Origin: Rhodopseudomonas sp. AAP120 | GTDB lineage: Bacteria > Pseudomonadota > Alphaproteobacteria > Rhizobiales > Xanthobacteraceae | Length of the DNA: 32,633 nt | Direction of reading: 5' to 3' | Assembly: GCF_001295845.1 (NCBI RefSeq) | Contig: NZ_LJIC01000177.1 | Location: 1 to 32,633 of the forward strand | In this document: piece after piece, positions 1 to 32,633 of the stretch | Layout of the letters: every line of letters begins with the position of its first letter | Numbering within the stretch: position 1 is the stretch's first letter | Notes under the pieces: model-generated | Told to the model about the DNA's origin: nothing | Seen by the model: only the letters and a program-made list of their open reading frames with translations | Databases searched by the model: none | Made by a program: the position numbers and the translations under genes

Positions 1-19
1 CGCGTCGCCCTCACCCCAG

Positions 20-43
20 CCCTCTCCCGCAAGCGGGAGAGGG
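20..43. repeat. Dispersed hairpin repeat (CCCTCTCCCGC type)
   Basis: The arms CCCTCTCCCGC (20-30) and GCGGGAGAGGG (33-43) are perfectly complementary with only AA between them. The preceding CCCTCACCCCAGC context is the usual flank of a short palindrome scattered through many alphaproteobacterial genomes. It lies upstream of the CoxE-like gene, and only 100 bases of upstream sequence are present. It could act as a terminator for an upstream transcript, but no T-run follows on this strand. Confidence 0.7.
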
Positions 44-100
44 AGCAGGCCGTGCTCGGAGTGAGGTCGCGGCCCTAACGAGTTGAGAGGTTGTGCTTAC

Positions 101-1318
101 ATGCAGCGTAACCCTACTGCCGCGATGGATCATCTCAATCCGGCGACCGGCCGGATGGCGGATAATGTCGTTGGCTTCGCGCGGGCGCTGCGTGCCGCGG
201 GGTTGCCGGTCGGGCCGGGCGCGGTGATCGATGCGCTCGACGCGCTACAGCTGATCGACATAGGCCAGCGTGACGATCTCTACGCGACGCTGGAAGCGAT
301 CTTCGTCAAGCGCCGCGAGCATCTGTTGATCTTCGAGCAGGCCTTCGCGCTGTTCTTCCGGGCCGCGGAGGATTGGCAGAACATGCTCGACTCAATTCCG
401 CTGCCCGACGCCGCCAAGAAGAAGCCGCCGCCAGCGTCGCGCCGCGTGCAGGAGGCGATGTCGCCGTCGGCGACGCGCGACCTGCCGTCGGCCGAAGAGC
501 AGGAGCTGCAGCTTGCGGTGTCCGACAAGGAGATCCTGCAGAAGAAGGACTTTGCGCAGATGAGCGCGGCGGAAATCGCCGAGGTCACGCGCGCCATCGC
601 CCGCATGAAGCTGCCGCAGGCGGAGTTACGCACCCGCCGCGTCCGTCCCGACAAGCGTGGCCTCAAGCTCGATCTGCGCCGCACCCTGCGCGCCTCGCTG
701 CGCAGCGGCGGCGAGATCGTCGACATCCGCCGGCTCGGGCTGATCGACAAGCCGGCGCCGATCGTGGCGCTGCTGGATATCTCCGGGTCGATGAGCGAGT
801 ACACGCGACTGTTCCTGCACTTCCTCCACGCCATCACCGACGACCGCAAGCGGGTTTCGACCTTTCTGTTCGGCACGCGGCTGAGCAACGTCACCCGCGC
901 GCTGCGCCAGCGCGATCCGGACGAGGCGCTGGCGAGTTGCACGTCCTCGGTCGAGGATTGGGCCGGCGGCACGCGGATCGCCACCTCGCTGCACAGCTTC
1001 AATAAATTGTGGGCGCGGCGCGTGCTCGGGCAGGGTGCGATCGTGCTCTTGATCTCCGACGGGCTGGAGCGCGAGGCCGACACCAAGCTGGCGTTCGAGA
1101 TGGACCGGCTGCATCGCTCCTGCCGCCGGCTGATCTGGCTCAACCCGCTGCTGCGCTATCAGGGCTTCGAACCGCGCGCCCAGGGCATCAAAATGATGCT
1201 GCCCTACGTTGACGAATTCCGTCCGGTACATAATTTGACGTCGATGCAAACCTTGATCGAGGCGTTGTCGTCGGCTCCGCCGCCGCACCATTTCAGCGCG
1301 ATCCGCTCCGCCGCCTGA
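101..1318 (+). CDS. coxE: CoxE-like VWA-domain protein
   Basis: A 405-aa protein of the CoxE/VWA-containing family. In carboxidotrophs CoxE works with the AAA+ ATPase CoxD in maturing the Mo/Cu active site of CO dehydrogenase; here the target may be that enzyme or another molybdenum hydroxylase. The C-terminal half is a von Willebrand A domain with a complete MIDAS: DISGS at 226-230, T291 in GGTR, and D320 in LISDG. The N-terminal half is helical and charged, as in the family. The ATG at 101 is chosen because GAGAGG (85-90) lies 10 nt upstream; a TTG at 83 and an ATG at 125 are in frame. An XdhC half-gene starts 21 nt after the stop, so the genes are likely cotranscribed. CoxD would be expected upstream, outside the window. 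The family is sure; the target enzyme is inferred. Confidence 0.88.
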   Translation: MQRNPTAAMDHLNPATGRMADNVVGFARALRAAGLPVGPGAVIDALDALQLIDIGQRDDLYATLEAIFVKRREHLLIFEQAFALFFRAAEDWQNMLDSIPLPDAAKKKPPPASRRVQEAMSPSATRDLPSAEEQELQLAVSDKEILQKKDFAQMSAAEIAEVTRAIARMKLPQAELRTRRVRPDKRGLKLDLRRTLRASLRSGGEIVDIRRLGLIDKPAPIVALLDISGSMSEYTRLFLHFLHAITDDRKRVSTFLFGTRLSNVTRALRQRDPDEALASCTSSVEDWAGGTRIATSLHSFNKLWARRVLGQGAIVLLISDGLEREADTKLAFEMDRLHRSCRRLIWLNPLLRYQGFEPRAQGIKMMLPYVDEFRPVHNLTSMQTLIEALSSAPPPHHFSAIRSAA

Positions 1319-1339
1319 CCCACGCCGAGGAGACGTCCC

Positions 1340-1663
<324 letters not shown>

Positions 1664-1704
1664 TCGCGGGCGGCGAGATCGCGACCGAGGAAGTGAGAGT
1701 TTCT

Positions 1705-1788
1705 CCGTCATTGCGAGCGAAGCGAAGCAATCCAGAGCGCAGTGCACGGAGCCGGATTGCTTCGTCGCTTCGCTTCTCGCAATGACGG
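1705..1788. repeat. Dispersed palindromic repeat, intact copy (GTCATTGCGAG family)
   Basis: Perfect 13-bp outer arms CCGTCATTGCGAG (1705-1717) and CTCGCAATGACGG (1776-1788) enclose inner arms GCAATCC (1727-1733) and GGATTGC (1754-1760), so the element folds into a long stem. Related copies occur at 17727-17812 and, degraded, at 26731-26847. This is the REP/BIME-like element common between genes in Rhodopseudomonas and Bradyrhizobium. It lies between the two XdhC half-genes and could attenuate transcription or stabilise the upstream mRNA. Confidence 0.85.
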
Positions 1789-1855
1789 TTTCCAATTCTG
1801 ACGCCGTTATCTCGGCTGGTTCTAATGAGCGACTAAGGCAAAGTGGGGCGCTGAC

Positions 1856-2557
1856 GTGAAGTTCGAAACGCTGCAACAGCTCAACACCGAGCGCGCCGCG
1901 CGTCGTCCGGCGATCGTCGTCACCGACACCGCGACCGGCGAGCAGAGGCTGGTGAAGGCCGCCGACATCGCCGCCGATCCACTCGCCGCTGAATTGTCCA
2001 AGCAGCTGCGCATGGGCAAGAGCGCGACTATCGAGGCGGATGGCAAGAAGCTGTTTCTCAATGTCTACGCGCCGACTGCCAAATTGGTGATCGTCGGCGC
2101 AGTCCATATCAGTCAGGCGCTCGCGCCGCTGGCGCGGTCGCTCGGCTACGACGTCACCGTGGTCGATCCGCGCACCGCCTTCGCCAGCCCGGAGCGCTTT
2201 CCGGACGTGCCGCTGATCGCCGAATGGCCCGACGTCGCGCTGCCGCCGCTGAACATCGATCGCTACACGGCTTTCGTGGCGCTGACGCACGATCCGAAGA
2301 TCGACGATCCGGCGCTGCTGCATGCGTTCGAACGCGACTGCTTCTACATCGGCGCGCTCGGGTCCAAGAAGACGCATGGCCGCCGCGTCGAGCGGCTGAA
2401 GGAGCAGGGTGCCAGCGAGGCGGATGTCGGCCGCATCCACGCGCCGATCGGGCTCGCCATCGGCGCGGTGTCGCCGGCCGAGATCGCGGTGTCGATCATG
2501 GCCGAAATCACCGCGACGCTGCGGCTGCCCGCAACATCCAAAGCGGCCGCAGCATGA
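1856..2557 (+). CDS. XdhC family protein, Rossmann-domain half
   Basis: A 233-aa protein. Residues 1-75 form a short N-terminal region (ATGEQRLVKAADI, then KLFLNVYAP), followed by the XdhC_C Rossmann domain with LVIVGAVHISQAL in the nucleotide-binding position, VVDPRTAFASPERFP, the VALTHD strand and the conserved YIGALGSKKTHGRR and HAPIGLAIGA segments. It belongs to molybdenum cofactor delivery to xanthine-dehydrogenase/CO-dehydrogenase-type enzymes and presumably pairs with the N-terminal half encoded at 1340. The start is GTG, with GTGGGG about 7 nt upstream. The stop overlaps the ATG of the next gene (ATGA at 2554-2557), indicating translational coupling to the fused MocA-like protein. The family call is secure; the physical partner is inferred. 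Confidence 0.9.
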   Translation: MKFETLQQLNTERAARRPAIVVTDTATGEQRLVKAADIAADPLAAELSKQLRMGKSATIEADGKKLFLNVYAPTAKLVIVGAVHISQALAPLARSLGYDVTVVDPRTAFASPERFPDVPLIAEWPDVALPPLNIDRYTAFVALTHDPKIDDPALLHAFERDCFYIGALGSKKTHGRRVERLKEQGASEADVGRIHAPIGLAIGAVSPAEIAVSIMAEITATLRLPATSKAAAA

Positions 2558-4164
2558 AGTTCGGGCCGCGGCGGCCGGCGGAAGCGATCGGCGGCGTCGC
2601 CGTGCATTCGCTGCGGCAGAATGGATTGCTGCTGAAGAAGGGCACGCTGATCGGCGAGGCGGAAGTCGCGGCGCTGGAGAAGGCCGGCGTCGCCGAGATC
2701 GTAGTCGTGCAGCTCGAACCCGGCGACGTCTCGGAAGATGTGGCGGCCGGTGATGTCGCTAACGCCGTTGCGGGCGAGGGCGTGACGGTCGAGCGTGCGT
2801 TCACCGGCCGTGCCAATCTGTTCGCCAGCCGCGCCGGCGTGCTGGTGATCGACCGCGCCGCGGTCGACCGCGTCAACGCCGTCGATGAAGCGATCACTTT
2901 TGCCACGCTGCCGGCGTTCAAGCCGGTGGTCGAAGGCGAAATGATCGGGACCGTCAAGCTGATCCCGTTCGGAGTCGAAGCGCGGCTGCGCGACGCGGCG
3001 GTGGCCGCAGCGCAGGGCGCCGCGCTGCGGGTCGCGCCCTACAAGGTGAAGCGCGTCGGCGTGGTGTCGACGCAGTTACCTGGCCTCGCCGCCAAAGTGA
3101 TCGACAAGACTTTGCGCGTCACCGCCGAGCGCCTGGCACCGGCCGGTGCCGCGATCATCGCCGAGCGCCGCATTGCGCACGATCAGGCGCAGCTTGCCGA
3201 CGCGCTCAAGGAGCTACTCGGCCTCGGTGCCGAGCTGGTGATCGTTTTCGGCGCCTCGGCGATCGCCGATCGCCGCGATGTGATTCCTGCGGCGATCGAA
3301 ACGGTCGGCGGTCGCATTGAGCATTTCGGCATGCCGGTCGACCCCGGCAATCTGCTCCTGATCGGTTCGGCTTCCGGCGTGCCGGTGCTCGGCGCGCCGG
3401 GCTGCGCGCGTTCGCCGGTCGAGAACGGCTTCGACTGGGTGCTGATGCGGCTGCTCGCCGGGCTGACCGTGACGCGCGCCGATATCACTGGCCTCGGGGT
3501 CGGCGGGCTGCTGATGGAGATCGTGACGCGGCCCCAGCCGCGCGTGCCGGTCGCCGAAGGCGGCCGCAACGTCGCGGCGATCATCCTGGCCGCCGGCCGC
3601 TCGACCCGGATGGGCGGGCCGAACAAGCTGCTGGCGGAGCTGAACGGCAAGCCGATGGTGCGGATCGTCGCCGAGCAGGTGATCGCCTGCAAGGCGGCCA
3701 AGGCGGCGCGTCCGATCGTCGTAACCGGTCACCAGGCCGAAAAGGTCGAGGCTGCGCTGGCGGGGCTCGACCTCGGCTTCGTGCACAATGCGGACTACGC
3801 CGATGGCCTGGCCTCGTCGGTGAAGACCGGCATCGCCGCGGTCAGCGACGACGCCGATGGCGCGGTGGTCTGCCTCGGCGACATGCCACTTGTCGGCACG
3901 CAGTTGGTGGATCGGCTGATCGACGCCTTCGATCCGGATCGCGGCGCGCTGATCGTGGTGCCGGTCGCGGACGGCCGCCGCGGCAATCCGGTCCTGTGGT
4001 CGCGGCGGTTCTTCGCCGAGCTGATGACGCTCGGCGGCGATGTCGGCGCCCGGCATCTGATCGCCAAACACGCAGAGGCCGTCACTGAAGTCCCGGTCGA
4101 AGGCAGCGGTGCCTTCCTCGACATCGACACGCCCGACGCGCTGGATCAGGCCCGGCGCGGCTAG
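2554..4164 (+). CDS. Molybdopterin-binding domain fused to MocA-like cytidylyltransferase
   Basis: A 536-aa fusion. Residues 1 to about 330 resemble the MoeA/MogA-type molybdopterin-binding fold (GAELVIVFGASAIADRRD, then GMPVDPGNLLLIG and GAPGCARSPVENGFDWV). Residues from about 345 form a NTP-transferase domain with LAAGRSTRMGGPNKLL, CLGDMPLVG, RRGNPVLW and DIDTPDAL. The LAAG start of the nucleotide loop is typical of MocA-like CTP:molybdopterin cytidylyltransferases rather than MobA guanylyltransferases, which fits a pathway making molybdopterin cytosine dinucleotide, the cofactor of CO-dehydrogenase-type enzymes. The ATG at 2554 overlaps the upstream XdhC stop; upstream in-frame starts would run inside that gene. 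The domain order suggests molybdate insertion and cytidylylation on one chain. CTP specificity is inferred. Confidence 0.88.
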   Translation: MKFGPRRPAEAIGGVAVHSLRQNGLLLKKGTLIGEAEVAALEKAGVAEIVVVQLEPGDVSEDVAAGDVANAVAGEGVTVERAFTGRANLFASRAGVLVIDRAAVDRVNAVDEAITFATLPAFKPVVEGEMIGTVKLIPFGVEARLRDAAVAAAQGAALRVAPYKVKRVGVVSTQLPGLAAKVIDKTLRVTAERLAPAGAAIIAERRIAHDQAQLADALKELLGLGAELVIVFGASAIADRRDVIPAAIETVGGRIEHFGMPVDPGNLLLIGSASGVPVLGAPGCARSPVENGFDWVLMRLLAGLTVTRADITGLGVGGLLMEIVTRPQPRVPVAEGGRNVAAIILAAGRSTRMGGPNKLLAELNGKPMVRIVAEQVIACKAAKAARPIVVTGHQAEKVEAALAGLDLGFVHNADYADGLASSVKTGIAAVSDDADGAVVCLGDMPLVGTQLVDRLIDAFDPDRGALIVVPVADGRRGNPVLWSRRFFAELMTLGGDVGARHLIAKHAEAVTEVPVEGSGAFLDIDTPDALDQARRG

Positions 4165-4239
4165 CGCGACGGATTATTCACCAAGTTGAAAGTCCTGGCC
4201 CGATAAAGTTCCTCTGGGGATTACTCGGGGAGGACGATC

Positions 4240-4617
4240 TTGAAACGGATCGCTGCCGCGCGCGGTCGCGCGCTTTGTGCTGCCTTGTTGATGGCCGTGG
4301 GCGCGTTCGCGCCGGCTCACGCCGCGGGCGCGATGGCCGTCGGCAAATGCGGCGCCTATGGCCAGGCGTTTGATTATTCGGCGGAAGCCGCCGCGATCGC
4401 CGCCGCGCGCAAGAAGTGCAACGGCGACTGCACCACCATTACCATGCGCAGGGCGTGCGCGGCGCTGGCGATCGATCTGCTCAATCCCTGCGGGGCCCAC
4501 GGCTACGCGGTCGAGGCGAAGATTTCTTCGACCCTCAACGAAGCCACCCGCAAATGCTACGAATACGGCGGCAAGGAATGCGTCATCCGCGCCTGGGCAT
4601 GCGACGCCAAAGGGTGA
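4240..4617 (+). CDS. Secreted DUF4189 domain protein
   Basis: A 125-aa exported protein. A signal peptide is clear: KRIAAARGR, then the hydrophobic ALCAALLMAVGAFAP, then an AHA cleavage site near residue 28. The mature part contains eight cysteines in the spacing typical of DUF4189 (CGAYGQAFDYS, then KKCNGDC, ACAAL, NPCGAHGYA, KCYEYGGKECV, WAC), suggesting four disulfides in the periplasm. The function of DUF4189 is not established. The start is TTG at 4240, supported by GGGGAGGA ending about 6 nt before it. The gene follows the molybdenum cofactor genes after 75 nt and is probably a separate unit. Confidence 0.8.
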   Translation: MKRIAAARGRALCAALLMAVGAFAPAHAAGAMAVGKCGAYGQAFDYSAEAAAIAAARKKCNGDCTTITMRRACAALAIDLLNPCGAHGYAVEAKISSTLNEATRKCYEYGGKECVIRAWACDAKG

Positions 4618-4659
4618 CGACGGGCTGACATGCCGCGCGATTTCGGTTAGTCGTGCGTC

Positions 4660-5070
4660 ATGCAGTTCGATACCAAGATCGCGTTGGTGATCCGCACCGA
4701 CCTCGAAGCCTGGCAGAAGCTGAATGTCGCCGCGTTCCTGTCCTCGGGCATCGCCGCGGCTTTTCTGGAGTGTATCGGCGAGCCGTATCAGGACGGTAGT
4801 GATACGCCTTATCACGCGCTGATCGGCCAGCCGATCTTGATCTATGGTGCCGACAAAGCCGCCCTTTCACGTGCGCTCGATCGCGCCCTGGCCCGCAACG
4901 TGACGCCGGCGATCTACACCGCCGAGATGTTCAAGACCACCCACGATGCTGCCAACCGCGAGGCGGTCCGGGCGGTGCAGCGGCCGGATCTCGATCTGGT
5001 CGGGCTAGCGGTCCGGGCGGACCGCAAGGTGGTCGACAAGATTCTGGACGGCCTCAAGTTTCATACCTGA
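4660..5070 (+). CDS. DUF2000 family protein
   Basis: A 136-aa protein resembling DUF2000, a family with a peptidyl-tRNA-hydrolase-like alpha/beta fold and no proven activity. Family-like features are the opening FDTKIALVIRTDLEAWQKLNVAAFLSSGIA, the YQDGSDTPYHALIGQPILIYG core and the late LVGLAVRADRKVVDKILDGLKFHT strand-helix. There is no signal peptide or membrane segment, so it should be cytoplasmic. It begins 42 nt after the DUF4189 gene with no good ribosome site visible, and converges on the small membrane protein at 5092-5298 with 21 nt between the stops. Confidence 0.75.
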   Translation: MQFDTKIALVIRTDLEAWQKLNVAAFLSSGIAAAFLECIGEPYQDGSDTPYHALIGQPILIYGADKAALSRALDRALARNVTPAIYTAEMFKTTHDAANREAVRAVQRPDLDLVGLAVRADRKVVDKILDGLKFHT

Positions 5071-5091
5071 TTTGCCGTCGTCGGCGCCTGC

Positions 5092-5298
5092 TTAGTCCGG
5101 CATGGTCTGGGCGCGTTCTCCCGCGCCCGGCACCGGCTGGCCGGTCTCCTTGCGGTCCTCGGCGCGATAATTCGCCTTGGTCGCGGCCTCGGTAAGCTGC
5201 TTCTCCGCAGCGGTGCGCCGACGATTGCGCATCAGCCCGTAGGCGATCGCGGCTGCGAGGATGAGGATGCCGATCCCCCACATCCATTCGGTCGACAT
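5092..5298 (-). CDS. Small single-helix membrane protein, unknown function
   Basis: A 68-aa protein. Residues 5-22 (WMWGIGILILAAAIAYGL) form one transmembrane helix, followed by a basic stretch (MRNRRRTAAEKQ) that would hold the C-terminal, charged and probably disordered part in the cytoplasm. The ORF is supported by a near-ideal GGAGGAAA ribosome site 5 nt before the ATG. I recognise no family. It is divergent from the TetR gene at 5451 with about 150 nt between them, so it might share control with that regulator, although the visible operator lies much closer to the TetR gene. Confidence 0.6.
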   Translation of the reverse strand: MSTEWMWGIGILILAAAIAYGLMRNRRRTAAEKQLTEAATKANYRAEDRKETGQPVPGAGERAQTMPD

Positions 5299-5416
5299 GA
5301 GCTTTCCTCCGTTGGTGGCTATCGTTCCTGCATGACAATCACGGGTCCGGGTGCTCGTTCCGTCCGGTCAGTGACTCCCCCGACGCACGAAGTCGCACCC
5401 TCCGGGATCATCCGGA

Positions 5417-5445
5417 TTGATTATGACTGACTGGTCAGTCATAAT
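5417..5445 (+). promoter_or_regulatory. Promoter with embedded TetR-type operator
   Basis: The arms ATTATGACTGAC (5420-5431) and GTCAGTCATAAT (5434-5445) are perfect inverted repeats 2 nt apart. The GACTGACTGGTCAGTC core is of the type bound by TetR-family repressors. A -35-like TTGATT (5417-5422) and a -10-like CATAAT (5440-5445) are spaced by 17 nt, so the operator fills the promoter and repressor binding would block RNA polymerase. A half-site-like GGTCAGT occurs at 5366-5372. The ATG of the TetR gene begins 6 nt after the -10. Confidence 0.8.
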
Positions 5446-5450
5446 TGGGA

Positions 5451-6188
5451 ATGACCAAGCCGAAGCACCCTCCCAAGACGAAGCAGCCATCGAAGACAGC
5501 GGCTCCGCCGGCGCCGCCCAAGCCGAGTTCCCGCTCGCCTGCCGCGAGCGCCGGACGCGCCTCCCGTCGCCAGGACGAGACGTCGTCGCTTCGGGCGCTG
5601 CGGGCGGCCGAGCGACGCGCCGCGATTGTCGAGGCGGCGCTGGAGGAATTCACGGCCCGCGGCTTCGCCGCGACGCGGCTGGACGACGTCGCCAAGCGCG
5701 CCGGCGTCGCCAAGGGCACGATCTATCTGTACTTCGCCGACAAAGAGACGCTGTTCCAGGAATTGCTGCGGTTCTCGCTGCTGCCGCTGATCGGCGAACT
5801 CGGCGCTCCGCCACCGCCCGGCGTCTCGGCGCGGACGATGTTTGAAACCTTCGTCGAAGTCTTCGTCCGCGAGGTGACCGAGACCAAGCGCGCCGACCTG
5901 CTGCGGCTGCTGATCTCCGAGGGGAAATGGTTTCCTTCGCTGGCCGAGTTTCATTATCGAGAAGTCGTCGTGCACGGCATTGCCGCGATGCGGCGGGTGA
6001 TCGCCTACGGCATCGAGCGCGGCGAGATCCGCAACAAGGCGCTGCTCGACTATCCGCAACTGCTCATGGCGCCCGCGATGCTGACCGTGGTGTGGCAGGG
6101 CCTGTTCAATCGCTTTGCGCCGCTCGACGCCCGCGCCCTGCTGCGGACGCACATCGACATTCTGTTCGACAAAGGAAACGCGCCATGA
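5451..6188 (+). CDS. TetR/AcrR regulator of the adjacent ABC exporter
   Basis: A 245-aa TetR-family repressor. The helix-turn-helix is the segment RLDDVAKRAGVAKGTIYLYFADKE, starting near residue 75; the C-terminal ligand domain resembles AcrR/CecR regulators. It is preceded by an unusually long basic, proline- and serine-rich tail (about residues 1-50, with KPKHPPKTK and PPAPPKPSSRSP), where most TetR proteins reach the first helix within 10-20 residues. The ATG at 5451 is preferred over a TTG at 5445, which lies inside the operator. No clear ribosome site precedes it, and the promoter position predicts a leaderless mRNA. The stop overlaps the HlyD start (ATGA), so the regulator is cotranscribed with the exporter it should autoregulate. 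The order resembles E. coli cecR-ybhGFSR. Confidence 0.9.
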   Translation: MTKPKHPPKTKQPSKTAAPPAPPKPSSRSPAASAGRASRRQDETSSLRALRAAERRAAIVEAALEEFTARGFAATRLDDVAKRAGVAKGTIYLYFADKETLFQELLRFSLLPLIGELGAPPPPGVSARTMFETFVEVFVREVTETKRADLLRLLISEGKWFPSLAEFHYREVVVHGIAAMRRVIAYGIERGEIRNKALLDYPQLLMAPAMLTVVWQGLFNRFAPLDARALLRTHIDILFDKGNAP

Positions 6189-6994
6189 TCGCGCGATCGC
6201 TCACTGTCGTCATCGCGGCCGGCGCGCTGCTTGCACTCGCCGGCTGCGGCAACAACACCGATCGCGGCTACCAGGGCTGGGTCGAGGCCGACCTGATCTT
6301 CGTCAGCCCGGACGAGTCCGGCCGTATCACCAAGCTGACGGTGCGCGAAGGCGACGAAGCGCGCAAGGGCGAGTTGATCTACACGCTCGACGACGATCTG
6401 CAGCAGGCCGACCTCAACCAGAACAACGCCACGCTCGCCAACGCCAAACAGAGTTTCGACCGCGCCCAGTCGCTGTCGAAGACGGGTTCGGGCACCCAGG
6501 CCAATCTCGATGCGGCGGTGTCGGCGCTGCGCGTCGCCGAGGCACGGGTCGAGACCTCGAAGACGCGGTTGGCCCGGCGCCAAGTCTATGCGCCTGTCAC
6601 CGGTCCGGTACAGCAGATCTACTTCCGCGAAGGCGAGATGGTGGCGGCGCAGAAGCCGGTGCTGTCGATTCTGCCGCCTGGCAACATGAAGCTGCGCTTC
6701 TACGTGCCCGAACCGGTCCTGCCGCAGCTTTCGATCGGCGACAGCGTGCGGGTCACCTGCGACGGCTGCGCACCGGATCTCACCGCCAAGATCTACTTCA
6801 TCGCCACCCAGGCGGAATATACCCCGCCGGTCATCTACAGCCTCGATGAGCGCAACAAACTGGTCTACCTGATCCAGGCGCGGCCGGATCGGCCGACGGC
6901 GCTGCGCGTCGGTCAGCCGGTCAGCATTTTCCCGATGCCGAAAACCGCCGCATCGCCGCAGACGCCGCAGAGCGGGGCGGGTGCGAAGTCATGA
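6185..6994 (+). CDS. HlyD/YbhG-like periplasmic adaptor lipoprotein
   Basis: A 269-aa membrane-fusion protein. Residues 1-21 are a lipoprotein signal (LTVVIAAGALLALAGC, Cys21 acylated), so it is anchored in the inner or outer membrane facing the periplasm. A biotinyl-lipoyl-like half motif (VSPDESGRITKLTVREGDEARKGE) precedes a coiled-coil region of about 80 residues (LQQADLNQNNATLANAKQSFDRA onward) and a second half motif (VYAPVTGPVQQIYFREGEMVAAQKPVL), then a beta-barrel region. It should link the ABC transporter encoded by the next two genes to an outer-membrane channel not encoded here. Start and stop overlap its neighbours by 4 nt, so translation is coupled. The substrate is unknown; in E. 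coli the similar YbhG system affects antibiotic and cation tolerance. Confidence 0.9.
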   Translation: MIARSLTVVIAAGALLALAGCGNNTDRGYQGWVEADLIFVSPDESGRITKLTVREGDEARKGELIYTLDDDLQQADLNQNNATLANAKQSFDRAQSLSKTGSGTQANLDAAVSALRVAEARVETSKTRLARRQVYAPVTGPVQQIYFREGEMVAAQKPVLSILPPGNMKLRFYVPEPVLPQLSIGDSVRVTCDGCAPDLTAKIYFIATQAEYTPPVIYSLDERNKLVYLIQARPDRPTALRVGQPVSIFPMPKTAASPQTPQSGAGAKS

Positions 6995-7923
6995 CCGCGG
7001 CCGCCGAGATAGCTATCGACGTCAAAGGACTGACCAAGTCCTTTAACGGCCGCGAGGTGGTGCACGATCTGTCGATGCAGGTGAAGCGCGGCTCGATCTA
7101 CGGCTTTCTCGGCCCGAACGGCTCCGGCAAGACCACCACGATCCGCATGTTGTGTGGGCTGCTGACGCCGGACAGCGGCGAGGGCACCTGCCTCGGCTAC
7201 GACATCACGCGTGACGCCGACAAGATCAAGCGCCAGGTCGGCTACATGACGCAGCGATTCAGCCTGTATCAGGACCTCTCGGTGCGCGAGAACCTGGAGT
7301 TTGTCGCAAGGCTGTACGGCGTGCCGGATGCGCGCGGTGCGGCGCGCGACATGATCAAGCGGCTTGGCCTGTCCGGCCGCGAGGAGCAGCTTGCCGGCGA
7401 ATTGTCGGGCGGCTGGAAGCAGCGGCTGGCGCTCGGCGCCTGCACGCTGCCGAACCCGCAATTGCTGCTGCTCGACGAGCCGACCGCCGGCGTCGATCCG
7501 AAGGCGCGGCGCGACTTCTGGAACGAGATCCACGCGCTCGCCGCCGAAGGGCTCACCGTGCTGGTCTCGACCCACTACATGGACGAGGCGGAGCGCTGCC
7601 ATGAGATCGCCTACATCGCTTATGGTTATCTGCTGGCGCACGGCACCGTCGAGCAGGTGATCGCTGCCTCGCAGCTCGCCACCTGGGTGGTGACCGGCGA
7701 GGGGCTCGGCGCGCTGGCGCACGAGCTCGCCGGCAAGCCCGGCGTCGACATGGTGGCGCCGTTCGGCAGCAGCCTGCACGTCTCCGGCCGCGATCATGCT
7801 GCGCTCGAAGCGACGCTGGCGCCGTATCGCGCCAACGCCGATCAGCACTGGCAGCACGGCGCGCCGTCGCTGGAGGACGTGTTCATCGAGCTGATGAGCC
7901 GCAGCAAGGACAACTTCCAATGA
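6991..7923 (+). CDS. ABC exporter ATPase (YbhF/CcmA type)
   Basis: A 310-aa cytoplasmic ATPase with one nucleotide-binding domain: Walker A GPNGSGKTTT from residue 41 (Lys47), Q-loop near YMTQRFSLYQDL, signature LSGGW at 138-142, Walker B LLLLDEPTAGVD with D162 and E163, and a switch His in STHYMDEAERC. LSGGWKQRLALG instead of LSGGQ is characteristic of the YbhF/DrrA-like drug-export group. The C-terminal 80 residues form the usual regulatory extension. E. coli YbhF carries two such domains in one chain; this one has a single domain and would dimerise. ATGA overlaps with both neighbours show it is made with the adaptor and permease. Confidence 0.93.
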   Translation: MTAAAEIAIDVKGLTKSFNGREVVHDLSMQVKRGSIYGFLGPNGSGKTTTIRMLCGLLTPDSGEGTCLGYDITRDADKIKRQVGYMTQRFSLYQDLSVRENLEFVARLYGVPDARGAARDMIKRLGLSGREEQLAGELSGGWKQRLALGACTLPNPQLLLLDEPTAGVDPKARRDFWNEIHALAAEGLTVLVSTHYMDEAERCHEIAYIAYGYLLAHGTVEQVIAASQLATWVVTGEGLGALAHELAGKPGVDMVAPFGSSLHVSGRDHAALEATLAPYRANADQHWQHGAPSLEDVFIELMSRSKDNFQ

Positions 7924-9089
7924 GCGCGGCGGATGACAACACGCCGCGTATCCAGCCGCTCCCGCGGCAGCGCTTCGGCTTCCTGCGACGCACCTATGCG
8001 ATGCTGGTGAAAGAACTGATCCAGCTGCGCCGCGACCGCCTGACCTTCGCGATGATCATCGTCATCCCGGTGATGCAGCTCTGTCTGTTCGGCTACGCCA
8101 TCAACACTACGCCGCGGCATCTGCCGACCGCGGTGCTGTTGCAGGAGGACAGCGATCTCGGCCGCTCCATCCTCAAGGCACTTGAGAACACCGCGTACTT
8201 CCAGTTCGTGCACGAGGTGCAGAGCGTTGCCGAATTCGACGCACTGCTGCTGTCCGGCAAGGTGCTGTTCGGCGTCGAGATCCCGCGTGGCTTCGAGCGC
8301 GCGGTGCGGCGCGGCGACAAGCCGGCGCTGCTGGTCGCCGCCGATGCCACCGATCCGGTCGCAGCCGGCTCGGCGCTGTCGGCGCTCGGCGCCATCGTGC
8401 AATCCGCGCTGGAGCACGACCGCGTGGCCGGCGATCCCGGCAATCCGCCGTTCGAGATCCGCGCCCATGCGCGCTACAACCCGGCCGCCTCGTCGCGGCT
8501 CAACATCGTGCCGGGGCTGGTCGGCACTATCCTGACCATGACGATGCTGATCTTCACCGCGCTGTCGGTGACGCGCGAGATCGAGCGCGGCACGATGGAA
8601 AACCTGCTGGCGATGCCGATCACGCCGGTCGAGGTGATGCTCGGTAAGATCCTGCCCTATGTCGGCGTCGGCTTCATCCAGGCGTCGCTGATCATCGGCA
8701 TTGGCGTGTTTTTGTTCGGCGTGCCGCTGCGCGGCAGCCTGCCGCTGCTGGCCCTGCTGTCGACGCTGTTCATCACCACCAATCTGGCGATCGGCTACAC
8801 CTTCTCGACGCTGGTGCAGAATCAGCTGCAGGCGATGCAGGCTTCGATGATGTTCTTCCTGCCATCGATCCTGTTGTCGGGCTTCATGTTTCCCTTCGCC
8901 GGGATGCCGCGCTGGGCGCAATATATCGGCGAGTGTCTGCCGCTGACGCATTACCTCCGCATCGTCCGCGCCATCATGCTGAAGGGCTCGACGCTGGAAA
9001 ACCTGCGCTACGACACGCTGGCGCTGGCGGCGCTGATGCTTGTGGCGATGACCATCGCGGTGACGCGCTTCCGCCGGACGTTGGACTGA
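7920..9089 (+). CDS. ABC-2 type permease (YbhS/YbhR-like)
   Basis: A 389-aa inner-membrane permease. One helix near residues 40-62 (FAMIIVIPVMQLCLFGYAI) is followed by a periplasmic domain of about 150 residues and then five helices in the C-terminal half, including the conserved VTREIERGTMENLLAMPITPVEVMLGKI segment and LSGFMFPFAGMPRWAQYIGECLPLTHYL. This is the ABC2_membrane_3 layout. E. coli has two such permeases, YbhS and YbhR; only one is present here, so it probably works as a homodimer. It overlaps the ATPase by 4 nt and is followed after 13 nt by the adenylate cyclase gene. Confidence 0.92.
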   Translation: MSAADDNTPRIQPLPRQRFGFLRRTYAMLVKELIQLRRDRLTFAMIIVIPVMQLCLFGYAINTTPRHLPTAVLLQEDSDLGRSILKALENTAYFQFVHEVQSVAEFDALLLSGKVLFGVEIPRGFERAVRRGDKPALLVAADATDPVAAGSALSALGAIVQSALEHDRVAGDPGNPPFEIRAHARYNPAASSRLNIVPGLVGTILTMTMLIFTALSVTREIERGTMENLLAMPITPVEVMLGKILPYVGVGFIQASLIIGIGVFLFGVPLRGSLPLLALLSTLFITTNLAIGYTFSTLVQNQLQAMQASMMFFLPSILLSGFMFPFAGMPRWAQYIGECLPLTHYLRIVRAIMLKGSTLENLRYDTLALAALMLVAMTIAVTRFRRTLD

Positions 9090-9102
9090 ACGGGAGCGCC
9101 AG

Positions 9103-10422
9103 ATGCAGATGCGATGGCGCAGAGCGAAGGCGAGGGCGCGACGGCGCTCGCTGTCGGACGACGTACGCAGCACGCTGACCCGCGAGATCCTGCAAACCGA
9201 ATTGTTACGTGCCAAGGCGCTGCTCGCCACCGTCACACTGCTGCTCGGCGTGCTGCTGGTCTCCTATTGGTTTTTCCCGGCCGCGATCGAGAAGATCTGG
9301 CGCGGCCATTTCTCGCTGTGGCCGCTGCTGGTGTCCTATCTGCCGCTGCTCGTATTCGAGCTCTCGGCCATGGTTTATCTTCGTCGCCGTCTGGCGACCG
9401 GCCGCGACGGCCCGCAAATCGGCCGCTATATCGGCGTCCTGATCGAAACCAGCCTGCCGACCGTCGCCATCTATCTGCAGATGGAAAGCATGGGTTCGGC
9501 GCAGGCGCTCGCCTTCGCGGCGCCGCTCGGCTATTTCATCTTCATCATCCTGTCGACGCTGTGGCTCGATCTTCGATTGTCGCTGTTCACCGGTTTCGTC
9601 GCGGCGGCCGAATTGCTCGGCATTGCGATGCTGTATCATCCGCCCGGCTTCCCCCACGAGCCACCTCCGGATTTCGCCTTTCATCTGATCCGCAGCTTGA
9701 TGGTGTTGACCTGCGGCCTGCTCGCCGGCGGCGTCGGCGCCCAGCTGCGGCGGCAGTTCGAGAGGTCGATCAACGCCGCAGATGCGCGCGATCGGGTCAC
9801 CAACCTGTTCGGCCAGCACGTCTCGCCGCAGGTCGTCGAGCAATTGCTCGCCGCTGGCGCCGAGGGACGCGGCGAGACGCGCCGCGTCGTGGTGATGTTC
9901 GTCGATTTCCGCAACTTCACCGGCGCAGCGCGGGCGCGCACGCCGAGTGAGGTGGTGGCGCGGCTCGACGAGGCTTTCGAAGTTCTTGTCGAGGTCCTCG
10001 AGCAGCATGGCGGCATCGTCAACAAGTTTCTCGGCGACGGCTTCCTCGCGCTGTTCGGCGCACCGATCGAAGATCCGGACGCTGCGGCTGGCGCAGTCGC
10101 GGCGGGGCGCGAGATGCTGTCGGCGATGGAGGAGAACAACGCCGGCCACCCCTGGCCGCTGCGGATCGGCATCAGCATTCACATCGGCGACGCGGTGGTC
10201 GGCACGGTCGGCTCGCCGCGGCGCAAGGAGTACACGGTGATCGGCGACACCGTGAACTTCGCGGCTCGGCTGGAATCCCTCAACAAGGAGTTCGGCACGC
10301 AGTTGCTGATTTCGTCGGCGATCCGGGACGAGGTCGGCGCCGCGGCGGCCGATGCCGAGATGGTCGGCCGCGTCACCATGCGCGGCTATGCCGAGCCGGT
10401 CTCGGCCTGGAGTCTGGGCTGA
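9103..10422 (+). CDS. Membrane-bound class III adenylate cyclase
   Basis: A 439-aa protein. Residues 30-210 hold about six transmembrane helices (LLATVTLLLGVLLVSYWFF first, HLIRSLMVLTCGLLAGGVGA last), followed by a short linker and a class III cyclase domain. Metal ligands are D268 (FVDFRNFT) and D312 (FLGDGF); K308 precedes the GDG and T378 sits in YTVIGDT, the Lys/Thr pair usual for bacterial adenylate cyclases; transition-state residues N385 and R389 are present. All catalytic positions look intact, so it should make cAMP, probably in response to a signal sensed by its membrane part. It starts 13 nt after the permease stop, with CGGGAG before the ATG, so it belongs to the TetR-controlled exporter operon, an unusual pairing. 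Its stop is 3 nt from the end of the convergent bcsS. Confidence 0.92.
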   Translation: MQMRWRRAKARARRRSLSDDVRSTLTREILQTELLRAKALLATVTLLLGVLLVSYWFFPAAIEKIWRGHFSLWPLLVSYLPLLVFELSAMVYLRRRLATGRDGPQIGRYIGVLIETSLPTVAIYLQMESMGSAQALAFAAPLGYFIFIILSTLWLDLRLSLFTGFVAAAELLGIAMLYHPPGFPHEPPPDFAFHLIRSLMVLTCGLLAGGVGAQLRRQFERSINAADARDRVTNLFGQHVSPQVVEQLLAAGAEGRGETRRVVVMFVDFRNFTGAARARTPSEVVARLDEAFEVLVEVLEQHGGIVNKFLGDGFLALFGAPIEDPDAAAGAVAAGREMLSAMEENNAGHPWPLRIGISIHIGDAVVGTVGSPRRKEYTVIGDTVNFAARLESLNKEFGTQLLISSAIRDEVGAAAADAEMVGRVTMRGYAEPVSAWSLG

Positions 10423-10425
10423 CGG

Positions 10426-11454
10426 TCACGGCCGCATCTGCGCGGCAAGGCGCGCGTAGCTGCCGGTGCGGCCGAAGCTGTCGCTGACATAGCCCATCGC
10501 CGCGGACCATTCGAGCGGACCGGACACGAGGCCGGTGAGGTGGAAGCCCAGACGCGTCTGCCGACTGAACTCGTCGCGCGATCCGGAGAATTCCGGCCCG
10601 ACCCAGAACGCATCGATCAGGCGCCAGCCGGCTGCGGCGCGAAAGCCGTATCCGGCCGCGATCGTAGTCGCATAGAACGAGGTGGTCAGCATCAGCTCCG
10701 GGATCGGCTGTGCCCAGGCTTCCGCGGCGACGCGCAGACCCGCATGCGCACCTCGCCACTTCGAGGCCGGATCGTCGGGCGTAAGGTTGTGATGTTCGAA
10801 GTCGGCGCCAGCGAATAGCTTCAACTCGAACTCGCCGGCTTTGAAACGCCATCCCGGCATAATCGCGGCGCGGAAGATGTCGGTGGTGTAGAGACGGCGC
10901 GAACCCTGATAGCGCTCGGCACCGTTCGAGAGCGAGAGCCGCACCACGAAGCCGTCATTGTTGAGTCCGTTCTGCGCCCAGTGTAGGCCCGCGGAGGCGG
11001 AACTGCCGTTGCTCCACACATCGTAGCCGCCGAACAGCAGCACCTGATCGGCCGTCGATCCGCCGCTCAAAGCAGGCGCAGAGCTGGGAAACGGCGTGAG
11101 CATCGCTAGTGCAGTGGTATTGGCGGATAAAGAAGCGGGTCCGGCTTCGGCGGCGGGCGTGCTGGTGTCGAGGGGCGCCTTGAGTCCTGCGGCAAGCCCT
11201 GCGCCAAGCCCGACACCGAGTTCGGCTTCGAGGCTGGCCTCGAGGCCGCTCGGCGGAAAATCGCCCGAGTCGAAATCTTCCGCCTCCTCGGAGGCTGCGT
11301 CACTCGCGCCGGTGAGCTGAGCGATGCTCTGCGCAGCGCCGCTGTGTTCCGCGCTGCTACGCTCGACCGTGATGGCCTGTGCGAGCGCGCCGAATGCTCC
11401 GGTCCCGACGACCGCGGCTACGCTCAACACGCGCACCCAACTGACGCAACGCAC
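10426..11454 (-). CDS. bcsS: BcsS-like outer-membrane protein
   Basis: A 342-aa exported protein with a signal peptide (VRVLSVAAVVGTGAFGALAQA). The mature part begins with about 100 residues of low-complexity Ala/Gly/Leu/Glu-rich linker (for example GVGLGAGLAAGLKAPLDT), then a domain of about 215 residues that matches the BcsS family of cellulose biosynthesis-associated proteins: FGGYDVWSNGSSASAGLHWA, MPGWRFKAGEFELKLFAGADFE, a central AHAGLRVAAEAWAQP and the terminal YVSDSFGRTGSYARLAAQM. Alternating hydrophobic strands suggest a small outer-membrane barrel. The start is GTG; no strong ribosome site is visible. No bcsA or bcsB is nearby, so a cellulose role is by family name only. It converges on the cyclase gene with 3 nt between stops. 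Confidence 0.78.
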   Translation of the reverse strand: MRCVSWVRVLSVAAVVGTGAFGALAQAITVERSSAEHSGAAQSIAQLTGASDAASEEAEDFDSGDFPPSGLEASLEAELGVGLGAGLAAGLKAPLDTSTPAAEAGPASLSANTTALAMLTPFPSSAPALSGGSTADQVLLFGGYDVWSNGSSASAGLHWAQNGLNNDGFVVRLSLSNGAERYQGSRRLYTTDIFRAAIMPGWRFKAGEFELKLFAGADFEHHNLTPDDPASKWRGAHAGLRVAAEAWAQPIPELMLTTSFYATTIAAGYGFRAAAGWRLIDAFWVGPEFSGSRDEFSRQTRLGFHLTGLVSGPLEWSAAMGYVSDSFGRTGSYARLAAQMRP

Positions 11455-11768
11455 CGCAACTCATCCCGAACGCAATTACTTGATGAAGTAATGCGTGGAT
11501 TAGAACAGCGGCGTTATTCCTTGTCCAGTGACAACGATGCGACGAATGAGTGGCCTTATCCCATCACCTTTTTTGGCGAGCTTTGTCCTGCGAATGCCCG
11601 ACATAACTCGATGAATGCAGCTGCTGACGTCATGGGGCATGTTCAGGCCCGGCATTCCAGTCTGGCGTCAGATATCGTGCGAAGGCTGGGGTGGCGGCGG
11701 GGAGCGCGGCCATGACGAAGCGGATAGGTCGCTACGCCATGCAGCCGCGCTCATTCAACGTCCATATG
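11455..11768. other. Intergenic region between bcsS and a 79-aa gene
   Basis: These 314 nt contain no convincing gene on either strand; the open frames crossing them have no ribosome site and no recognisable product. The part at 11470-11620 is distinctly richer in A and T than its surroundings and includes the palindrome at 11475-11492, which fits a promoter region for the minus-strand bcsS. Confidence 0.5.
11475..11492. promoter_or_regulatory. Palindrome upstream of bcsS, possible operator
   Basis: Perfect 7-bp arms ATTACTT (11475-11481) and AAGTAAT (11486-11492) flank GATG. The palindrome is 20 nt upstream of the bcsS start codon and is AT-rich in a GC-rich genome, as expected for a binding site in a promoter. 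The regulator is unknown. It could also be a chance hairpin in the 5' leader. Confidence 0.4.
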
Positions 11769-12008
11769 TCAGCGCGGAACAGTCGCGATGGCGTGTTCGA
11801 GCGCAACGGCAATCTTGCGGTCGATGTCGTGCATGCCGTCCACATAGGCTTCGGATAGCGACAGCCCTTCCGGCGAATTCGGATCGGCGCGGGCGATGGT
11901 CTCGAAATGATGACGCAGCTTGTCGGGCGCGGGATGCGCCTTGATTACGGCGTTGGCGAAGTTCAGCAGCGCCTTGATCTGGCCGTTCATGAAATCGATT
12001 TTGTCCAT
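11769..12008 (-). CDS. Hypothetical 79-aa helical protein
   Basis: The ATG at 12008 is preceded by AGAGGT 7 nt upstream; an open frame continues to 12101, but the extra residues look like untranslated leader. The product (MDKIDFMNGQIKALLNFANAVIKAHP at the N-terminus, then FETIARADPNSPEGLSLSEAYVDGMHDIDRKI) has no signal peptide or membrane helix and should be a soluble, mostly helical protein. I do not recognise a family. It lies 114 nt downstream of the DUF488 gene in the same orientation and may be transcribed with it. Confidence 0.55.
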   Translation of the reverse strand: MDKIDFMNGQIKALLNFANAVIKAHPAPDKLRHHFETIARADPNSPEGLSLSEAYVDGMHDIDRKIAVALEHAIATVPR

Positions 12009-12122
12009 TACCTGTACCTCTGCGCTCAACTGTCGGATGCGGGCGGACGCTATCAGCCGGAGGGCGGCTTGCGATTGATCCGGCGCAAGCGAGAGGCGCA
12101 AGCGACAGCTCGCCGCAGCCGC

Positions 12123-12584
12123 TCAGATCTGCGGCGCGGCCAGGTTTTTGACTGTCACGCGGTCACGCTCCGCGACGAGTTCGGCGATCCATTGCCGATG
12201 ACACTGGCGATGATCGCGCTCGTAGCACAGGATGCAGACGGGGCCCGCCTTCATGACCAGTGACGACAGCTCGTCCATCTGCTCGCGCGCCTGCGGCGTC
12301 TTGAGGTGCGCGTCGTAGATCCGATGCAGCGCGTCCATGCGGCCGCTGCGAGCCGCCTCGCGCCCCTCCTTCGGCGTGCCGAGGCCGCGCAGATGTAGAT
12401 ACCCGATACCGCGCGCATCGAGACCGGAGGCGAGTTGCGACTTCGAAAATCCCGGGCGACGGGACGCTGCCACCGCACGGACATCGATCAGCAGCTTTAC
12501 GCCGGCTTGCTGCAACTCGTCTAGCACCGCGTCGGCGGGAGTCTGTTCGTAGCCGATGGTGAACAGCGTCTTGGCTTTGCCCAT
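12123..12584 (-). CDS. DUF488 family protein
   Basis: A 153-aa protein of the DUF488 family. It opens with the family signature LFTIGYEQTPADAVLDELQQAGVKLLIDVRA, then SRRPGFSKSQLASGL and GIGYLHLRGLGTPKEGR, and ends with a Cys/His cluster, CILCYERDHRQCHRQWIAELV, that looks like a catalytic or metal site. The family's activity is not established; the acidic and Cys-His residues recur across it. Start at 12584 rather than the ATG at 12599, because GGGAGG lies 7 nt before it. It sits 25 nt downstream of the DUF72 gene in the same direction; these two families are commonly found side by side. Confidence 0.88.
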   Translation of the reverse strand: MGKAKTLFTIGYEQTPADAVLDELQQAGVKLLIDVRAVAASRRPGFSKSQLASGLDARGIGYLHLRGLGTPKEGREAARSGRMDALHRIYDAHLKTPQAREQMDELSSLVMKAGPVCILCYERDHRQCHRQWIAELVAERDRVTVKNLAAPQI

Positions 12585-12609
12585 GCGACCGCCTCCCATG
12601 CGAACGAGC

Positions 12610-13413
12610 CTAGCCCACCAGCCGGATCAACTCCATCGCGGCGGCTGGGGCGCGGACCTTACCCTCGTGGATCACGTAGGCGAACACGTCGCGCTTTTGT
12701 TTCTTCGCGTGTCCGGCGCCGACCTTCGGCAGGTCGTCCGGCTCGCCGCCGCTTGCCCAGGTTTCCAGTCGCTTGGCCCAGGCGGCAAGTGCCTTCGGCG
12801 GGTAGCCGGTCGCAATGTCGTCCTTGCCTTTCTGCAGCCGGGCATAGACGAAGTCGCCGACCACGTCGGCGATCTCCGGATAGGTCGCATGCTCGGAATA
12901 CACCGGCGGGACATCGTGTTCGCGGAGCAGGGCGATGAAGTCCGGCGTGCAGAAGCTGTCGTGCCGGACTTCGACGACATGGCGCAGCGCGCGGCCGTCG
13001 ATCTCACGCGGCAGCAACGCCAGAAACGCGCCGAAATCGACCGGGTCGAATTTCTTGGTCGGAGCGAACTGCCACAGCACCGGCCCGAGCCGGTCACCGA
13101 GTTCGAGCACGCCGGAATCGTAGAACCGCTTGATGCTGTCGCCGGCCTCGGCCAGCACCTTGCGGTTGGTCGCGAACCGCGGCCCCTTGAGCGAGAACAC
13201 GAAGCCGTCCGGCACCTCGCTCGCCCATTTCCGGAAACTCTCTGGCTTCTGCGAGCCGTAGAAGGTGCCGTTGATCTCGATCGAGGTCAGCTTCGAGGCG
13301 GCGTATTCGAGCTCCCGCCGCTGCGGCAGCTTGTCCGGATAGAACACCCCGCGCCATGGCTCGAAAGTCCAGCCGCCGATCCCGATGCGGATGTCGCCCG
13401 CCTTGCTTTTCAT
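12610..13413 (-). CDS. DUF72 (YecE-like) TIM-barrel protein
   Basis: A 267-aa protein of the DUF72/YecE family. Typical motifs are IRIGIGGWTFEPWRGVFYPDKLPQRREL, the LTSIEINGTFYGSQKPESFRKW segment, GFVFSLKGPRFATN, LGPVLWQFAPTKKFD and HVVEVRHDSF, ending with FAYVIHEGKVRAPAAAMELI. The fold is an UxuA-like TIM barrel; no reaction is proven. Start at 13413 is supported by GAGGGA about 7 nt upstream; the frame extends further upstream without a convincing start. It is the first gene of the minus-strand group DUF72-DUF488-79-aa protein. Confidence 0.9.
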   Translation of the reverse strand: MKSKAGDIRIGIGGWTFEPWRGVFYPDKLPQRRELEYAASKLTSIEINGTFYGSQKPESFRKWASEVPDGFVFSLKGPRFATNRKVLAEAGDSIKRFYDSGVLELGDRLGPVLWQFAPTKKFDPVDFGAFLALLPREIDGRALRHVVEVRHDSFCTPDFIALLREHDVPPVYSEHATYPEIADVVGDFVYARLQKGKDDIATGYPPKALAAWAKRLETWASGGEPDDLPKVGAGHAKKQKRDVFAYVIHEGKVRAPAAAMELIRLVG

Positions 13414-13674
13414 TCCGGTTTCCCTCTTGCGAACCGCCCAGGCTGTACCTATCTTGCTTTCAACGGCGATGGTGCTGCTGGCGATCCCGTCACGCACCGC
13501 CCGCCGAACGGCCACAGAATAGTAGGGAGGGCCGGATGTACGCGCACCTGTTGTTCGTGGTCGTTAACGTTTGACCGGCTCCGCGCCGGGTCGTTCGGTG
13601 GGTCCATTGGGCCACTGACCTCTCCGTTTCCACCCGCTTCCCGATTGTCCTTCGGATTTGTAACGGAACGCGCC

Positions 13675-13703
13675 TTGGCAGCGTCCGTGGGCATCGATAT
13701 ACG
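13675..13703 (+). promoter_or_regulatory. Candidate promoter of the glycosyltransferase pair
   Basis: TTGGCA (13675-13680), a 17-nt spacer and TATACG (13698-13703) resemble a sigma-70 promoter. The -10 ends 8 nt before the ATG at 13712, so transcription would begin within a few nucleotides of the start codon. No ribosome site is visible, which agrees with a leaderless or nearly leaderless mRNA. Confidence 0.42.
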
Positions 13704-13711
13704 CTGGCGCC

Positions 13712-14845
13712 ATGAACCAAGCCAGCCCAGCGGTAGTGGAAACGCGCGCGCAGCCATCCGCAGCGCTCCAGTTGAGCGTCGTGGTGCCGACCTTCAACGA
13801 GCGCGACAATATCGAGCCGCTGTTCCGCAAGCTGGAAGCGGCGCTCCGCGGCGTGGCATGGGAAGTCATCTATGTCGATGACAACTCGCCGGACGGGACC
13901 TGGCAGGTGGTGCGCGAACTGGCGTCGCGCGAGCCACGGGTACGCTGCATTCGCCGGATCGGCCGGCGTGGACTGGCGGGTGCGTGTATCGAGGGTATCC
14001 TCGCCGCCAGCGCGCCGTTCGCTGCCGTGATGGACGCTGATCTGCAGCACGACGAGACCCGGCTCGGCCAGATGCTGGCCTTGCTCGAAAGCGGCTCGGC
14101 GGACCTCGTGGTCGGCAGCCGTTATGTCGAGGGCGGCAGCGCCGACAGCTTCGACAAGCAGCGCGCCGGCTTCAGCGCCCTCGCCACCACGCTGGCGCGG
14201 CAGGTGCTGAAGGTCGAGATCGCCGATCCGATGAGCGGCTTCTTCATGATCCGCCGCGACCGCTTCGAACAGCTCGCGCCGCAGCTCTCCACCCAGGGCT
14301 TCAAGATCCTGCTCGATGTCGTCGCCACCGGCGGCGGCAGCCTGCGAGCCGTCGAGGTGCCGTACAGCTTTGGCTCGCGGCTGCACGGCGAGAGCAAGCT
14401 CGACTCGATGGTGGCGCTGGATTTTCTCGGGCTGGTACTCGCCAAGTACAGCAACGACGTGCTGTCGCTGCGCTTCATCCTGTTCGCGTTGGTCGGCTCG
14501 ACCGGCGTGATCGTGCATTTTCTCACGCTGTTCGTCGTGCTGAAAGTGTTTGAGCAGCCGTTCGCCGAAGCGCAGGCGATCGCCGCGTTGGTGGCGATGA
14601 CCAGCAACTTCGTTCTCAACAACTTCCTGACTTATCGCGACCAGCGGCTGAAGGGCGTCGCCATCCTGCGCGGCCTGCTGCTGTTCTATCTGGTGTGCAG
14701 CGTCGGACTGCTCGCCAATGTCGGCGTCGCTTTCGCGGTCTACAACGAGCACATCACCTGGTGGTTGGCCGGCGCCGCGGGCGCCTTGATGGGCGTGGTC
14801 TGGAACTACGCGATGTCGGGCCTGTTCGTCTGGCGTAAGCGTTGA
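13712..14845 (+). CDS. Polyprenyl-phosphate glycosyltransferase fused to GtrA
   Basis: A 377-aa fusion. Residues 20-245 are a family 2 glycosyltransferase of the dolichol-phosphate-mannose-synthase type: LSVVVPTFNERDNIEPLF, VIYVDDNSPDGTW, the metal-binding DADLQHDE (D108, D110) and DPMSGFFMIRRD. Residues from about 255 form a GtrA-type four-helix membrane domain (FILFALVGSTGVIVHFLTLFVV, then SNFVLNNFLTYRDQR). The likely reaction is transfer of a sugar from a nucleotide sugar to polyprenyl phosphate at the inner membrane. Its stop overlaps the TTG start of the next gene, a GT39 transferase that would use the lipid-linked sugar. Mannose or galacturonic acid are plausible, since Bradyrhizobium-group lipid A carries mannose and galacturonic acid; this is inference. 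Confidence 0.9.
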   Translation: MNQASPAVVETRAQPSAALQLSVVVPTFNERDNIEPLFRKLEAALRGVAWEVIYVDDNSPDGTWQVVRELASREPRVRCIRRIGRRGLAGACIEGILAASAPFAAVMDADLQHDETRLGQMLALLESGSADLVVGSRYVEGGSADSFDKQRAGFSALATTLARQVLKVEIADPMSGFFMIRRDRFEQLAPQLSTQGFKILLDVVATGGGSLRAVEVPYSFGSRLHGESKLDSMVALDFLGLVLAKYSNDVLSLRFILFALVGSTGVIVHFLTLFVVLKVFEQPFAEAQAIAALVAMTSNFVLNNFLTYRDQRLKGVAILRGLLLFYLVCSVGLLANVGVAFAVYNEHITWWLAGAAGALMGVVWNYAMSGLFVWRKR

Positions 14846-16347
14846 CGTTCGCGATGCCGACTGCACCGCGGGATGTCGTCCGCGTCACGGCGATCGTCGT
14901 CGCCGCTTTGGTGGCGCTGCGCCTCGTCGCCGCCGCGATCACGCCTTTGACGTTCGACGAGGCCTATTACTGGACGTGGTCGAAGCATCTCGCGCTGTCC
15001 TACTTCGATCATCCGCCGATGGTCGCGCTGGTGATTCGGCTCGGCACGCTGATCGCCGGCGATACCGAACTCGGCGTGCGGCTGATCTCCGTGCTGCTGG
15101 CACTGCCGATGAGCTGGGCGACCTGGCGATCGGCGGAGCTGCTGTTCGGCGGCCAGCGGCTGGCGGCGAACGCGACGCTGCTGCTCAACGCCACGATGAT
15201 GGTGTCGATCGGCACCGTGATCGTGACGCCGGACGCGCCGCTGCTGGTCGCGGCCAGTTTCGTGCTCTACACGCTGGCGCAGGTGCTGTCGTCGGGCAAC
15301 GGCGTGTGGTGGCTCGGCGTCGGCGTCGCGGTCGGCGCTGCGCTGCTGTCGAAATACACCGCTTTGTTCTTCGGCCCGGCGATTCTGATCTGGCTGTTGT
15401 GGGTGCCGAAGCTGCGTCGCTGGCTGCTGACGCCCTGGCCCTATCTCGGCGGACTGATCGCGTTCGCGATGTTTTCGCCGGTGGTGATCTGGAATGCCGA
15501 TCACCAGTGGATTTCCTTCGTCAAGCAGTTCCGCCGTGCCCAGGTCGACGGCTTCAATCCGAGCTATCTGCTCGAGCTGGTGCCGACCCAGTTCGTCCTC
15601 ACCACGCCGCTCGCCTACATCCTCGGCCTGATGGGGCTCTATGCGCTGGCGCGTGGCGCCGGGGCGTCCGGCGCGCGCGTGCTGGTCAGTTCGATCGTCT
15701 GGACCATCGCGCTGTATTTCGCCTGGCAGGCGACCCACGACCGGGTCGAGGGCAACTGGCTGGGCGCGCTGTATCCGGCCTTCGCGGTCGCCGGCGCGGT
15801 CGCGGCGGGGCTGGCGACCTGGGGACCGCGGGCACAGCGCGTCGTGCGCTTTTGCATGCGCTGGGCCGTGCCGGTCGGCGTGGTGATGTTCGTGCTGATC
15901 GTGGTGCAGGCCAACACCGGCGTGCTCACCGGTTATCGCCGCGACGCCAGCGTTCGCGCGGTCGGCGTCGGCTTCCGTGAAATCGCCGCCGAGATCGCCG
16001 CGGTGCGCGAGAAGACCGGCGCCACCTGCGTGATGGCCGACGATTACGGCAACACGGCCTGGCTCGCCTTCTATCTGCCCAAGGGCACCTGCGTGTTGCA
16101 GCGCAACGAGCGCTTCCGCTGGCTGCAGCAGCCGTCGCCCACGCCTGAGCAACTGGCCGGCAAGCTGCTGCTGGTGGGCGAAACCAACGCTGCCGCGCAT
16201 CCCGGGCTGAAGGCGACCTTCGCCCGGATCGAGAAGGTCGGCGAGGTGGAACGCCGGCGCGGCCCGCTGTTGATCGATACGCTGGAATTGGACATCCTCG
16301 ACGGCGCCAGGCGCGACGTGCTCGACCTCACGCCGCCAGTCTATTGA
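14842..16347 (+). CDS. GT39 (ArnT-like) membrane glycosyltransferase
   Basis: A 501-aa integral membrane protein of the PMT/ArnT superfamily. The first periplasmic loop carries the family's acidic catalytic motif, LTFDEAYYWTWSKHLALSYFDHPPM, with the FDE acidic residues near position 40. About ten hydrophobic helices follow, up to residue 360, then a soluble C-terminal domain of about 140 residues. Such enzymes move a sugar from polyprenyl phosphate to lipid A, another glycolipid or protein on the periplasmic face. The TTG at 14842 overlaps the preceding stop (TTGA) and implies coupling; an ATG at 14854 is an equally possible start. Together with the upstream synthase it forms a two-gene envelope glycosylation unit. 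Confidence 0.9.
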   Translation: MTFAMPTAPRDVVRVTAIVVAALVALRLVAAAITPLTFDEAYYWTWSKHLALSYFDHPPMVALVIRLGTLIAGDTELGVRLISVLLALPMSWATWRSAELLFGGQRLAANATLLLNATMMVSIGTVIVTPDAPLLVAASFVLYTLAQVLSSGNGVWWLGVGVAVGAALLSKYTALFFGPAILIWLLWVPKLRRWLLTPWPYLGGLIAFAMFSPVVIWNADHQWISFVKQFRRAQVDGFNPSYLLELVPTQFVLTTPLAYILGLMGLYALARGAGASGARVLVSSIVWTIALYFAWQATHDRVEGNWLGALYPAFAVAGAVAAGLATWGPRAQRVVRFCMRWAVPVGVVMFVLIVVQANTGVLTGYRRDASVRAVGVGFREIAAEIAAVREKTGATCVMADDYGNTAWLAFYLPKGTCVLQRNERFRWLQQPSPTPEQLAGKLLLVGETNAAAHPGLKATFARIEKVGEVERRRGPLLIDTLELDILDGARRDVLDLTPPVY

Positions 16348-16497
16348 GCCGGCCAGATGCCGTTTCTTTAGTCTAAGCCTGCCTCCCGGAAAGCTGACCA
16401 GCCGCGCCGCTTTGTGCTAGAGGCTGCCGCAATCCAGATCGGGTTTCCAAGTCCATCGACGCGCGGCGCGCCGAGCCCAAACGATACGAGAGATGCG

Positions 16498-17715
16498 ATG
16501 AACGACACGGTGTTGATTGTTGGAGCCGGGCACGCCGGATTTCAGGTCGCGGTTTCGCTGCGCCAAGCCAAGTACACCGGTCGCGTCGTGCTGATCAACG
16601 ACGAGAAGCACCTGCCGTATCAGCGGCCGCCGCTGTCCAAGGCGTATCTCAAGAGCGGCGGTGATTCGGCCTCGCTGATGTTTCGTCCGGAGAAATTCTT
16701 CCAGGATCAGACCATCGAGCTGATTTCCGATCGCGCGGTTGCGATCGATCGCGAGGCGAAAACGCTGTTGCTCGGCTCGGGCGAGAAGATTGAGTACGGC
16801 CATCTGGTGCTCGCGACCGGTGCGCGCAACCGGCAGCTCGACGTGCCCAAGGCGACGCTCGAGGACGTACTGTATCTGCGCACGCTCGATGAGAGTGAGC
16901 AGGTGCGGCAGCGTATGCCGAACAAGAAGCAGGTGGTGGTGATCGGTGCCGGCTTCATTGGCCTCGAATTCGCCGCCACGGCGCGCGGCAAGGGCCTCGA
17001 AGTCGACGTCGTCGAGCTCGCGCCGCGGGTGATGGCGCGCGCGGTGACGCCGGAGATCTCCAGCTACTTCCACGACCGCCACACCGCTTCGGGCATCCGT
17101 ATCCACTACGGCGTCCGCGCCACCGAGATCGAAGGCGAGGGCGGCCGTGTCAGCGGCGTCGCGCTCAGCGACGGCCGCACGCTGCCGGCCGATCTGGTCG
17201 TGGTCGGCGTCGGCGTCATCCCGAACGTCGAACTCGCGGCTGCGGCCGGCCTGCCGACCGCGTCCGGCATCATCGTCGACGAGAACCTCCTGACCGAAGA
17301 TCCGAACATCTCGGCGATCGGCGATTGCTCGCTGTTCAACAGCGTGCGGTTCGGCGAGGTGATGCGGCTGGAGTCGGTCCAGAACGCCACCGACCAGGCA
17401 CGCTGTGTCGCCGCGCGGCTCACCGGCGACACCAAGGCCTACGACGGTTATCCGTGGTTCTGGTCGGACCAGGCCGACGACAAGCTGCAGATCGCCGGCC
17501 TCACCGCCGGCTTCGATCAGGTCGTGGTTCGCGGCAGCGTCGCCGAGCGCTCCTTTTCGGCGTTCTGCTATAAGGACGGCCAACTGATCGGCATCGAATC
17601 CGTCAACCGCGCCGCCGACCACGTCTTCGGCCGCAAGATCCTGCCGCTCGGCAAATCGATTACGCCCGAGCAGGCGGCGGATGTCAGCTTCGATCTGAAG
17701 AAGGCGATGGCCTAG
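16498..17715 (+). CDS. FAD-dependent ferredoxin reductase, palustrisredoxin-reductase-like
   Basis: A 405-aa protein. The N-terminal FAD site (VLIVGAGHAGFQVAVSLRQAKY), the PYQRPPLSKAYL motif, the LATGAR hinge, the NADH-binding VVVIGAGFIGLEFA and the late SAIGDCSLF FAD motif identify a putidaredoxin-reductase-type enzyme that transfers electrons from NADH to a [2Fe-2S] ferredoxin serving a cytochrome P450. From memory the sequence is very close to the structurally characterised palustrisredoxin reductase (PuR) of R. palustris, which serves CYP199A2. Start at the ATG at 16498, with GAGAGA just upstream; the frame extends to 16414 without support. No ferredoxin gene is adjacent; the nearest P450 is at 20120-21343 on the other strand. 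The next gene begins after a block of palindromic repeats. Confidence 0.92.
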   Translation: MNDTVLIVGAGHAGFQVAVSLRQAKYTGRVVLINDEKHLPYQRPPLSKAYLKSGGDSASLMFRPEKFFQDQTIELISDRAVAIDREAKTLLLGSGEKIEYGHLVLATGARNRQLDVPKATLEDVLYLRTLDESEQVRQRMPNKKQVVVIGAGFIGLEFAATARGKGLEVDVVELAPRVMARAVTPEISSYFHDRHTASGIRIHYGVRATEIEGEGGRVSGVALSDGRTLPADLVVVGVGVIPNVELAAAAGLPTASGIIVDENLLTEDPNISAIGDCSLFNSVRFGEVMRLESVQNATDQARCVAARLTGDTKAYDGYPWFWSDQADDKLQIAGLTAGFDQVVVRGSVAERSFSAFCYKDGQLIGIESVNRAADHVFGRKILPLGKSITPEQAADVSFDLKKAMA

Positions 17716-17726
17716 TAACGGGCTCT

Positions 17727-17812
17727 CCGTCAATGCGGGCGAAGCGAAGCAATCCAGAAGCGTCGTGCACGGGGCTGGATTGCTTCGTCGCTACGCTCCT
17801 CGCAATGACGGG
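17727..17812. repeat. Dispersed palindromic repeat, second copy (GTCATTGCGAG family)
   Basis: This element shares the layout of that at 1705-1788: a left end CCGTCAATGCGGG, then GCGAAGCGAAGCAATCC, and a right side GGATTGCTTCGTCGCTACGC ending CTCGCAATGACGG. The left arm has two substitutions relative to the perfect arm (CAATGCGGG for CATTGCGAG), so this copy is slightly decayed. It stands 11 nt after the ferredoxin reductase stop and may serve as its 3' end structure. Confidence 0.82.
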
Positions 17813-17823
17813 GAGAGTTACTT

Positions 17824-17914
17824 CGTCATGGTCGGGCTTCTCCCAGCCATCCGCGCCTTTGGACGTCGATACGCAGTGAAGGCGTGGATGCCCGGGACGA
17901 GCTTGGACATGACG
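17824..17914. repeat. Second palindrome family (CGTCATGGTCGGGCTT type)
   Basis: Outer arms CGTCATG (17824-17830) and CATGACG (17908-17914) enclose imperfect arms GGGCTTCTCCCAGCCATCC and GGATGCCCGGGACGAGC, with CGCGCCTTTGG and AAGGCGTGG nearer the loop. The pattern is that of a widespread Bradyrhizobiaceae intergenic repeat built around GGCCATCCACG. It follows directly after the element at 17727-17812, giving a tandem of two unrelated palindromes between convergent genes (16498 plus and 17956 minus), where it could block read-through from both sides. Confidence 0.7.
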
Positions 17915-17955
17915 GTGCGGCTGATACTTTCCGCTAACAAATAGGCCTCGTTAGG

Positions 17956-18849
17956 CTACGCCAGCGCTGCGAATTCCCGCTGCACCGCTTCGATGTCCGG
18001 GACCGTCGGCAGGCCTGCCTCGTTGCCGAGCCGCTGGATCTTGAAGGTGGACGCAGCGCGGGCGAATTCGAAATGGTGCTGCCAGTCCTTGTCCGGGCTG
18101 TTGAGATACGAGAACACATAGGCGCCGTGAAAGACGTCACCGGCGCCGTTGGTATCGATCACGCGCTCGCGGGGGATCGAGAAGGCGGGGAGGGTGCGGA
18201 CCGTGCCGTCTTCGTCGTACCACAGCAGGCCGCGCTCGCCCTGTGTCACGCCGCCGATCCGGCAGCCGCGCGATCTCAAATAATCGAGCATCTTGTCCGG
18301 CGTCAGGTCCATCTGCTCGCACAGCCGCTCAGCGACGATCGCGACGTCGATGAATTCCAGCAGCTCGTGGGTGTTGGTTCGTAGGCCGCCGCCGTCGAGC
18401 GAGGTCAGGATGCCGGCTTCGCGGCACAGCTTGGCGTAGTGGATGGCGGCATCGGGCTGGTGACCGTCGACATGCAGTGCACGGCAGTTGCCGAGATTGA
18501 GCACCGGAAACGGATGGATGTGCTCGTCGTCGCGGCAGCGGACGATGGCCCGCTTGCCGTCCTTCGGCATGATGAAGGACAGCGACGAGGTCGCCACCTT
18601 GCGCGGATGGACGGAGATTCCGTACTTCGCCGTCATGTCCTGAAACATCCGGCCGAGCCAGTCGTTGGCGACGGTGGCGATCAGGTCGGGCACGATGCCG
18701 AGCTTAGCGCAGCAGAACGCCGCGGTGACGGCGTTGCCGCCGAACGACACGGCGTAGTCGGATGCGACGTGTTTCTCGTCGCCGGTCGGCAAATGGTCGG
18801 TGATGAACGTGACGTCGATATAGGTCTGTCCGATAAAGAGTGCGTCCAT
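17956..18849 (-). CDS. PfkB-family sugar kinase
   Basis: A 297-aa ribokinase-like kinase. The N-terminal signature has the form VSFGGNAVTAAFCCAKLG, with IGQTYIDVTFITDHLP at the start; the C-terminal signature DTNGAGD spans residues 232-238 with D238 as the catalytic base. Nearby are GGVTQGERGLLWYDEDG and FHGAYVFSYLN, as in the family. It phosphorylates a sugar or nucleoside with ATP in the cytoplasm; the substrate cannot be told from sequence. ATG at 18849 is chosen since the protein begins there with the family's first strand (MDALFIGQTYIDV) and AGGAC lies upstream; the frame remains open to 19185, but those residues do not resemble the family. It stands alone, divergent from the VOC gene. 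Confidence 0.88.
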   Translation of the reverse strand: MDALFIGQTYIDVTFITDHLPTGDEKHVASDYAVSFGGNAVTAAFCCAKLGIVPDLIATVANDWLGRMFQDMTAKYGISVHPRKVATSSLSFIMPKDGKRAIVRCRDDEHIHPFPVLNLGNCRALHVDGHQPDAAIHYAKLCREAGILTSLDGGGLRTNTHELLEFIDVAIVAERLCEQMDLTPDKMLDYLRSRGCRIGGVTQGERGLLWYDEDGTVRTLPAFSIPRERVIDTNGAGDVFHGAYVFSYLNSPDKDWQHHFEFARAASTFKIQRLGNEAGLPTVPDIEAVQREFAALA

Positions 18850-19216
18850 GAGCGTCCTGTGCTGCGAAGCCTGACCCGGCTCGCAAACCATAGCATCTGC
18901 TTGTTGCAGCGCATCGGCTAAATTTCCGCTGCGGCGGAACGGAAGCTCGGGGATTCGGCGCCGAAAACCGATCCCGGCCGAGTTCCCGGCGGGCTGTTGC
19001 ACGCCGGCGGGCTTGATCGACGAATCGCCCCTCTGCGGCGCGGAGGATTGCAGCGGCGGCGCCGCTGAACCGGGTATCGGACGAGGTGGCAACGCGCCGC
19101 GAATATCCGATTGTCGCGCCAAGGCCATGGAGCCGCGAGTCGCCTCCGGCGGTGATTGCAGTCGGCCGTCGGATCCGCCAGGCATGTTCGACCGACAGAC
19201 AGGCGAGGGTGTTGCT
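18850..19216. other. Intergenic region between divergent kinase and VOC genes
   Basis: These 367 nt hold the 5' regions of two divergent genes. Open frames run through on both strands but lack supported starts and read as low-complexity Pro/Arg/Ser sequence, so I do not call a gene. One short hairpin is visible, CAGCGGC (19051-19057) and GCCGCTG (19061-19067). I could not assign convincing promoters. Confidence 0.5.
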
Positions 19217-20110
19217 ATGAGCAGCGAACAGCGCGAACCCGACGATGCGCAATCCGCCGTTCGCGGGCGGGTGATTACCGGGATCGATCATCTGGTGGTG
19301 TTGGTCAGCGATCTGCCGGCGGCGGTCGCCGCTTATCAGATCCTGCTGGGCCGCGCGCCGGCGTGGCGCAGCGCCGACGACGGCTCGGAAAACGTGCTGT
19401 TCACCCTGGACAACATGTCGCTCGAACTGATGTCGCCGTCGGGCAGCGGGGGCAATGCCGATCGTCTGCGCACGGTCATCAAGCTGCAGGGCGAGGGGCT
19501 CGCCAGCCTGTGCTTCCGGGTTCTGGACATCGAGCGGCTGCAGCGCCGGCTCGAGCGTTTGGCGCTGCAGCCGGATCCGGTCGCGGAGGTCGAGCGGCGG
19601 GATGCGCAGACCGGCGCGGCGCTGAGCTGGAAGCGTACCCGCGCCGCCACGGCGCTGACCCGCGGCGTGCGGATGTTCTTCCTCGAGCTAGGGGCCGAAC
19701 GGCCGAGATCGGAGCCGACCGGGCCGGCGCCGATCGTCGCGATGGACCACCTGGTGATCTCGACCACCGACCCTGAACGGGTCGCGGCGCTGTACGGTGC
19801 GCGTCTGGGGCTCGACATGGTGCTGGATCGCTCCCACCACGAATGGGGGCGGCTGATGTTCTTCCGCTGCGGGGATCTCAACCTCGAAGTCGTGCACCGG
19901 CCGGTGGCGGGCTCTGATGCCGAGCACGACAAGCTGTGGGGGATCGGCTGGCGGGTCGACGATCTCGATACCGCCCGCGCCCGTCTGGTCGAGGCCGGGC
20001 TGACCGTGACCGAGCCGCGGGCCGGTCGCAAGCCGGGCACACGGGTGGTCACCGTGCGCAGCGGCACCTGCCAGATTCCGACGCTGCTGGTGCAACTGCC
20101 GCGGGATTGA
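19217..20110 (+). CDS. Two-domain VOC (glyoxalase-like) protein
   Basis: A 297-aa protein with two vicinal-oxygen-chelate halves. The first starts at ITGIDHLVVLVSDLPAAVAAYQILLG (about residue 23) and has SLELMSPSG; the second starts at IVAMDHLVISTTDPERVAALYGARLGLDM (about residue 173) and has LNLEVVHRP. The His of each DHL and the Glu of each LEL/LEV are candidate metal ligands. Families with this layout include extradiol dioxygenases, hydroxyphenylpyruvate-type and glyoxalase-like enzymes; the exact reaction is not apparent. The ATG at 19217 is preceded by GAGGG about 8 nt upstream. It converges on the cytochrome P450 gene with 9 nt between the stops. Confidence 0.85.
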   Translation: MSSEQREPDDAQSAVRGRVITGIDHLVVLVSDLPAAVAAYQILLGRAPAWRSADDGSENVLFTLDNMSLELMSPSGSGGNADRLRTVIKLQGEGLASLCFRVLDIERLQRRLERLALQPDPVAEVERRDAQTGAALSWKRTRAATALTRGVRMFFLELGAERPRSEPTGPAPIVAMDHLVISTTDPERVAALYGARLGLDMVLDRSHHEWGRLMFFRCGDLNLEVVHRPVAGSDAEHDKLWGIGWRVDDLDTARARLVEAGLTVTEPRAGRKPGTRVVTVRSGTCQIPTLLVQLPRD

Positions 20111-20119
20111 TCCCGCCGG

Positions 20120-21343
20120 TCAGGCCGCGAGCCGGCACGGCACCCGCAGAAACCCGCGAAACCGCGCCCGGCCTCCGCGCGCCGGGGGACGGCTGATCCC
20201 GTAGCCCGGGAAACGTGCGAGGAAGCGGCGCAGCGCGATCGCGCCTTCGAGCCGAGCCAGCGCCATGCCGGCGCATTGATGCGGTCCGGTCGCGAAGGCG
20301 AGATGCCGGTTCGGGGTTCGTCCGACATCGAACCGCTCCGGATCTGGAAACTGCGCCGGATCGCGATTGGCGGCGCCGATGCACAGCGTCAGCGAGGTGT
20401 TGGCCGGCATCGCCACGCCGCCGATCGTGGTCTCGGCGGTGGTGATGCGGTTGCCGAGCTGGTTGGAGCTCTCGTAGCGCAGGATTTCCTCGACCGCGGT
20501 CCGGGTCAGCCCGGGATCGGCGATCAGCCGCTGTTTTTCGCGGGGGTGGGCGTCGAGCGCCACCAGCCCGTTGCCGATCAGGTTGGTGGTGGTCTCGTGG
20601 CCAGCGTTGAGCAGGAAGATGCAATTATGCAGCAGCTCCTTGGACGACAGCTGCTCGCCGCTACCATCACCCTCGATCAGCCGCGTCAGCACGTCGCGCT
20701 CAGGATCGCCGGGAGCGGCGCGGCGGTCGGCGATCAGCGTCTCGAGATAGGCGAGGAAGTCGCGCACCGCGTCGTTACCCCGCGCGAAAGCTTCGGGGCT
20801 GACCACCGGCTCCAGCGCCCCGAGGATCGCCAGCGACCAGTCGCGCAGCGGACCGCGCTCGCCATGTGGCACGCCGAGCAGATTGCCGATCACCTCGATC
20901 GGGATCGCGGCGGCGAAATCCTCGATCAGGTCGACGTCGTTCTTTGCCGCCATCGTGTCCAGCAGCCGGTCGACCAGCGCGATCAGATCGGGCTCCATGC
21001 CGGCGATCGCTCGCGGCGACAGCGCCCCCATAATCAACCGCCGGACCCGCGTGTGCGACGGCGGATCGTTGAACACCAGGCTGGTGGTGTGATGCTCGAA
21101 CAGCAGCGAGGCGCCGTATTTCGGCGCGAATTCGCGCTGCTTGTCGGACGAGAACAGCGTAGTGTTCTTGTAGACCGCGACCAGATCGTCGTAGCGGGTG
21201 AGGAAATAGCCGCCATTGCGCAGCCGCTTGACCGGCTGGTGGGCGCGTAGCGCCCGATAGGTCGGGTAGGGATCGGCGTAGAACTCGGGAGTCAGTCGTT
21301 CGATCTCGAACGCCGTCGCCAGTTCGCTTGGGGTCGTTTCCAT
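20120..21343 (-). CDS. Cytochrome P450
   Basis: A 407-aa soluble bacterial P450. The I-helix motif AGHETT (247-252) includes the acid-alcohol pair E250-T251, the K-helix ExxR is E286-R289, and the haem-binding loop is FATGPHQCAG with the thiolate ligand C357. It has no membrane anchor, consistent with a class I enzyme fed by ferredoxin and ferredoxin reductase. A reductase is encoded 3.6 kb away at 16498-17715, but no ferredoxin gene is in the window. The substrate is unknown; the N-terminal DPYPTYRALRAHQPV and the HTTSLVFNDPPSHTRVRRL segment are typical of bacterial fatty-acid, terpene or aromatic hydroxylases alike. The ATG at 21343 has only a weak GAGACG upstream. Confidence 0.93.
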   Translation of the reverse strand: METTPSELATAFEIERLTPEFYADPYPTYRALRAHQPVKRLRNGGYFLTRYDDLVAVYKNTTLFSSDKQREFAPKYGASLLFEHHTTSLVFNDPPSHTRVRRLIMGALSPRAIAGMEPDLIALVDRLLDTMAAKNDVDLIEDFAAAIPIEVIGNLLGVPHGERGPLRDWSLAILGALEPVVSPEAFARGNDAVRDFLAYLETLIADRRAAPGDPERDVLTRLIEGDGSGEQLSSKELLHNCIFLLNAGHETTTNLIGNGLVALDAHPREKQRLIADPGLTRTAVEEILRYESSNQLGNRITTAETTIGGVAMPANTSLTLCIGAANRDPAQFPDPERFDVGRTPNRHLAFATGPHQCAGMALARLEGAIALRRFLARFPGYGISRPPARGGRARFRGFLRVPCRLAA

Positions 21344-21519
21344 GGGCGTCTCGTTTTTCCCCCTTGTAGAGGGTTTAGCTCCCGAAGGGGATACCAGTTT
21401 GCCCCGATTGCGGCCGACTGCGCGGGCGGCCTTGACGCTGGAGGTTCGGAATGGCTGGCCAAATTGCCACGCTCAGGCCATTTCAGCGCTCACGATCCGG
21501 TGCATCACCAGCGAACCGA

Positions 21520-21550
21520 TTGACAATCTGGTCGGTGAGTGCCTACTCAC
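21520..21550 (+). promoter_or_regulatory. Promoter with overlapping operator before the RND-pump TetR gene
   Basis: TTGACA (21520-21525) is a perfect -35 box. A -10-like TACTCA follows at 21544-21549 after 18 nt. Perfect 6-bp arms GTGAGT (21535-21540) and ACTCAC (21545-21550) flank GCCT and cover the -10, as expected for an autorepressor site. The ATG at 21555 starts 5 nt after the palindrome, so the transcript would start at or next to it. Confidence 0.6.
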
Positions 21551-21554
21551 AAAA

Positions 21555-22262
21555 ATGAACTCATTGCGAATGACGCGAGATTTGCGCCGGGAGCTGATCC
21601 TCGGCGCAGCCAAGCGATGTTTTGCCCGAAACGGCTTTGCCGGGACCACGACCAAGAGCGTCGCGGCTGCCGCATCGATCTCGGAAGGGTTGCTGTTCAA
21701 GCACTTTGCGAGCAAATCGGCGCTGTACGCCGAGATTCTCGCCCAGGAATGCGATGCCGACCCGGAGCTGGCCGATTTGCTCGGTCTGCCGGCGTCGACC
21801 GAGACGTTGGTTGTGCTGGTTCGAAATCTCGTCGCACATTTCCTGCATGTTTCGGATCAGCCGGACCAGGAGGATGCGCAGCGGCTGCGGCTGTTGATCA
21901 CCAGCCAACTCGAGGATGGTGAATTCGCCCGGCTGCTGTTCGAAAAGGCTGAAAGCCTGATGGGGCCGCAGTTCGCCGCTTCGCTGGATCGCGCGGTGGC
22001 GGCGGGAGACGCTGCCCGGGTCGGGACCGATCCGATGAATTTGTTTTGGCTCGCCCACCAGACGGTGCTGATGGTGGCGCTGGCCCGCTTGCCCGAGCTC
22101 CCCAGCCTGACCTATGGAGGCGCTCCGGATTTCGAGCGCCAGACGTGTGAATACATTTTACGTGGTATTGGACTGAACGAAGCCGTAATTGCCACGCATC
22201 TGGATCGCGAGTTCTCGCCCGGTCCTGCGCGCGCAGAAAACGACAGAGAGTGCACAAGATGA
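21555..22262 (+). CDS. TetR/AcrR regulator of the adjacent RND pump
   Basis: A 235-aa TetR-family repressor. The DNA-binding domain is residues 10-60 (RRELILGAAKRCFARNGFAGTTTKSV, then SISEGLLFKHFASKSALYAEIL); the rest is a helical ligand-binding domain. ATG at 21555 and a second ATG at 21570 are both possible; neither has a clear ribosome site, and the promoter at 21520-21549 predicts a leaderless message from 21555. The frame is open upstream to 21342, but the promoter and operator argue against an earlier start. Its stop overlaps the ATG of the periplasmic adaptor (ATGA), so it is the first gene of the pump operon and probably represses it until an effector binds. Confidence 0.9.
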   Translation: MNSLRMTRDLRRELILGAAKRCFARNGFAGTTTKSVAAAASISEGLLFKHFASKSALYAEILAQECDADPELADLLGLPASTETLVVLVRNLVAHFLHVSDQPDQEDAQRLRLLITSQLEDGEFARLLFEKAESLMGPQFAASLDRAVAAGDAARVGTDPMNLFWLAHQTVLMVALARLPELPSLTYGGAPDFERQTCEYILRGIGLNEAVIATHLDREFSPGPARAENDRECTR

Positions 22263-23452
22263 CGGTTGCCACAGACACCCCGCCCTCGGCGCGGTCGGCC
22301 CCTGAAAAGCCGCGCCCGCGCCCGGCGCGCACGATCCGCTGGTTCATCATCGTTGGCTTGCTTCTGGCGCTGCTGGTCGGCGGAATCGTCGGCTTCAACG
22401 CCTTCCGCAACCACATGATCGCGCAGTTCTTCGCCAACAACAAACCGCCGCCGATCACGGTGTCGGTCGCCGAGGCGAAGTCCGAAGTGGTGCCCAATCT
22501 GCTGACCGCGGTCGGCGATCTCGCCGCCGTGCATCAGGTCAACGTCACCTCCGACGTGTCGGGCCGCATCACCTCGATCATGTTCGAGGCTGGCTCGGAG
22601 GTCGACAAGGGCGCGCCGCTGGTTCAGCTCTACGACGCACCCGATCAGGGCGACCTCGCCAACTACAAGGCCCAGGCCAAGGTCGCCGAGCTGTCGCTCG
22701 ATCGCGCCAAGCAGCTCGCCGCGCGGCAGTTCGGCCCGCAGGCGACGGTCGACCAGGCGCAGGCCGCGTTTGACCAGGCCAATGCCGGTATCGCCAAGAC
22801 CGAGGCGATCATTTCGCAGAAGCTGGTGCGCGCGCCGTTCGACGGCGTGCTCGGTGTCCGCCATGTCGAGGTCGGTCAGTATTTGACCGCCGGGACACAG
22901 ATCGTCACGCTGACCAACCTGGCACAGATCTACGCCAACTTCACCGTGACCGAGAAGGACTCCGGCACGCTGAAGGTCGGTCAGGCGGTGCGGATCAAGG
23001 TCGACGCCTACCCGAACCGCCAGTTCGACGGCAAGATCACCACCATCGAGCCGCAGATCTCGGCGGACACCCGCAACATCAGGGTGCAGGCCACGCTGGA
23101 CAATCCGGGGCACGTGCTGAAGCCGGGCATGTTTGCCACCACCACGGTGGTGCTGCCGGACAAGCCGGCGGTGATCACCGTGCCGGAGACCGCTGTCGAC
23201 TACACGCTGTACGGCGACTCCGTGTACCTGATCCACGAGGAGAAGGCGCAGGACGACAAGACCAACCTCACCGCGGTGCGCACCTTCGTCCGCACCGGCG
23301 AGCGGATCGGCGGCCGTGCGGTGATCCTCAGCGGCGTCAAGCCGGGCGATCGCGTCGTCGCCGTCGGCCAGCTGAAGCTGCAGTCGGGTGCCGCGGTGGC
23401 GATCTCGAAGGATCCGCTGCCGCCCACCCCCGCGACGCCGCCGCGCTACTGA
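22259..23452 (+). CDS. RND efflux periplasmic adaptor
   Basis: A 397-aa membrane-fusion protein. After a basic, proline-rich cytoplasmic tail (about residues 1-25) comes one inner-membrane helix (WFIIVGLLLALLVGGIVGFNAF). The periplasmic part shows the split lipoyl motif (VTSDVSGRITSIMFEAGSEVDKGAPLVQL and VRAPFDGVLGVRHVEVGQYLTAGTQIV), a short coiled coil, the YANFTVTEKDSGTLKVGQAVRI beta-barrel and the membrane-proximal VPETAVDYTLYGDSVYLI segment, as in MdtA/MexH-like adaptors. ATG at 22259 overlaps the regulator's stop; a GTG at 22250 is in frame. It links the RND pump encoded 139 nt downstream to an outer-membrane channel not present here. Confidence 0.92.
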   Translation: MTVATDTPPSARSAPEKPRPRPARTIRWFIIVGLLLALLVGGIVGFNAFRNHMIAQFFANNKPPPITVSVAEAKSEVVPNLLTAVGDLAAVHQVNVTSDVSGRITSIMFEAGSEVDKGAPLVQLYDAPDQGDLANYKAQAKVAELSLDRAKQLAARQFGPQATVDQAQAAFDQANAGIAKTEAIISQKLVRAPFDGVLGVRHVEVGQYLTAGTQIVTLTNLAQIYANFTVTEKDSGTLKVGQAVRIKVDAYPNRQFDGKITTIEPQISADTRNIRVQATLDNPGHVLKPGMFATTTVVLPDKPAVITVPETAVDYTLYGDSVYLIHEEKAQDDKTNLTAVRTFVRTGERIGGRAVILSGVKPGDRVVAVGQLKLQSGAAVAISKDPLPPTPATPPRY

Positions 23453-23591
23453 GCCAAGGGCAGGCGGCGCCTCAAGCGCGCTGCCGCCCGCATGAACAGG
23501 TCCGGCCGGCGATCGGCGCCGTCCGGGATCCACTGATCAACCGCACTGTCGCAGCGCGTCGCGCGCGAGGAGTGCGCCACGGAGCGTCCGG

Positions 23592-26500
23592 ATGGTCATC
23601 ACCGATATCTTCATCAAGCGGCCGGTGCTGTCGCTCGTGGTCAGCATGCTGATCCTGCTGATCGGCTTCCGCGCGGCGATGACGCTGCCGATCCGGCAGT
23701 ATCCGAAGCTCTCCAACACCGTGGTGACCATCACCACCACCTATCCGGGTGCGTCGCCGGACCTGATGCAGGGCTTCATCACCACGCCGCTCGAGCAGGC
23801 GGTGGCCTCGGCCGAAGGCGTCGACTACATCACCTCGGCCTCGACCCAGGGCCAGAGCCTGATCACGGTCTACGTCAAACTGAACTTCGATCCCAATCAG
23901 GCTCTCACCGAGGTGCTCGCCAAGGTCAATTCGGTCAAGTACCTGATCCCGAAGGAAGCCAACGATCCGGTGATCGTCAAATCCACCGGCCAGACCACGG
24001 CCGTGATGTATATCGGCTTCGCCAGTAACGAGTTGTCCGGGTCGGCGATCTCCGACTATCTGACGCGCGTGGTGCAGCCGGTGCTGTCGACGGTCGATGG
24101 CGTGGCGTCGGCCGACATTCTTGGCGGCCAGACCTTCGCGATGCGGATCTGGCTCGATCCGGTGCGGATGGCCGGCCGCGGGGTGGCGGCGTCCGACATC
24201 TCGGCCGCCATCGCGGCTAACAACTTCCAGGCGGCCGCGGGTCAGACCAAGGGCTATCTGACGGTTTCCAACATCACCACCAACACCGACCTGCAGAACG
24301 TCGATCAGTTCAAACGGATGATCGTCAAGGCGCAGGGCGGCGGCTTCGTGCGCATGGAGGACGTCGCCACGGTCGAACTCGCCGCGCAGAGCACCGATAG
24401 CAGCGTGGCGTTCTCCGGCGAGCGCGCGATCTTCATCGGCGTTCAGGCGACGCCGCAGGGCAACCCGCTCAACATCGTCACCGGCGTCCGCGCACTGTTC
24501 CCCGAGATCGAGCGCAACCTGCCGCCGTCGATGACCATGAAGGTCGCCTACGACTCGACCAAGTTCATCCGCTCGTCGATCGACGAGGTGGAGAAGACGC
24601 TGATCGAGGCGGTGGGCATCGTCATCGTGGTGATCTTCCTGTTCCTCGCCTCGCTGCGCTCCGTGATCATTCCGGTGGTGACGATCCCGCTGTCGCTGAT
24701 CGGCGTCTGCACCGCGATGCTGGCGCTCGGCTTCTCGATCAATCTGTTGACGCTGCTGGCGATGGTGCTGGCGATCGGTCTCGTGGTCGACGACGCCATC
24801 GTGGTGGTGGAGAACATCCATCGACATCTGGAGGAGGGCAAGAGTCCGGTCCAGGCCTCGCTGATCGGCGCCCGCGAGATCGTCGGGCCGGTGATCTCGA
24901 TGACCATCACGCTGGCGGCGGTGTACGCTCCGATCGGCTTCCTCGGCGGTCTCACCGGTGCACTGTTCCGCGAATTTGCCTTCACGCTCGCCGGCTCGGT
25001 GATCGTCTCCGGCGTCATCGCGCTGACGCTGTCGCCGATGATGTGCTCGGTGCTGCTCAAGCATCAGGAGAGCCAGGGCTGGTTCGCCCGCAAGGTCGAC
25101 TCGGTGTTCGGCGCAGTCACTCGTTGGTACGGCCGTCAGCTCGACCGGTCGCTCGACTATCGGCCGATCACCGCGCTGTTCGCCGTGGTCATCCTCGGGC
25201 TCGTCGGTTTCATGTACATGAACACCTCGAAGGAGCTGGCGCCCGAAGAGGACCAGGGCATCGTGTTCGCGGTGACCAAGGGCCCGAAATACGCCAACAT
25301 CGACTACGCCAATTTCTACGGCGAAAAGCTCGACGCGGCCTATGCCAAGTTCCCCGAAACGGACCTTCGCTTCATCCTCAACGGCACCAGCGGGCCGAAC
25401 AACGGCATCGCCGGCATGCTGCTGAAGCCGTGGGACGAGCGCAAGCGGACCGCGATGCAGCTCAAGCCGCTGGTGCAGGCCGAGCTCAGCAAGATCGAGG
25501 GCGTCAACGCCTTCGCCTTCAACCTGCCGCCGCTGCCGGGCGGGCCGGGCGGCCTGCCGATCCAGATGGTGATCAACTCCACCGCCGGTTTCCGCGCGGT
25601 CTATGAGGAGATGGTCAAGCTCAAGGATGCGGCGCGCAAGAGCGGCCTGTTCATCGTCAGCGACAGCGACCTCGACTTCAACCAGCCGGTGGTCCGCGTG
25701 ACGATCGATCGCACCAAGGCGAGCGACCTCGGCGTCAACATGCAGCGCCTCGGCTCGACGCTGGCGACTCTGCTCGGCGGCAACTACGTCAACCGCTTCA
25801 ACCTGGAAGGCCGGTCGTATCAGGTGATTCCGCAGGTGCCGCGCATCGACCGGCTGACGCCGCAGTCGCTCGACGGCTACTATGTGGCGAGCGCGTCCGG
25901 CCAGCAGATCCCTCTGTCGACCCTGGTGTCGATCGAGACCGCCACCGATCCGAACGCGCTGTCGCACTACAACCAGCTCAACTCCGCTACCTTCCAGGCG
26001 GTGCCGATGCCGGGCGTCACCGTCGGTCAGGCCGTGGACTTCCTCGAGAAGCAGGCGAAGAACCTGCCGACCGGGTTCGGCCACGACTATCTGGCCGACG
26101 CGCGGCAATACGTGCAGGAGGGCAATCAGCTCGCCATCACCTTCGGCTTCGCGCTGATCATCATCTTCCTGGTGCTGGCCGCGCAGTTCGAGAGCTTGCG
26201 CGATCCGCTGGTGATCATGATCACGGTGCCGATGGCGATCTGCGGCGCGCTGATCCCGCTGTTCTTCGGCGTGGCGACGATCAACATCTACACCCAGGTC
26301 GGTCTGCTGACGCTGGTCGGGCTGATCTCTAAGCACGGCATCCTGATGGTCGAGTTCGCCCGCGAACTGCAGATCAAGGAGGCGCTCGACAAGCGCACCG
26401 CGATCGAGCAGGCGGCGCGGGTCCGGCTGCGGCCGATCCTGATGACCACGGCCGCGATGGTCACCGGCCTGCTGCCGCTGCTCACCGCGTCGGGCGCCGG

Positions 26501-26696
26501 CGCCGCCAGCCGGTTCTCGATCGGCCTCGTGGTCGTCTCCGGCATGATGATCGGCACACTGTTCACCCTGTTCGTGCTGCCCGCGGTCTATGTGGCGATC
26601 GGCACCGACCATCGTGCCGCGATGGAGTCCGATCGCGCCAAGCAGATCGAAGACTACGAAATGGAGCACGCCTCACCATCGCTCAAGCCCACCTGA
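23592..26696 (+). CDS. HAE1-type RND efflux pump
   Basis: A 1034-aa inner-membrane proton-driven exporter of the AcrB/MdtB/MexI class. It has two six-helix halves with large periplasmic loops. Proton-relay residues are intact: D400-D401 in GLVVDDAIVVVENI (helix 4) and K914 in GLISKHGILMVEFA (helix 10). The N-terminus (ITDIFIKRPVLSLVVSMLILLIG) and FKRMIVKAQGGGFVRMEDVATVEL porter segment fit the family, and the length is usual. ATG at 23592 has ACGGAG upstream. The 139-nt gap from the adaptor is long for an operon but has no terminator with a T-run. The substrate is probably a hydrophobic or cationic toxicant; no TolC-like gene is seen here, so a shared channel is inferred. Confidence 0.94.
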   Translation: MVITDIFIKRPVLSLVVSMLILLIGFRAAMTLPIRQYPKLSNTVVTITTTYPGASPDLMQGFITTPLEQAVASAEGVDYITSASTQGQSLITVYVKLNFDPNQALTEVLAKVNSVKYLIPKEANDPVIVKSTGQTTAVMYIGFASNELSGSAISDYLTRVVQPVLSTVDGVASADILGGQTFAMRIWLDPVRMAGRGVAASDISAAIAANNFQAAAGQTKGYLTVSNITTNTDLQNVDQFKRMIVKAQGGGFVRMEDVATVELAAQSTDSSVAFSGERAIFIGVQATPQGNPLNIVTGVRALFPEIERNLPPSMTMKVAYDSTKFIRSSIDEVEKTLIEAVGIVIVVIFLFLASLRSVIIPVVTIPLSLIGVCTAMLALGFSINLLTLLAMVLAIGLVVDDAIVVVENIHRHLEEGKSPVQASLIGAREIVGPVISMTITLAAVYAPIGFLGGLTGALFREFAFTLAGSVIVSGVIALTLSPMMCSVLLKHQESQGWFARKVDSVFGAVTRWYGRQLDRSLDYRPITALFAVVILGLVGFMYMNTSKELAPEEDQGIVFAVTKGPKYANIDYANFYGEKLDAAYAKFPETDLRFILNGTSGPNNGIAGMLLKPWDERKRTAMQLKPLVQAELSKIEGVNAFAFNLPPLPGGPGGLPIQMVINSTAGFRAVYEEMVKLKDAARKSGLFIVSDSDLDFNQPVVRVTIDRTKASDLGVNMQRLGSTLATLLGGNYVNRFNLEGRSYQVIPQVPRIDRLTPQSLDGYYVASASGQQIPLSTLVSIETATDPNALSHYNQLNSATFQAVPMPGVTVGQAVDFLEKQAKNLPTGFGHDYLADARQYVQEGNQLAITFGFALIIIFLVLAAQFESLRDPLVIMITVPMAICGALIPLFFGVATINIYTQVGLLTLVGLISKHGILMVEFARELQIKEALDKRTAIEQAARVRLRPILMTTAAMVTGLLPLLTASGAGAASRFSIGLVVVSGMMIGTLFTLFVLPAVYVAIGTDHRAAMESDRAKQIEDYEMEHASPSLKPT

Positions 26697-27083
26697 GACG
26701 AGCCCAAGAAGGGTTAGAGCGGCGGTCTCGTCCGTCTTGGCGAGCGAAGCAATCCAAAGACTCCTTGCACGGAGCTTGATTGTTTCGTGTCGGAGCCTGT
26801 ACTCGGACGGCGCGATGCGCCGATCCGGGTATCTCTTCGCAATGACGCCGTCGCGTCATGCGATCGATTGTCACGTCTTATCGGCTTGCGGTAGTTCGGC
26901 TTATGCTGGCCGAACAAGCTTTCGTCTGACGTAACGCGATTGCGGCAAGCCCGGGCCGCTTGCAACCTTGTGGCTGCATGTCCCGCATCGAACCGGGGTC
27001 GATGGTCGCACGTATGCGAATTTGCCGCCTCGGGGAATCTCGGCTGTTTGCGGAATCGCACCGGTCTGCTTAGCTGATGCAGC
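26697..27083. other. Intergenic region after the RND pump
   Basis: These 387 nt contain the decayed palindromic repeat at 26731-26847 and then about 230 nt leading to the FAD oxidoreductase. A weak -35/-10-like pair (TTGCGG at 27048 and TAGCTG at 27071) precedes the ATG at 27084. No gene with a supported start is seen on either strand. Confidence 0.5.
26731..26847. repeat. Decayed, expanded copy of the GTCATTGCGAG repeat
   Basis: The left side (CCGTCTTGGCGAGCGAAGC, AATCC) and centre (TTGCACGGAGCTTGATTGTTTCGT) follow the element seen at 1705-1788. The right arm TTCGCAATGACG is separated from the centre by about 35 additional bases (CGGAGCCTGTACTCGGACGG and onward, including a GGCGCGATGCGCC-like palindrome). 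It looks like an old copy broken by an insertion or by fusion with another repeat. Confidence 0.65.
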
Positions 27084-28334
27084 ATGAAACACGAGACTGA
27101 TGTTCTGGTGCTTGGGGCCGGCATGGTCGGCGTCAGCGCGGCGTTGCATCTGCAGCAGCGTGGCCGCGACGTGGTGCTGGTCGATCGCAACGCCGCGGCC
27201 GGCGACGAGACCAGCTACGGCAATGCAGGGCTGATCGAGGTCGCCTCGGTGCAGCCCTATCTGTTTCCGCGCGATCTCGGCCATCTGCTGCGCTACGCAC
27301 TCAACCGCTCGGCCGACGTGCACTACCATCTGTCCGGTCTGCCCGAATTCCTTCCGTGGCTGGTGCGCTATTTTATGGCGTCTTCGCCGGAGTCGGCCGC
27401 GCGCATCGCCAAGGCGGCGTTGCCGCTGATACGGCAAAGCCTCGCCGAGCACGAGGCGCTCATCGCCGAGGCGGGCGTGCCTGAGTTGCTGCGCAAGACC
27501 GGCTGGATCAAGCTGTTCCGCACCGAGCAGTCGTTCGGCAAGAGCGTCGCCGAACTCGACGGCGTCAAGCGCTTCGGCGTCACCGCCGACGTGCTGGACG
27601 ATGCGGCGATCGCCGCCCGCGAGCCGAACCTGATGGGACGTTTTGCCGGCGCGATCCATTGGCTCGAGCCCGGCTTCATTCCCGATCCCGGTGCGCTGGT
27701 GAAAGCCTATGCGGCGCTGTTCGCCCGCAAGGGCGGACGCTTTCTGCGCGGCGATGCCCATACGCTGCATCAGCAGGCCGGCGGCTGGCGCATCACCACC
27801 GACGACGGCGTCGTTTCGGCGCGCGAGGTCGTGGTGACGCTCGGGCCGTGGTCCGATCTGGTGTTCAAGCCGCTCGGCTATCGCATCCCGCTGGGCGTCA
27901 AGCGCGGTTATCACCAGCATTTCGCGCCGCGCGGCAACGCGGTGCTGCAGCATCCGGTGCTCGACGCCGATCGCGGCTACTTGCTGGCGCCGATGAATCG
28001 CGGCATCCGCCTGACCACCGGCGCGGAGTTCGCGCGCCGCGACGCGCCGCCGACACCGGTACAAGTGACGCGCGCGCGTGCGCTGGCGCGCGATCTGTTT
28101 CCGCTCGGCGACGCCATCGAACAGCAGCCGTGGATGGGCGCGCGGCCGTGCCTGCCCGACATGCTGCCGGTGATCGGCAAGGCGCCGCGCCACGAGGGGC
28201 TGTGGTTCGACTTCGGCCATCAGCATCACGGCCTGACGCTCGGCCCGGTGACGGGGCGGCTGCTCGCCGACATGATGACGGGCGCGGAGCCGTTCGCAGA
28301 TCCCAAGCCGTTTGCGCTCGAACGTTTCGGTTGA
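27084..28334 (+). CDS. FAD-dependent oxidoreductase, D-amino-acid dehydrogenase (DadA) type
   Basis: A 416-aa protein of the DAO superfamily. The N-terminal FAD motif is VLVLGAGMVGVSAALHLQQRGRDVVLVDRN, followed by GDETSYGNAGLIEVASVQPYLFPRD as in DadA-like enzymes; a second conserved block is WMGARPCLPDMLPVIGKAP and the C-terminal FAD contact is FDFGHQHHGLTLGPVTGRLLADMM. Such enzymes oxidise a D-amino acid or related amine and pass electrons to the quinone pool; the substrate is not certain. It starts with ATG at 27084 with no evident ribosome site. It is alone in its transcription unit: the pump lies 387 nt upstream and the next gene 170 nt downstream. Confidence 0.88.
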   Translation: MKHETDVLVLGAGMVGVSAALHLQQRGRDVVLVDRNAAAGDETSYGNAGLIEVASVQPYLFPRDLGHLLRYALNRSADVHYHLSGLPEFLPWLVRYFMASSPESAARIAKAALPLIRQSLAEHEALIAEAGVPELLRKTGWIKLFRTEQSFGKSVAELDGVKRFGVTADVLDDAAIAAREPNLMGRFAGAIHWLEPGFIPDPGALVKAYAALFARKGGRFLRGDAHTLHQQAGGWRITTDDGVVSAREVVVTLGPWSDLVFKPLGYRIPLGVKRGYHQHFAPRGNAVLQHPVLDADRGYLLAPMNRGIRLTTGAEFARRDAPPTPVQVTRARALARDLFPLGDAIEQQPWMGARPCLPDMLPVIGKAPRHEGLWFDFGHQHHGLTLGPVTGRLLADMMTGAEPFADPKPFALERFG

Positions 28335-28504
28335 GGCTCGCGGGCCACGCCTCGGATTGCTTGCATCGCCCCGGGAGTCGCGGCGATACTGCGCGCGTTC
28401 AGGATGCTCCGCGGGGCGTCGCTGGGACGTCCTTCGGGCGTATCGTCGCAGCGGACAACAATTCGCAGCGCTGACACGCCCTCCTGCCAAAGTCTGGAGC
28501 GGCC

Positions 28505-28759
28505 ATGAAAGTCAACGTCGAGATCGATTGCACCCCTGATGAAGCGCGGGCCTTTTTCGGCCTGCCAAACGTGCAGCCGATGCAGAACGCGGTGATGGAC
28601 AAGCTGCAGCAGCAGATGATGTCGAACATCGAGAAGGTCTCGCCGGAAGCGCTGATGCAGAGCTGGTTCACCTTCGATCCGAAGATCGCCGAGCGTTTTC
28701 AGGACATGTTCGTGACCATGGCGGGCCTCGGCAGCACGCTGCCGAAGGACAAGAAGTAA
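28505..28759 (+). CDS. DUF6489-like small protein of the PHA cluster
   Basis: An 84-aa protein that begins KVNVEIDCTPDEARAFFGLPNVQPMQNAVMDKLQQQM and continues with EKVSPEALMQSWFTFDPKIAERFQDMF. The opening VEIDCTPDEAR and FFGLPNVQP, from memory, match DUF6489, a short alphaproteobacterial family of unknown function. It has no signal peptide; the central part is amphipathic and helical, resembling small granule- or membrane-surface proteins. GGAGCGG lies 5 nt before the ATG. It is followed within 20 nt by a hydrolase gene and then the PhaE-like and phasin genes, so a role at polyhydroxyalkanoate granules is suggested by context only. Confidence 0.75.
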   Translation: MKVNVEIDCTPDEARAFFGLPNVQPMQNAVMDKLQQQMMSNIEKVSPEALMQSWFTFDPKIAERFQDMFVTMAGLGSTLPKDKK

Positions 28760-28778
28760 GGAGCCGCAAGGAGGCTGC

Positions 28779-29567
28779 ATGTCGGCTGACGACCGTGCGA
28801 ACGCTCACGATCGCTTACGTCCGCCGAACCTCGCGCTGCTGCTGGCCGAGGCGCGCAGCGTCGTCGAGTTCAATGCCAGCGTGTTGCTGTCGCCGCTGCT
28901 GATGCAGGCGGCGAAGGGCGACGGCCATCCGGTGCTGGTGCTGCCGGGCCTGCTGGCGAGCGATCTGTCGACGGCCCCGCTGCGGCGCTACCTACGCTAT
29001 CTCGGCTATCAGGCGTTCGCCTGGGAGCTCGGCCGCAATCTCGGCGGCGTCTATCGGATGCGCGACCGGGTGCGCCGGCGGCTTGCCGCCGTGCATGCCG
29101 CGACCGGCCGCAAGGTCAGTCTGGTCGGCTGGAGCCTCGGTGGCATCTATGCGCGCGACCTCGCGTTGTATGCACCCGAGACGATCCGCGGCATCGTGAC
29201 ACTCGGCAGCCCGTTCTCCGGCGACATCACCGCCACCCGTGCGCGGCGAGTGTACGAGAAGCTGTCGGGCGAGGAACTCGGTGGCGCCCGGCCGGAGGAT
29301 CTGCAGGCGCTGGCCGGCGACATGCCGGTGCCGACCAGTTCGATCTATTCGCGCACCGACGGCATCGTGAACTGGCGAACTTCTAGGTTGCGACCGTCGC
29401 CGACCGCCGAGAATATCGAAGTCGTTCTGGCGAGCCATATCGGCCTGACCGTGAACGCCGCGGTGCTGTGGGCGATCGCCGACCGGCTGGCGCAGCCCGA
29501 AGGCCGCTTCCGTCCGTTCGAGCGCCGCGGTCCGTTCGCGCTGGCCTATACGCCCGCCGGGCGCTAA
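28779..29567 (+). CDS. Alpha/beta hydrolase of the PHA cluster
   Basis: A 262-aa cytoplasmic alpha/beta-fold hydrolase. The oxyanion region is HPVLVLPGLLASDLS, the nucleophile Ser119 sits in GWSLGG (117-122), and the probable acid and base are D194 (YSRTDGIV) and H220 (ASHIGL). The LVLPG start and Arg-rich lid (YRMRDRVRRRLAAVH) recall lipases and esterases acting on hydrophobic substrates. It lies between the DUF6489 and PhaE-like genes, 19 nt after the former with GGAGG upstream. A PHA depolymerase, oligomer hydrolase or thioesterase role is possible but not shown; the lipase-box Ser replaces the Cys found in PHA synthases, so it is not a standard PhaC. Confidence 0.85.
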   Translation: MSADDRANAHDRLRPPNLALLLAEARSVVEFNASVLLSPLLMQAAKGDGHPVLVLPGLLASDLSTAPLRRYLRYLGYQAFAWELGRNLGGVYRMRDRVRRRLAAVHAATGRKVSLVGWSLGGIYARDLALYAPETIRGIVTLGSPFSGDITATRARRVYEKLSGEELGGARPEDLQALAGDMPVPTSSIYSRTDGIVNWRTSRLRPSPTAENIEVVLASHIGLTVNAAVLWAIADRLAQPEGRFRPFERRGPFALAYTPAGR

Positions 29568-29610
29568 GCGAGCGTCCACGGCATGCCGATATAGATGGCA
29601 GGAGGACACA

Positions 29611-29943
29611 ATGGCCGACAAGGACAACGACCCGGCTGCGGCGTGGCAAGCCATGCTCGGCGAGATGAGCAAGGGTTTCACCACACTGGCCAATCAGGCG
29701 ATGGCCTCGCCCGAGATCGCCAAGGCGGTCGGGCAGGTGAGCGGCGCCACGGCGGAGGCGCAGAAGCAGTTCGGCGCAATGGTGGAGCACTATCTGGCCG
29801 GCCTCAACCTTCCGACTCGCGCCCAGATGGACGATTTCGAGGCCCGCCTGGCGGCGATCGAGGCCAAGCTCGACCGGCTGGTGGCCGCGGTCGGAGACGG
29901 CGCGGCCGGAGCGCCCGGCGGCAAGCCGTCCAGGACGAAGTGA
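29611..29943 (+). CDS. Short PhaE-like, phasin-like protein
   Basis: A 110-aa protein. Residues 11-62 form an amphipathic helix region (AWQAMLGEMSKGFTTLANQAM and onward), followed by NLPTR (66-70) and a heptad-like helix DDFEARLAAIEAKLDRLVAAV. The LPTR plus coiled-coil arrangement is the conserved C-terminal signature of PhaE subunits of class III PHA synthases and of PhaM-like granule proteins, which are usually much longer. The tail is Gly/Ala/Lys-rich. There is no signal peptide. GGAGG lies 6 nt before the ATG. Its place between a hydrolase gene and a phasin gene supports a PHA-granule function, for example binding or activating a PHA synthase encoded elsewhere. Confidence 0.72.
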   Translation: MADKDNDPAAAWQAMLGEMSKGFTTLANQAMASPEIAKAVGQVSGATAEAQKQFGAMVEHYLAGLNLPTRAQMDDFEARLAAIEAKLDRLVAAVGDGAAGAPGGKPSRTK

Positions 29944-30038
29944 GTCTCGACGGCGCGCTAATCCTCATCCCTTGGGATGCCGATGCCTCAGCCAAAAGTC
30001 TGATGATGTAAATCAAAGGCTTAGGCCGATCGTCATTG

Positions 30039-30068
30039 TTGCGTCGCAGCAATTATATTGCAATGCAA
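30039..30068 (+). promoter_or_regulatory. Paired TGC-N3-GCA sites in the phasin promoter
   Basis: Two inverted motifs, TTGCgtcGCAG (30039-30049) and TTGCaatGCAA (30058-30068), have centres 19 nt apart, about two turns of DNA, and flank a -10-like TATATT (30054-30059). TGC/GCA inverted motifs are the type recognised by the PHA-responsive repressor PhaR in other alphaproteobacteria. The phasin start is 84 nt downstream. No convincing -35 box was found. PhaR itself is not encoded in the window. Confidence 0.6.
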
Positions 30069-30151
30069 CATGTTCGATGTCATATTGGGATTGCCCCGGG
30101 CCGATCCCGGACGGGGCAGGACCATAGCTCACAAGAGGATGGACACACCCG

Positions 30152-30640
30152 ATGACTGATACCCATACCGAGAGCCACGAGGCCGCGTTCGATCAGGTCA
30201 AGCAGGCCTTCGCGCCGGTGACCGACGCATTCAAGAATTTCCAGAATCTGGAAGTTCCGGAAGCGACCCGCGACTTCGTCAAGCGCGCCGCCGGCACCGC
30301 CAAGGAAAAGGCTGCCGACCTGCACGCCGGCTCCGAGAAGCTCACCGCGACGATCGAAGAAGCGGTCGCCAATTCGGTCAACGAAGCCGGGCGGATCACC
30401 CGTAGCATTCAGCAGGCGATCCACCACGACACCCAGGCGTTCTTCACCGGCATCGACAAGCTCGCGTCGGCGAAGTCGATCAACGAAGCGGTGCAGATCC
30501 AGTCGGATCTGATTCGCTCGCACGGCGAAGTGCTGGTAGCTCGCGCCAAGTCGGCCAGCGAGTATTTCGGCAAGTTCGCCGCCGACGCCGCCAAGTCGGC
30601 GCAGGACAACCTGTCCAAGACCTTCAGCAAGTCGGCGTGA
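30152..30640 (+). CDS. phaP: Phasin
   Basis: A 162-aa phasin (Phasin_2 family), a surfactant-like protein that coats polyhydroxyalkanoate granules. It is almost entirely helical and amphipathic, without signal peptide: FDQVKQAFAPVTDAFKNFQNLEVPEATRDFVKRAAGTAKEKAADLHAG at the N-terminus, then IQQAIHHDTQAFFTGIDKLASAKSINEAVQIQSDLIRS and FGKFAADAAKSAQDNL near the end, the usual phasin signature. A GGATGGA sequence lies 8 nt before the ATG. It has its own 5' region with candidate PhaR sites and a strong terminator 32 nt after the stop, so it is probably a single-gene transcript that is highly expressed when granules form. The alternative is a MucR/other helical protein, which the motif set makes unlikely. 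Confidence 0.92.
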   Translation: MTDTHTESHEAAFDQVKQAFAPVTDAFKNFQNLEVPEATRDFVKRAAGTAKEKAADLHAGSEKLTATIEEAVANSVNEAGRITRSIQQAIHHDTQAFFTGIDKLASAKSINEAVQIQSDLIRSHGEVLVARAKSASEYFGKFAADAAKSAQDNLSKTFSKSA

Positions 30641-30672
30641 GCCGACGCTGACTGAAGGTCCCCGACGTTCTC

Positions 30673-30699
30673 AGGCCCGCTCACGCGGGCCTATTTTTT
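30673..30699 (+). terminator. Rho-independent terminator of the phasin gene
   Basis: Perfect 8-bp arms AGGCCCGC (30673-30680) and GCGGGCCT (30685-30692) close a TCAC tetraloop and are followed, after one A, by six T (30694-30699). It begins 32 nt after the phasin stop and is the best terminator in the window. Confidence 0.93.
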
Positions 30700-30712
30700 G
30701 GGCTGCTACCAG

Positions 30713-30757
30713 AGCCTGAGCCGACGCGATCGACGCGTCTTGCCGCGGGCTCAGGCT
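30713..30757. repeat. Two-level hairpin between convergent genes
   Basis: Perfect outer arms AGCCTGAGCC (30713-30722) and GGCTCAGGCT (30748-30757) enclose inner arms GACGCG (30723-30728) and CGCGTC (30734-30739). The structure lies in the convergent gap between the phasin and TetR genes. It has no T-run on the plus strand; it may be a dispersed repeat or a back-up transcription barrier. Confidence 0.7.
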
Positions 30758-30785
30758 TGTTCGCTCGGCGCAAACCTCTCCGCGA

Positions 30786-30827
30786 GTCATTCCGGGCTCG
30801 CTGACTTCGTCAGCGCCCCGGAATGAC
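30786..30827. repeat. Dispersed palindromic repeat (GTCATTCCGGG family)
   Basis: Outer arms GTCATTCCGGG (30786-30796) and CCCGGAATGAC (30817-30827) are perfect; inner arms GCTGAC (30800-30805) and GTCAGC (30809-30814) close a TTC loop. The sequence is a common alphaproteobacterial intergenic repeat of a different family from the GTCATTGCGAG elements. It stands 59 nt beyond the end of the minus-strand TetR gene and may mark its 3' end. Confidence 0.8.
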
Positions 30828-30886
30828 GAACGCGTAGTTTGTACTTGCGGAGGTTGGACGGTTTGCCGCCGCGCTGCCGATGGACC

Positions 30887-31564
30887 TCACGCCCGCCGCG
30901 CCAGGGCGATGCGCGCTTCGCTCTTCTTCCGAGCCGCCTTTGCCGGCTTCTCGGCCGCGCCATCCACTGCCGCGATCGCCTGCTCCGCGCCGGCGATCAT
31001 CAGCATCGTTGCCATCTGCGCATAGGCTTCGCGCGACAAGCCCTTGCCTTCGCGGAACCACAGATAGTGCCAGTTCAGCATGCCGAACAGCGACATCGTC
31101 AGCGGCTTGAGCAGTTGCGGCTTGGCGGCGGCCGCCGGGATCGCCGCGGCGATCGCGTCGGACATCAGCACCACCAGCCGGCGCTCCAGTGCCTTGAGTT
31201 CGTCCTGCTGCTCCGCCGGCAGCAGTTTCAGGCTGGAGATCTGCACCTGATGCTCGGCATCGGCGCCGCGATAGGCTTCGAGCAGCGCCGCCGAGATCGC
31301 GAACAATCGCTCGGCGGGTTCGGCGTGCTGCGCTGCTTCTTCAACGACGCTGACGAGATGCTGCAGGTGATCGGCCAGCAAATCGAACAGCACCGCGTCC
31401 TTGGAACGGTAGTAGTGATACATCAGCGCCTTGGAGACGCCGCAGGCGTCGGCGATCATGGTGATCGAGGTGCCGGTGTAGCCGTGCTCGGCGAACAGTT
31501 TCGCGGAACGCGCCAGGATGCCGAGGCGTTTCTGATCGTAATCGGTCGCTCGCGTGCGAGCCAT
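30887..31564 (-). CDS. paaR: TetR/AcrR regulator, probable PaaR of phenylacetate catabolism
   Basis: A 225-aa TetR-family protein. The DNA-binding domain covers residues 8-60 ([25 protein letters not shown], then [23 protein letters not shown]); the remaining helices form a ligand domain. The last 27 residues are a basic Ala/Lys/Arg tail ([22 protein letters not shown]). ATG at 31564 is chosen because the HTH begins at the usual distance and AAGGAA lies upstream; the frame remains open to 31666, across the operator. It is divergent from paaA with 160 nt between the starts and a palindromic site in that gap, so it most likely represses the paa operon and is relieved by phenylacetyl-CoA. The assignment rests on position, not on a specific motif. 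Confidence 0.82.
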
Positions 31565-31645
31565 GGCGGACAAATTCCTTGAGGCAAACCTGTGGCAGCG
31601 CGGCGTGCTGGTCCGTGCTGCCAATGATGCGGTTCCGACACTTGC

Positions 31646-31673
31646 ATTGACCGTCCAATTGGTCAATTATATT
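31646..31673 (+). promoter_or_regulatory. Operator and promoter of paaA
   Basis: Perfect 7-bp arms ATTGACC (31646-31652) and GGTCAAT (31661-31667) are separated by 8 nt that contain CCAATT. A -10-like TATATT (31668-31673) directly abuts the right arm, and TTGCAT (31643-31648) is a weak -35 at 19 nt. The site lies between the divergent TetR and paaA genes, 51 nt from the paaA start, as expected for the repressor's operator. Confidence 0.65.
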
Positions 31674-31724
31674 TCCAACAAGGCCGGGCTGCAGGCTCGG
31701 GCAGAGGAAACGTCGAGGTCAGCC

Positions 31725-32633
31725 ATGTACACGCAGGCGCTCAACATCACCGAGACCGAGGACCGCAACCTCGAGGACACCGGCCGCGCCGCGCGGTTCC
31801 AGCAGCGCATCGACGCCGAGCAGCGCATCGAATCCAACGACTGGATGCCGGCCGCGTATCGCAAGACGCTGACCCGGCAGATCTCGCAGCATGCTCATTC
31901 CGAAATCGTCGGCATGCTGCCGGAAGGCAACTGGATCACCCGCGCCCCGACGCTGCGCCGCAAGGCGGCGCTGCTCGCCAAGGTGCAGGACGAATGCGGT
32001 CACGGCCTCTATCTCTACGCCGCCGCCGAGACGCTCGGCTCGTCGCGCGAAGAGCTGGTCGATCAGATGCTGAGCGGCAAGGCGAAGTACTCGTCGATCT
32101 TCAACTACCCGACGCTGACCTGGGCGGATATCGGCGCCATCGGCTGGCTGGTCGACGGCGCCGCGATCATGAACCAGATCCCGCTGTGTCGCTGCTCCTA
32201 CGGCCCCTATGCGCGCGCGATGATCCGCGTCTGCAAGGAGGAATCGTTCCACCAGCGCCAGGGCTACGAGATCATGCTGACGCTCGCCAAGGGCTCGGCT
32301 GAGCAGAAGGCGATGGCGCAGGATGCGCTGAACCGCTGGTGGTGGCCGTGCCTGATGATGTTCGGCCCGCCGGACCAGGCGAGCCAGCACAGCGACACCT
32401 CGACCAAGTGGAAGATCAAGCGCTTCTCCAACGACGAGCTGCGCCAGAAGTTCGTCGATGCCACGGTGCCGCAGGCGTACTACCTCGGCCTGACGCTGCC
32501 TGATGCGGACCTCAGCTACAACGAGGCGACCGGTCACTGGGAGTATGGGGAGATCGACTGGGACGAATTCAAGCAGGTGCTCGCCGGCAACGGCCCCTGC
32601 AACCGCGACCGGCTCGCCGCCCGCCGCAAGGCG
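31725..32633 (+). CDS. paaA: Phenylacetyl-CoA epoxidase catalytic subunit PaaA (3' end cut by window)
   Basis: The first 303 residues of PaaA, the di-iron subunit of the PaaABCE complex that epoxidises phenylacetyl-CoA in aerobic phenylacetate catabolism. Very conserved family blocks are visible: [54 protein letters not shown] (E90, H93), [20 protein letters not shown] and [13 protein letters not shown] (E173, H176), the last two Glu-x2-His pairs being di-iron ligands. GAGG lies 6 nt before the ATG. The frame is open to the last base; from memory the E. coli protein (309 aa) ends about 27 residues after the corresponding RRKA, so only a short C-terminus is missing. The N-terminus is about 17 residues longer than that of E. 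coli. paaBCDE should follow outside the window. Confidence 0.96.

Follow-up and report, generated by a model that had tools for sequence, protein, structure and literature searches.

The 32,633-nt stretch analysed here (the window) carries, at 28505–30640, four open reading frames, all on the plus strand and in the row described by the initial annotation. A DUF6489 protein of 84 aa (28505–28759; PF20099, E 5.2e-14) leads a run that continues with a Ser-type alpha/beta hydrolase of 262 aa (28779–29567) and a 110-aa protein (29611–29943). A phasin of 162 aa follows (30152–30640), and 3′ of it a plus-strand hairpin with a subsequent T run (30673–30692) resembles an intrinsic terminator, although two such sites in the region against 1.7 expected in shuffles is weak by number alone. 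The phasin scores above the cut-off of PF09361 Phasin_2 (49.1 bits, E 6.7e-13; cut-off 24.9) and just below that of TIGR01985 (95.9 bits; cut-off 99.7). The earlier expectation that linkage to a phasin would be conserved in relatives is supported by the neighbourhood comparison: a phasin is present in 73 of 80 named loci, and in the other 7 the available sequence ends within 2.4 kb of the gene.

The 208-bp gap 5′ of the phasin contains a promoter-like site and boxes of the PhaR-repressor type. The sigma-70-like site, TCGTCA-18-TATATT (30030–30059, plus strand), is a consensus match only, with one found against 0.2 expected in shuffles. The first box (TGCGTCGCAGCA at 30040–30051, with an other-strand reading at 30037–30048; together 30037–30051) and the second (TGCAATGCAACA, 30059–30070) come from the same search, whose 12-base pattern was written after viewing the window and the motif examples in excerpts of PMC6201568. 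This pattern is not rare by itself (5 matches in the window against 3.85 expected), and so only its position is used as evidence. Such boxes lie upstream of the phasin in 29/29 cases. Elsewhere they precede short PhaC genes in 0/14, the hydrolase in 0/22, DUF445 in 0/13, WS/DGAT in 0/11, P450 in 1/18, DadA-like in 1/23, DUF6489 in 2/31, ABH304 in 3/16 and TetR in 6/13. They also precede only 2/28 copies of the small subunit, as we call the 110-aa protein and its homologues, so that there is no clear sign of this gene belonging to the PHB regulon. With a promoter-like site of its own and boxes conserved in position, the phasin makes a single operon of all four genes less likely. The adjacency behind the proposed four-gene module stands, but the phasin probably lies outside the operon.

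Its profile matches mark the 110-aa protein as a short PHA-synthase subunit of the PhaE/PhaR-like type. The PhaE-type signature first noticed in the sequence is supported by PF09712 (PHA_synth_III_E), which it matches at 26.8 bits (cut-off 25.7); the alignment covers 62 positions close to the end of a 311-position profile. Of two homologues, one stays below the cut-off (20.0 bits) and one exceeds it (26.2 bits). It is indeed about a third of the usual PhaE length, the models spanning 311 (Pfam) and 324 (NCBIfam) positions, and with 25.9 bits against TIGR01834 (PhaE, NCBIfam), far below the cut-off of 154.95, it is not a full-length PhaE. The class IV PhaR model TIGR02132 (cut-off 148.4) gives 19.4 bits, so that the window copy scores higher with PhaE than with PhaR in NCBIfam, while two partnered homologues reach 33.3 and 37.7 bits. 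Across 17 family members, PhaR_Bmeg (TIGR02132) matches 15 at E <= 0.01 (best 3.8e-11), and PhaE matches 12 in NCBIfam and 16 in Pfam (PF09712). Residues 3–96 of a partnered homologue align with positions 4–97 of the 189 in TIGR02132; Bacillus PhaR and PhaC entered the comparison as profiles. The core of the protein comprises predicted helices, an N-x-P-[ST]-[RK] motif and then a coiled-coil-like stretch. A structure model of the small subunit is of low confidence (pLDDT 64.9, pTM 0.38), and its profile finds weak matches in the PDB, mostly generic coiled coils. One small-subunit copy (L067) has a late start in one alignment, giving a length of 114 aa compared with 128 aa in another reading.

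These matches also bear on whether the protein is now a minor phasin-like coat, with its helices on the PHB surface and no synthase contact. The window copy has sub-cut-off matches to the phasin family PF05597 (E 0.0013) and to the granule-associated protein model TIGR01837 (E 0.00066), its gene adjoins a true phasin, and the tail that possibly contacted PhaC has decayed. We nevertheless consider a coat role unlikely: PF05597 and TIGR01837 match 7/17 and 8/17 family members, whereas the PhaE and PhaR synthase subunits match more, and the four positions invariant in all 17 aligned members (L62, N66, P68 and R79) lie within the stretch common to PhaE and PhaR.

In Bradyrhizobium, Afipia, two other alphaproteobacterial families and the Novosphingobium plasmid pNL2, a homologue of the 110-aa gene lies directly upstream of a short PhaC of ~360 aa, followed by a GNAT gene; the pNL2 small-subunit homologue is annotated as PhaE. 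Pairing with a short PhaC holds for 71 of the 80 named loci (the best 80 of 186), where the two genes overlap by ATGA in 69 and by GTGA in 2. Short PhaC occurs in 14 of 100 family genomes, and 14/14 adjoin a 110-aa homologue. The short PhaC matches PF07167 PhaC_N (36.8 bits; cut-off 23.7), its best class model is the class III PhaC TIGR01836 (323 and 327 bits, under the cut-off of 365), and the Cys nucleophile box GYC[FAM]GG (overall form GYCxGG) is present in 17/17. These 17 proteins unite in the PhaC tree with support 99/99, the only feature of that tree used here, because long branches carry its class III, haloarchaeal and class I rows. Small subunit and short PhaC would together form one enzyme, a two-subunit PHA synthase. 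Distinct from it are the class III pairs of two plasmids, Rhizobium pRL10 and one from Bosea, whose PhaE proteins have 219 and 247 aa and whose PhaCs fall in another branch and carry the box GICEGG.

Short PhaC was not found in any of the 16 Rhodopseudomonas genomes examined, and in the genome studied here PhaC_N matches only two frames, both of ~600 aa, and the window has no short PhaC, which bears out the earlier remark that a class III synthase partner is missing. Homologues of the 110-aa gene are present in 13 of the 16; the search did not recover it in the other three, one of them an assembly of 800 contigs at 92% completeness, which indicates that the gene can be lost. The initial annotation had regarded the protein as possibly stand-alone. 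It does lack a partner here, but most of the relatives kept have the cognate short PhaC, which makes the 110-aa protein an orphan and not a primary stand-alone design. A Rhodopseudomonas MAG (G105/L232) holds a 12-gene storage island between the same flanking genes as those of the window, and intermediates within the genus display its stepwise erosion, neighbours being shed one after another. Among the sampled loci, three groups keep the subunit and lack the short PhaC: the Rhodopseudomonas/R. rhenobacensis clade, G148 and L192. In the small-subunit tree, which is midpoint-rooted and includes four rows less than half filled, the orphan clade is nested among paired rows, with three changes, two of them forced by starred branches. 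One gain and two losses would also amount to three changes on this tree. The cluster appears to be what erosion has left of a larger carbon-storage island of Alphaproteobacteria.

The pattern of substitution indicates that the core of the orphan is under purifying selection and the tail relaxed or decayed. Core pN/pS is 0.073 and 0.190 within clades and 0.283 over both, whereas for the tail the values are 0.605 (clade B) and 0.744 (both clades). In the window, the remnant C-terminal tail (codons 96–110 and stop, 29896–29943) ends in GGKPSRTK, replacing the PPRTKxPP of synthase-partnered copies, a motif found in 71/71 paired versus 1/9 unpaired named loci. The lost tail probably served the short PhaC specifically. 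L192, a Bradyrhizobium MAG, is without short PhaC yet retains the tail. As the genus is one clade, tail decay within it may be a single event. That the gene is a decaying, now functionless relic of the lost operon would fit its absence from the three genus genomes, the relaxed tail and the step-by-step shedding of neighbours. We regard this as improbable given the low core pN/pS, a whole-gene within-clade dN/dS (0.067 and 0.173) similar to that of the flanking DadA-like gene (0.074 and 0.159), and the fact that 15/15 unpaired copies are open from start to stop.

The hydrolase has sub-cut-off Pfam alpha/beta-hydrolase matches and an S119 (GWSLGG), D194 and H220 that are invariant in 18 aligned sequences. 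A homologue of 43.6% identity lies beside the pNL2 operon, and the family was part of the ancestral storage island. Its best-matching solved structures are generic esterases and lipases. We rejected it as an intracellular or extracellular PHA depolymerase, the model scores being 11.6 and 11.2 bits against cut-offs of 150 and 300.

DUF6489 was initially taken for a granule gene and for part of a purpose-built four-gene granule-surface module. Eight of 15 genus genomes read, the window's among them, do share the window's four-gene order (G208, the 16th, was left out), and in the family sample DUF6489 is present in 18/19 genomes with the 110-aa gene versus 31/100 overall. Across the class, however, it occurs in 103/289 genomes, and 34 of the 38 neighbourhoods retrieved place it with mnmE (the 38 being mostly the better-scoring of 103 matches, with DUF6489 itself missed by the gene caller in 5). 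Homologues of the 110-aa protein, hydrolase and phasin were found by blastp in 0/38 of these neighbourhoods (E <= 1e-5, coverage >40%), and the more distant operon surroundings on L175 and L257 have no DUF6489. A dedicated module that includes DUF6489 is therefore very improbable, and the survey speaks against DUF6489 as a granule protein; it is probably a newcomer to the island. The gene has dN/dS values of 0.014 and 0.102.

We favour, with moderate confidence, the reading that the cluster is an eroded island remnant and the 110-aa protein an orphaned synthase subunit that has been retained and probably acts on class I synthases or the granule surface. The ancestral unit would have consisted of a short, non-catalytic PhaE/PhaR-like subunit and a ~360-aa PhaC, together a two-subunit PHA synthase, with the GNAT gene next. 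The sequences show this gene pairing in relatives and, in Rhodopseudomonas, a small gene kept without the short PhaC, its tail under relaxed and its core under purifying selection. The conserved core may still bind a granule target as a PhaM-like activator or anchor; the best candidates are the pair of class I PhaC enzymes, the surface of the PHB, or both. The hydrolase would be the island's resident esterase or lipase, with a storage ester as its probable substrate, the phasin would coat granules under PhaR control, and DUF6489 would be a passenger or a gene recruited from elsewhere. More tentatively, Alphaproteobacteria may possess an unrecognised two-subunit synthase (a mini PhaR/PhaE-like subunit and a short PhaC, encoded by overlapping genes in one operon that also supplies a dedicated acetyltransferase), whose Rhodopseudomonas subunit lost its enzyme, shed the enzyme-specific tail and switched in trans to class I PhaC like PhaM.

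PhaM of Ralstonia eutropha is a small activator and anchor of class I PhaC, and class I PHA synthases are usually regarded as single-subunit; the likeness to PhaM lies in the role proposed for the orphan. We know of no settled account of how class III and IV small subunits activate their PHA synthases. The natural separation of a subunit from its enzyme would offer a test case for how synthase helpers work, the decaying tail and kept core suggesting a map of enzyme-specific versus general function. The small size of the protein (110 aa) should make experiments simple in R. palustris, which is already studied as a producer of bioplastic.

Among known systems, class III PhaE (PF09712/TIGR01834) shares the C-terminal N-x-P-[ST]-[RK] motif and the stretch after it, but the 110-aa protein is without ~230 N-terminal model positions. 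Class IV PhaR (Bacillus/Priestia; TIGR02132) likewise accompanies a short PhaC as its small non-catalytic subunit, whereas the family described here is alphaproteobacterial, has a GNAT gene next and a PPRTKxPP tail, lacks its partner in the window, and scores far under 148.4 in the profile comparison. The abstract of PMC9705695 describes PhaR as present only in class IV synthases. By their locus numbers, blr2885 and blr2887 (phaP5) of Bradyrhizobium diazoefficiens, one gene apart, would correspond to the island's PhaC and phasin. In the excerpts consulted, phaP5 is up 129-fold in a phaR mutant and has the box TGCATCGCACAA (PMC6201568), and blr2885, named phaC4 in PMC10888616 and phbC1 in PMC4029623, is treated as one of five PhaC paralogues, with poor or absent expression (PMC10888616). 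Of the 7 papers in which any of five searched blr numbers occurs, none mentions blr2884. The blr2885 paralogue may gain its missing subunit, the lack of which could explain why blr2885 seemed unimportant.

The four open reading frames of the initial annotation are all present with their positions unchanged, in a row on the forward strand: DUF6489 (28505–28759), a hydrolase (28779–29567), a 110-aa gene (29611–29943) and a phasin (30152–30640). The window is one complete contig (C87) of a 6.16-Mb assembly. A DadA-like FAD oxidoreductase (27084–28334) flanks the four genes upstream and a TetR regulator flanks them downstream, along with a further gene that we take to be paaA. In Pfam, the DUF6489 protein (DUF6489, 52.4 bits, cut-off 23.6) and the phasin (Phasin_2, 49.1 bits, cut-off 24.9) are clearly matched; alpha/beta-hydrolase matches to the hydrolase are weak, and residues 28–89 of the 110-aa protein match PHA_synth_III_E at 26.8 bits (cut-off 25.7).

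The PhaE likeness proposed for the 110-aa protein stands in part: PF09712 is matched above its cut-off, yet the protein is not a full class III PhaE, and its family matches class IV PhaR as well. At E ≤ 0.01, 16 of 17 aligned small-subunit members are matched by PF09712, 15 by the model for class IV PhaR and 12 by the one for PhaE in NCBIfam; the window's copy scores higher against PhaE than against PhaR. We rejected assignment as a full class III PhaE or class IV PhaR because the NCBIfam scores inspected, for this protein and its homologues, fall far under the cut-offs. The AlphaFold model has four helices at low confidence. By ancestry, the protein appears to be a synthase subunit.

In relatives, a ~360-aa protein, short PhaC, is encoded directly 3′ of the 110-aa homologue. 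It scores 323 and 327 bits against the class III PhaC model, under the cut-off of 365, and far more weakly against class I (148 and 157 bits). Among 100 genomes sampled evenly across the family, 19 have a homologue of the 110-aa protein and 14 have short PhaC (E ≤ 1e-40), which adjoins the homologue in all 14; three of the five homologues lacking short PhaC belong to Rhodopseudomonas. A scan of named genomes returned 186 relatives, and in the best 80 of these loci short PhaC lies next to the small gene in 71, with a stop–start overlap of ATGA (69 of 71) or GTGA (2 of 71). The expected linkage to phasin also holds, with a phasin in 73 of these best 80 of 186 loci and the DNA of the other seven ending <2.4 kb from the gene. 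Across several orders, the operon usually continues with a GNAT acetyltransferase as its third gene (68 of the best 80 of 186; for example L059:16210–16842 and L257:7450–8028). Close short PhaCs (E ≤ 1e-60) occur in 2 of 289 genomes drawn class-wide, both outside the order and both in the small subunit–PhaC–GNAT arrangement. On Novosphingobium plasmid pNL2 these three genes recur under the annotations PhaE, alpha/beta fold hydrolase and GNAT; the gene next to them, on the opposite strand, is homologous to the window's hydrolase (43.6% identity).

All 17 short PhaCs compared share a GYC[FAM]GG box and form a single clade (support 99/99), in a tree with long branches, apart from the class III PhaC of Rhizobium and Bosea, which instead have GICEGG and partner PhaE proteins of 219 and 247 aa rather than 110 aa. 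These annotated class III phaE–phaC pairs, in Rhizobium johnstonii and Bosea vaviloviae (L258:3221–4990; L260:2198–4041), lie on plasmids typed conjugative.

The absence of a class III synthase partner, as initially noted, extends beyond the window: short PhaC was found in none of the 16 Rhodopseudomonas genomes searched, and 13 of the 16 carry the 110-aa gene. PhaC matches in the genus (E ≤ 1e-10) are 23–28% identical to short PhaC, in frames of at least 589 aa; in the window's genome PhaC_N is matched twice, both times outside this contig, in frames of 607 and 625 aa. Bradyrhizobium diazoefficiens is reported to have five phaC paralogues, of which PHB polymerization requires PhaC1 alone (PMC10888616), and two phaC and three phaP2 genes are reported for R. 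palustris TIE-1 (PMC6791910). No title among the matches listed concerns a short subunit of PhaE/PhaR type from these bacteria, which does not establish its absence from print.

Between the same DadA-like and TetR–PaaA flanks, the Rhodopseudomonas MAG G105 (named record L232) has an island of DUF6489, hydrolase, WS/DGAT, epoxide-hydrolase-like, P450-reductase fusion and opposed alpha/beta hydrolase genes, followed by small subunit, short PhaC, GNAT, phasin, DUF445 and a second hydrolase. G207 retains DUF6489, hydrolase, epoxide hydrolase-like, P450, small subunit and phasin genes; G204 and G205 differ from it in lacking the epoxide-hydrolase-like gene. Only the four-gene set is found in the window, G206, G126, G200–G203 and G209. 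G165 and G199 lack the hydrolase, and there DUF6489 abuts the 110-aa gene with zero spacer (L056:3390–3974 and L088:8798–9379), which takes the erosion one step further. The small subunit is missing from G187 and G198. In G208, an assembly of 800 contigs and 92% completeness whose neighbourhood we left out of this series, the searches found no hydrolase and no 110-aa gene. Elsewhere, a conserved storage-lipid island (for example L059:5188–19922, genome G035) combines WS/DGAT, a 1078-aa P450-reductase fusion, an epoxide-hydrolase-like enzyme, PHA synthase, phasin and DUF445; WS/DGAT was seen in 57 of the best 80 of 186 loci within the DNA examined. By their locus numbers, blr2885 and blr2887 of B. 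diazoefficiens would fit as island members; seven papers in the literature searched name at least one of blr2882 and blr2884–blr2887, and none of the seven mentions blr2884.

In a midpoint-rooted tree of four concatenated proteins (25 rows, four less than half filled), the orphan clade is placed among paired rows, with three state changes, two of which well supported branches make unavoidable. A history of one gain and two losses is equally compatible with this count; losses would be the simpler reading because pairing exists in distant groups. Short PhaC is lost and the small gene kept in G148 and in locus L192, which is outside the tree, and G124 has neither.

Within two clades of the genus (6 and 7 genomes; hydrolase 6 and 5), Nei–Gojobori dN/dS of the 110-aa gene is 0.067 and 0.173, alongside 0.014 and 0.102 for DUF6489, 0.074 and 0.159 for the DadA-like gene, 0.107 and 0.227 for TetR, 0.140 and 0.206 for the hydrolase and 0.158 and 0.243 for the phasin. 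Pooled pN/pS of residues 1–95 is 0.073 and 0.190 within clades and 0.283 for both together; for the C-terminal tail (from residue 96) it is 0.176 and 0.605, and 0.744 together. A PPRTKxPP-type tail occurs in 71/71 paired and 1/9 unpaired loci (L192) of the best 80 of 186. In another set of 29 copies, overlapping with the named loci, all 14 paired copies have the pattern, either intact or with one letter changed (PRRT in G191), and none of the 15 unpaired ones has it whole. By these measures the gene is maintained though its enzyme is gone, and the tail may be what short PhaC needed.

Hydrolase residues S119, D194 and H220 are invariant in 18 aligned sequences. Its predicted structure is fair (pLDDT 77.8, pTM 0.82), with generic esterases and lipases as neighbours (best 1tqh, E 1.8e-7, TM 0.50). 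The family belongs with the synthase operon, since the hydrolase or a paralogue accompanies it in L175 and pNL2.

Membership of DUF6489 in a granule-surface module, suggested initially, is not borne out. The gene is present in 103 of 289 genomes of the class and 4 of 101 within this order, and 34 of 38 neighbourhoods examined contain mnmE (read by eye); blastp found homologues of the window's hydrolase, small subunit and phasin in none of the 38. Its position in the window looks secondary. Outside this order, DUF6489 is often near rho, a DUF255 protein (both via Pfam), a small gene without a Pfam match (L151:6435–6800), mnmE, mnmG, rsmG and parAB (named by eye from sequence), as in L151:1–13001, L155:1–13001 and similar loci among L137–L174. 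The term DUF6489 was not found in the literature searched.

Taking box examples from Bradyrhizobium PhaR repressor boxes (PMC6201568), we find PhaR-type boxes <200 bp upstream of all 29 phasins, usually around −93 and −112, and the same distance upstream of 2/28 small-subunit and 2/31 DUF6489 genes. In the window, the boxes before the phasin overlap a promoter-like site. Such boxes also precede the TetR gene by <200 bp in 6 of 13 loci, and the window has none there (31565–31765); they may be due to chance, or they may place the paa region under PHB control.
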